In this document: positions 1 to 64,000 of the stretch, one piece after another
How the letters are laid out: each line of letters begins with the position of its first letter
Position numbering within the stretch: position 1 is the stretch's first letter
From: Polychytrium aggregatum
Taxonomy: Eukaryota > Chytridiomycota > Chytridiomycetes > Polychytriales
Assembly (NCBI RefSeq): GCF_025602895.1
Contig: NW_026516206.1
Location: 620,001 to 684,000 of the forward strand
Reading direction: 5' to 3'
DNA length: 64,000 nucleotides
Translations under genes and position numbers: made by a program
Notes under the pieces: generated by a model
Told to the model about the DNA's origin: nothing
The model's input: the letters and a program-made list of their open reading frames with translations, nothing else
Databases searched by the model: none

Positions 1-2551
1 CTCTTGGGCATGGTAAAGAGAGGTCGGATATACCTGGTCGGCAAGAGCAGTGGCGACGGTAACAGCATTAATATTTGAAATGGGGCAGTAGCAGTCGACG
101 ATATGGGTTAGTGTTGCTTGCGATTGCAGACCACTCAACATGTGGCAGGGGCTACTGTGCAGGGCATGCATAGAATCGGTGTCGGGGTTGGGAGGCAACG
201 TCAATCAATGCAATCTCGAAGACGTACTTCATGTCCAAGCTCTGCAGCCAACCATAAACCACGCGATCGCCTGAACCAGGATCGTCGTCGTGCTCGTCCC
301 CATCAGCGAGCATCTTGTATTCTTCGCCGTTTTCGCGCTTGGTAATCTCCTTGGTCGAGGTATGCTGCTCGGCCACAGCACCAGCAGCACCAGCAGCAAC
401 GTCGCCAGCGTCAGGGCTGCTAATCTTGAGCCACTTGAGCATGTACGGCGTGAGACCTCCCAAGATGATCACCGTGATGACCACCACCATGACAGTTGTT
501 CCAAAGATCATGCCCTTGACATCGGCATCAAAGACGGGATGCTCCAAGAATGTGACGCCAAGGGCAAAGGCCACGGCGCCGCGGAGCCCAGAGAACCACA
601 TGAGAACCTGCTGATTGAAAGGGATGGCGGTCTCGGGATTGCGACGGTGGATGAGATTGCTGGAGCCCAAGATAAGAAATATATGCGTTCTAGACACCAG
701 GATCGAGATCTGGCACGCGCAACCAGCGAGAGAATGTCAGATCTCGTTCAGCAACGTTATCGAAGCGTGTGGTGGGCGAAGGTGGGTCGAGACAACGTGG
801 GCACCAACATGGGCTCCAATGAAACCACCGGGCATGGCCATGCGACTTACACAGGCAAACAGAATCATCAAGGGACTGTATGTGGTCTTGCCGCCAAAGG
901 ACAAGAGCCCGAGACCCAAGTAGATGAAGATGAAGGACTCGCACATATGTCCAATGACTCGAAGAAACACCTGGCGGTCGTGTTGTTGCATGGCAGTTGG
1001 GTTGAGTAGAGGTTCAGTGGAGTGGACGTGGTAGCGGTGTTGGGACAGGGAATCAGATAAACACAACCCGGTCGTTTAGGATGGCTGCGAGCGACATACA
1101 TCGGCGAATGACTGGCACAGAAAGATTCGACGGTTGCGATAGCAGCGAGGCCCAAAGCATGTACAGGGGCCCACAAGATCAAACAGGCGCCATCTTGCGT
1201 CCTGACACACATAAGCCGCCAGAGCCGATGATGGGCACACTCACCTTGATGAAGCTCGCCGATTCGGGCGACAAGTTGGGGTAGGCGTAATGGGCCATGG
1301 CAATGCCGCAGAAGAAGATCGAGATGATGCCCGTGAGTCCGAGCACATCGGCCAAGAGATAGGACGTGTACGCAAAGACGATAAGCATCACGCTTTCATA
1401 AGTGGTGGCCTCATCTTCGTGGACACGGATGTGCTTGGTAATCTTGGCAAAGATCAGGCCGAGGATGATGCCGATGGCAAAGGAGCCCAGAAACACCCAC
1501 GCCGACTGCAACACGCTGAGGACGAGCGACGTGGCCGACAGCCTCATCTTGGGGTCGGCAATGTCCGTGAAGAAGCGGTACAGGATGATGGCCACGGCAT
1601 CGTTCAGAGCAGACTCGCCAAAGATCAGGATGTAGAGGCGCTTGTCGACCGTGGGCGGGAGAAGTGACAGAACCGTCACCGGGTCCGTGCTGCTGATGAG
1701 CGATCCAAACACGAGCGACTCGACAAAGCTCCAGGGGGAAATGAGCTTGCTGAAAAAGTACATCAGGCCCGATGTCACGAATGTGGAATACAGCGCGCCG
1801 AGAAAAGCCAGCGCGATGATCAGCAGGACATTCTTGAAGAACGTGAGGCGCTTCAGGCTGAATCCACCCTGTCGATCCGACGGGAAGATACCATCAGAGA
1901 GAGATCAGTCCCGATGGCAACATGGACGAGCGCGAGGTATCGGTGGAGCGCTGGGATCTGTGATGACGAGAGTCTGGCGAGCCGCACCACAGTCCGAGCG
2001 GCGTGCCAGAAACAACCCGCTTCTCCTGCTGGCACCCGGCCACAGGGATGACGCAGGGCCTGCGTGGTCACTTGCCTCGAAAATGAGCGGAGGAAGGAGC
2101 ACCATATAGAAGAACTTGGACGACAGCTGGATGGCGACATTCTCCTGGTCGTAGGAGAACGCGATCCAGCACATGGCCGCAAGGAGACCTACCAGCGACA
2201 TGATGGACCATCGCGATGAGCATCAGTCCAGGCGGCCGTCGCAGCCCCGGCTGGTGTCCCACCGGCGATACGCATCCGCCTTTCGCATCCATTGAGGTCC
2301 CCAGAAGTAGCGGCGTCTGGAGTCGGCACTTTCCGCTCTCCACCTCATATCCACCCCTTCCCACGCGTACCAGTCAGAATCATCACAGCGGATTCGCCGA
2401 CGTAGTGAAACTGCGCCTTCTTGAGAGCCAGGTTGACGTTCATCACCACAACAATGAGCGAAAGCAGCAGGATTGCTCGAATAAAGAGCGCGTGCTGCTC
2501 TTCCTCGGCCGTGGCAGCCACCGCCTCGGCAACAGTGGTGTTGGTTGTCAT
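1..2551 (-). CDS. Na+/H+ exchanger (NHE/CPA1 family), 3' end beyond left edge
   Basis: Electroneutral Na+(K+)/H+ antiporter of endomembranes or plasma membrane. Exons (transcript order): 2371-2551, 2076-2188, 1245-1868, 851-970, 228-709, 1-33 (continues past the edge). All internal phases agree. Family motifs seen: PPLIFE and a GGFSLKR segment, LISSTDPVTVL, FGESALNDAV, HMCESFIFIYLG, and FSGLRGAVAFALG in the transport core, with about ten hydrophobic segments. The cytoplasmic tail begins after LKWLKI, and the last visible exon reads KYIRPLFTMPKR, like the post-membrane segment of NHE6/7/9 and yeast Nhx1. The start at 2551 is the first ATG before the first membrane helix. Intron 2 (1869-2075) starts with GCAAGT and is a GC-AG intron, required to keep frame between PPLIFE and GGFSLKR. 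Which paralogue this is (endosomal or plasma membrane) cannot be settled without the tail. Confidence 0.93.
1869..2075 (-). other. GC-AG intron in the NHE gene
   Basis: The exon ends ...TTC GAG and the intron begins GCAAGTG, the usual consensus of rare GC-AG introns; it ends CAG before GGTGGATTC. Using the only nearby GT (one codon later) would put the next exon out of frame, so the GC donor is the only phase-consistent choice. Confidence 0.75.
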
Positions 2552-3475
2552 GGCGTGTGTTGGTGTTGCTGGATGAAAGGGAGAAAGGCCACCTCGGGAA
2601 TGGAAGAGGGGGCAGCGACCAGAGGCGAATGGAAGGTCCGAGTGTCCTTCGAAAGCGAGCGAGTCTTGACAAATTACGGGGGTCGCGAGTGCGATATATA
2701 GCTGAAACTGATCTCTCGGCGACTTCTTTGAGGACCACCGCAGCCGGCCAGCGCATCGAGCGAGCGAGCCTGATAGCAGGAGCGCCCCGGCGGGATCGGC
2801 GCCGTCTCTGGGTCGGGGCTGGATTGGGTGCATTGGACCAGACTGCAGCAAATCAGATATTCCGCTGCGGCCCACTTGAAGGGGCAGCAACGTCATTTCC
2901 ACGCAATCTCCCAATCGGCATCCCAGTGACGAGGTCAGTCCCCCGCCTCATGCGACATTGCAGCTTCGAATGCCCACAGTCTGCTGCTTCCGAAAACGAA
3001 TATGCCGTCATGGACTGGCGGGAGCAGCTGTAGTGGTAGCTGATATAATTTACACCCATGCCGGCGCAGTATGTGATGGCATGCGTCCAATGAAGCCACA
3101 TGCAATTCAACAGATTACCTCCGAGTGAAGACCACCGGTCACTCTCCGGTCTCCACAATCGACCTGCACACTGGTCTCGGAGTGCCAGCGGTGAATGGTG
3201 CTCGTGGACACACTGAATATGGAGGCAATATTCCTAAGGCTGTGGATGACAGGAGCACCGCATCACAGAATGGTCATGGACAGCGCGATGGTATTGGGTA
3301 ACAAACTATTGTGTTCTGAACCAAGCGAAATGTCCTCTCTGTTTATCGCCGGAGCTGTATTTGGATGATGCAGAAGCAAGGTCAAACGGCCAAGGAACTG
3401 TCTGAATTGCGATGGACAATCGCCTGATCTTGAGACTCCACTGAAATCAGCGGGCGCAATCACGCGCGAGCACAG
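2552..3475. other. Intergenic: NHE 5' flank and ACS 3' flank
   Basis: Upstream region of the exchanger and downstream region of acetyl-CoA synthetase, both on the minus strand. Open frames here are short and show no family motifs. No repeat or RNA gene was recognised. Confidence 0.5.
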
Positions 3476-6400
3476 TTACAACTTGGCCGAGAGCACAGAG
3501 CCTTTGGGCTGACGGACAGCGTCCTTGATTTCTTGCAAGACAGATTCGTCGTCGATGGTAGCGGGGACATCATATGGGGATCCGTTGTAGATGGCGCGGA
3601 GGATGCGTCGCAGGATCTTACCCGAGCGAGTCTTTGGGAGGCGATGGACAATGAAGACACGATCGAAGCAGGCAAATGGCCCGATCTGTTTGCGAATGGC
3701 TGCAACGAGCTGGTTGATGATTTCATTGTTCGAGTGCACCGTTCCGTGCTTCAGGACCACAAACTGGCGGACATGATAGTCAGCGGGAGGTCAGCGGCAA
3801 GAGACACACCCAGCTGGCCGAGGTCATGAACATTGCTGATGACAGCTGGCCACGCCATAGCCATCGCCACACCACAGCCATCGCCACACTTTCTGCAAGG
3901 TGCATGCACGCCAAGCGCTTACGCCGATCGGGATCTCGCCCTTGAGCTTGTCTTGGCCACCGATGACAGCGCACTCGGCCACATCGTGGTGGGCAGCCAC
4001 CACTTCTTCCATTGAGCCAGTCGACAATCGGTGTCCGGCCGTGTTGATGATGTCGTCGGTGCGCGACATGATGTTGAGGTAGCTGGAAACGGGGATCGCC
4101 CAGTCAGCTACTGTCTCCGCATCCGCACGAACACACAGCGCTGCCAAGTTGGAAGGGATGCAGGCATGTCTACTCTGGACTTACCCATTGGAGCTGAGGT
4201 ATCCAGCGTCCGTCAGGTCAAAGTAGCCCGGGAACTTGGAAAAGTAGCTTTTGAGATAACCCGAATGGTTCTTCCACAGTGTGGGGAAGCAGCCAGGAGG
4301 CAGAGGGAGTTTGAGGGCGAGAGTGCCCATGACATCAGGCTCGGTGGCCTCCTGCCACTCAACGTGGTTGTGGCTGTCGTCATGGTCCACCTCATGCTTG
4401 TGCTTGCCGCTGGTAGAGATCAGAACCTTGACGTCGTATCCGGGAGTAGGCGGCCCCGCGCTGCCCAGCTGAGTGGGGGTGCTCTTGGATGGGTCGTGGA
4501 AGGCGCAGGCAACGGTGATAGGCCAGCCTGTTTCGGTTTGCCAGTAGTTGTCGCTGCCATTCGCAGGGGGGGGGTAGACAGTTAGCCGCAGTCCCAAAAC
4601 CCCAGCGTCGATGCTAGCTCGTCCTGCTGGCAACATGGGATCTTGGTGCTGCATACTCACCGAATGGGCACCTTGAGCAACGCTTGGAAATGCTGGAGCG
4701 TATCGGGATCACTGCGTTCGCCAGCAAGATACATGTTTCTCAAGCTTGAGGTGTTGTATGTGCGCGTCAGCTCGCCGTGAGGATCCTCTCGCTGCAATGT
4801 AGCCGGATTGGAGAGAGCAAATGGGTTACATCAAGCGATCGACCCTTTGACACGAGTCATCCTCAGATAGGGTGACGGCTGTCGGCATCGCTGAGCCGTT
4901 ACGCACTGCCATTCGAGAGGGATGCATTTGCCAGCCCGAGCAACCCAAGCAGAACCCACCTTGATGGCGCGAGCCGCCGTTGGGGCAGTGAACAGGACCT
5001 TGACTCGGTAGTCCTGAATGATCCTCCAGTACGCCCCGGCATCCGGTGTGCCCACGGGCTTGCCCTCGTACATGACCGTGGTGCATCCATTGAGAAGTGG
5101 GCCGTAGACAATGAAGCTGTGGCCAAGAACCCATCTGTGTTCGTGGGCCGGCGCATTTGGTCAGTCAAGTGGGCCCAGAGCTCGGCAACGCGGGATCAGA
5201 GGCAAAGTCAAGCATTCTCCAGTGGTCTGTGTGGATTGTGACCATCGCTGCAATGGGATCGGAGAGGAATGTCGAGCGACACCGACCCAGGCAGATACCA
5301 AGATTGAGAAGGAGAGGGAAACGAGCGCGAACCCACAACTTACCCGATATCGCTAGAGGTGAACATGGTCTCTCCCGGGCCCACGCCAAAGATGTTGTTC
5401 ATGGACCAAATCAGAGCCACTGCATAACCGCCGTTATCGCGGACCACGCCCTGTGGGGCCGAAAGCGGATGACCGAGGCGGGTGAGCAGATGAGCCGTGC
5501 AACGTATAAACGTTCTTCTCAAAGTATGATAGTGATGGCCGGCCACCCGATCGGAACCCCGTGGACCACCATGCCGTCGACTCACCTTGGGAACGCCGGT
5601 GCTGCCCGAGGTGTAGAGGAGATAGAGAGGATCTCCAGACTTGACAACAACGCACTCGGGCTTCAAATTGGCTCGTCTGGAGCGCTTGACTTCGTCCTCC
5701 CAGTCGTACTCGCCTCGGTTGGCATCGAGTCGGACACGACACTGGGGGCGCTGCAAGCAGATCCTGATCGGCACGACATGCTTGCTGAGGCTCAGAGCCT
5801 CGTCGAGCAAGGGCCTGCATGAAGAGCGTCGGAGGTGAGCCTCTGCCGATGCCCCCTCCCCGCGAGAGTTTCTCTCGGAGACCAGACAGACCAAGGCCAA
5901 CGAGGCAAGCCGCCAGAGAAAGGCGGCGATCCACGAGGACGCCAGCACTTACTTGTACGGAATCACACGAGACGGCTCGATGCCACACGAAGCGAACAGA
6001 ACGACGCTGGGATTGCAGTCGTCGATGCGCTTGGCCCTGCAATGAAGGAGTGTGCGGCATGTTGGTTGACCGGAGGCGATCATGCCAAGAATTGCCTACC
6101 CCGCACAACAGCCGTGCCTCCCTCCATCCCAAGCCGGCCGCACAGATAATACTTACAGCTCCTTCGCAGCAAAGCCACCGAAAACGACGCTGTGGACGGC
6201 GCCGAGTCGGGCACAGGCAAGCATGGCCATGGCCGCTTCCGGAACCATGGGCATATAAATGAGGACGGTATCGCCCTTCTTGACGCCGTGCTGGGAGAGC
6301 ACGCCGGCGAGCACCTGGACATGCTCCAGCAGCTGGGCGTAGGTGAACTGCAGCTTGCTGTTGGTCACGGGCGAGTCGTAGACCAGCGCCGTTCGAGAGC

Positions 6401-6821
6401 CCCTTCCGTTGAGGACATGGCGATCCAGTGCGTTGAAGCAAGTGTTGAGCTGCCAGCGAGAGGAGTAGGGTAACGATGAGCCAGAAGAGCGAGATATCGG
6501 TGCCGAGGTGCCGCTACGCATGGGGGCGGGACCGGACCCACGCATGGTGACCGGTTTTCCGAGAGACGAGATGAGAGATCGCCGGAAGTCGGTGATAATG
6601 AGCAACGAAGAGCGAGACGTGCACGAGCGCAGAGCGGACAGCGGCGATCGCAACCGCACCTCGCCGTCGGCAAACCAGGTATAGTGAGGGGCTGGCAGAT
6701 CCCGATCGACCTTGAGGATCGAGGTCGGGCGCTTGAACCAAGTGACGCTGTTGGCTTGCTCGGCCCAGAACTGGCTGGGGTTGGAGAGCGACGTGGCGTG
6801 GAGACTTTGCTGGTGGGCCAT
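3476..6821 (-). CDS. ACS: Acetyl-CoA synthetase (AMP-forming)
   Basis: Activates acetate to acetyl-CoA through acetyl-AMP, for lipid synthesis, acetate use and histone acetylation; cytosol and nucleus. Ten exons: 6660-6821, 6157-6449, 6036-5953, 5814-5586, 5450-5344, 5134-4960, 4791-4661, 4553-4185, 4082-3923, 3763-3476. Every junction keeps phase and gives 665 aa, the normal length. Motifs: NALDRHV near residue 60, [11 protein letters not shown] (P-loop) after an exon join, [28 protein letters not shown], and the C-terminal [11 protein letters not shown], whose Lys is the conserved catalytic/acetylated residue. The start at 6821 gives an N-terminus [11 protein letters not shown] that leads directly into SQFWAEQA, as in fungal ACS. 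Nine introns of about 55-200 nt. Nothing suggests damage. Confidence 0.96.
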
Positions 6822-7993
6822 TTGGGCAAACGACGGGGTTTCAGAGCAGGAGAGAGACGGAGGAGCAACGGGGCGACGGGGAGAAGAGCTGGCGATGGCG
6901 AGCCAAGGGGTACATATGTGATCCGGGCTGTATCCGAGGAGCGTCGCGGGTGGGCCTGGCCTTTGTTTGCGGCCATGAACAGGCACATGGGGGCCACGCG
7001 GCCGCAGCGGGGCTCGGCACAAGCCCTCTTGGGCCTTCTTGGGCCTGGCGGAGCAGGACGACAACACGGCCGATGGTCAGGAGGACGCACGGCCGTTGTC
7101 GAGAGCCAGCCGCTGGTCGTGGGGGGGGGGACGTTCTCCAAGCAGGCCTGCCCGCCGCCATGCAAGCCAGCTCACGGCGTCCCCGGTCCCGCGCTGGCAC
7201 CAGCGGCCTGCGAGTGGTGCAGCACCGGCAAAACATCGACGGGCTGTGCCCAGAAAGTCGGTCTTGCAACCACGGGGCTGTGGGTGAGAGAGGGACTCGG
7301 CGCGGCGTGCAGGTCTGGTGCTGGGTGTGGTTTGTCGACAGCCGTGGGAAGCGGTGCCTGCCGCCGCAATCTCTCACACAGCGACACGGGCGGCACCCCG
7401 TCCTCATGAAAGCAATCGCAGATGGCTCATGCTGACACCGCGGGCTGTCGGGGCATTGCTGGACCATGTCAGTCTCGGCTGGCTGTTCGGTTGTTGGCAA
7501 GTCCCGCACCACCGGCGTCGGTGATCCGTAGATCAGGCGCAACAGACAGGCAGTGGACAGTATCAGATAGCAACGCCCGACATCAGTGCCATATATCAAT
7601 GCCATATATCACACCCGATATCACACCCAATATCACACCCGATATCAACACCCAATATCACACCCGATATCAACACCCAATATCACACCCGATATCAACA
7701 CCCAATATCACACCCGATATCAACACCCGATATCAACCGCCAGAGACCGATGCCAGAATCAACCACCAGCCACTCAGCAGTCGAGACCCTGGCTCGATGC
7801 ACGTGATAGGCGCTCGCGCCAGGGTCGTCAAGCGGCCATATGCCGCCCCCGCTTGCCAGCCTTTCTCTCCTCTGGATCGACAGAGCGATCGGCATCAGAC
7901 AAACAACGACCGACCGACCGACTATTCCAACGCCAGGCGCCTGTCCATCAATTTCCCCCCCCCAGACACTCCCTGCCATTGCACCAGCACACT
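6822..7993. other. Divergent intergenic region between ACS and RPT5
   Basis: Shared upstream region of two divergent genes (ACS minus, RPT5 plus). GC-rich near ACS, with an AT-richer satellite block at about 7604-7736. No convincing ORF; the long Arg/Pro/Ser-rich frames on both strands have no motifs. Confidence 0.5.
7604..7736. repeat. Minisatellite, 25-bp period built on ATATCAcACCC
   Basis: About four copies of a 25-bp unit, each a pair of 12-13-bp halves (ATATCACACCCG / ATATCAACACCCA). Each half contains GATATC or AATATC. It lies 260-390 bp upstream of the RPT5 ATG. Copies are contiguous with no spacers, so this is not a CRISPR array. Confidence 0.85.
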
Positions 7994-10345
7994 ATGGCGA
8001 CGCTTGAAGACAAGGCCATCTGGGACCAGGCCCAGCAGGACGACAATGAGGACCTCGGCCAGGACATCCTCCGAGCAAGCACAGACGAGATTGCAAACCG
8101 CATCCGTCTGCTGGAAAACGACATCAAAGTGATGAAGAGCGAGCAATCCCGGCTCGGCCACGAGCACATTGCCATGAAGGAGCGGATCAAGGACAATAAG
8201 GACAAGATCAAGCTCAACAAGCAGCTCCCCTATCTGGTCTCTAATGTGGTCGAGGTGAGTCCCTCTCTGTGGCGGCCGCGCATCTGCTGCTGCCATTACG
8301 ACTCGCTACCCGCGGAAAATTTGCTGAATCAACCCACCCGGTCCGCCCGTCCAATTTCGGCTTGATAGATTCTGGACATGGATCCCAACGAGGAGCCCGA
8401 AGAGGACGGCGCCAACATTGATCTGGATGCTCACCGCAAGGGCAAGTGTGCGGTCATCAAGACCTCAACACGCCAGGTAGAGATGATATGTCGCCGCCTG
8501 CTGCCTGGCCCCCACTTTGCAAGAAGAGCTCGCCGAGTTGTGCAGGCTCGATGAATTCTCCGCTGATCCACCGGCACTGTGCATATCAGACCATTTTCCT
8601 GCCCATGGTCGGCCTTGTCGACACCAACACTTTGAAGCCCGGAGATCTCGTCGGCGTCAACAAAGACAGTTATCTGATCCTGGATACCCTGCCCGCCGAG
8701 TACGACATTTGCAAGCAGCAGGGGACGGATGGGTGGACAGCGCCGCATGACATCCAGCACCACTCGTGCTGCTCATGCCTCCGATGCCTCTAATGCCGTT
8801 CGTGTCTATAATGCTGGATGGTAGATACGACTCGCGCGTCAAAGCCATGGAGGTCGACGAGAAGCCCACAGAGGACTATAACGATGTCGGTGGTCTCGAC
8901 AAGCAGATTGAGGAGCTCGTTGAAGCAATCGTCCTTCCGATGACACACCAGGAGCGTTTCAAGAACCTGGGCATCAAGCCCCCGAAGGGTCAGATAGCCT
9001 CGCCGTCGATTGTGTCCATTTGCGCCACCCTCCCCCCAACAGCCGTCTCGATCCGCAAGGCTGATGCATGCTCGTCCTCCACACAGGCTGTCTCATGTAT
9101 GGTCCTCCCGGTACTGGCAAGACACTGCTGGCTCGTGCCTGTGCTGCCCAGACAAACTCGACGTTCTTGAAGCTAGCTGGGCCCCAGTTGGTCCAGGTAT
9201 GTGTCCGAGATGCAGGAGGGTCTGGGTGCTTACTACGCATCGACAATGCGATACTGGATATCCGGTTGTTGCGCTGGAGTCTGAGATCCGGGTCTCTGTG
9301 TCCGTGTCGGTTGTCTGACCAGCCGCATTGTTCAATCGCCCTCGTATGCAATCCGGCTTTCCGCGCAACCTATCGGCTTCGGCGACATCGCGTCTGCAGA
9401 TGTTTATCGGCGATGGTGCCAAGCTAGTCCGAGACGCCTTCAACCTCGCTAAAGAAAAGGCACCGGCCATCATCTTCATCGATGAGCTCGATGCCGTCGG
9501 TACAAAGCGTTTTGACAACGAGAAGTCTGGTGACCGCGAGGTCCAGCGAACGATGCTTGAGCTGCTGAACCAGCTGGATGGCTTCAGCAGCAACGACCAA
9601 ATCAAGGTAATGCTACCTCGTGTTTGCTCACGTTTCTCCTGTTGCTGCGAACCTTGGTCGTGAGGCTGCCACGGAAAATGGCTCGGCCAGCGATGCCAAG
9701 CCTGAATCCAGCCATGCAAAGCCACGCTCGCTCGGCCGCTAACGATCTGTGCCGCGCATCCAGGTCATTGCGGCCACCAACCGTATCGATATCCTCGACC
9801 CGGCGCTGCTTCGATCTGGCCGACTGGATCGCAAAATCGAGTTCCCGCTGCCCACTGAGGAGGCGCGCGCTCACATCATGCAGATTCACTCGCGAAAGAT
9901 GACAGTCTCGCCCGACGTCAACTTTGACGAGCTGGCCCGAAGCTGTGACGAGTTTAACGGCGCACAGTGCAAGGCTGTCTGCGTCGAGGCTGGCATGATC
10001 GCCCTTCGACGCGGGGCGGTGGAGATCCGACACGAAGACTTTATGGAAGGTGGGCAGCGATGCTGAGCATATTCACATGCGGGGGACAGCTGTTTGCGCT
10101 GAGGTATCTCGAGATCGGGCAGCGGGTCTGGACCCAGCACGCACTAACCTTCCATCCATCCCAAACATTGCAGGAATACAAGAAGTTCAGGCCAAGAAGA
10201 AGACCTCTCTGCAGGTATGCCGGGTTGCCGTGAGGGCGAATGCTCAGAACTGCCGAGCAGATCTGATGTGGGGGTGGAATGGACTGTCTCGGACCTGTGC
10301 TGACTCTTTGCGTGTCTGTCCTGCTTGCGCCAGTACTATGCATAA
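7994..10345 (+). CDS. RPT5: 26S proteasome regulatory ATPase RPT5 (PSMC3/S6A)
   Basis: AAA+ subunit of the hexameric ring that unfolds substrates and opens the 20S gate. Nine exons: 7994-8254, 8369-8476, 8590-8699, 8825-8988, 9087-9196, 9400-9606, 9764-10049, 10174-10214, 10334-10345. Phases all close. Seen: an N-terminal coiled coil (residues 20-85), an OB segment with KTSTRQTIFLP and [12 protein letters not shown], Walker A GPPGTGKT, Walker [15 protein letters not shown], the second region of homology [20 protein letters not shown], and a C-terminal LQYYA. The final HbYX motif (YYA) docks into 20S alpha pockets in this family; here a 12-nt exon codes only YYA plus the stop. Length is about 430 aa, as usual for RPT5. 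Confidence 0.97.
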
Positions 10346-10874
10346 GCTCCAAGAAGCCGGCGTGTCGGCCCGTTGCGGAACCAGGCAGCCCATGCCTCCA
10401 AGGGCGCAGATCGACGTCGTCTGTCGGTTTGGTCGGACGTTGAGCCGATGCCGCATGTGCTGTGAATATATGCATGCTGTCCTTGATCACAGTAGCGTGG
10501 AGAGTGCTCATTGCCAAAGACAATCGAAGGCGGGAACCCGTTGGGCGGCACAAACATCCTCTGCGACCAAGCGCAAGAGCGACCAGGGCTTTGAGAGGAG
10601 GCCGGCGGCTGGGATAGGGTGGTGCCCCTGAGGCTGATGTGTGGCTTTGGGTCCACAGGAGACAGCGAACTTGGGCAGGAAGTGGATCGAGACATTGTGG
10701 ATAGCTGCTGTATGTATTAAGGATCCCAAACAAATAGGCCAACGAGCCCAAAGCAGGAGATCTGCCTCGTTTCGTTTCGTTTCGTTTCGTTTCGTTTCGT
10801 TTCGTTTCGTTTCGTTTCGTTTCGTTTCGTTTCGTTTCGTTTCGCTCTGTATCGCTTCGTCTCGCTTCGGACGC
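10346..10874. other. Intergenic with (TTTCG)n block
   Basis: Convergent 3' flanks of RPT5 (plus) and the small minus-strand ORF. Contains the TTTCG microsatellite at 10770-10844; otherwise no motif-bearing frame. Confidence 0.5.
10770..10844. repeat. (TTTCG)n pentanucleotide microsatellite
   Basis: About 15 near-perfect TTTCG units, decaying into CTCTG/CTTCG variants on the right. It ends 30 bp before the stop of the small minus-strand ORF, so a transcript with a normal 3' UTR would carry it as (CGAAA)n. Confidence 0.95.
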
Positions 10875-11042
10875 TCAGTTGCTCGACGTGCCCTCGGCGC
10901 CTTTGCGGAGCTCGGCCAGCAGCATGGACAGCTTCTGCCGGAGCTTGGTGATCATTGGGTCTTCGTCGGGCTCCGGCGGAGGCACCTGGTCCAGCAGATA
11001 TTCGGCTTCGTCGATGGAGAGGATGATGGGGCCGCGGTTCAT
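10875..11042 (-). CDS. Small conserved-looking hypothetical protein (55 aa)
   Basis: Not recognised. Single-exon ORF read from ATG at 11042: begins MNRGPIILSIDEAEYLLD, then a Pro/acidic linker (VPPPEPDEDP), then an amphipathic helix (ITKLRQKLSMLLAELRKG), then GTSSN. The composition resembles a genuine small helical adaptor rather than noise. The frame also opens upstream to an ATG at 11114, which would add a His-rich leader (runs of HHHH from a GTG/ATG repeat); I prefer the internal start because the leader is low-complexity. Divergent from mS38, 357 bp apart. Function unknown. Confidence 0.55.
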   Translation of the reverse strand: MNRGPIILSIDEAEYLLDQVPPPEPDEDPMITKLRQKLSMLLAELRKGAEGTSSN

Positions 11043-11399
11043 GGCGGTGGGCAGTCGGTGGTGATGGTGGTGGTGGTGATGACGGCGATGGTGGTGGTGG
11101 CGGTTCGCAGACAAGATCCGCCAGCGAATCGGCGGCCGGCAGCCACAGCGCGGCTGGCCGTGCTGACGTCACCACTTCATTAACTTGGCCGCGCACGCCT
11201 CGCTTGGCCGAAAAAAAGGCAGACGGGGCAGCGGCCATGCCCCAGACAGGACAGCACGGCCAGACGCAAGTCTCTCGCTGCTCTTGCATCCGCGGATCTG
11301 GACCACAGCGACAAGCGCCATCCGCCTTCCGACCGCTGCATCTGATCGCAGCTCTCGCCCCACACCGTCGCCCCCGCTCCCAACACCAAGCACATCGCC
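11043..11399. other. Divergent promoter region (small ORF / mS38)
   Basis: 357-bp region between two divergent start codons. Contains a GTG/ATG-rich tract at 11050-11105 and GC-rich sequence. No clear TATA box. Confidence 0.4.
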
Positions 11400-12314
11400 A
11401 TGATCAGGGCGGCATCACAGGCATTTGCCAGAGCCGCATCGGCAGCCCCGCGGCTCCAGCTCCAGCTCCAGCTCGTCTCGGGCTTCCACTCCTCGAGCCG
11501 ATCATCGTTCAAGCATGTGCTCAACAAGCTCGATATACTCCCACCCGGCGCCCACGTCTCGTCATCGACATTCCTCGCCATCGACCCTCAGTTTGCCCAA
11601 GCCACATTCTTTGCCCAGCATCGTCCGCTGCCATTGACGACAAGCCCGGAAAGCTTCAATCCGGAGGATCCCATGGACTTTGAGCAGGCCCAGGCACAGA
11701 CACAGACGCAAACGCACGCGCAAACACACGAATCGATCGTATCGGAGGTGTCTGCGAGCTTTGCCGGTAAGATGCGCGGGGCACGATCCGACTTGGCTCG
11801 GCTCGGCGTCGGCAAGCCAAGTCCCGAACGAGGCTCGGAACCAATCGCAGACCAGACCAGACCAGACCAGACCAGACCAGACCAGACCAGACCAAACGGG
11901 GCCTAACCCGGCCTCCTCCACCGATTGCTCTTCACAGATGTCCCCGAGGCACTCAATCACGATACTCTGCAGAATACCCTGCCGGATCTCTTTCTCAACT
12001 CGCCTGCGGCACACAACCAGGACGCCATCCTGTCATCGTTCTTCAACGGCGAGGGCATCCAGCCCACACAGGACGTCGTTGTCGTTCCCGAATTGATCGA
12101 CCCGAATCCAGAGCAATCGCTCATGCAGATGCAGCGTGAGTTTTTCCAGAACGAAGTGCAGGCGATGAACATCATGAAGATCCGCAAGAAGAAGATGAAC
12201 AAGCACAAGTGGAAGAAGCATCGCCGCGAGGTGCGGCACAACACTCGCTACAACAAGGAGAAGCTCAGAAAGATTGGAGAGAACCGAGAGAAAAAGGAGC
12301 CCAGCTCGTCTTAA
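11400..12314 (+). CDS. mS38: Mitochondrial small-subunit ribosomal protein mS38 (AURKAIP1/COX24-like)
   Basis: Basic C-terminal protein of the mitoribosome small subunit; the yeast homologue Cox24/Qri5 is needed for COX1 mRNA handling. Two exons, 11400-11766 and 11938-12314, joined in phase (SFA|DVPEAL) to give about 247 aa. Seen: an Arg/Ala-rich N-terminus (MIRAASQAFARAAS) like a mitochondrial presequence, a Gln/Thr-rich middle, and the diagnostic C-terminal motif KIRKKKMNKHKWKKHRREVR. Only the C-terminal about 40 residues are expected to be conserved in this family; the rest is disordered. The intron carries an ACCAG satellite. Confidence 0.85.
11850..11893. repeat. (ACCAG)n inside the mS38 intron
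   Basis: Nine or so pentamers (ACCAG) within intron 11767-11937, about 45 nt before the acceptor. Length changes would not affect the protein. Confidence 0.9.
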
Positions 12315-13132
12315 AGGCGAAAGGCGACAGACAAGCCCCCCCCCAGAAGCCTAGGTTGATTGCCGCACAGCCCTTCCAAGAAAGATATGGACTCGTCAGC
12401 TCCGGACTCGCCGTTATGTTCATGCAAAGGCTCGCATCAACGGCACTGAACTGAACCATCGTTGCCGGTGTTATCGCCAGTCGTGATAGCAGGCTCGTTT
12501 CGAGCGGCAGACCTTTACAGTCAATCTAATAAAGGACAGGACACCTTGGTTTTTGGTCGTTGACCGAATAATGTGTTTCCAATACCACCGCGCTGTCCAT
12601 GACCATTCTGTGATGCAGCGCAGCGGATATGTGCGTCTCTGGTAATGGTGGAGTCGCTCAAGGTACTTGCGCACCGAGCCCGCAGAGACTCAGGCTCGGT
12701 ATCCCTTCCGCGAGGCATCCATCATGCTATGCTTGTCCTCTTCATGGCGCGTGGAACAGCACCCTGGACGGAGATTCAGGCGCTCCTGGATGGCCTCAAG
12801 AGAGCAACCCCGATCATGACGCTCATGAGTCCCCAGGATGCACACAAGGGCGGGTATCTCGCCCTGGGTCTGATCCTGGATGTAGTGCGCTTGGGTACAA
12901 ACACTCGGAACGTTCTGGTCGGTCCCGGTGCTCGGTTGGTTTCTGTCGCTTTCAGTCAGCGAGCTTGTCCAGTCGCTTGCCGCTTGCCGCATATTTGATC
13001 AGCGCCCGCGGCTCCCAGTCCAATGCTGTCCTCCTTGCCCGTGATCTCAAAAGCAAAGGCCTGTCCATCGGCCCTGGCCACTTCACTCACATCCAAAACT
13101 TCAAGCGACCATCCGAAGCCTCGCCGGCAACC
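12315..13132. other. Intergenic between mS38 and the WD40 gene
   Basis: 818 bp. Includes the 3' flank of mS38 and upstream sequence of the next plus-strand gene. Open frames (for example 12645-12998 +) show no motifs. No tRNA was recognised. Confidence 0.5.
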
Positions 13133-16100
13133 ATGCACACGTTTGCGAAGCTCATGGAGCTGCGAGCCCTCGGTGGCCACCAGCACCGAGCCGAAACACA
13201 AGCCACCCATCGAGCGCTTTTCGAATCTGGCTCCAACGCTGCCCTGGCTCAGGCACTCTTCCGGCAGAATGGCTCGACGTTTTCTTACCACCGGTGAGCA
13301 TTCGTCCAGCGCTGAGCTGCCATCGTGCCGCTGGCCATGTTACCCACCGGACTTGATGACACTCCATCTTTCCGCAGCGAGCTCAAGGGCCATTTTGGCT
13401 GCGTCAATGCCATCGCACTCAGCAAGCGTGAGAGCGCTCTCCTGGCCTCTGGAGGGGACGACACCCGGGTTCTAGTATGCAAATCTAGTCGGCAATGCTG
13501 GGCATTCTGGGTCCTGTGCCTTGCTGACGAGGGCCGAGCCAGAGACCAAACTATCGTTTTGGTCCGCCGAGCGCAACCAAACGGTGCGGTATCATGCTCG
13601 ATACTCACGGCTGTCCTTTGCTCCTTTCAATCGGCATTTTACGGATCCATCGTCGATGCACAACGCAGATATGGAAGGTCTATGAGGAGTCTGGCACACA
13701 GAAACCCATCGCTTGCTTCTCCGGACACACCGAGAACATTTTCTGTCTCCAGTTTGACTCGACAAACCAGAAACTCTATTCGTGAGTCCCCGATGCCCAT
13801 CTCTGACAGGCTCCCTCTCAGCCTCTTGAGCCACCCAACCGCCTCGACCATGAACTATGATGCTGAATCGTCGTCTTCGTCTCGTGCAAGACCAGATGTG
13901 CAGCAGATGGGATGATCATCCAGTACATGGTCGAGCGAGGCATCGCATCGTACCCACGCACTCGCCTTCCGTCGAATATCAGTTCCGCGCACGACGACAT
14001 GATGAGCAAGATTTCGATCATGCCGACCGACGACAACATCCTGCTCTCATCCGGGTGCGTTTCGATCCAAATGTAGCCACGAACGGTCTGTCGGCATTCC
14101 ATGGGTTCGATCGCAATCAGAACCGTTGTGGCTAACACTTACCTTTCCCAACAACTGGGATATACGCCCATCGATCGCAGACATGACCGTGAGTTTCCCG
14201 CCCTGCATCCACATCGAAATTTGCAACGGGATCGCAGACGAGGCTGTGGATTGTCCGCGTTAGATGTGCATGGTGGGGCGACATCTTCCGCTCTGCCCCT
14301 CACACAACACTGCTCCCACCATCCGCAGACTGCATCAACCTCTGGGACATGAGGTGTCCCGATCCTTTCCAAGCAGCTATCGTAGGACAGTCAGCCCAGA
14401 ACAGCGTCGAATTCAATCCAGTACACGATACGATGTTTCTCAGCTCGGACTCCAGCGGCAATATTCTGTGCGTGCCCATGGCCCTTGGCCTCTGCATGCA
14501 GATACTGAGTCGCTGAACTGCTGTGGATGCACGAGCCCGAGTCTTGCACTCAAAGCTGACCCTTTGAATCGCCGCACTTTGCAGCCTGCGGGACCTGCGA
14601 TGCTTTCGAACCAGGCCGTCGGTGCAAGCGAGCACTCCGACGTCAGCCAGCGGTGTCCTGATGAAGGTAGCGCCCTACACTGTCGTCACCTGTCAGGCCG
14701 GATGACCATGGTCTCATCCGCAACTTCTACCCCCTTGGTCTGCAGTACTCCACCGATATCGAGAAGCACGGAGAGCGAGCCCGGCCGTTGGACATTCCTT
14801 CGGCTACATGGAGTCCCGACGGAAGCCACATCGGCACCGTATTCCAAAAATTCTATCCCACGCTCTACCACATCTCCCGTTCTGAGCCGATCTGCATATT
14901 CAAGTCAAGGAATAAAGAGAAGCACAACGGATTTCGCTCGGCACAAACGTACGTGAACATTATGTCAGCACCGATGCCGCCTGCCAGTTAACAGAGCATC
15001 TCGGATCAGCTGCGGCTCAGGCTTTGCGCCACAAACCGGTGATCTCAGCTGCAAGGGCTCCACAATAATCGCTCCGTCTCCCTGGACAGGATCAAGACTG
15101 GAGCCTTTGGTAACCTCTTGGGCAGTCATTTTGCCTGCGGAAGCGAAGATTTTCGCATCTATGGATGGGAGGTCCCGAGGAGCGCCGGTGGAGATGTCGT
15201 GCTTCCAGACACTGGCACATCCAGCACCAACACCAGTCAAGGTAAGCACATCTTCATCATCTGGATGTGCGGCTGTAGTGCCGAGCTAACCGTTCGACTC
15301 TGCGACAAGATATTGCCTTTGTCGTCGATGGCCAGCGAGTTCATCCGCCGCAAATACAAGAGACTTTTGTGCTCGAAGGTACGATGGCAACAGGGACGGG
15401 GCTGAGCAGCAACGGCCGCCGATAGCGTTCGTGAACGGACGACGGGCGGCGAGTCATCAGTAGCTCTCGTGACAATATCTTGCAACCCCACCAGGCCCAA
15501 GAAGCATCGTCAATTCGGTCTTGTTCCATCCGTATATGCCATACGTCTATTCTGCCGGTGCGTTGTAGCAAGCATTGTCGATGGCTGTGCAGTTATGGGA
15601 TTACTGGCGACTGCATCACTCCGCGGACCTAAGACTGTGCTTTGGTGATATCTTGTTCACAGGCGTTGAAAAGGTCGTTCGACAGCACTCCATCTTCCGC
15701 TTCCCACATCAACGCGATGCACAGGACACACGCAACATGTGCCCCGACCGGTTACCGCCGACGGTGCGAGAGCGCCGCTGGGCGCTGCTTGGTCTGGTGG
15801 TCCCTGCCTACGATCCACCCGACTCCTATTCGACTGAAGAAGACATATCGACGCTGCGGTTTTTCGATGCCCTGGTATGCAGTCGGGTTACACTGGCGCA
15901 GCGGCCGCTCGAGATTTGTGCGGCCCTTGAACTAACCATATCCACTAATGCGTAGGTCGACACAGACCGGACGGACGGCGACTGGGGTGAGGAGCTGTCC
16001 TTCCATGGCAGCGATTCAAGCGACACGAGCGATGCGAGCAGCAGCAATGTCGACTCCGAGCTGGAACCCAGCGAGAGTGACGAGATTGATACAAGCTTGT

Positions 16101-16569
16101 CGTCGGACTCGTGGACTACGATCGACGATCTCGATAACAGCGCCGAAGCCGACGCTGAAACGGAGATTGTGGCCGACGCGCTGGGAGTGGAGGTACCCGC
16201 TGGCGAGGTGGAAAGTACTGCGGAGGCAATTCGCGGCAGCAGTAACGCTGCTACAGCGAGCAGTAGGAGCGGAGCAGGCACCAGTCCGGCCAAAGCAACA
16301 CTCGAGACCGAGACCACCAATCTGGCCGATCGCGGTAGGGATGTGTGTCTGGGCTGTGATGTGTGCCCAGCAGAATCAGTCGAGGTCATGCGACAGTGCG
16401 CCGTGGAGGCGATATCCGATGAACTTACTGGGGTTGTATCTCACCTGTGCATACAGACGAAGCAGGGTCGTCGGCTCACAAGCGGCCACCGGAATCACCA
16501 TTCGAACAGCCTCGGCAAAAAAAGAGGCACGAAAGCCCGTCGCGAGACCGTGACCCGGACAGCTCTTGA
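13133..16569 (+). CDS. DDB1/CUL4-associated WD40 protein (DCAF5-like)
   Basis: Likely substrate receptor of a CUL4-DDB1 ubiquitin ligase. Fourteen exons: 13133-13293, 13378-13474, 13669-13781, 13896-14054, 14181-14188, 14329-14467, 14585-14666, 14746-14948, 15090-15241, 15310-15378, 15495-15557, 15663-15874, 15956-16334, 16457-16569; 649 aa, phases close. WD repeats: ELKGHFGCVNAIALS...SGGDDTRVLIW, FSGHTENIFCLQFD, INLWDMR (a WDxR DDB1-binding box), SEDFRIYGWEVP, and SIVNSVLFHP...VYSAGVEK, in the order of DCAF5. The C-terminal third is acidic/Ser-rich and ends in a basic tail (RQKKRHESPSRDRD). Exon 5 is 8 nt. Assignment to DCAF5 rather than DCAF6/8 rests on the SIVN...SAGVEK repeat and is moderate. 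The last intron is chosen because its product ends in a typical disordered tail; without it the frame runs to 16759. Confidence 0.8.
14181..14188 (+). other. 8-nt micro-exon of the WD40 gene
   Basis: ACATGACC, preceded by ...GATCGCAG and followed by GTGAGT. It links exon 4 (ending SSG, phase 2) to exon 6 (starting CINLWDMR, needing phase 1) and produces SSGHDHCINLWDMR, a good WD strand. Skipping it breaks frame. Confidence 0.65.
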
Positions 16570-16755
16570 TATCGTCGAGGGTCGCTTGCTCGTCAGGAGC
16601 CTTCCCCAAAACAACTCAAGACGCCGGCTCCTACCAATAACCCTTGGCTATATTGCACCCAATGGCGTGGACAAATACATACAAAAATCGAGGAGTTGCT
16701 GGTTCCGTGAGCGCCGCGACCAGAACAGCCGTGAGCATGGCAGTCAGCACAGCAA

Positions 16756-19362
16756 TTAACTGTCTGGCACTGACTTCACCGCCTCGGCGGCCGATAATAC
16801 GGACAGAAGCAGTGCCGGATCCAAGCTGTCCTGCTCTTTCTCGGTGTTGATGGTGTCGAACATCTTCTTGAAGATGGCCTCGGAAGTTGGGGCGCAGTTC
16901 TCTTTGACGTACTCGGAAATCTTGCTGAGTTGGTGTGGAACTGCGGCAGCCTAGGAACACAACGGAATCAGAGTTAGTCATAGCCGGTCGTACCAGTAGA
17001 AATGGCATTGGAAGGGGCCGAAAGGGGCGCATATCGCTCGACAGGACAGGTGCCTGCGACGACATGGTAGATGCTGGCTTTTGCCAGCTTGAGGCGGCAC
17101 ATCACGTACCGTCAGGGTGATGTCGTCCACAAGCTCATCCACCCATTTGCGGTACTTGATGGACTTGAGACAGTCATCGTCCCCCTCAGCCTTCTTGTTG
17201 AAGCTGTTCAGGTAGCTGGGCACAGTAATCTCGGCGCTACTTCCATCGGTTCGCACCGTCAGGCTGAGCGAGGTAATGTGTGGCTTCTGGCAATACTCCT
17301 CCAGCTCCCGCAGCCGCGATTGTGTTTCCTCGCCGATTTGGATCTGCCGGGCGCTCATCCGCGCAATCCATTCCTGTTCCTCTGCTTCAAGCCTGCGAAG
17401 CATGGGTCCGGATGGTGTGAGACAGCATTGGCGGCATGGCTTAATCAAGCCACATCTCAAAGACATTCATCCATCGATCCCTCACAATCGCCTCTTGGCT
17501 TTGCGGCCGAATCACATACTCTTCCAGGACGCGCTCGAACTGAGCCGCTACTTCTGTGTTCTGGGTGTTCTGCGGGTGCGGAATTTTCCCATCTGTCGAG
17601 ATCTTTTGTGGCGCACTCTGGGGGGATAGGGCCCCGTACGTGGTGCCAATTGTGAGTGCTGGCTCTCGCAACGGACGTATGTTCCTGCAGTGAACATGCT
17701 CTCTTGCAGTCGTAGTGCGCTCCTCCGTTTGGCGGTATTCAGTACTCACCGGCCGCTGGAACCACGAGGTGTTGATGGATCGGTCAGCAATGCCTTGTGT
17801 GATCTGTTTTGCACATGCTGGCGGCGGGGTGTGGGTATAAGTTACAGATGCTCGGACGCCACCATGTGGCACTTTGGGAACTACGGAGCGACCAGCGCCG
17901 GTGGTGGAGAGCTGGAGCTCTGTCTACCTTTGAAGGTCTTGTCTTCGTCAGCAGTAGCGTTGGGGATCAGCTTTTTCCTCTCGAGGATTTGTGTCTGCCA
18001 AAAGAGCAGCTGCCGCATTCGCACCGGGTCGAATGATTCTGAGTCGATATGCTTGTAGTACTCGCTTGGCTGGATGTCTGGGTGAGGGAGAGCTAGGCAG
18101 CCGAGCGTCGGGCAGGAACATGGTCAGTCGTGACACACGACATATGACGCCGTTGTGACCTTTCCAAAGATGCGAAACACACTCACAACACAAGCCCGTA
18201 TCCTTATTGACTTCTGAGACTCGTTTCCCCCTCAGGCCGAGGCTGGACCGGCGCCGTCGAAGCAGGCTGGTGCGACTCTTTCTCCTCTGGTTGACCTCGG
18301 TCTGTCGCTCTGGCGTTACGGCCAGCGGTACTGTGTATTCCTTGAGATATTTCTGATTTGGTCGAACAAAAGCAGAAACCAAGGCGAGCGAATTAGTCGA
18401 GGAGGTTCGGGTGGGATCTGGACCACATTCGCGGCTGCGTATGTATCAGCGACGAGCTCGCTCGACAGGTGGATCTCCCCAGCTTGCTGACAGGGAATGA
18501 GGGTAGCGACAGACAGAGCATGGCAATGTCCCGCGAATATGAGGGCTGGGGCTACCGATCCGCTTAAATCGGTGCAATGTCACATCATGCATACCGACGA
18601 TTCCAACAAAAACGCTTTCGGATCGGGCATCGGGACAGCTGACGGGGCATGTGCACCGAGATTTCCGTTGGCTGCGCTGGCCTTTGATTCAGATTCGTGA
18701 GAAATCTGATGCAAATAGACGAGGATCAGTGGCCCGTCGCAGCGCACGCCAAAGGGATTTCATCACCAACTCGAAGCAGCCGCCGTCGTCTGCTTACATT
18801 TGCAGCTGCACTGGAGCTGCCGGTACGGTTGGGTGCTGGACTCTTGGCCGGCGCGAGGGTCTGGTGCTTCAAAGCCGATTTGACGGGCCGCTCAACCTTT
18901 TCAGTTGCAGTCGATGATGTATCGGCGACAGGCCGGATGGACCCATTGCTGGGCGCTGGGAGGTCGGGCTGGCGGATTGTGACGGAGCTTTGTGGCGTGA
19001 TGATTGTTCGAACCTTGCGTTTCTTGGTGACGAACTTGAAGATAGCTGGATCAAAGTCGACCGGATGGCGGTCTGGAAGCGATAGACGGTTGGATGCATG
19101 GCCAGCGGATGAGTGTCTGGATCCAAGGTTGAGGCTGCGACCGGCTGGCGAGTGTCGCCATTCCTCCATCGTCGCAAAAGCACCACTTACCATCGGCGAT
19201 ATCGCTGAATTTGGTTTTCTGGCGTCGTGAATCGAGTTCGTGCACGGGTCGACAGGAGCAGAATGGAGTCAGTCAAACAGCCGCCTCCGACATCGAAGCC
19301 TGAGGCCTGAAGCGAAAGTGCGACATGGCAGAGGCGGCCTTTACCGCAGGGTTGGCAAGCAT
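16756..19362 (-). CDS. DSN1: Kinetochore MIS12-complex subunit DSN1 (Mis13)
   Basis: Structural subunit linking the inner centromere to the NDC80/KNL1 outer kinetochore. Exons: 19345-19362 (uncertain), 19191-19218, 18798-19072, 18595-18705, 18187-18352, 17928-18092, 17750-17817, about 17520-17662, 17110-17392, 16756-16950; about 483 aa. Family signatures: RRRRSSLGLRGKRVSE, then LPHPDIQPSEYYKHID, PVRMRQLLFWQ, SINTSWFQRP, IPHPQN, and a coiled coil (VLEELEAEEQEWIARM). The first coding exon is weak: MLANPA at 19362 splices in frame, but another start is possible. The junction after WFQRP can use GTGAGT to 17662 or GTACTG to 17658. The C-terminal exon ends SAAEAVKSVPDS. Its stop is about 190 bp from the convergent WD40 gene. 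Confidence 0.82.
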
Positions 19363-20072
19363 CGCGTAGAACGGGCTGGGCTTGATGCAGAGTGGAGGAC
19401 GACGTCTCGACTTCGAACGACAGGCGTGACGGAAATGGAGGGTGTCTGAGGAGGTCTGTGGAACGGCTCTGGTGCTGAGACGGTGTGCCAAACGGCGGAG
19501 GGGTGGTCGAGGGGTGTGTTGGCGATTGGACAGAATGCTGTTGGTCTGGTGCGCTTCAGCACAGCTTTGGTGGGTTGCGATGTGATGGCGACGCAATGGT
19601 GGGCTTCAGCGCAGCTCGGCGTGGTCGAAACAGATCCGTGGCAGATCCGGCTGGGATTCAGAACAGGAGACCGACAACACAGGAACGCAGGGCCAGCCAG
19701 AGGACGGCGGGAGGGGAAGGGCAGCGCGCTCGGCGCCATCCCCCAGCAAGCACCACGTGGCCTTCCATTTTGGGCCAAATTGATCTCCGCACAGCCGGGA
19801 CGGATGGAGTAGCGGCCAGACTGTGGCTGGCCAGCAGAATGTCTGTTCCTGTCCCTGTTCCTGTCCCTGTTCCTGTTCCTGTCCCTGTTCCTGTTCCTGT
19901 TCCTGTTCCTGTTCCTGTTCCTGCTCCTGTCCCGGTCCCTGTCCTTGTTCCTGCTCCACCATTGATCCCGCCGATTCGAACACCGGCCGATCGCGAGCAG
20001 CGGCGTGGTGACTCTGGAAGATTGTGCATATCGAAACCCCTGTCCAATAGCAGTGCCTGTCAGCCAACAACG
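19363..20072. other. Divergent intergenic region with CCTGTY satellite
   Basis: Between the DSN1 start (minus) and the BRCT gene (plus). Holds the hexamer satellite below. Long frames here are repeat-encoded (Arg-Asn or Pro-Val runs) and are not genes. Confidence 0.5.
19849..19935. repeat. (CCTGTT/CCTGTC)n hexamer satellite
   Basis: About 14 units of CCTGTY, about 140 bp upstream of the BRCT gene start codon. It creates long artefactual ORFs in several frames. Confidence 0.9.
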
Positions 20073-21151
20073 ATGGATCAGTTTGTCATTCACACAAAGC
20101 GCCCTGTGTCGACCAGCACCGAGGTCTCGTCTAGCGAGCCAGCTGCGACTGTGCAGGAGGCCGATGCGGTCGGGCCAACGCGGGGAGCAGTATCGGGCAC
20201 CAAGGTCTCGCAGGCACAGAGGCTTTCACCCTTCAGCTACCAGAACCCGGCCCGGGGCCACCAGATCGTACCGCATGGTGGTCCGGGCAGCTTCACCATT
20301 CGGGAGCACTATCAACTCATTAGCAAGAAGCGTCGGGAGGAGGCGAGCCAGCGCAAGGTAAGGACGCTGCAAGACAGCCTATATCCTGCATGTGGGCACG
20401 GAGGAGAAGGGTCGGGCATGGCGATGTCGGTGCCGACAGGTTCCTATTTCTGGTGGTATCCAGGCCCGAGTTTGTTCGCCAAGCCGGGATCACTCACCCA
20501 TGTCCACGAATAACTTTTGAGCGGCAGGCGACAGACATTCTCTCGGGCGTGGTCGCTCACATCGACGGTGAGCCGTTTTGCGCCGTGCATAGGCAGCTCG
20601 GGGAAGTGCTCGCTGCGAAGTCCCGGTGGTTTCCCAGATTCCCAACGAAACGTTGATGCCTGGTGGGAACGCGACGCGACATGATCGGACATGATCTGAT
20701 CCGACATGATCTGCATGTTTGCAATCTGCAGGATATCTTGGAGAGGGCGTCAACGACCTTGAGCTCAAGCGTCTAATCGAAGCCAATGGCGGTCGGATAA
20801 CGTGAGTCTCGCTGTAGATGTCCACGCGGCGCTGTGGCCCTTTCTGATCAACGCGGTCAGGACCAGCGAGCCCGCCAGCTGTTTCTCCTCCCACCCAGTA
20901 CATTCTCATTTGCTCACTTGCTCGCTTGCTCACTGGCCTTCGGTTCCGCACATGCCACGGCGGGCCCCGAACAGCCGCGGTCCCTCTGCAGCGACCACAA
21001 CTCATTTGGTCTGCACGAATCTGGCCACATCCAAGCGGGCAACCCTGGGGTCTCGGAAGAGAACCAGCTTCAAGATCGTCGATCCCAAGTGGATCACAGA
21101 CTCGGTCGCCGCCGGGCACAGACTGCCTGAAAGACCCTACGAGATCCTGTG
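20073..21151 (+). CDS. BRCT-domain protein resembling the REV1 N-terminus
   Basis: Exons 20073-20357, 20522-20567 (or from 20528), 20732-20801, 20975-21148. Joined protein: a disordered Ser/Thr/Pro N-terminus; FTIREHYQLISKKRREEAS; then a BRCT domain ILSGVVAHIDGYLGEGVNDLELKRL...EANGGRI...HLVCTNLAT...KIVDPKWITDSVAAGHRLPERPYEIL. The GY/NGG/CTNLAT/WITDSVAAG/PYEIL pattern is that of the REV1 BRCT rather than XRCC1 or Rad4. After PYEIL the frame meets TGA at 21150; a GTGAGG donor at 21149 could instead splice to about 21254 and add about 92 residues (to 21530). Neither version contains the UmuC/Y-family polymerase palm that should follow in REV1. It may be a stand-alone or truncated REV1-like factor; function unproven. 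Confidence 0.6.
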
Positions 21152-21617
21152 AGGCTGCAGCGGACCCTTCCTGGAACTGAGCTGGCGCATCAAGTGACGG
21201 CATCGACTTTAGACATTTGGCCGAGTCTGCCGGAACAGTTATCGATTGAGAGGATGTCTCGCCGTCCAACACACACTCGCCACCCAAGACACACTGCTCG
21301 ACGCCTTCTTGCCTGGCTTCATGCGACATCGCATCGCCACCTCGCAAAACGAACAAGATGCCTCTCCGCTGAAAGAGAGATGTCGGAAGATACAAACAGC
21401 TTCATTTCATGCGAACAAAGGCGGCGCCATCATGGCATTCGCAAAGGCAATCAACAGACTTGCTGAAACAGCTTTTGGTCGTGACATTCGTGAGAGGTTG
21501 GGTGGAGTTGGGTCAGGGAAGCAAGGATGAGGGGAAGGGCAGAGACTCCGGGCAAGCCTCCTGACATGACCCCATTCGTGATTCCAGCGCCAGAGATTTG
21601 GTGTGCGTGGGACGCTG

Positions 21618-23754
21618 TTACTCGTCATCATCCGCAGCGGCGTCCTCATCATCGTCGTCACCGGACACTTCTTCGTTCTCCCGCTCCAGCTTGGCCATGA
21701 GCTGAGCCAGCTCGAGGTCATCGTTCTCGCTGATGGCTCTTGGCTGCGGACAAAAGATCGGTTGAGCGGTTAACACCGAGTCACTCGATCAGCGCTGAGC
21801 GACAGGTCGACATCGAGCCCTTGACATTCCAGCAGGCGCACGGTGCTCGCAGGGATCGGAGCGTCGTCAGGTGCGTTGAAAACTCAGAGCCTCACCTTTG
21901 TCTTGACAACCAGTCCTCCGTTGTTCTTCTTGATGACCTCCTCAATCTTGACGATGGCCTTCTGGAGAAGCTCGATGCCCAGGCTCTTGTCGAGGGCGTT
22001 GGTGTTCATGACGTATAGCGGCGGGGCGACGAGCTTGATCTGGAAGGAGGAATTGATCAAGAGAGTGGAGTACGAGAATGAGTGTGAGGGAGATTCATTC
22101 GCTTCGGTTGAGACGGGGTTCCCAAGATAAACGGCGAGATCGACAGGCGGCTGCAAAAGGGAGGATTGTCTCGGGTGTAGCCTCGAGCCCTTACCTTGAT
22201 GGGAATATCCGGGGTGGACAAGGCCTCACCGGCACTGAGGGCAGCCTTGATGGCATCGATGCCATCGTAGCCAAAGCATGTGCACTCGATATCTGCGCAG
22301 TGAAGCGGCCAGAAGTAGACGGCGAGATGGTGAGACAGCGAGACGGTGAGAAGGCGGGTAGCAGTGGCACCTCAATGCAGTTGCCTTGGGACTGGTTTGC
22401 GCGGCAGTGCTAGCTTACCGGCTCGGATTTTGACGGGTTGAGGGGTCAGGCGGCGGCGGATGTTGCTCTCGAGTTCTCTTCGGACCTCGGGTTCAAGGTT
22501 GAACTCGTCAAAGATCTTTTCGGGCTCGCTGAGGGTCGGGGAGGTGGGAAGGGCCGGGTCGTGGAGATGGTTAGGCCATGTCAAACAAACACCAAGCTGT
22601 CTCGATCGGCTGAAGCATCACGCACCGGCTCACTATCCGCAGCCACAATCCGTCTCGTATGCCCGCTAAAGAATAAAAGTGCTGAAACAGATGCCGCGTG
22701 ATGGACTCACTTGATGGCAACCTTGAAAGCCTCGTAGGCATGGCCATACTTTCGGTAGAGGGGCCAGCCAATCTGAACGTACAGATCCTCGAGCGAAATA
22801 TTCAGCTTCTCGGCAACGTGTCGCATGATGCTGTGGACCTGCGGTATTCAACGGAAAGTCGAGATCCACAGCAAGGCCAACAAACCCACATCCAGGAGGC
22901 AAATCAAAGGACCGCCGCCGGACATTGTGGTCGCAGGAGTGTGTCAGTCACGTCGGCAGCATATTCACGCGAAGATCCACATCCCAAGAGAGGGCAAGGC
23001 GGCAGATACGGGCCGCCCTCAATGGCGACACCGACCACACGGACGGACACAGATCGATGCCGGGATCGAGCATCACGATCTACAGTTCCCGTGCAATCGC
23101 TGTCCATCCAGATCGCATCGGTGCCACAATATGCATGGTTGGTGGCGAGCCGACAAGAGTCGTCCGAGAGCCGGTGGACGAGCGTCCCCCAATGAGGGGA
23201 AGGAGCCCCCCCCCTAAACGCAGCATTCCCTCGAGTGGCCTTCTCCTTCGCCTCCGCTTTGGCCTAACCCCACACGAGATCCTGACGACGCTTACCGCCT
23301 TGGACTTGTTGAATTTCTCCTCGCACTTTTGGATATCTTCGGCCGAGACTCTGCGTTTTGACAAGTCAATGTAGCCCTTCTCCTTGTCGACTCTGAGGAC
23401 GACGACGACTTCGGAGCGTCCGACACGGATGAGCTTCTGGATCGATCGGATGCGGCGACGGGAGAGCTCCGAGAGCAGAATCATGCCCTCGATGTTGTTG
23501 TACTCGAGGAGATGGACGTAGGCTCCCATGTCGGCAATCTGGCGAACGTTGACCATGACCAGATCGTCGGCCTCGGGGTACTTGTTCTCGTACATGCGGC
23601 AGAGGAGGCGGGACTGCTGTTCCGAGAGAGCGGCGGCGGCGGCGGGGGTGCTGCCCTGGGCCATGGCCAAGCGGACGACCTCGGGATCGACCTGCTCGAC
23701 GCCTCCCAGCGGGACGTTGGCCTCGGTGTCTGAAACCTCGCTGTCAGAGTGCAT
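21618..23754 (-). CDS. SUI2: Translation initiation factor eIF2 subunit alpha
   Basis: Regulatory subunit of eIF2; phosphorylation blocks eIF2B and lowers initiation. Exons 23296-23754, 22711-22838, 22419-22528, 22195-22292, 21896-22039, 21618-21743, phases consistent; about 354 aa. Seen: S1 domain ([25 protein letters not shown]), phosphosite loop [12 protein letters not shown] (the Ser of SELS, residue 98 here, equals classical Ser51), [72 protein letters not shown], and an acidic tail ending DDDE. The N-terminus is about 47 residues longer than usual before the S1 domain; an internal ATG (M31) gives a shorter form. Confidence 0.95.
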
Positions 23755-24437
23755 GGTTGCGGGAGAGATGGTGGGAGCGAGCGAGAATGTGCGCGAACTG
23801 GGGCGGACGAAAGGCAAGATCGACGACACAGCCAGCGAGCAGTCAGCTTGCTCGAAAAAAGGGCGGCTGTGGCAAAGCGACGCAGCGGCCTGAGAAAAAA
23901 AAGTGTGTCGGCGGTCACGTGTGCAGGCGCGGACGAGGCTGCAGCCCTCCCCGTTTCGGCAGGCGGACACAGCCAGAGCGCCAACCCGATCCGAGAAATG
24001 GAAGCAGCACCGCCAGGACACTCCTGCACTCTGTCTCCCCCCGGATTTGTCTGCGCCGCTCTGCCCGATGGGACGCAGCGACGGATTGAATGGCCAAAAA
24101 GGCGGCTCTATTCCATCCACTACCGACAGCAACAACGTCAAGAAACCTGGGTGTGGTCCGCTTTCTCTGAGAGGAGCTGTACTATAGGGCTTGAGGGGAC
24201 AGGTCTCTGTTTTCTTGATGTATGGTGCCAAGGATCCAAATACGATTCCAAATAAAGACAAAAAAAAGAGGGAGCAAATGAAAAGAGGGAAGGGCAGCGC
24301 GAAGGAGGAGGGCAAATCACAAAAGAAGCTAAAGTGAATAAAGGAGAAAGAAAAAAAAGGAGGGGGGAGGGGAAATCTTTGCCTGCTCGATTCTTAGTAT
24401 GAAGTAGATAGATTCAAATTCCTGATTGGGTGATGAT
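23755..24437. other. Intergenic between G-alpha and eIF2-alpha
   Basis: 3' flank of G-alpha and promoter of eIF2-alpha (both minus). The part nearest G-alpha (24240-24375) is strongly purine-rich on the plus strand (A/G runs), so pyrimidine-rich in the transcript. Confidence 0.5.
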
Positions 24438-26425
24438 TTACATCAAGCCGCAGTCTCTCAAGTTCGTTTGGATGATGATATCGTTGACGGCCGCCATGAC
24501 GAACTTGATCTGTGTTGTATCCGTGGCACAAGTGAAGTGTGTGTAGATCTGCTTCTGGTCCGACTGGTTGAGCGAGACGAATCGGTTGAGGATGTACTCG
24601 CAGGCAGAGTCGTAGTCGTCACCACCTGTTGAACAGAGTCGCACGGGGCGGGGCAAGTTAGATCATGCAGAGACAAATCGTCGTCGATCGGAGGCGGTCT
24701 AGACATCCACGTGGTGTTGTGGCTGTCCGGAGCCGGGTCGAGCGAGGGTGCCATCGCTCGACAAGTCGCGCCCGCCAAGAACTGCGTGGGGACTGGACAC
24801 CGACCCGTGTAGTCAGGGAAGTATTTGCCCATGGGGGATCGCGGCAGCTTCTCCTTGAACAGATCGATCTTGTTCAAGAAGAGAATGATGGAGGTCTTGA
24901 CGAACCATCGGCTGTTGCAGATCGAGTCGAAGAGGGTGAGAGCTTCTTGCATGCGGTTCTGGTGTTAGAGGGGGGAGTTAGAGGGAGGGGGAGTTAGAGG
25001 CGCCGATGGTGCAGAAGGTGCTTGTGTCTGACTAGCAGGGAGATGCGCCTGGACACAAGCAGCCATCTCGACAACTGTGAGCATCGACGGCACAGGAAAC
25101 GGTCGCATTGGGGAATCAATGGATTGTATACCCACCACAGTCTCGTCCTCAACAAGCACTTGGTCATATTCGCTGATGGCCACCAGGAAGACAATCGCTG
25201 TGACGTTCTCGAAGCAGTGGATCCACTTCTTGCGCTCGGATCGCTGACCGCCGACATCGAACATGCGGTAGATGAGATCACCGATGTGGAACGACGACTC
25301 GGTGATACCAGTGGTCTTTACACGCGAACGCAGGACATCCTGATCTGTTGGCAGGTAGTCTGCCGCGGCAATGCGATCGATCGAATCAAAGTAGCTGCGA
25401 GGGTAAAGAGGGACGAGGAACGCGGTTAGTACGGTCTGGAGGTCGCAGCTCCAGGCGATGACAGGCAAGGAGCGATTCGCCGGCCAGCACATCATCAACT
25501 TGTATCCGGTGCAAAAAAGCAGCCGAGGTGTATCACAAGTAGACCGACGCCAATCCGAATGGCGGCAGTGCTGATCCTTGCCACGGCGGCACAAGATCGA
25601 CACTGGGGACGCGCGCATTACAGCCAGCAGCGAGGATGCCTACTATTTCGAAGAATCGTTGAGCTGATACTCTCTTGATCGAGCAAAGCACGCCTGGACG
25701 CCCTCGTCGACCCACAGAGCCTTGACTGCCGCAGCGACCTCGGGAGGGAAGACATCGGCCTCGATCTGATTTGGGAGCTCCATGATGACGGCGTGATGCT
25801 TGTCGTTATCGGCCTTGCCAAGGGCGATGCCCATGTTCTGCATGGCCTCGAGGATGACCCGCATGGACTGGACTGTGTTCGAGAAAATGATTTCTTTGAA
25901 GGCCTCGCGCTCATCGTTGCTGTAGCCGGTGTCGTGGATGAGCTTCATTTGTTTCAGGATAGTTGACTTGCCCGATTCACCGGCGCCTATTACGACGTGC
26001 GTGCGTGCGGGCAAGGCTGAGTGAGACACATGCCAAAAGCAACAAACACGAGCAGCGGCCTCATCACGTCGACGCTGGCTGCCAGCAGACTGGCAAGGGA
26101 CGGGAAATGCCACGCGCCTGGATATCCAGAATCACAGAGCGAGCCACAGACAGCGGATAGACAGCCACACGAGGGACAATAGAAATGGAATGGGAGCGCG
26201 GACCGAGAGGGTGCTTTTGCCGCGAAGGACATGCGATAGAGAGCGACCGCAGAGCTGGATCTGGAGGCACGCTCGAGGGCAGGTGCCAAACGACCGAGGG
26301 TGCTCACCTAGCAGAAGCATCTTGACTTCATTTCGTTGATTCAGCTTTTCTTTCTTGAGAGCATTGTCGATTTCGTCATTTTTTCGACGCTGCTCCTGGT
26401 CTTCTGCACTCATACAGCAACCCAT
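24438..26425 (-). CDS. Heterotrimeric G-protein alpha subunit (Gi/o-like)
   Basis: GTPase that couples 7TM receptors to effectors. Exons 26308-26425, 25644-25986, 25136-25394, 24805-24958, 24438-24625 give 353 aa, the family length. N-terminal MGCC offers myristoylation (Gly2) and palmitoylation (Cys3/4). Nucleotide motifs: GAGESGKST (G1), [12 protein letters not shown] (switch I, with the cholera-toxin Arg), [12 protein letters not shown] (switch II), FLNKIDLF (G4), TCATDT (G5). The C-terminus is DCGLM; Cys at -4 is the pertussis-toxin position of the Gi/o class. The donor of exon 2 overlaps an apparent TAG (TA|GTAGGC) but splicing restores [11 protein letters not shown]. Of the type of fungal GPA subunits. 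Confidence 0.96.
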
Positions 26426-28741
26426 CTTGGAGAACTACTACAAGCCGCGAGGCGGACGAGAGGGGGGGGAAACAGAGAGCGGGGACTGCCAGAACCGTTT
26501 GGAGGGGGGGGATGTGAGGACGAGCGCGAAGCGGTGGAGGGAGTGCGTGAGGACGCCGATGGCAAAGATGTGCGTTAGAGCGAGTGTGTCGGAGGGACTT
26601 GCGGAGGAGCTAGCTGTCGCCGAGCCGCTGGAGCAGCCCACAAGGTCAAAGGGAGAAACGGGTCGCGAGATAAAGCGGAGACGCAACGTCCAGAACCAGG
26701 ACCACTCAAGGCCGAGAGGGGCTGGGCAGCACAGGAGGTGGGCAGCACAGCACAAAATGGGAGAATATTTCCGCGCTGGAATCCGGGGAGCAAGCGCCTC
26801 GGGGATCAGAAAGCGAGCACTCTGTCGCGGACTGCCTGTGCCGGCTCGCCGACACGAAGGCGAAAGGCAACAAGCGGCCGCCCACCGAGGCCAGCCAGGG
26901 CCCGAGAGCCCAGGCAGCAGAGGCGACGCAGGCAGCCACAGGAGCCGAAAGGCCAGGCGATTCAACGGTCTGAAAGCTGCCCGAGAGTGGCCAGGAAATA
27001 CCAGGCAAGCGAGGAGCGCAAGGGGTGCAGGGAATGCGAGAGATGCAAGTCGAGCCTGGCTATGTCGACGTGGCCTCCAGCGAGACGGGGCTGGTCGGCA
27101 CAAACGACCGCCGGCGATATTGCAAGTGGGCGATGCGGATTGCCGGCGTGGGCAAGAACGGCCCGCGACGACGACGACGGCGGAGAGTGTGGTGGGTGGT
27201 GTGCAAGTCTCGAGTGCCGACGCTGCGGTGCTGGAAGCAGAAGCAGGAAAAGGGTGGGTGGCAGATGAAACGGAGAGCAGCTGTCTTGGGCAGGCCGGGG
27301 CATACCTCTGGTGAGATAGAGTCGGATGTTGGAAGGGCACCTCCTTCAGCGGGCTGTCTCGGCAGGGGGGGTGGCCAGAAACGCAAATGGACAGAGACGT
27401 GCGCTGGCGTGTGGCCGGAGACGAAAGACTCGGCAACGAAGAGCGGACGTGGGAGGGGAGCGAGCAGCGAGTCGAAGAGACGAAGACAGGGAAAGCCTCG
27501 TGTTGACGAGCCGAACGAAGGACAGCAGACTCGGAATCGGCCGTGGGATCGACGCTTTGGAGACGAAGAGAGAGGGGAAAAAAAGGTGGGCGTTTTGGAC
27601 GACGACGGGCAGATGGCAGCGATCTGGTTGTTTGTGTGAGAGGAGGTATTGTTGATTGCTGGCCATTGACGGACGAAGCACTTTCCTCTTGTGCGGGCGG
27701 AGCGCCATATGTGCGCGTGTCTGCCCGCACTGTCTGTGTGGGTGGGTGGCAGCTTGTGTGGGGGCGCGCCGGTTGTGATCGAGCAAGTCGCCACTGGACT
27801 GCGACAGCCCCAAAGCCGGATCGGCTGCGGCTGCACATTCTCTGTGCCGCGCCGCGCTGTGCTGGCCACACGCTGTTGCTGTGGGTCCATTGTCTCTGTG
27901 CACCCACCCGCCACGCGTTGTGTCAGCAAGGCCGTTGATGAGATATGTCACAGCACGCGTCGCCCGAGCCGCCCGCAAAGTCCCCCAGCCGGCACCGCAT
28001 TGTTGCTGTCGAGTGCTCTGCATTGGGCTGCTGTTCTGCAATGCATCGCTTCGATCTTGGGCTGCTCCAAGGCCCCATCCCTTGCCATGATCCAGCATCG
28101 ATCTCATCAGCCTCGTCGGTCTCGTCGGTCTTCTGGCTGGCGGCATCTTCTGCAGCGCTCTCTGCTGCTGCCACCGAGGGGTCATCGTCCATTGTCTCAT
28201 CTTCCTCGTCGCCCTCGCGACACGCCGACTGCCTGTTGCGGCCTCGTTGCGTGTTGGTGCTCCCTGACCCTGCTCCTCGGACGCACCGCGGATTGGATGA
28301 TTGGGGCCCCTGGTCCAATGCCAACGAGCCGTCGACGAGCATGCCACCGAAACATGCTCGCCGAGCGTGCCGGTGTGCTTGCAGAGAGCATCGGCCTCGA
28401 CTGCTTGGATCGGTCGCCATCGCAGTGCCCGGTCTGCTGCCAAAGGCCCTCAGCAGCGACTGCCGCTCGGCTCAGCCCGGCCCAGAAGATCCCACAGGGT
28501 CGCGTCCTGCACCGTCCGCATTCTCATGGCCGATCTGTCCGGTCCCGCCCGTGCGGTAACCCATATTGTCCGACTGCGGCCGCCTGGCTGGTGGTGTCTC
28601 TCGGAATCGTGGGAGTCGAGGAAGGGGGCCATCTTGCACAGGTTTCGAACGTTCCCGGAAACATCGCACGAACATGTGTATTTCAGCATCTGCTGCTGGA
28701 CATCACAGCCCGTCGTGTCAGAGCTGTCGGTGTCGTGGCTT
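26426..28741. other. 2.3-kb region without a supported gene
   Basis: Between the G-alpha start and the DRC1 stop. Several long open frames exist (minus 26438-27907, plus 27691-28803) but they are Arg/Pro/Ser-rich, overlap in all frames and lack motifs, as expected for GC-rich DNA poor in stop codons. A minus frame around 27923-28420 contains an acidic stretch (DEEDETMDDDPSVAAAESA) that could be a real exon of an unrecognised gene. Short G-runs occur at 26462-26510. Confidence 0.4.
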
Positions 28742-33112
<4,371 letters not shown>

Positions 33113-33910
33113 AGCTGTGCGTGCTAATCGTCGGTGGGCTTTGACTCCGGAGTGTCTGATCAGAGACAGGTCGGGGCTGGCAGTCGTCCGTCTCAGGTGC
33201 CCGCAAACACCCCGCCAAAGAATCCGACTTGCGCTGAGCACCCGCACGTGATGGATCATGATCGATCAAGCACATTCAAAGCGAAGCGGATAACCTGGAT
33301 ATACGAATGCCCGTCTTGGACCTGAATCGACACCCACCAGCAATGCGGGGCGATTGTAGAGGCCGGCGGGGCGCGGGCTATGGATAAATCTTGGCAATGA
33401 CGCTCGTAGCTATACTGTTCATGAGACTCGACAAAGGTGTCTGGCCGCTGCGATGGAGCAAGTGTCGATGTGCTTGCTATGCATACACCCTTGTCCAAGC
33501 CTATCCCACACATCGTTGCCGCGGGCCCAGGAAGCAGAGACTGACGTCAGGCTCTGTTCGGATGCGCAAAGTGTATTCTATTGACTCCTGGTGGACAGAT
33601 TGGCCATAGATTCGGATATCGACGACGGACTACTCCCCGACCGACACAACCTTCCGTTTCAGTCCGTACTTCTGGATGCACTATGCGGCAGTACATTCAC
33701 ACATCAAATCAGGCAGCCGCGGGGCTGTAGCTGATCGCAAATGGTCTTGCTCATTCGAAACGATTAGCAGCGGGCCAGCCCCGTGAGAAGAGGATGGGCA
33801 CTGAGGCAGCAGTGCTATGCGTTCGTGAAGGGTGCGAGAGCGATTTTGCGTCGGTCGCAAGGGAAGGATGCTGTGGGAGGGAGCTGTATCGTTTGAGTCG
33901 ACGAGCTTGT
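33113..33910. other. Intergenic between MED8 and DRC1
   Basis: DRC1 upstream region and MED8 downstream region. No motif-bearing frame, no repeat. Confidence 0.45.
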
Positions 33911-35257
33911 TCAGGTTATTCTTGAGGGCTGGATCACAGAAACGCTGCCACCGATCGTCGCCGTGGACGAGTTAGCCCAAACAGATGCAGACTCCTGCAT
34001 ATGCCTTGCTCGCTCGAGTGCTGCCACTTCCTGAAATCCCGGGTGCCGGGAACGATGCTCACCTGGACCAGACGAGATTCTCTTGAGCATGGCCTCAATG
34101 ATCGCTTTGCGTCGCTCCTCAGTCACAGGCGCGGCGTGTGACGGCTTGCTGTTTGGGGCCTCGTCTTCGTCCATAGCGTCTCCATCGTCGTCTCCAACCT
34201 CGTCTTCTTCTTCTTCTTCTTCGTCTTCATCGTCGCTCTCGTCTGCTATTCGCAGCTTGAAGTCATACTCCGAAGCCAGCATCTTGAAGGTATCGTACGC
34301 GCCGTCGGCAATGTCGTCGTGCCTGTCGACATTTGCCTTTGCTTGGTACTGGCGAGCCCAAGGTCCGATACGCACGTATCCGATACGCAGTGTGAGCAGC
34401 CGACAAGCCGAGTGCATTGCAGATCGGCTCGGTGTCGTGTGTGTCCCAGCAACCCTGGGGCCTCGATGTCCGATCAAAGGGCACCGTCCGGCTCGTTGGT
34501 CGACGCAAGATACTCACTCTCCAGGCTCGGGCAGCGGCGGTCTCGTCTTTGCTGGCGTTGCTGATGGTTTCCATCGACGCTCGCTTCTTGGTATCGGCAT
34601 AACTCTCCTCGATCTCTGGAATCAACTTGGTCCGGAGCAGCACCCGCGGCACTGAGCAGCCCCAAGCGACGTGGAATCCAATGCGCAAGCATCGGCGTAT
34701 GTTAGCGCTCCATTGCCATTTGTGTTTGCTGTTGTGGCCCTGGAGCCTCGAGGAGTCGTATCCGGCAGATGGACAAGAAGATATGCCCCACAGGAAGCAT
34801 CTGTCGCTGTGCGTTCTTACAAAAGTCGGGGTCCTCCACAGGCAGGGATTTCGGGAAGACGAGGAGCTGCTTGAGAACATCACTCCCGAGCTCGTTCACG
34901 ATGGTCTCGTACTTGGCCAACAAAGTGCTGAACTGGCTCTGGACGACTGGCCTGGGATCGGACAGCAGCGAGGGTTAACGGACAGTGCCAGTCGATGGCC
35001 GGCGAGGCTCCTGTTGTTGATCCAGGAGCAAGATGCGCACATTGCGGATAGGCGTCTAGCTGGCTCGCTCCATCGTCACGGCTATTCGAACAGGGGATGC
35101 AATTCCAGTCCCAGCAAACGCACCATGGAGAGTGTGGGTGGATCTGCAAAAAGTCACTGAGCGATTCGTGGAGCTGCCCGAGCTTGAGCCGCAGCGTTTC
35201 GAGCTCTCGGGAGCCGGCAGCAGTAAACTCGGGCTCTCGTGCCGGGCCGCTGCTCAT
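33911..35257 (-). CDS. MED8: Mediator complex subunit 8
   Basis: Head-module subunit of Mediator, bridging activators and RNA polymerase II. Exons 35124-35257, 34821-34951, 34518-34651, 33911-34348; about 278 aa. Seen: an N-terminal helix (LETLRLKLGQLHESLSDFL), WPVVQSQFSTLLAKYETIV, LVFPKSLP, and the Med8 signature PRVLLRTKLIPEIEE; then a helical linker, a long acidic run (DESDDEDEEEEEEDE), and a C-terminal helix EERRKAIIEAMLKRIS. The last exon is read straight through to the stop after PSRIT; a possible GTGAGC donor inside it (after SSGPG) leads only to an out-of-frame continuation. Confidence 0.85.
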
Positions 35258-35721
35258 TCTCGGATGGGATCTATCTCGCCGGTCGATGGAGGCCGGCTGT
35301 CCTGTCTCGCGGGTCGATGAAGATTGGCCGGTGCAGGCCGGTTGGATCGCCAGGCAGATCGATCGCAACAGATGCAGCCAGGGCTCGTGCGCGGTGGCAC
35401 TATGAAAAAAGTTCTTGTTAATAAAATGAGCGAGAACGAAAAAACGCGCTCTCGGAGCCACCTCGGTTGGCGAGAAGAGCAATCTCTGGCGAGAGACCCC
35501 CGAGGGAAGGCGAGAAGCCTCTCGCCGTCACACACACACACACACACACACACTTTGCACAAGGGAGTCAAACACCTCCCATCGACCATCCCAAGAGGGA
35601 TGGCAACCCCGAAGTGGACTGCCCAGAATATGGGCGACCCGGCATCCACTGTCGAAATGCACAAGGAACAATATACTTACAGTCAATCCAGAAAGAAACG
35701 GGACAGATCCCATTTCGGGCT
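35258..35721. other. 3' flank of the Fanzor ORF / 5' flank of MED8
   Basis: Contains a (CA)n microsatellite and several hairpins close to the Fanzor stop. No protein-coding frame is supported. This is where a Fanzor guide RNA and one transposon end would be expected. Confidence 0.5.
35529..35553. repeat. (CA)n microsatellite
   Basis: About 12 CA dinucleotides, 170 bp beyond the Fanzor stop codon. Confidence 0.95.
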
Positions 35722-35739
35722 TCAGATATCTGAAACCCG
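35565..35739 (-). ncRNA. Candidate Fanzor omega/guide RNA region
   Basis: Immediately 3' of (and overlapping) the Fanzor stop. Visible structure: GGGAG...CTCCC (35565-35582), a perfect 7-bp hairpin CCATCCC-aaga-GGGATGG (35586-35603), and a 24-nt near-perfect palindrome around TTCAGATATCTGAA (35716-35739) with CGGG/CCCG flanks. In TnpB and Fanzor systems the guide RNA is transcribed from the 3' end of the nuclease gene into the transposon end; the placement fits, but transcription and processing are inference. Confidence 0.3.
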
Positions 35740-38292
35740 CTGACTGACTGTAGGCCCCAGTGAGCAAGCCGTGAAATTGTTTCCCGTCTTGGTTGGCAAT
35801 CTCTTTGTTTGGGTTGGTTTCGGGAGCACAGTCTTGAATACACCCGGCCGATCTCCTGTGGCGATGATCGACTGGCATACCGAGATCATGTTCCGTGAGG
35901 CATTGATGTCTCGATCCCACAGCGTATGACAGCTTGCACAGCTCCGTACATAATGTGGCTTCTCGATATCAAGATGCTCGACCTTCTCGAGTCGCTTGGC
36001 TTCCCGACAGTGTGAGAACACCTGGGATGTGTTGAACTCGTTCACCGAGCACACATGGATCTTGGAGACGGATCGGTCTGGTGGTCGTCTCTGGTGGTGG
36101 TGGAACTGCTCGAAATACTTGGCAAACCTGAGTCTCCTGGGACTGGATGCATATCCCTTCCCTTGCTTCCAGGAGGCATTCCCAAAGGCAATCACAATAT
36201 CGGTCTCCCTTGGTGCCTGGTCGATGACTTGCTTGCACATCTCGTGGACGGTGCGCTGTCTCTTGCTGTGGAGATCGAGTCGCTTGAATCGCCGTCGCCG
36301 AGTCAGGCTGAAGTACAGATGTTTCTCCAGCATGTCTCCATCGAACACATGGCGAATGTATTGCAGGAAGGAAACCACCCCAGGGTTCTTGGGACTCGGT
36401 GTGGTGCTCATCCATTTCTGCAGATCAAGGATCTTGTGGGTGCTCTGTATCCACTTGGTCGCCTGGCTGGTGCCACATCGATGCTGGTACTCCTTGTTGG
36501 AGAACGACACGATCTTCTCGTTGGCGCGCTGTGCCTTGGTCACCTTGACACCGTCTTGCTCCTGGATGGATGGTTGACCGGGTGCTCGATTGACAGCGGT
36601 GAAGATCGATCCCACTCCAGGGTCGATCCCAATCCATGTGGTCCGAGAGTCGTCAATGGGACCGACCCTGGTCTGGATCTTCTTCTCGGGAGTGAGCTTG
36701 AGTGTCATGTCGTCCTTGTCTGTGGTTTCTGGCTTGGCATCAGGGTCCTTCTTCTCCAGGATCTTGTATCTGAGCGTGGTGATCGAGCACCCGACCCCAT
36801 CGGTGGTGATCTCGCAACCAAAGAGCTGCTTCCCCTTCTCCCTGGCACCAAAGAGTCTCGGATCCAGCTTGAAGTTGGTCTGCCAGAAGGTCTCTTGCTT
36901 TGTGGTGTCATTGACCTTGGTCTTCAGGTCGTCCCACTTGAGCCCAGTGCCAGTCTGCTATCCAAGGATCTCCCACAATGCTTTGGTGTCGAGCTTGATG
37001 TACTTGGCTCGGGCATCGCAGAGCGGGACCAAGGTGCACTGTGCTCGAGGGGCCTTGTGTCGCTTCTTGGTCTGGGCAAGCCGGTCGGTCAATCGCTTGA
37101 TCCGTTTCCTGTTGATGGTGATCTGCTTCTCCACCTCCTCGTGTTGGGTATGGAGTGTGTTGTATTTATCCGACTGCCTTCGTTCGATAGCGCGACACAT
37201 CTCCTCGTTCAGTCGCCCACGCTCTCCTTTCAGATCATCGGTCACCCTCGCGAGCCTGGGAATGATCATCTTCTGAAAGACCACCATGAAGAGGGCCTCC
37301 TTCAGGTGGGTCAGGCGAGAGACTTCACTGGCCAGAATTGGTACGACTTTGTACAGGTCCTGGTGGCTTTCGTACCGAAGCTCATACAACTGGTCGGCAT
37401 GGTGGGCGAAGGATTTCTTCAGATCACCGAGGAGTGTCTTGGAGAGGGGATTCTCCATCAGCTTCATGCAATCGTCGATGTGTGTATGCCGTTTGACATC
37501 CTTCGGAGCAATCAGGACCAGATTGCAGTATCGACGGAGGAGAGACCAATACCGATCGAGAACGTGTGTCTCGCAGTTGACTGCATAGGTCTTGACAGCC
37601 AAACCAAGGACCTGTGAGCCAGTGCCCTTTGGGAGGGACACTGGAGGCAGGATACACGTCTCACTCCATGTACTTCGATACATGTCATAGGTCTTGATGA
37701 TGTGCCTGTCATCTTCTGGGGTGTTCGTCCTGGCACCCACTGTTCCTGTCTGTACCATATTGAAGCACTTTCGAACAAACGCGGGTTCACTCGACGACAC
37801 AGTGGGGAGGGTGATGCCCTCGTCCAAGCACCGCCTGAGATGCAGCTCCAGGAGACGAGATGCTTCGTACTGCACTTGAGTCATGGCTCGGACAGTCTCC
37901 TCGATCTTGTCGTGCAAGGCATCGTTCTTGATGATGGCATCGAGGGTGCACTTGACGATCGAGTACTCGGCCTTGGCATACTCGTTGGGGCCACAGTCAG
38001 GCAAGGTAGAGCTCCAGAGTGGGTTCTTCTTGGTACACAATGAACTGTTGCTTCTGGCATGACCCACTTGCTTGCACGTGGCACATACAGGGACCTTGGG
38101 TGCTTGGCTGACCATTTCAGCGACCGAGGCAGGGCTGCTGTCGACTCTGGCTGTACACTTCTTGGTGAAGGGTTTGACATGGTTGGTCAGGCCACAGGCA
38201 CGACACGATTTGATGGTGAACTTCTTGGCCACAGGAGAGTCATTGGGTGATCCCGGGTCGGGATCGGGGGGTGTCTTTCGTTTGGGAGCCAT
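35722..38292 (-). pseudogene. Fanzor (eukaryotic TnpB-like RuvC nuclease), ORF interrupted by one TAG
   Basis: Related to TnpB/Cas12 RNA-guided DNA nucleases (OMEGA systems). One reading frame of 857 codons from ATG 38292 to TGA 35722, no introns, with a single in-frame TAG at 36958-36960 (codon 445). N-terminus: basic tail, two CX2CX4HX7C zinc knuckles (residues 30-46, 70-86), then a long helical recognition/wedge region ending YIKLDTKALWEILG. After the TAG: FGCEITTDGVGCSI (about residues 500-510). Then the RuvC domain: RuvC-I GIDPG (D557); RuvC-II-like VIAFGNASW (703-708) without the usual Glu; VNEFNTS (E752), where Fanzors carry an alternative Glu; zinc ribbon FSHC...RSCASC; RuvC-III LWDRDINASRN (D793/D795). 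Both sides of the TAG still match the family, so the lesion is young, read through, or an assembly error. No recombinase ORF adjoins. Confidence 0.88.
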
Positions 38293-39314
38293 CTGGCGAG
38301 AAAATAGCAGCGATGGCTGGTTCTTGTCAGGAACGGAGCTGGACTTTGGCACCAGACAGCTGATGGTAGTCGAACGGACGGTCGTAGGACGAAGGGGAGT
38401 GTATTCAATAGGCTAAGGGCAGGATACAAGAGGCAAGGTGAGGTGCTGGTTCTGAGGCCACAGCACCTCGTTTATATCTCTAAACGCCGTCCTTGTTCAC
38501 CGCAGATTTTTCTTCCACTACAAGGGAGATTAGTTATCTGCGACGGGGGGAAATTAGATCCGAACGTTTCCCTCGCCCGCCGGGAGGTTTCATGTCAGCG
38601 CCTTGCCCAACATTGCACATCAAGGAAACAGGACACGGGTTGGGGCGCCCATGAAACCATCCACCGGGCGTGGAAACGCGGTTCATGACAGTTCTGCCCT
38701 TGGGGAAGAAAAATTTTCCTCAAAACCAGCGCATTTTGGGCTGGCAGAGATGCTGTGCAGTGGCGTCCTTGATTCAGATCCAGAAACGCATCGCTCGCTC
38801 AATCAGTCGTGGGAAGACATCTTGTCAAGGTGAGTCTTGCCTGATAGCCAAACGATCATGTCATCTCGCTGACACACAGCCACGCTTGACTAGGTTTCCA
38901 ACCAGAGAGATTCAGATGGTGGTGGTTCTTGTCCGCAATCGGAGTGGAGCTTCCAACAATGATACAATTGGTCATTCCTCCACACCAATTGCCCACCACC
39001 ACCGTCAATCGGCTCACGACGATACCAAATGCCGTCAACCGACCATGGGCGGATTCCAACTTTTGCTGCGCCACATCCAACGTGACTTTCAGGTGACCGA
39101 GATGAGCAGCCGCGAGGGGGCCGGAAAAAATTGATAGTGTGGGTTGGCCCATGTCCCAAATCTGCTCGCCTCGCCTCTCGCCTCACTCCAACCCCCTCCC
39201 GCTTGCCCCGACATCGTCTTGCTGCTCGCCCAAGAGCCTTGCCGATAGGGCGCTTCTCTGCCATCTGCCTGGACCAGCGACCTGCAAGCCCAAGGACAGC
39301 CCCCACATTCCGCC
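38293..39314. other. 5' flank of Fanzor and upstream of CLEC16A
   Basis: About 1 kb without a supported CDS. Contains a 9-bp perfect stem (GAGGTGCTG/CAGCACCTC, 38440-38469), an inverted pair GGTTTCATG/CATGAAACC (38586-38594 and 38650-38658), and the divergent promoter region. One end of the Fanzor-bearing element probably lies here. Confidence 0.45.
38440..38469. repeat. 9-bp inverted repeat upstream of Fanzor
   Basis: GAGGTGCTG - 12-nt loop - CAGCACCTC, perfect stem, about 150 bp upstream of the Fanzor ATG. Possible operator, transcript hairpin or subterminal element. Confidence 0.6.
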
Positions 39315-42300
39315 ATGGATGCCACCTGGTCTCGTATCATCAGCGCCCCGTCCGACGCTCTCCAAGCCATCATCAGCAGCGCCAGCAATGCCGTCGGCTC
39401 CGCTGCTACGACCGCCACAACGAACAGCACAGCTGCAGCCGCTGCTGGCTCTTCCATGGGGCTTCCGGCAGGCACTTCAGTCTCGCCGCCATCATCCAGT
39501 CCGCAGCTTGCTCGGAGAAGATGGCCGCAGACCCTTGTTCAAGACGTGATAGACTCGACAGCGTCGTTACCAGGGACGTCCACGGCAAACGGAGCCTCGA
39601 AATACTCGATGGAGAATCTGAGGTCGGTATCGCTTCCAACTCAGAACCACGGTGGCCCCGGAGATCGAGTTGGTCCTGCATCTGGATTGAATTGGTGGCA
39701 GGGATCTGGCCGCTCCTCGCTGGACACTGCCAGTTCCAGAGGATCGCAATCTTGTGCCGGGTATTCCGGCCTTTGCACTCCCTTCCCCCGAACAAGTTGC
39801 AACTACGAAGGCTCTCGGCTGATGGCGGCTTCCCCATCTCTCTCCAACCGACACATGCAGACGCATCGCACAAGTCCTGCGCAAGAACCAGCCCCAGAGC
39901 TCGTACAAGAAAGACGACACCATCGCGGCCCTGAACGAGCTGGCTGATATCTTGGTCTATTCAGACTCGCACCAGCAGCGGGATCTGTTCGAGTAAGCGC
40001 TCGCCTTCCCGTGCCGACATGGGCCTCGGTGCTGTTGATTGTCCCAGAGCGCCGCTCCAACCCGTGCCAACATACTCTTGTGGGCGCTCTCCCGTCGTCC
40101 AGGTATTTTCTGGAAGAAAAGGTGCATCTTGTCCTCATTCGGTATCTATACTCGGACGATGACGATGTGGTCTTGAATACCCTCAAGTTTTACAATGTGT
40201 AAGATGGCACAACCCGCCTGTTCCCATCGCAATCATCGCGAGCTGGTCGGTATCTCCGGGTGTGCTTGAGTCGCCGATGATGACGATGCTTATCTCTGCA
40301 AACCACAGGCTCTTCGAAGGCGTCAAGCAGACACACATGCTTTGTAGGCATAGGACGCTGCAGCTCCGCAACTCGACATGCTCTGTGCTCCGAATCCTGA
40401 GTCGAGCGACATCTGACTGGAGATGGGGACATATCTTCCTTTTCGTCTCCCCAGACTTTCTGTTCTCGAACAACTACATCAACGACGTGCTGCTCATCAA
40501 ATACAACACGGCTAACGAGGAGATACTGTATCATTTCATCACGCTCTTGAAGAATCTCTCGATCAAGCTCGACGAGCGAACCATTCGCTTGCTCTACAAC
40601 GAGGTAAGGGCACGATCGCCAAAGGAGTCCGCATCGAATGAACATGCGGTGCAGATAGTGCGCGGCTCGACTCGGACGTTGGACGCGGATGGTGTCTCTT
40701 TGCTAGAGATGGCTTCTGGATGAGGGCGGTACATTTATCGAATCGCATGGGCGAACCGCTCGCCAGAATGGCTGGAGGTAATGTGGCAACATCCAAGCTC
40801 TTCCACTAACTTCAGCTACAGCACTTGAACGATTTCCCGCTGTTTTCGGAGGCCGTCAAACACCAGCGTCACGAGGAGACAATGATTCGAACAGCAGGTT
40901 GGCATGGGACATCGTCCTGGATCCATTTTCAGGCTTTCGCGGCCGTGACCACGACGGACCGATTACTGATAGCGTGTGGCTGCGGACCTCTCGCTCGCCA
41001 CCTTACTGACCATCCATGGACTGGCACCACTTACATGTCGCCACTGATTCCGTCGATATGCGCATGCTTCATCAGTGCGTACGATCGTACTGAACGTCTT
41101 TAAAGGTGGGCTGGTGCCACGACGCATAGGTTTCATGGTGTGTCCACGGTCCAAGAGACAAAGTCAATGACTGACGCACTTGCTTTCCTTGTTAGCCGAT
41201 GATTCACTCGCGACACAGTTCATTATCGAGAAGAGGCGATACTTTGCGACCCTATGTTAGTTTCAGCAGGGCATTCGCTGTGCGGCTGGCTGGCACACCT
41301 CGTTTCGGACCCAGAGTTGGGGCTGTCATTTGCTGGAGCACCTTCACCAGCCAGGACATATCTGTCTGCACAAACGAGCCCTAATTATCCTCGTTCTGTG
41401 GTATAGGCCGGTGGCTGTCTTTGGACTGCGAAGACCTCACCGAAGTACTGGCAGCCGAAATGTGAGCTATAGGTCCTTCCACCGATACTGTAGCTGTTCC
41501 TGGTTGAGTGAATATGGGCTAACTCGTCATTCTCGCCACCCTCATTCACTCCACTGACTCCACTGACTCCACTGACTCCACTGACTCCACTGACTCTATT
41601 GAACCCAACCCAACCCCCACAGCCCTGATCGATACAAGCTGGAGAGCATCCATGACAATATCACCGACCAGCTTTTGTTCATCCAAGACATTTTCCTACT
41701 CAACATAGAATACATCAGCAAATCCCTGACCGAGACACTCACGGATCACTTACTCCGTCAGCTCCTCTTGGATCTGTCCCAAGGCGCCTCCGAGACCAAG
41801 GCAAGTCCTGGATGGACCACAAAACGGCGATGCATCTGGGGGGGGGGTGATGCCTGGCGGTTTGGTTGGCTTCAGGACTGAGTCGAAGATGGATGCTATT
41901 TACTTTCGATGGAGCGCGCATTGCATCGGCTCTAACAGACACAGCTGCTGCTCTTGCCCTCGGCCTTTGTCCACTCAGCTCCGTCAGGCACTGTACCTCA
42001 TGACCTTTCTCGTGACCATCGGCCACCCACCACTGACAGACGAGATCGTGGTGCAAATATTCGTGGACGTCCTCGACCGCGACTGGAAAGAGTCCGAGAG
42101 CCTGTTCCGGGTGTCAACCATGAAGCGCAAGGAAGAAACGCGGCGGTCGGAAGGTAAGGGCTGTTGGTGGCCGGCTGTACACGCTCCGCCATTGCAGCAG
42201 GCGTGCATGGGCTCACGGATGCTGAGGTGTATGCCTGTAGCTGATCGATGCGGTGTGGGGCTGATCGTGGGGAGCCAGCGCAAGTCTATCGCACCAAGAT

Positions 42301-44241
42301 CATGGGTCTGCTCGAGCCCTCTGCTGTCCGCGGGACGACGCTGCTGGCGCTGATGTTTGTGTACAGTATCGTGGTATCAAATGCGTCGCCGCGGATCCTG
42401 AAGGCAGCGCAGCTGTATCCCAGACGACATGTCAAGTCCAAGAGTCTGATGGTATGACAGCGCACACGGAGGACTGGCGGCAGAGTTGTGCATGTACGCT
42501 CCAAGCTCACTGTGTGGTGCCTACTTGATGTTTTTCTTTCTGGATCGTGCGGATTGCGCTTTGGACGACGCCGGCGGCCAGCTTGCCTTGATGAATGCGC
42601 CCAACGACCCTGCCGACCAATCCTCAAGCGTGCCGTCGTACCATTCGGAGCTGATCTCCAAGTTGCTCGAGTATCTCAAATCGGTGTCGCTCACGTCGAA
42701 CCACCCGCTGATCGAGATTCAGCTCTGTGTGCAAATCATCCTGGAGCTTCTATCGACAGGCCTCAAGACGGAGCCCCTCCTCGACGAACACATGCGGCTG
42801 CTGCGTGAGATCCGACAACCCTGGACGAACAAGCTGGTCGAGTGGCTGCAGCAGGACGCCTCGCTGTTCTCTGAGATCTTTGACTTTGAGGCCAGCCAGC
42901 CCCAGGGTACGACTGGCGCCGAGGCTGAGGGAGTAAGAACTGCATCGGCGACTTCACCGCGATGCCGCTCTGACCTCTGCCACTGCCGCGATTCACAGCC
43001 TCGGATCTGCAGTGGATCTTTCGGGACAGTCGATTGCTCACGATGGGCAGCAGACGCGACCGCAAGCCCGATGAGACCTGGACCAACGGCGAGATGATTG
43101 ACCGGTCGATCAAGATGTGGCTGGTGCTGAGCGAGATGACCTTCAAGTTCGACCCCGATGCTGCATACGTCCCACTGCGCCTCGATCCTGTCCCGAGCCC
43201 GCCTGGTGACCTGGTAGATCTGGGTGAGTTGCCGCCGAGCTTCGAGGTTGATCTAGCTCTCTGAAATATGGCTTTTCAATCCGCGGGTCAGCGCAGTGTG
43301 GTCGCAGACTGGTGTGCTCCGGACCGACGCTGTCGATGCCGATCTGATTCCACCTTCTGACAACCTCGGTCGACCGACCGGCCGGCCGCAGTGGGCAAGA
43401 AATTTGTATCGTGCGTGTACTCGGACGGCATCAACCCCTCGGTCAATTGCTACTTTGTACTGGATCCCTACTGGTTCATTCTGGTAGGCTGCGCGACGCT
43501 GATGTGCGAACCACTGCTGACTCTGCGGAGCCAACTGAGGGTGCGGAAGAGGAAGGGAGAGCACAACCGGCAGTGCTGTTGGTACTCAAGTCTGCATTAA
43601 CACAAAAACAGGTGACCCCAGACAAGCTTCAGCTCGGCAAGGGGCGCATGTTCAAATACTGTCGCCATGTTGACGTCGACGTAAGCGGTGCTGTAGCCTG
43701 GCTCGGGAGCCGGGTGAATGAGAGACTGACAGAGGTCGCCCTGATGGACTGAGGCAGATCGGTCTCTGTTGTGTGCACCTCCTACTCTGGAGCACTGGTC
43801 TCGCCGACACGACTCTCGTGGATATTGTTCTCGCGGACCTCGTTCTCATCGAAAACATTCGCTCAGTGCCTCCAGGACGATGGCTCTCCGTCGAGCGACT
43901 CGTTGGCGCTTGTTGCCAGCAGAGCAGACTATATCACCGACTCGCAGCGTCGCACACAGATGGTGAGCGCACCAGATGGCCTCAAGAACACGCCTCCGCT
44001 GCGACTGCGGTCGGCCAAGAACAGCACGACCACGAACGCAAGCAGTGCTCCGGGACAGAGCCTCCTCCATCGCGGCAGCGGCTTCAACGTTGTCTCCATC
44101 GAGACCGAGTGGAAAGCGTTTCTGCGCTTCCCTGAGAGCAAGAACCTGGGCTTTGTTCGGGCCCACATTGCCGCGCAGAAACAACAGTTACGCGAGGAGC
44201 GGCGGCAGAAGCTCGAGGCATTCATGCTTGGCAATCAATAA
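39315..44241 (+). CDS. CLEC16A / ema / GOP-1 homologue (FPL-domain protein)
   Basis: Endosomal membrane protein promoting endosome maturation and mitophagy/autophagy in animals. Seventeen exons: 39315-39622, 39861-39992, 40103-40198, 40309-40343, 40455-40603, 40822-40897, 41076-41105, 41196-41255, 41407-41461, 41623-41800, 41979-42153, 42279-42451, 42582-42906, 42999-43223, 43392-43483, 43612-43687, 43754-44241; about 890 aa. FPL-domain matches: YSMENLRRIAQVLRKNQ, ELADILVYSD, YFLEEKVHLVLIRYL, LYFLFSNNYINDVLL, NEEILYHFITLLKNLSIKL, LFSEAVKHQRHEETMIRTAVRTIVLNVFK, IEYISKSLTETLTDHLLRQL; later DPYWFILVTPDKLQLGKG. It starts with the typical MxATWSRII-like N-terminus before a Ser/Ala linker. The first donor (GTCGGT) and the last junction are weak. 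One intron (41801-41978) is GC-AG. Confidence 0.85.
41547..41597. repeat. (CCACTGACT)n inside a CLEC16A intron
   Basis: Five or more 9-bp units within intron 41462-41622. Confidence 0.85.
41801..41978 (+). other. GC-AG intron in the CLEC16A-like gene
   Basis: Exon ...GAGACCAAG followed by GCAAGTCC, ending CACTCAG. Joining these gives SETK|LRQALYLMTFLV in phase 0; GT sites nearby give the wrong phase. Same GCAAGT donor hexamer as the NHE GC-AG intron. Confidence 0.65.
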
Positions 44242-44875
44242 ATCACCAAGGCTCTTGGCAGGGTCTGCTCTGGTGGTTCTAGGTGCGGGATATCCTATGT
44301 ATTCGCGTTGGTGGCATCAGGACCGAGCATACAGGGCACGACTGCGGGGCGTCTGGCCTGGCCTGGCATTGTCACTGCTGTCGGCAGGCTAGAGCAGGGA
44401 AAGGCCCATCGAGTAACTCTGGCGCTGGCCCGCAGTGTGCGGAACAGACGGCATGCTCGAACTGCTCTCTGCGGCAAGCGTTGTCCTCGTATCGTCGGCT
44501 CGTCGGATGCGGTGCGGTGCGGTGCGGTGCGGCGAGCGGATCATATTGTGTGTCATAGCGTGGAAGGCGACCGGTCCGAGCGAGGAAAGGATGGAGGATG
44601 TGGCCTCCGCATCGGTACTGTGATAGTTTGTATGGTTTATGTGCGGACATGCAATCGTCGATGGGTGCTGTTGAGTCTTGACAGTGGTGTGCTGGTGGCG
44701 TTCATGGTGGTGGCGGTGGCGCTGGTGGCTGAGATTTGGCAACTAACATGCCTTGGCACCAACAAGGTATCTGGATGAAATACGATGCATCTCGGTCAGG
44801 TCCTGCGGTCAAGGCCGATGAACATGTGGCCTGCGACGACACTGGCACACCGCATCGAGTTGGGAGAGGCTTCGG
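44242..44875. other. Convergent 3' intergenic region
   Basis: Between the stops of the CLEC16A-like gene (+) and GCLM (-). Contains a (GGTGC)n run at 44509-44533; otherwise nothing recognised. Confidence 0.5.
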
Positions 44876-46427
44876 TCACGCTGACACATACCCCTTGTTC
44901 AGCAGAACGCCCCGGGTGTGGTCAAAGGCAGAGCACTTGATCACCCAGCCGACGTGGATCGACCCTACATCCGAGGCGATGACGCCATGGCTGCTCAGGA
45001 GCTTGAAGAGGTGGGTGTTGGGCAGGAACTCTGGAGCCACGCAGAGAACAGCAAACATCAGCTTGGACTGCAGCGCGACCTCACGGGCAACTGCAGCCAG
45101 TGCATATGCAAATGCGTACCGAGAGAGTCTCGATGGGCATACACCGAGAGGCCCTGGGACTCGGCGTATTCAATCAGATCGTCGATATCCTGGGGCGAGC
45201 TCGAGATGTTGACCTGGACGGCGGAGGGCAGAACCTGCGGTGGCGGGAGCAATGTGGTCGGTGATGAGCGAGGGTGTCAGGTCGACACATCTGCCTTCCC
45301 GCGCCGAGCGGGGTTTAGGGGACCGGAAGGCCATCGCAACTCGAGCCAACTTACATCGGTTGTGGTCTGCAAAAAGCTCTCGAGTTGGGGCTTGTTAAGG
45401 CCGGCGACTCCGACACTCTTGACGTCGCGGTCACGGATGCAGGTCTCCAGTGCCCTCCACAGCTCGCCCAGCTGGCTGGACGACGGGGCCGAGAGATCCG
45501 TCGCACTGTCGGGCGACTGGACTTGATCCGACGACTCTTCGTCGTATTTGCCGGTGTCGAACTGGACAAAGAGCGAATCGATCGAGGACGAGGGTGAGAC
45601 CAGGAACTTGTAGTATTGGCAGGCCTCTCGCACGTCTTGGGGGGTTGCGTCTTTGGCGAAAAACAGCTTGACTGCAGTCACGGCGAGCGGGAGAGGGTGA
45701 GGGAGAGAGTATAAGCGTTGCTGTCGGGGACAGGCCAAGTGCCAGTGCGGGCGACAAGAGCTGTGCTGATGAGCCACCAGCTAGGAATGATGCCCTGAAC
45801 GCAGATTGGACGCAATCAGTCGACATTCAGCAATCCATGGACGCCGACAGCGTACCTGACAGGTCAATGTCGGCAGGCTCCTCATCGTTGCTCCAGGAGC
45901 TCCACTGGTTCCAATGGCCGATGACGACAGCGGGAGTTTCGTTGGTGCGCCCGACGAGGGCATAGGAGCCTGTGTGGATGGCTTCAGTGAGGTTGTGGAG
46001 GAGCTGAAGACGTTCAGGTTGGGCCGCAGGCACGAGCAAACGAAGCACAGAGTCAGATTGAGGTGGGACTTGTGGGAGCAACGGACCCAGCGTAATTGCA
46101 TCAGGCACCACCACCACCATCGGGCATCACCACCACCGGGTACCACCACCGTCAGAACAGCCATCAGCACCATGCCCGCGGCTGCGTCGGTGGAATGCAG
46201 ACGGAGCTCACCTCGTTACGAGAGCCTTTGAGCTTGGACAGGTTCGAGCCGAGGTTGGTGGTGCCGTTCCCGGTCGAGAGAACCAGACTGGTTCCGACAG
46301 GCAGCAGCAGAGGCGACCCAGGGACGGGACTGGGCAGCGGCCGGTTGGCAGCGAGACCGGCCGCGCCGCGACCAGTGGCCAGGAACTGGACGGAGGGATC
46401 AGAGACTTTGGACAGATCGAGGGTCAT
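44876..46427 (-). CDS. GCLM: Glutamate-cysteine ligase modifier (regulatory) subunit
   Basis: Aldo/keto-reductase-fold partner that raises activity of glutamate-cysteine ligase, the first step of glutathione synthesis. Exons 46212-46427, 45856-46068, 45355-45671, 45120-45234, 44876-45090. Motifs: LVLSTGNGTTNLGS near the N-terminus (family LxLHTGN), LSVKLFFAKDATP, LGELWRALETCIRD, SVGVAGLNKPQLESFL, VLPSAVQVNISS, LIEYAESQGLSVYAHRD, and the C-terminal WVIKCSAFDHTRGVLLNKGY. Exons 2-5 join in phase; the exon 1/2 junction as drawn (GAG|GTGAGC to CACAAG|TC) is one nucleotide out, so that boundary is wrong or a small exon is missed. The alternative reading frame of exon 2 lacks family features. Confidence 0.8.
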
Positions 46428-47694
46428 GGTATCTTGGCGTTGGGGTTGAATTGCGGGGCGAGGGGTTCAACGGGCAGCGGGCACGGCTGGTGGCAGCAAC
46501 AGTAGTAGCAACAGGAAGACGAAGACAGCGTCGTGGCGACAGGGTGAGAACGACAACGGCGGGAGCGGTGCTGCGAGGGATTTATACTCCGATGGGGGCC
46601 GGTGAGAAAAAAACGGGCATGGCCCGACAAGGCCGATCCGCCAAGGGACCACAAGCGCCCCTCGCCCCAGGCAAGCCGGCCGGGCGAGGTTTGAAATCAC
46701 AGCGCGGCGACCGCACCGGATGCCATTCCCGGGCGATATGCAGCACCCGACCGCCGCTGTCGGCGGCATCGACAGCACCGACAGCACCGACAGCACCGAC
46801 GCCCCCGCCCATCCGGGCAGTCCTAACAATCAAGCCCAACCAAGTATCAACCGAACGGCCCCGTGAGCAGCATCGCTTTGAAATGAAACACCCGCCCGGA
46901 TGTCAACCCCACGCCGCGCCGACAGTGCTGTGGCGCTGCAGCGCCGTTGTCCTGTGAGTGTCGTCCCTGGAACAGCATCCAGCCACCCCCGCCGTTGTCG
47001 CTGTGCGCCGATGACAAATGCAGCCACAGCGACACGTGTCGCCACGCCTGCCCCCACTGGCTCCGCGCGCCGCGTCGCGTGTCCAATCAGCGGCGGGCCC
47101 GTGTGCGCGGCCATCCGCCCTGGCAACAGCGGGCTGGGAACAGACATCGCGACTCGACCAGCATCACGCAAACATCACGGGCGTCGATGTGGATTCAGGA
47201 TCCAGATCCAGATTCAGGCCAGATTCAGGCCAGATTCAGGCCAGATTCAGGCCAGATTCAGATTCCAGATTCAGATCCAGGCCAGTCGACGCCACCAGCG
47301 AGCCGCGCCTCTCGATGATAGCCCGTTTGGCAACCCACATAACACTCGTCAACGCCGTCCAGGTCAATGTCCGGCTTAATATTACACAATGGCGCCCCCG
47401 CAATGTCGTCTGGGAAGACACACACGCCAACGATCTGGCAAGCGTGGCGGAGCATGTGAAGCGATCAAAACTGAATGATGGACAAGTGTCACGGTGCGTG
47501 TGGGGAAAGAACAAATCAAAGTACAAAAGGAGGAGGCGGGGAAGTTGCGAACATCAAAAGATCACAACACAAGGCTTGCGGGCAATGTCAATGGGAAAAT
47601 TTGGGTGGAGTGAAGCCCCCGCCCACAAACGGCGCTATCGAGCGAGGGTGATGTGTAGAGGGAGGAGTGTGCCGAAGCCAGCTGCTGTCTCCGT
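46428..47694. other. Intergenic between TMEM198-like gene and GCLM
   Basis: 1.27 kb. GC-rich promoter of GCLM, an 11-bp satellite (AGATTCAGGCC) at 47210-47260, and the 3' flank of the membrane-protein gene. No supported gene. Confidence 0.5.
47210..47260. repeat. (AGATTCAGGCC)n 11-bp minisatellite
   Basis: Four to five copies, flanked by degenerate AGATCC/AGATTCC units. Confidence 0.85.
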
Positions 47695-49219
47695 CTAGTT
47701 CTTCTCGTTGTCGCCACGGAATCGGTGGTAACCGTGTCGGTCGCGCTGCGAGAACTGGATGAAGGTGCCAACCAGGCCCAGGACGACGGTGCCGGCAAGG
47801 AAGCCGTAGACGGCCGCGGTCGAGGGAGGGAAGCCACCGCCGTTGAAGAAGGCAATCGTGGTCTCCTTGAAGCCGGTGCGGGCAAAGACATCAACACCGA
47901 AGGCGACGGCGTAGGCGCCGGCAAAGGACGTGGCCAGGATAAAGACAGGCTTCTCGGCAAAGAGGGCAGCAATGCCAAAGACGAGCATTGACACACCGAG
48001 GATGATCTTGTTCCAGAGCTCGTTGGGGGTGATGCTCTGGGGAAGCAGGGTGATGACGATCATGGCGAGGACGAGGCCGAGCAGGGCGCCGACGGCAAAC
48101 AAGCCGAGCTTGATGACGCAGCGGAAGAGGAGGGCAAAGATGATACCCGAGATGGCGCAAACGATCAGGAAGATGATGTCGCGGTGGGTACCGTAGATGG
48201 TGGGGTTGTTCATCTCAATTCCGGTGAGGATAAGCAGGGCAACGACGACTGGTGGCGGGCGAGAAAGGCAGGCGTGAGATGCTTGAATGCACCGAGAAAC
48301 CGCAACGGCGCCCGCTGGGTGCAGGCGGGAGACTTGCTCGCTGCTGTCACAGCAAACCGCAGCGATACAGCCGGGTCGTTGGCAGCATACACAGGGGCCT
48401 CGCGAGGATCACGCCGCAGGAGCACAGATACATACCACCGGTGTAGAAGCCACTGATGGCCAGGATGATAGGGAAGACTCGGTGGCCGAAAAAGACCAGG
48501 ACGACACCAGAGGCAATCAGGAGAGCAGCCAGGATACCGCTCTGGATGTTGAGGGACTCGAAGGCTGGATAGATCGGTGTGGCGCGGTGAGGTGCGGTGA
48601 GGTGAGGTGCGGTGAGGTGGGATGAAGCATGGCAGAGCCAGGATCAATATAGGGTATACGCAGGCGCATGAGGCCACGGAGGAGCAAGATCGCAGAAAAC
48701 ACTGGATGGGACTGGCTGCTTACTCGAGACGGGGTGGGTGATGGCGCTGGTGGTGGTGTTGCTGAAGATGGTGCTATCGGCTGGAGACAAGGGACGCAGA
48801 CGAGACTGATCAGTGGCGGCTGCAGATCCAGATGTAGGGTCCAGAGGGGACAACGCTCGTCCAGGCCACCTGGACGGATGATGATCAACCAGAGCATAGA
48901 CGTGTGCAGATCTCCGAAGACGATATGCAGCCGCAGACGATGATCTCGTGGCGTGCTGCTTATCGGTGGCGGAGAAAGAGAGAGAGAACCAGGCGCGGCG
49001 CTTACCGGAGGAAACGGCGTTCAAGTTGGTGGGCTGATGGTACGGGACGGAGTTGCCAGGGGGAGAGGCAAAGGAGACGCCCTGGGGGTTGCCGAACCGG
49101 CTGCCGAAGGCCAGGTTGAACGAGTCAGAGCGCTTGGAGAGGTCGCTGGAGGCCGACGGGGCGGCGCAGACCAGGCTCAGACAAGCAACGAGCAGGGCAG
49201 CAAAATGCAGCAGCTTCAT
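47695..49219 (-). CDS. TMEM198/DUF4203-type multi-span membrane protein with signal peptide
   Basis: Function unknown; the family holds TM198-like seven-helix proteins. Exons 49006-49219, 48436-48564, 47695-48248 join in phase (GFYTG|VVVALLILTGIE) to 298 aa. Seen: a signal peptide (MKLLHFAALLVACLSLVCA), a Ser/Pro-rich lumenal segment, then about seven hydrophobic helices: ILAALLIASGVVLVFFG, FPIILAISGFYTG, IIFLIVCAISGIIFALLF, LGLFAVGALLGLVLAMIVI, ILGVSMLVFGIAALFA, VFILATSFAGAYAVAFG, VYGFLAGTVVLGLVGTFI; and a charged C-terminus RHGYHRFRGDNEKN. Gly-rich helices and the GF(Y/F)xG motif are typical of DUF4203. Confidence 0.8.
48589..48622. repeat. GGTGAGGTGC repeats in an intron
   Basis: Short imperfect GGTGC/GGTGAG repeats within the first intron of the TMEM198-like gene. 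Confidence 0.7.
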
Positions 49220-49877
49220 TCTGGGCGAGCTAGTGTGGGACGGAGCCAGTAGAGGTTTGTGTATGGGGCGGGGCTGGGAAGAGCTGGGTCTGGAGGGGGG
49301 GGGAAGTGTCGACAGACAGACGAGCGGCTGGATCGGTGGGCGACGGGAACGAGCAGAAGAAGGCGAAGGAGGTGAAAAGACGAGGATTAAAAGGGCACGG
49401 CAGCGGCGGGACATGGTTCACAGCCACGGACACGGTGCAGCGGCTTGGCAGGCACCGCCCCCGGGCGGGATGTATGGACGGGGGGAGGCGAGGAGCGAGG
49501 GCGGCGAGAGCGCCAGAGGCAGCACCGAGACGCCGCCGAGACGCACCGCCGAGATGCACCACCGAGACGCAGACACGGCCACCACGCGGACCCGTTCCAC
49601 CCGACCCCACAGACCCGCATCCTCGACAGTGCCCCTCCAGATGCCGAGACATTGGCCTTGCTCTCGTCCTGGCTGCCAAGAGCTTGCTCTTGTCACATAG
49701 GCAAAGGCCGACACGCATCGGCTGCTTGGCGATGCGAATAAACAAGCATGGGCGGGACGAAGGGTATTGCATACCGTGGACGAAGAGGGCTGCTGCACGC
49801 CAGGGCGAGAAGGATCGCAGCCAGCGCCAGGCGCGCTGCCCGTCCATCCAGGCAATCCGGGTGTATATTGCTATCCT
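49220..49877. other. Intergenic region
   Basis: Promoter side of the TMEM198-like gene and 3' side of the zinc-finger gene. GC-rich, with large Arg/Pro/Ala frames in all phases and no motif. Confidence 0.45.
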
Positions 49878-50375
49878 TCAGGCCGCGTCGGCTCGGGGAC
49901 GGGCGGCTGGGGGTTCGCTGCCAACGACAAACTCGTCGCCCGACAGCACCACGGCCGCTCCGGCACCACCGCCCTTCCATCGGAGCATCGGCCCATCGCA
50001 GAGCATTCCCTCGGACTTGCGTCCGCCAACGGTGGCCTTCTTGACGACCACCTCCTCGCCGTCGACCGTCACGGTTGTGCCGATCGTCGCCACTACGACC
50101 TTGAGCCCGACCTTGTCGACGTTCTTGGCGTTCGTCACGATCGTCACTAACTTGGACGAGTCGACGCTGTCGTCGTCGAGATCAAGGTCTTCGTCCGTGA
50201 GCTTGATCTTGAGCTGCCGAAGCTTGGTCTTGGGAATGGCTTCCGTCGCCACGACCAGGCCGATCTGGAAGCCGGCATAGGGCGAGACTGCCTTGGCTTG
50301 GCCACAGGCGATGCACTCGGGGTCCTCGGCTGTGTTTTCCTGTTCGCACTCGGGGCAGACCCAGTCTTGCGTCAT
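49878..50375 (-). CDS. RanBP2-type zinc finger fused to an OB-fold tRNA-binding-like domain
   Basis: Single-exon ORF of 165 aa from ATG 50375. N-terminus WVCPECEQENTAEDPECIAC is a RanBP2-type finger (Cys7, 10, 21, 24; CX2CX10CX2C). Residues about 34-135 (GFQIGLVVATEAIPKTKLRQ... KLVTIVTNAKNV...GLKVVVATIGTTV... KKATVGGRKSEGMLCD) match the layout of the EMAPII/Trbp111/Arc1 tRNA-binding OB fold, including the K-x-x-x-V-G-G-x-x-S-E-G-M-L ending. The C-terminus is a Gly/Ala/Pro-rich tail. The frame is open upstream through a Ser/Ala/Thr run encoded by a GATGTG repeat, so an N-terminal extension cannot be ruled out. Role unproven; possibly tRNA or ubiquitin-linked RNA binding. Confidence 0.65.
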   Translation of the reverse strand: MTQDWVCPECEQENTAEDPECIACGQAKAVSPYAGFQIGLVVATEAIPKTKLRQLKIKLTDEDLDLDDDSVDSSKLVTIVTNAKNVDKVGLKVVVATIGTTVTVDGEEVVVKKATVGGRKSEGMLCDGPMLRWKGGGAGAAVVLSGDEFVVGSEPPAARPRADAA

Positions 50376-51498
50376 GTCGGGCAGTTCCGTGGGGTGTGTT
50401 CTGGATTGGAGCGAGCGATCCGCCAGCACAGGTGCAGATGCAGATGTGGATGCAGACGTGGATGCAGATGTGGATGTGGATGTGGATGAAGATGCAGAGC
50501 ACGGAGACGGAACCAGAGATCGGGGCTGGGACGGCGTGGCTTGGGGCTGCGCGTTTCTGGGTTTGATCTGGGGGATCGCTGCATTCCAACACAATCGCGA
50601 TGCTGCCGAACGAACCGCCTGCAAAATGGCCTTCTCACCACAGAGGGGGCGGCGTCTGGCAAACCTCGACACCCGGCCAGTGCCCTGCTCGTGAAATTGA
50701 CAGAGTATCCTGTATTGTTTTCATTCCCGACTTCCGAATCGAGCGAACAGGTAACGAGGAGGACAAAGGGCTGTCCAAGGGAGGCAAAAGGCCTCCCCGG
50801 GCAGTCGAGAATGAGAAGAGCAATTAGAGCATAGGATGAATAGGCAAGGGGAAGGAGGGGAGGAGGAGGAGAGGAACAGCGGGGTTCTCTGGACCATGAA
50901 CAACAGGTCGTCCAAACTGGGACAACGACGAAGACAAAGGTAGAGAGCCGGAAGACAGAAACACAGCAGGATGGAAAGAGGAGGAAAGAGTGAAAAAGAG
51001 AAAAACAGAAAAAGAAAAGGCAAAATCTAGCTTACAAACAGGCTCGCTTTCGCATCCAGGAGAGGGAAGATGTGTGAGAGGATCAAAGACGATGAGTCAA
51101 GTCCAAAGAGAAACGAAAGAGATTCGGAAGAAAGAAAGAAAGAAAGAAGAAATAAGAACGAAAGCGGCACGGGAGGTGTCATGAAAACAGGGGTGGGAAA
51201 TATCATAAACAGGGTCTTTTAGAATCAAAAACATGCAACGGACATGAAACCACTATTCGGCTGTAGCTGAATCGGCATTTTTGCTGCTGCTGCTGTCATT
51301 GTCGTCATCCACGCTGTTTATTTGTTGCCTCAGTGAAGTTGTGCGATTCTATCTTGCATGCAAGCCGTCTCTTTCAGCTGCGAGAGAGGGAGAGAGAAAG
51401 GCTGTGTGGTCGGTTGGTCGATTGATCGATTGGTAGGGTCGAGTGGCTGGGCGATCGAGGTTGCGGCTCAAACTGCCCTGCAAGAGCGGTGCGGCGAT
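50376..51498. other. Intergenic, purine-rich
   Basis: Contains a GATGTG/GATGCA repeat (about 50430-50495) just upstream of the zinc-finger gene and a strongly purine-rich plus strand at 50830-51180. No supported gene. Confidence 0.5.
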
Positions 51499-52602
51499 CT
51501 AGAAGCGCGTCTCGAGAGTGCTGGGCGAGACAGGGGAAGAAAAGGCCGGGGCGGTGTCGGGATCGACGTAGGACAGGGGGAACACTCCCGAGAAGCCGGA
51601 GCGCCAGTTCATGCCGAGACACCAGCCATCGGGATAGCTCTGGTAGATCGAGACGGGGTCCTGCAGATGTGCAACAAGGCAAGGGGAGATGGATGCGAAT
51701 CCATGGTCAGCATTGGACACACAGCGACCTGAGCGTCTCAGGGTCGTCACCGCAGCCAGCAACACATGCCGCCGATGCTGCAGACGCCCGAGAGAGAGCT
51801 GAGAGATATGCGACGGGACAACACAGCGTCTGTGCATCGTCACAGGGTCCGCATGAATCCTGGTTGTGGCTGAGGATCCAGAGTCCGGCGATTGGTTCGC
51901 TGGTCATGATGGCGATGGTGATTCTGTATGATGATGATGATTCTGTATGATGATGATGATGATGATTCTGGATGATGATGATGATGATGATTCTGGATGA
52001 TACCCTCCGAAGGAACTGCCACAGCGATCGCTTTGCCACTGACTTTGGTGCTTCCTTGCTGCTTCCTTGCATTGATGCCACATGCTCAGCGACGCCACAA
52101 TGCACGGCTGCCTCCTCTTGGGATTTCCTGTCATGAGCGGCAGAGCAAAGCTGGAGAACAAAGCGACGGCAATGTGACTTACGCCAATGCGGAGGGCCAG
52201 CTCGTCGGGCTTTCGAGGGGCATAGGAAAATTGCGACAGCTTTCTGGCCGAAAGCTTGGGGGTGACGCTGGATCGCTTGTCGACGGGGGTGGCGTTCTCG
52301 GGGAGGGAGGCGAATCGGGGCGAGGGCTCGGGGCCCATAAAGAGTCGGGACGATCGGGAGGAGCGGACAGACTCGCGGTTCTTTCGCTTGAGGGTGATGT
52401 CGGTGCTGTCGATCAGGATGGGCGGGAGAACAGGCACCTCGGGGGTGACAATCGAGAGGCGCTTCGAGGCAAACTCGAGATCGCCCTTGGACTTTGAATG
52501 CGCATCGGTCTGGGCTGCCTTGTGGACCGCCACAGCCAATCCGACCACGACCAAGACGACGCCGGCAAAACCACCGGCCAGGGAGATGTAGTATGAATCC
52601 AT
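51499..52602 (-). CDS. Single-pass membrane protein with C-terminal SH3 domain
   Basis: Exons 52183-52602 and 51499-51660, joined in phase 0 (LRIG|DPVSIY) to 193 aa. N-terminal transmembrane helix YYISLAGGFAGVVLVVVGLAVAV, a basic/Ser-rich cytoplasmic linker with RKNRESVRSSRSSR, then an SH3 domain FSYAPRKPDELALRIGDPVSIY...DGWCLGMNWRSGFSGVFPLSYV (ALYDY-like strand degenerate, but the DELxLxxGD and GVFPLSYV signatures are clear). The layout resembles fungal cell-surface SH3 anchors (Fus1/Sho1-like in outline, with only one helix). Binding partners unknown. The intron holds an ATG microsatellite at about 51925-51998. Confidence 0.8.
51925..51998. repeat. (ATG)n-rich microsatellite in SH3-gene intron
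   Basis: Three blocks of GATGAT separated by TTCTG(T/G); entirely intronic. Confidence 0.9.
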
Positions 52603-53756
52603 GGGTTCTGATTGTTGTTGTTGCTGTTGTGGGGGGGGGGTTGTTTTCTATAGATTTGCTAGTGGCCGAGCTGCGGTTGAGCTGCCGGGAGGCGGGGGTA
52701 ACATTCCGGATGGGAAGAGATCGCAAAGCGCGGATGAGTTAAAAGGTTGAGGGGATGGGCCAGAACGAGGAGGGCAGCAAAGGCAAGAGGGGCTGGCAGG
52801 CAGATCTGCCACAGACTGTGCCTGGGTACTGCCGCGCAAGCGAGGAGCAGACGACATACAGGCTGCGAGTCGGGCGAGTCCCGGCTGCCGAGAGACCGAA
52901 ATAGGCGATGAAAAGGGTAAGGAAAAGGAAAGGCTGAGCCAAGCCAGAGGGGCCGGTGGATGCTGTAGGGGGGAGACAGAGACAGACGACAGGAGCAGGG
53001 TCTGCAGCAGCCTCGGTGGAGGGGCAAGTTACCTGCTGGACGGGCAAGTGGACGGGCCTGGGAAGAGGGAGAGACGGATGCCCAGGCAAACACAGAGGCA
53101 GAAGACGACGGGTGCAAAAGGCGGCAAGAGAGCACGCAGGGCAGAGGCGACCAGAAATCGATGCAGCGGCGAGCGAGGCCGCGGGCGAGAGGGCGGCGCC
53201 CGTCTCGGCGAGAGTGGCGGCGGCTGCTCAGGACTGTTGCGCGCCTGTGCCCGCTGAGCTGCCGGGCGGGGCCGACGCGTCTGTGCGACACGGGCACCCG
53301 GCACTCTGTGTGCAATCTGTGTGCAATATGTGTACAATCTGTGCGCTCTCGGTGCGCTCTCTGCGTGCTCTCGCCTCTCGGCAAGGCGCGCCCTGACCAA
53401 CGCGCAGGGGATCCGCGTCGCACCGCCGTCGCCGTCCGTCCCGATTCGGCCAGGCGCGTCCATGGCCCCTGCGCGCACAGAGTCTCCGGGGCGCACCGTG
53501 CGCGACGCGGTGACCTTTGTTTGTGCAAAGCCACACGACCCGGCCTTTTCCCACATGCGCTGTCCTTTCGCCGTCCATGACCCGCCATGACGCTCGCTGT
53601 GCAAGGATTGCCTCTCAAGGCGGCTGTATTGCGACCTGCCGGCCGTCATGGCCAATATGTGCGTCGCCAACCTGTGCATCGCCAACTTGTGCATCGCCAA
53701 CTTGTGCATCGCCATTATGCATCCTGCCGCCGTCGTCTCGCTGGACGACCAGAGCT
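52603..53756. other. Intergenic, GC-rich
   Basis: Upstream of the SH3 gene and downstream of the copper transporter. Long Arg-rich frames are compositional. A 15-bp repeat (TTGTGCATCGCCAAC) sits at about 53660-53715. Confidence 0.5.
53660..53715. repeat. 15-bp minisatellite TTGTGCATCGCCAAC
   Basis: Three to four near-identical copies, about 40 bp beyond the copper-transporter stop, so probably within its 3' UTR. Confidence 0.85.
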
Positions 53757-55312
53757 TCACAGATGAATCTCCTCGACGATGCTCATGGGCGGTCCGCCAA
53801 CGAAAAAGGACCCGGCAGCCAGACCCGCCAGCAGCGACAGAATGATCGACACGTTGAAGGTCATCACCAGCATCACCAGCAGGAAGCCAGACGCCGCCCC
53901 AAAGAACCGGAAGAACGCCCGGAGCAGCTGGACGTTGATCCACTCTGCCAGGCGCCGGATGCCGTTCGCGAATCCTACAAACCCGCGCTGGAGATGCTGT
54001 CCCAGGCCTTGCGGTTCGCCAGCAGCGGCCTGGGCGGTCTGGCCAGCACCCAGCAGCGGCTCGTTCTCGTTGGCATCTTCGGCCTGGTCGTCGTAGGGAT
54101 CAACCAGTCCAGCTCGTGCTTCGGCTCCTGCGCGGCGCCGAGCCTTGTCCTGCTTGAACCAACGGACCTCGAGGCTGCGGTGGCCGTACAGGAGCATCTC
54201 GTAGAGGAACGCCAGCGCAAACACCGTAAGACAGGTCACCGACAGGCCGTACTCGGTCCCAGGCACAACCCAATCAAAGACGACATAGTCCATCGTGTCA
54301 AAGTGGAGGTACGGCTTGAAGGACGGGCGCGGCGGCGGCTTCTCGCGCGGGCACAGGCCCAGCTCGGGGGTGGCCTTGCACATCTTGAAAAAGTCCTGGC
54401 ACTCGGCCTGGTCTGGCTCGGCCTTGCTGCACAGGACCGAATAGACTGCGAGCGGCTCGCAGGTCTCGATGTCGGGCGAGGGCAGGCACGTAAGGCACGC
54501 CAGCGGCGGGTTGACCCGATTCGAGTGCTCCGAGCAGATCGTCGACACATGCTGCTTGACCGGCTCTGTGAGCGGGAGCGTCGCGAGTCCGGACTCGTTC
54601 TCGCACTGGCGCACCATCGAAAGGGGCCGGCATACCTGCACGTATGTGCGGCAGCCCCGCAGCCTGGGCGAGTCGCGGGCGCAGATCGACGACAGCAGCG
54701 AGAAGGGGCTGCAGAAGGGCTCGTTCTGGAGGGTGCTGTTCAGCTCGCATGTGCGCTTGAGGGTACAGCCTGCCGACCGGACAACCGAATGAACGGATAG
54801 GCAGAGCAGGCGGTGGGCCGATGCGCAGAGCGTGTGGTGGATAAACCGGCAAGATAGAAAAGACGGATGAGTTCGATGGACGTGCGGACGAGCAATATTG
54901 GCAGGTGGGCGAATTCACAAAATGAATGAGTCCGATAGGCGAGCTGACACTGCGCACCAAAGAACGCATGCGGCTGGGTCGATCGGCAACGGGCGAATGC
55001 AACCGCCGTCCACAGGAGCGCCTCGCATCTCGCTATCGAGTGCCGCCACCAACCGCTTGGCCATGCTGTCACCGCCAACCGGCTCCCAGGCACTCTAGTC
55101 AACTCGAAGGAGGACACCTCACCTGCAAGGGCTGGCGACGTGGTGCACGCATCCGTGAGCATCGGGTGGATCTTGAAGTCCGGGAGGATAAAGTCGGCGC
55201 ACTCAACCCGCAGCGGGTCTGCAATGCAGTCGGGCGAGTCTGGCTGCGCGACGGCCGCGGCCAGGAGCATGGCGGCTCCGAGAAGGACTCGGAGGAGACG
55301 GTTCGTAACCAT
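53757..55312 (-). CDS. Ctr-family copper transporter with Cys-rich ectodomain
   Basis: Predicted Cu(I) importer. Exons 55123-55312 and 53757-54769 join in phase (PALAG|CTLKRTC); 400 aa. Signal peptide (MVTNRLLRVLLGAAMLLAAAVAQ), then about 190 residues with some 20 Cys (DCIADPLRVEC, TCELNS, CSPFSLLSSIC, CRTYVQVC, CLTCLPSPDIETC, CQDFFKMC), then the Ctr core: helix 1 TEYGLSVTCLTVFALAFLYEM, a long cytoplasmic loop, helix 2 with MLVMTFN, and helix 3 with GLAAG (GxxxG). The TM2 filter reads MxxM before TFN rather than the canonical MxxxM. Closest in layout to fungal Ctr proteins fused to an extracellular Cys-rich domain. Confidence 0.85.
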
Positions 55313-55780
55313 GGTGGCGGAAGCCGTGTGTCGGAAGGTGAGTTGGCGACGAGGAAGTCGGGGCCGAGTCGAGTTGAGTCGAGTCGAGTCGAGTCGGTGG
55401 GCTGAGTCGAGCCGAGTGTGGCTGCGGATGTGGACGAGGGCGAAGGCGAGGATGTGGATGCGAACGAAGCAGATATGCTCGCAGCCGGGATACACGAGGT
55501 CTTGGAGGCGGCCGATAAGAGGCAGGGCTATGGAACTAAATTTGTGCTGGAGCCGGATGACGAGGATCGATGATCAGAGATCGGTGGTTGAGACGGCCCA
55601 AGAGGCGAAGCGGGGGATAGGCGGGTGGACGGCGGAAGGGTGGATGGGCAGGCCTGGCCCTGGCGGAGATGCTGGACAAAGGCCGGTCACGTGGAGGCGT
55701 GTGCGACTCGTCGCCATTTTTTTTTTTTTGGGAACAACGCCGATGCGCTGCTGCCGCCGCTGGGCCAGCGACATCTGCTC
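55313..55780. other. Divergent promoter: copper transporter / C1orf131-like
   Basis: 468 bp between divergent starts. Includes GAGTC repeats (55370-55401) near the transporter and a T11-12 tract (55718-55729) about 55 bp before the C1orf131-like ATG. Confidence 0.5.
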
Positions 55781-57889
55781 ATGGCGATTGCGCCGCTGCC
55801 AGCAACCACGCCGCCCATGCCGCCCAAGGAGAAGCAGGAGAGCCTGAAGCGGCTCGAGGCCATGATGATGGCCCAGTTCGGCGGAGCCGTCGCCGCGCTG
55901 GACGCAATCCCCAAGAAGAAGAAAACCAAAAAGTCCAAGGGCGCCGCGGCGGAAGCTGCACCCACCGATTCAGCAACACCCGGCTCCGATGATGAGCCCC
56001 ACGCCAGCGCACCTTCAAAGGCCTCCCCAGCCTCGAACAGGATCGTTGACGACATGAGAAGCGACGACGAAGACGAGCTCGATGGAGACGGAAATGGAGA
56101 CGGAGAAAGCGTCGAGAGCGATGCCAGCGACGATAGCCTCGATGCGGACGAGCTCGATGCCATCCTTAACTCGGCTCTGGGCCGGAATTCCAGCAGTGCA
56201 AGCTCGAGTGGCCAGCGAAAATCCAGCGACCTCGCTTCCTCTGCTCACGATGACCGGGGCCTGAAGCAGAATGGCTCTGCGACATCCAAATCCACAAGCA
56301 AACCGTCCAGATCCGTGGTCTCGGCGCCCCAGGTAGTGGTCTTTGACGACCGACAAGCGACTCGGACAGAGCCCATTGCAAACAAGCGGGACTGGCGCAC
56401 GTTCATGGTGAGTCGTCGTGGATCTCAAGCGCCATCCTGCAGCAACGCCCGACTTGCGATGAATCAATCCGACCAACACCCAAACGAACACGGCCCAATA
56501 ACCCAATCGACCGGTGCTTTGTCCTCACCCAATGTTCCTTTTCGTCTCGGCCGCGCTTGACAGTCCTCGGATATCAAGAAAATGATGGAGGAGCCCAGCA
56601 AGAAGAAAAAGCTATCCGAGGCAGAGCAGAAACAGGACGAGTACGTTGGCAACTCAGGCGCCTGGATGCATTCACAACGCCCTCACGGCTCGTTTCCATC
56701 GCTCGTCGCATGACCACATATGCTCGACGCCGAAGGCTTCGGTGCAAACCTTTGCTGCGATCTAACACCGTCCATCCACCCGAAACATATCTCACGCGCC
56801 AATGTACACTGCTGCAACGATGCCCTTGTGATATTTTTCTCGTCACCCCCGACTCTCGTTGCCTTCGAGGACAGAGAGGACGACCAGAACGACCGCGAGC
56901 TCATGGATCTGCTCAAGGCCTCCAAGCTGATCGAGCAGTACAGTGCGTGGCTCTGCTTTCGGTGTGCATTTGGATGGCGCCGGCCGAGACGCAGACGCCC
57001 TGACATACATGTACCCTCTAGCTGCATCGGAGCTGACCGGCAAGGACAGACGAGCATATCAGCAAAACAAGATGATTGAATTGGGTGCCAAGGTAAAGCA
57101 GCTGCTTTCCACCGCATCTCTACCCGGCACCCACGGAGCTGATGGGACCTGTGTCTATGCCACGCATTGCGGCCTTTCTTTGCTTCTCCGCCTCCCGACC
57201 CTCAAACCATTGACCCATCCAAACTCCTGCTTCCCACACAGGTCAAGCAGCAGAAAATGCCCCAGAAGATGAAGACGGGGCTCGAGAAGGGACGCCAGAT
57301 TCGGCAGCAAAAGGCGCTGCAGGAGGTGGGCATACTATCCGTTGCAACACTAGTGTGTCGAGCGGGCTTTGATCGAGTTCCAGCAGCCAGAAATGAGGAC
57401 CCGGTGCCTTCGAGTGCATTTCAGAACATCCGGCGGTGGTTTGATGAAGGGGAGGGTATGCCGACGGCAAGGTGGACAGCCGATAGCAGCCCTGCGAGTG
57501 GCGTAACGAAGCTCTGTGCTCGGATCAGGGACTGATTGCCCATCGCTCTCTGAACATACTCTCTGTTCAAGGCCAAGGATACGGGCATGTATGACTCCTC
57601 GCTGCGGCGACAGATCATGGGGCTGGGCGCACCCTCGCCCAAGGAGAAGAAGCGCAAGACAGCCGATCGCGGCATCACCAACGGTGTCGGTCGTTACAAG
57701 GACGGTGCCCTTGTCCTGAGCAAGAAGGAAATCGCCAACATCGACTCGATAGGCAGCCAGCGTCCCTCGGCGGGCGGACGCGGCCGCAGTCGCAGCCGCC
57801 GCTCCCCGGCTGACTCGATATCCGGAGGATTTGAGGGCGGTGGCGGTCTCTCGAAACGGAAGGGTCGTGGGAAGCCCAAGCGCAGATAA
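55781..57889 (+). CDS. C1orf131-like (DUF4602) SSU-processome protein
   Basis: In animals C1orf131 is an early small-subunit processome component. Exons 55781-56407, 56564-56640, 56875-56942, 57022-57092, 57242-57325, 57572-57889, all in phase; 414 aa. N-terminal half: basic then acidic disordered sequence (IPKKKKTKKSK, DDEDELDGDG). C-terminal DUF4602 features: ASELTGKDRRAYQQNKMIELGAK, KMPQKMKTGLEKGRQIR, and GVGRYKDGALVLSKKEIANI, then a GR/RS-rich tail ending GRGKPKRR, consistent with nucleolar RNA binding. Start at 55781 is the first ATG in the frame followed by charged sequence; no upstream in-frame ATG is credible. Confidence 0.82.
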
Positions 57890-58516
57890 ACGGCGGTGTG
57901 GCAACAGCGACAGCTTCACACATGCTCGCACATGCCCGCACATGTTCGCAGCAACCGCGCAGCTGAAATATAGATCTGGCTACCCAAAGGTCATCCGCAT
58001 GTCTCGAGTATATCAACTTTTCCCTTTTACTTGGGGCTTCTTTCTTTCTTGGCGACAAACTATACAACACGACCAAAGGTGAGCGTATCGACACGTAGAT
58101 ACGCGATAAGCGTCCGGGAGCAGACAGGAGACGTTCAAAATACACATGGGCAAGGAGAAGGTGAGACTTGAGAATGGATTCCGAAAGAAGATGGTGGTGG
58201 GTATATCGAGGGAGGGAGGGCGATGGCGACCAAAATTAGCTGGGCTGAATAACCCGCAGAGGCCATCGAGCAGCAAAAAGACGTGCAAATAGAGCGGTGG
58301 GTGAGTGTGTGCGATGGGTGCAAACTCCAAGAAAGACGAAGGGAAGGGTGGCTGGAGGGATGGGTTGACTTGCTGGCGGTTCGGCTGAGTGACTCGTTCA
58401 GCGCAGCGGTCTGTGCCTGCGTCCCCAACAGATCGGCACAAAGCCATCATGGCACGCTGACCGATCTGGCCATCTTGGAGCAACTCGTTCCCATCGTCGG
58501 ACTCGTGGTACCCGAC
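57890..58516. other. Convergent 3' intergenic region
   Basis: 627 bp between convergent stops. Nothing recognised beyond AT-richer sequence at 57960-58080. Confidence 0.5.
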
Positions 58517-60989
58517 TCATCTTCGGAAATCAAAAGTGTCTTGGACATGTGTGACCGACAAGAGAACCCATTCCTGCATGATGTTTGGATGCGAACGCCG
58601 TCGGTGATTAGAACAATGTCAACCAGTCGCCGTGAGAAAGCGCCACAACGATGCCCGGACTGCTGCGACAGATGCGCAGACTCACCTTCATATTCCTGAG
58701 ATACTCAGCCCGGACAAACAGGAACAGGAATAGATAGCCCACGCCACCGATCCACTGCACCAGGTCGACAACCGATGCCCAGCCATGCAGATCGGCGTTG
58801 TCGTCTGGTCCATTCCCGGTGGTGGCATCGAGAGGAGTGCGCCACCAGTATGGCGGGATGCTGCAGACACGCTGCACCAGTGACGAGTCAGGCTCGATGG
58901 CGATCCGGAACCAGGTCATGAGTCCGCGACTGAGAACACTGGGCTCGATCCACCACGCAAGGTAAAAGACCACACCGACAAACAGCAAGATCCGAGAAGA
59001 CAGCGCCGGCCCGAATCGCCGCCGATACATGCTCGAGCGCGCCGAGGCCGATGCGGACAGGCTCGAGACCGTGGGAAAGGTCGTGATGATGAGCACCATG
59101 AGCACCACAATGGGAATGCGCTGCAGGATGCCGAGGAACACGTTCAGGTAGAAGACCAAGGACGAGAAGCGGTAGGGCTGTGACGACACGAGCGGAGGCG
59201 GGAGTCCCCAGAGCCGATCGGCATCGATCAGGAAGGACTTGTCTGAGAGCTCGACGGGTGTTGATCTGGGTTGCATGCAAAAGAGGCGAATTAGAACAGC
59301 AGCGATGCAGATCGATCTTCACCGAGCCACGAAACCATAGTGTTGCCTGACGACGACGCTCAGATATCCGGGGAGGTCATGGATGGTATCAGAGGGCTGC
59401 TCGCAGCAGCTGATGGGCAAGCCACAGAACCATCCCTGGCCACACTTACATTTGCAGCCAAAGCCCAGCCAGGCTCGCAATCCACAGGAGCACGAACGAA
59501 CATTCCCAGCTGACAGCGAGGCTGTAGACTGCCCCAAGGACGGTGGTTGCCCACTGCGGGAGGTACTCAAGATCCGGTGTCGACGGCCGGAAGCTGCTTG
59601 GAGTTGTTGGCCGTGTCAGAACCTCGACGACATCGGCAATTTCCTCCTCGCCGCCTCCGCCGATGGAGAGCGCACGAGGCCGAGGCGCTCGGCGGGTGTT
59701 GGGGACATGGGTTGCTCCGTAAACGGACACACGAGGCGGACTACTGCTTGCTCGAGAGCCCAAAAGCCCTGTTTCCTCGGTGATGACCAGGTCACGAGCA
59801 GGCTCGCGCGAGAGTCGACCGGCCGAGACAACAGAGGCATTGCTGTCGGCACGGGAATGTCGGCGGAAGCCAGCAGGAGCACGCGAGGCAACCTGGTAAC
59901 CAAATTGCGGGTAGAGGGCAGCGTACGAGTCCTTAGGATCCCCTGCAAGCGGCGAGAAAGCGGTTAGCACCGGTGGGTTTTGAGCGCGGGAGGCTCGACT
60001 TGGACAGGAAGCCGCAGTGCTTACACTGCGATCTGTACTTGAGCTGGTGGAGGAGTGCCAGGGTCATGAAAAGGACGCTGCAGGAGCGTGCCAGCGACGA
60101 CACCAGCAAGAGACGGGCATCCAAGACTCGTGGATGGACCTCCCAGATCTCGGAAGCGACACCGCCAACGTGGTCGGGGATCGTGAAGGGAGAGTTTGGA
60201 TAATCAAAGGCGTAGCGGTAAAAGTCGATCGAGAGACTGCGACAGGCGGGGACGAAGCATAGCGGGAAGGGGAGCAGAGAGCGGCAGGGTGAGAGAGCAG
60301 CGCTGGAATCGAGTGCAGACCCTTGCAGAGCTGACGACGAGCCCGGCAAACGGCAGGGTGGATAAGCGATAGAAGGGAAGGAAGGACCCAGAAAAAATGA
60401 GCCGGCCCACAAAGAGCGGTAGAATGCAAGAGGTGCGGTGGCAGAGGCTCCCAGGCGTCGACAGCCAGGATGACATCGCCGCAAGGCAGAATTGCAGGAA
60501 GAACGATGGCGATGGGCAAAATGGCCCAAAGCATAGCACCTCAGCCCAAGAGCACGGCAGTGGCGGCGGCGACGCTCCGGGCGATGCGATCGGCAGCCGG
60601 ACGACTTACGCAAGCGACAGCGCAAAGAAGCAGGCCACCCACGAGTAATTGGTGATGCTGGGGTGTCGGATCTGGCGGTTGAAGACGGCCAGAGAGCTGT
60701 AGTTGGCAGCCACGGTGGCAGCCATGACGAGGGTCATGGTGGCCAGGACAAAGTAGGTGACGGAGACGACGATGTTGGAGAATGGAAAGAGCCGCATGAT
60801 GCCGTCATGACCAGGGCCAGCCCAGACAGCAGAGGCCAGAGTAGCTCGGGAAGCCCAGGGGTCGCTGGAAGGCGACAGCAGGCAGTTGGGCAGCGGTGAG
60901 CCGCCTATCCAGTCCTGGAGGAGCATCCAGCATGGGTTTGTGTCATTCCCGCATGGGCGACGGAGGGAGGAGCCCAGGGCAGAGAGCAT
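58517..60989 (-). CDS. Polytopic membrane protein (receptor-like), unknown family
   Basis: Not recognised. Phase-checked exons: 60610-60989 (extracellular Cys-containing N-terminus then SVTYFVLATMTLVMAATVAA), 60025-60236 (helix ARLLLVSSLARSCSVLFMTLALL), 59450-59942 (long Ser/Arg-rich loop then VYSLAVSWECSFVLLWIASL), 58686-59265 (helices YLNVFLGILQRIPIVVLMV, ILLFVGVVFYLAWWIEP, GGVGYLFLFLFVRAEYL), 58517-58573 (tail EWVLLSVTHVQDTFDFRR). About seven helices in total, GPCR-like in outline. The exon between 60250 and 60570 is unresolved: the hydrophobic frame (LWAILPIAIVLPAILPCGDVI) connects to exon 1 only through an in-frame TGA, while the phase-consistent frame is not hydrophobic. Confidence 0.6.
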
Positions 60990-61820
60990 TGCGGCTGAGA
61001 TCGCAGGCGTATGCGACAACGTTGGTGAGTGGGTTGAGTGCAGGCCGGTTGGGGACGCTTGGGGCGAGACGCAGTGAGCGAGCGCGAAGGGCGACAGACG
61101 AGGGGCGACAGACGAGGGGCGATGGAGACGACGGAAGAAGCGGGGAGAGAAGCCGGGAGGAAGAATTGCTTGCACCGGGAAGAGGCAGGCCAGACGAAGA
61201 CGCAGCAAAAGACCGCAGCGCCCAATGCCCGGCAGGAGGAACTCATTTTGGCCAAAAGCGGCGGCGACAGCACGCGGAGGGGGAGAGAGCCGGGAACCCG
61301 AGGGCAGAGCAGAGCACACAGACGAGGACGGGCATTGGAGAGGGATGGATGGATGGATGGACGGATGAATGGATGAATGAATGAATGGATGAGTGAATGG
61401 ATGAACGAATGGATGAACGACAGATATGGTGGACTCGGCATACAGTAAGCATCGGCGGTGCTTACACCGCTCTCGGTAGTGCATCCGGCACCAGCCAGGC
61501 ACTCTGGGTCCCGCTGGTTGTCGTCGGGAACAAGATGCGGCCATGTCGGCTGCGTTGGGCTGGTGGGGGAAGCGACGAGCGGCTGGTTGTTCCCACACGT
61601 GCGGCCGCCCATCCATCGATGCAAGTGTCTGTCCATATCGGCAAGCAAGCATTACTACTGCGACCACCACCGTCCCCAATCGCCGGATGACGACGCTGTG
61701 GCCTCGTCTTGGACGCACGGTCCTCTGCTCGCCTGTCTTCCAGACACTTCCTTCTCGGGATCTGCGACTGTTCGGCATCGACGAGTCCACTCTCACAAAG
61801 CTGCTCCTGGATCCCGAACC
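60990..61820. other. Divergent intergenic region with GGAT repeat
   Basis: Upstream of the membrane-protein gene (-) and of the coiled-coil gene (+). Contains an ATGGATG/AATG repeat at 61342-61425. Confidence 0.5.
61342..61425. repeat. (ATGG/AATG)n tetranucleotide repeat
   Basis: Imperfect ATGG and AATG units over about 80 bp; responsible for apparent His/Ser/Ile-rich ORFs on the minus strand. Confidence 0.9.
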
Positions 61821-63534
61821 ATGCAAGACAACGACGCCGACCCGCCCCAGCCCATCATCGTCATCCCCGAGTTCAACATTGAGATCGACGACGAAGATGG
61901 CGACTTTGAAGGCAACCCCGACAACGAAGCCGTCCCTGCCATCTACTCGCAGCCGGCGCCGGCCATCGAAACCATGTACACGCCCAACGCCGATGGCGAG
62001 GCTGAGCCCATATCCATGAACGCAGACCTTGCAATCCTCAATGAGCGCGTCGACACCACCCGTCGTCCCGACCAGCCTTTTACCATATCACGACGAGCCA
62101 GTGTGCTGGGCCCGATCGTCAAGGAAGACGAAGTCAAGGTGCCCGACGCCGCCACCATCATGAGCGCCATCGCCGCCGTCGAAAAATCCCACAGGAAGCG
62201 GCTGAGCGAGGCCATCGAGATCCCCGAGAGTCTCCGGGCTGCGGCAGCCGAGATCGAGCGCTCCAAAGAGTCCCAGAAAAAGTCCCTGGAGACCCAGTTT
62301 GCGATTCCGACCAACATGACAGGTAAGAACCGTCCGAGGCCATCGAGCATCCATCCGACTGCCACCCCAAGTGCGATAGTGCCTCTCGGACGAGCATCGG
62401 CCCAGACTTGGCCCTCATGTCCTTCGCACTGTGACCTCGCAAGACCTGGCCAAGTTCGAGCTGCATCGGGTCAGCTCCATGAACGTGAGCGATGCCCGAG
62501 CCATCCGCGCTTCTCAAAACCTCCACACCGACTCCTTCTCCAAGCCCGAGGGCCGCGCTTTGAGCACCGCAGAAATGTACCCCGCAAATCAGAACATCTC
62601 CGGCACCGTCTATTCCAGCGAGGAAGTGGTCGGGAAAAACTATGTCGAGAGGGGCGCCCAGATGTACGTGACCTTCGATGCCTACCGCTTCATCACCAAT
62701 CGCATCCTCAACATGAATGCCTACTCCATCAACACCCTCGAAAACTACTACAACATCCTGCTGGAGAAGCGGAATATGGACGACCTCCAACGGCGCGAGC
62801 GGGTTGTCCGCCGGCTCTCGGGCCTGGAACGGCGGGCGAATGAGTTGTCGGTCGAGTGCAAGAAGCTGTTCGAAGCCAGGTGCGCCCTTGAGAAGGAAAT
62901 GGTCGGCGTCCAGAAGAAATGGGAGACGGTAGGCCAGCCATCTTGAGCGACCCTCGATGCGAATCTCAACAGCAGAACGGGGATAGAGATTGCTCACACG
63001 GTGACAGTAATGTGCTTTACCCAAAGCGATTCTGTTGGGCGGCGATGGAGTCTGCTCCCTCACTGCGAGACTCAGTGACCGTCGATCATCCACCTACAGA
63101 CGATCCAGATCCTGCGAGAGCTGATGCTGATGAACACCCATCTTGCCGAGCTCAAGGTCCAGTACAAACCCGAGCGCATTCGTGGATCGCAGTACCTCGG
63201 ATCTCATGCGAGTATGTACAGCGGCAGCAACATGAACTTGGGCAAGGGGACCTCGAGCCAAAGTCAGCTCGAAGGCTTTGGCTCCACTGGCGCAGCTCTG
63301 TCGAGACGAAAGAAGGAATCCGACAGCCCCTCAAGCCATGCCGGCGGACTGGCAAGCGGCTTCAACATCTCAGGCAGCCGACAAGGAAGCTACTCCCACA
63401 GCCGGCAAAACAGCGTGCAATACAGCCGGCCCAGCAGCCGCCAGGGCAGCCGAGTCGGGAGCCGGCGACAGAGCATCATTGGGGAGCTCGACAATATCCA
63501 GGAGCAGGCCTCCAGGGCGAATCTCAAGGGCTGA
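61821..63534 (+). CDS. Coiled-coil protein of unknown function
   Basis: Not recognised. Exons 61821-62322, 62444-62928, 63100-63534 join in phase to 473 aa. N-terminus acidic and short-linear-motif-like (PPQPIIVIPEFNIEIDDEDG), then helical Ala/Lys/Glu segments (IMSAIAAVEKSHRKRLSEAI); middle domain with YVTFDAYRFITNRILNMNAYS and a predicted coiled coil (ILLEKRNMDDLQRRERVVRR...LSVECKKLFEARCALEKEM); C-terminus basic, Ser/Gln/Arg-rich, with repeated SRQxS units (SRQGSYSHSRQNS...SRQGSRVGSRRQS). Looks like a cytoskeletal or scaffold protein. The frame is open upstream to 61687 but the ATG at 61821 directly precedes the acidic domain. Confidence 0.7.
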
Positions 63535-63585
63535 GATCGCATCCCTCCTCCAAATCCACCGGCGGCCATTCTCTGCCCAAGGTAT

Positions 63586-63606
63586 TTGTATTTGTATTTG
63601 TATTTG
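63586..63606. repeat. (TATTTG)n short repeat
   Basis: Three TATTTG units between two convergent genes. Confidence 0.8.
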
Positions 63607-63655
63607 CGTTTTGTTCAACTTGCGGTCAACTCCACGGCGGCTCAATGCAGAACAA

Positions 63656-63784
63656 TCAAAGACCCATGTCGCCACTGATGATCATTTTGGCGAGAGTCTC
63701 CGTGTCCGAAGTTGGAGCGGCCGAGGCGCTCTGCAGTATTTCGTTCTGGCGATCCACAATGAAGCGGGGCAGCAGCGGGTGGTA
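63656..63784 (-). CDS. Last exon of an unidentified gene entering from the right
   Basis: Acceptor TTTACGCAG at 63785-63793 opens a frame of 42 residues and a stop (TGA, 63656-63658): starts YHPLLPRFIVDRQNEI, then LQSASAAPTSDTETLAKMII and ends SGDMGL. Codon use and composition are protein-like, and the other frames are not. The rest of the gene must lie beyond 64000 or at the very right edge; the intron upstream is at least 150 nt and includes a CAGTCAG-type repeat. Family not recognised. Confidence 0.5.
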   Translation of the reverse strand, partial: YHPLLPRFIVDRQNEILQSASAAPTSDTETLAKMIISGDMGL

Positions 63785-63854
63785 CTGCGTAAATATGCCC
63801 GCGCTTGAAGAATCTTGGGAGTAGCCGTCGGTCAATCAACCAGCGAGCCAGAGG

Positions 63855-63915
63855 TCAGTCAGCCACTCAGCCACTCAGTCAGTCGGTCAGCCACTCAGTC
63901 AGTCGGTCAGTCGCT
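63855..63915. repeat. CAGTCAG(C/T)CACT repeat
   Basis: Degenerate 8-24-bp units of CACTCAGTCAGTCGGTCAG, lying in the presumed intron of the right-edge minus-strand gene. Confidence 0.8.
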
Positions 63916-64000
63916 CTAGCGATCGTGCAGTGAGTCCACAGCGACGATACTTTGTTCGACTTGCCAGCGATCTGCGCATCAGCCCCAAATCTGACAAGCG

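Follow-up and report, generated by a model that had tools for sequence, protein, structure and literature searches.

Fanzors ride on many eukaryotic transposons. Among the closest described systems is Spu-1 of the chytrid Spizellomyces punctatus, a multi-copy terminal-repeat transposon that encodes the Fanzor1 protein SpuFz1 and is accompanied by gene-less ghosts. In the passages of Saito et al. (PMC10432273) that describe this fungus, 42 full or partial Fanzor loci are reported together with 134 ghosts, and the guide RNA of SpuFz1 is given as 88-90 nt, derived from the right end and reaching 14-15 nt into flanking DNA. Likewise, the Fanzor1 element CMe-1A of Cyanidioschyzon merolae occurs in about 150 copies, some of them with intact genes (Bao and Jurka 2013, PMC3627910). 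This element was called non-autonomous, was described without terminal repeats and was assigned to no superfamily. A third point of comparison is the CACTA/EnSpm superfamily; a passage of PMC12730594 gives CAC..GTG ends and 3-bp duplications as the EnSpm criteria for fungal transposons. The words EnSpm and CACTA do not occur in the main texts (supplements aside) of PMC3627910, PMC10432273 and PMC10711439, and, among the papers listed, the one naming both a Fanzor and EnSpm treats them, in the excerpt concerned, as separate elements of an alga. The literature compared does not name the CACTA superfamily for Fanzors; Jiang et al. 2023 could report such a link.

The locus described here lies in a 64,000-nucleotide stretch (the window) of the genome of Polychytrium aggregatum, a chytrid of the order Polychytriales. 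It is probably a decayed member of a Fanzor-encoding transposon family of CACTA/EnSpm type with high copy number, for which a cycle of mobilisation in trans and guide-RNA-directed repair is proposed below. Its features are collected in Table 1. Like Spu-1, the Polychytrium element is a multi-copy chytrid transposon with ghosts, a likeness that suggests, by analogy, the same working, and the catalytic residues of both Fanzors can be aligned. Yet Spu-1 measures about 2.1 kb and has repeats of 30-33 bp and presumed TA duplications, whereas the Polychytrium element measures 3.4-3.8 kb, displays short CACTAT ends and 3-bp duplications, and encodes a protein of about 856 aa. With CMe-1A it has in common a high copy number and some intact genes. 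It resembles CACTA/EnSpm elements in its CACTA ends, in its 3-bp duplications and in sharing its genome with a PF02992 element whose terminal bases match, but it differs from them in carrying a Fanzor and no recognised transposase. This genome amounts to a natural experiment in which a single host harbours two or more multi-copy Fanzor families, unbroken genes and clear-ended ghosts. The presence of a nearly identical transposase family makes mobilisation in trans testable, and the mosaic nature of the copies does the same for gene conversion between transposon copies driven by an RNA-guided nuclease.

Table 1. Features of the Polychytrium element in the window
Feature	Position	Strand	Basis or remark
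Whole CACTA-like transposon copy, 3,742 bp	35398..39139	minus	5' end 39139, 3' end 35398
Left target-site duplication CCA (element orientation)	39140..39142	minus	direct reading
Right target-site duplication CCA (element orientation)	35395..35397	minus	direct reading
Left terminal sequence CACTATCAATTTTTTCCGGC	39120..39139	minus	terminal 20-mer
Right terminal sequence, ends TTTTTTCATAGTG, reverse complement begins CACTATGAAAAAA	35398..35421	minus	terminal 24-mer
5' leader	38293..39119	minus	blast blocks
Fanzor coding frame	35722..38292	minus	856 codons plus stop, one interruption; PF07282 and SpuFz1 profile match
First CX2CX4HX7C zinc knuckle, residues 30-46	38155..38205	minus	motif reading; P0001 has the same
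Second CX2CX4HX7C zinc knuckle, residues 70-86	38035..38085	minus	C70, C73, H78 and C86 invariant in 10/10 rows
In-frame TAG, codon 445	36958..36960	minus	frame translation
RuvC-I GIDPG	36616..36630	minus	D557 (36622-36624) aligns with SpuFz1 D383
RuvC-II alternative glutamate E752 in VNEFNTS	36037..36039	minus	aligns with SpuFz1 E541
Zinc ribbon, residues 759-788	35929..36018	minus	first ligand is Phe759 in the window copy
RuvC-III D795 in DRDINASRN	35908..35910	minus	aligns with SpuFz1 D606
3' untranslated region, candidate omega-RNA scaffold	35398..35721	minus	RNA fold and conservation
(CA)12.5 microsatellite inside the 3' region	35529..35553	unstranded	25 bp in the window

Identity of the coding frame

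The frame runs from 38292 to 35722 and counts 857 codons including the final stop. An initial annotation made from the sequence alone had read it as a Fanzor nuclease frame in a chytrid-like genome, and both the Fanzor identity and the chytrid host are supported. GIDPG, VNEFNTS, the zinc ribbon and DRDINASRN were all found on the minus strand at the residue numbers it gave. That annotation mentioned neither the TAG, which leaves 444 codons upstream and 411 downstream, nor the transposon around the gene. The first cysteine of the ribbon is lost as well (FSHC in the window, against CSHC in 18 of the 19 fetched long-frame copies and SSHC in the remaining one). With a premature stop and a lost zinc ligand, the window copy is, as judged from its sequence, a dead Fanzor. 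The proposal that it would act as a programmable nuclease if expressed is therefore unfit for this copy; other copies have unbroken frames, and it is the family and its transposon that hold the interest.

Yoon et al. 2023 (PMC10711439), in the part that sets out Fanzor fingerprints, name two features: the DPG motif of RuvC-I and a glutamate that precedes the zinc finger by six residues. GIDPG was present in the window and in all 19 long-frame copies, and E752 is followed, six residues on, by ribbon position 759 (cysteine in 18/19 copies). The frame also matched the pattern D-X(125-275)-[TS][TS]-X-X-[C4 finger]-X(5-50)-RD with spacings of 197 and 5, the window retaining three of the four cysteines. 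The profile search that had been proposed gave a concordant picture. PF07282 scored above its curated cut-off on the read-through frame (E 1.1e-7) and on the downstream half (4e-8), and the NCBIfam models for TnpB and Cas12f returned weak ribbon matches, far below their cut-offs. A profile that combines the window protein with nine distant relatives (alignment A2) had a single strong match among solved structures, SpuFz1 (8GKH, 9CEU-9CEZ; E 6e-24), followed by LaTranC (E 7e-5). In that profile alignment D557, E752 and D795 fell, by hand count, on chain residues 777, 935 and 1000, which a constant offset of 394 turns into D383, E541 and D606. The catalytic residues of the window Fanzor map in this way onto the residues that coordinate metal in SpuFz1, according to the structural passages of Saito et al. 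2023 (PMC10432273). SpuFz1 as best match and the terminal-repeat element favour a tentative assignment to Fanzor1.

The weak ribbon scores in the TnpB and Cas12f models would also be expected of a TnpB or Cas12f-type protein derived from bacterial DNA or contamination. To this reading we give a negligible probability: the window protein has both DPG and the alternative glutamate, its best solved relative is SpuFz1, and its copies sit in long contigs of the fungal genome where several annotated proteins carry pieces of it. On these sequence grounds 35722-38292 is taken as a real Fanzor locus.

The tandem N-terminal knuckles, noted as unusual in the initial annotation, are real; the second was invariant throughout the ten aligned rows and P0001 carries both. 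The metagenomic relatives (P0001-P0003, P0008 and P0010-P0014, 25-37% identical in alignment A2) share the N-terminal CX2CX4HX7C knuckle with the window Fanzor, and their precomputed domains include PF07282 in 7/9 and PF26935 in 9/9. By this alignment, the N-terminal zinc knuckle is conserved among distant relatives. It may distinguish the Polychytrium Fanzor from SpuFz1, in whose N-terminus no knuckle was seen, in an alignment that is weak (10.8 bits, i-Evalue 1.2), starts at profile position 41 and is no proof of absence. No report joining a Fanzor with a zinc knuckle was met in the literature search. The profile search yielded no further homologues at E 1e-5, and 13 pattern matches considered as viral relatives were discarded, none of them being confirmed.

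Element boundaries and target site duplications

Homology ended within seven bases of 39139 and 35398 in 14 of the 20 relatives fetched with their flanks. Among the other six, L013, L019 and L020 lack part of the 5' end, L014 and L025 matched neither end, and L028 matched as far as 35541 in the filtered blast list, yet its ATAGTG end is present. The element is bounded by CACTAT...ATAGTG. Its left terminal 20-mer was found at 128 genome sites with up to two mismatches and its right terminal 24-mer at 117 sites with up to one mismatch, against none for the reversed control in either case. In some copies 366 bp of the 5' leader (38325-38690) are absent. The (CA)n tract is far longer in L029 (near 4650-4735) than in the window.

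Target site duplications were scored in 31 distinct insertions with pattern-matched ends, copies with other ends being left out (15 fetched loci plus 20 chosen terminus pairs, minus 4 repeats). An exact 3-bp duplication flanked 20/31 of them (0.48 expected), a 4-bp duplication flanked none, and the remaining 11 lacked a clean duplication. The flanks were biased as well: the base before the duplication (position -4) was A or C in 29/31 insertions, and the first duplicated base was T in 20/31 on the left and 25/31 on the right. A Fanzor needs a motif, the TAM, beside its target. A TAM could not be drawn from the A/C at -4 and the T that follows, the bias being inseparable from a transposase target preference, and it is as such a preference that we read it from the insertion sites.

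Copies in the Polychytrium aggregatum genome

The 411-residue half matched at least 102 stretches of the 64.7-Mb genome (101 of 1,614 candidates scored). Among the matches listed, 31 rows at 30 loci lay in frames of at least 850 codons with no stop in the match. These frames were measured from stop to stop and may lack a start codon; the usual one is missing from the long frames of L009, L011 and L013. At least two pairs of listed rows score identically and could be assembly duplicates. In alignment A1, 13 fetched copies were stop-free from the start region, and D557, E752 and D795 were invariant. A further 36 listed rows start after RuvC-I (query residue 139-159), and a stop occurs in the match in three of them.

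With the N-terminal half as query, at least 122 stretches were matched (95 of 404 candidates scored), and 21 of the listed rows, at 34-38% identity, belong to a second Fanzor family. P0001 matched at least 117 stretches (60 of 957 candidates scored), also at 34-38% identity, and its loci overlapping the N-terminal-half matches are those of the second family. The C-terminal match was stop-free in 48/60 scored loci of this query, in frames mostly near 809 codons. The second family is seen at C359, C415, C24:275228 and 57 other loci. At three loci the match to P0001 is uninterrupted, and these may represent a third family.

Pieces of the Fanzor also occur in annotated P. aggregatum proteins. P0004-P0007 contain pieces 90-94% identical to it and P0009 one of 58%; the domains found in the five are F-box, AMP-binding/reductase, RhoGEF-like and kinase, one protein being without a Pfam domain. 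In four of the five the Fanzor sequence breaks off at the same point, following NMIS; the GTATGC found there in the DNA is possibly a shared splice donor. These fusions are either exonisation or gene-model artefacts. The window itself holds ordinary host-gene pieces on the minus strand at 5340-5945, 23083-24315 and 24968-25618 (AMP-binding enzyme, S1-domain protein and G-alpha subunit).

CACTA assignment and a transposase partner

No transposase gene was found inside the Fanzor-type element, and none was noticed by eye near ten sampled termini without a listed Fanzor match (about 1.5 kb each, 6.5 kb at one). PF02992, which we take to be Transposase_21, the CACTA transposase family, gave 29 matches in the genome, 28 of them above cut-off when in-frame neighbours are counted. 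None of the 29 lay within 10 kb of a left terminus of the Fanzor element (100 of the 128 termini listed). For one PF02992 element both boundaries were placed in two copies, giving a length of 5,681 bp. The 9/9 left ends read agree over their first 30 bases, which begin CACTATGAAAAAA, and the right end of the element reads TTTTTTTCATCGTG. A CAT duplication flanks the copy in L058, the duplication not being clean in two other copies with both flanks. The start of this element and the reversed right end of the Fanzor element have 13 bases in common, a match that is partly an A-run and is confined to a single end of the Fanzor element.

The 3-bp duplications in 20/31 insertions and the terminal bases shared with the PF02992 element lead us to regard the Fanzor element as a CACTA/EnSpm passenger, and the CACTA assignment is supported by these sequence features. 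From the same data we infer its mobilisation in trans by the PF02992 transposase. The ends of the PF02992 copies were mostly 100% identical where compared, which points to recent activity of that element. Some 35 bp separate two of its 5,681-bp copies, which lie tail to tail (L058:2449-9001 and L059:1-4845).

In the cycle that we propose, the Fanzor family would have no transposase of its own and would be cut and pasted in trans by the PF02992 CACTA transposase with its matching terminal bases. The Fanzor produced by intact copies would bind a guide RNA that originates at the right end of both full copies and ghosts and takes its guide from flanking host DNA. The protein would then cut sites emptied of the element, and repair from another copy would restore the element there. 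Such repair, or ordinary excision-gap repair, would also give rise to internal-deletion copies and mosaics.

Constraint on the frame and the ends

Nucleotide diversity was calculated in the 12 full elements with both ends pattern-matched. Third codon positions (0.127 and 0.093) were about twice as variable as first and second positions (0.035-0.067). Element bases 101-400 were conserved (0.015-0.034), as were the last 132 bases, whose diversity of 0.029 is 3-4 times below that of third positions. Less conserved were the part of the 3' untranslated region ahead of the microsatellite (0.047) and the first 100 bases, the latter being as variable as third codon positions (0.126). This pattern indicates constraint on the coding frame and on much of both ends. 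For 19 long-frame copies, pairwise dN/dS (Nei-Gojobori) was 0.33 upstream of RuvC-I, 0.31 between RuvC-I and the deletion point, 0.20 between that point and RuvC-III, and 0.66 over the tail; several tails in this sample are shifted or longer, and L027 lacks the RuvC-III motif.

An alternative is that the Fanzor is a passenger without any role in element survival, the element being spread by a transposase that recognises its ends. Fanzor-less ghosts have spread, and so have deletion copies, the window copy is dead and yet present, and transposase binding alone could conserve the ends, all of which a pure passenger would allow. It would be harder put to explain the excess of third-position changes, dN/dS values of 0.2-0.33, the stop-free frames of at least 850 codons in 31 of the 102 listed rows (30 loci), and the persistence of the other Fanzor loci in a mostly open state (48/60 scored). 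We consider this alternative unlikely, though the most serious one, and prefer a Fanzor that contributes to the survival of its element through the proposed cycle.

At the right end, the 3' region (324 nt in the window copy) folded with a z of -3.6, and its last 132 nt with a z of -1.7, a modest gain over shuffles. The latter stretch displayed 96% mean identity among 21 distinct ends. No known RNA family reached its gathering score in the 3' region, and for covariation six copies were matched, while the 132-nt alignment is too invariant to bear on it. By analogy with SpuFz1, the right end may yield a guide RNA whose guide would be the flanking bases below 35398. The conserved ends may equally be transposase-binding sites.

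Deletion derivatives and ghosts

Short copies arose by internal deletion. L029 and L030 retain element bases 1-449 (23-449 in L030), 816-874 and about 2668-3742, and whole short copies measure about 1.6-1.7 kb by their end coordinates. The ten sampled termini comprised three plain short copies, two short copies with an insert of about 655 bp, four ghosts and one remnant. Three of the ghosts measure about 0.25-0.3 kb and one about 0.67 kb; they retain roughly the first 90-200 and the last 190-440 element bases. The remnant, a 28-bp terminus, adjoins a putative host pyrophosphatase gene (read by eye). In the short derivatives L051 and L052, a common stretch of about 655 bp replaces element bases 145-220.

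The short copies, with some 250 codons and without RuvC-I, might encode a separate, catalytically dead regulator, for which TnpB-derived repressors in bacteria offer a parallel. Indeed, 33 of the 36 listed short copies were stop-free in the matched part, and pairwise dN/dS was 0.36 in 12 of the 14 fetched (two being excluded by a motif filter). This value is close to the 0.345 obtained over the same region in 18 full copies, and 76 variant alleles were common to short and full copies. Alleles private to short copies (34) had an N:S of 21:13 (p 0.037) and private singletons one of 17:8 (p 0.23), which does not clearly show a constraint of their own. Moreover, the usual start codon was out of frame with the retained part in the frames inspected. 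A dedicated regulator appears improbable to us, and the short copies are preferably seen as deletion derivatives of the full element.

Mosaicism between copies

Recombination between dispersed copies was apparent in the 12 full elements, which offered 365 two-state informative sites. The four-gamete share of site pairs was 0.25 up to 25 bp, rose to 0.53 at 26-50 bp and reached 0.57-0.63 at larger distances. Pairs no more than 50 bp apart gave 0.364, against 0.578 (sd 0.011) after shuffling, and transversions alone gave the same four-combination pattern. Copies simulated without recombination at the same diversity yielded a mean of 374 informative sites and a share of 0.027 (maximum 0.091 in 15 runs); a star-tree simulation reached 0.31, but with 74 informative sites. 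As the observed share exceeds that of the non-recombining simulations, dispersed copies often exchange sequence. At the shortest distances, part of the linkage may come from clustered multi-base changes.

That the Fanzor causes this mosaicism is speculation, the pattern being known for one transposon family. Pushed further, Fanzor cuts and copy-templated repair would form the sexual system of the transposon: about a hundred CACTA copies would exchange stretches, linkage would be lost within about 50 bp, excised copies would be restored, and ghosts would be generated and serve as extra guides. We regard this extension as doubtful, less probable than a plain passenger though not as improbable as a short-copy regulator. 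The N-termini of L009-L028 differ from copy to copy in how they combine short alternative blocks, NTPKCRFYN and NSSLCTKKN among them, the combinations being shuffled.
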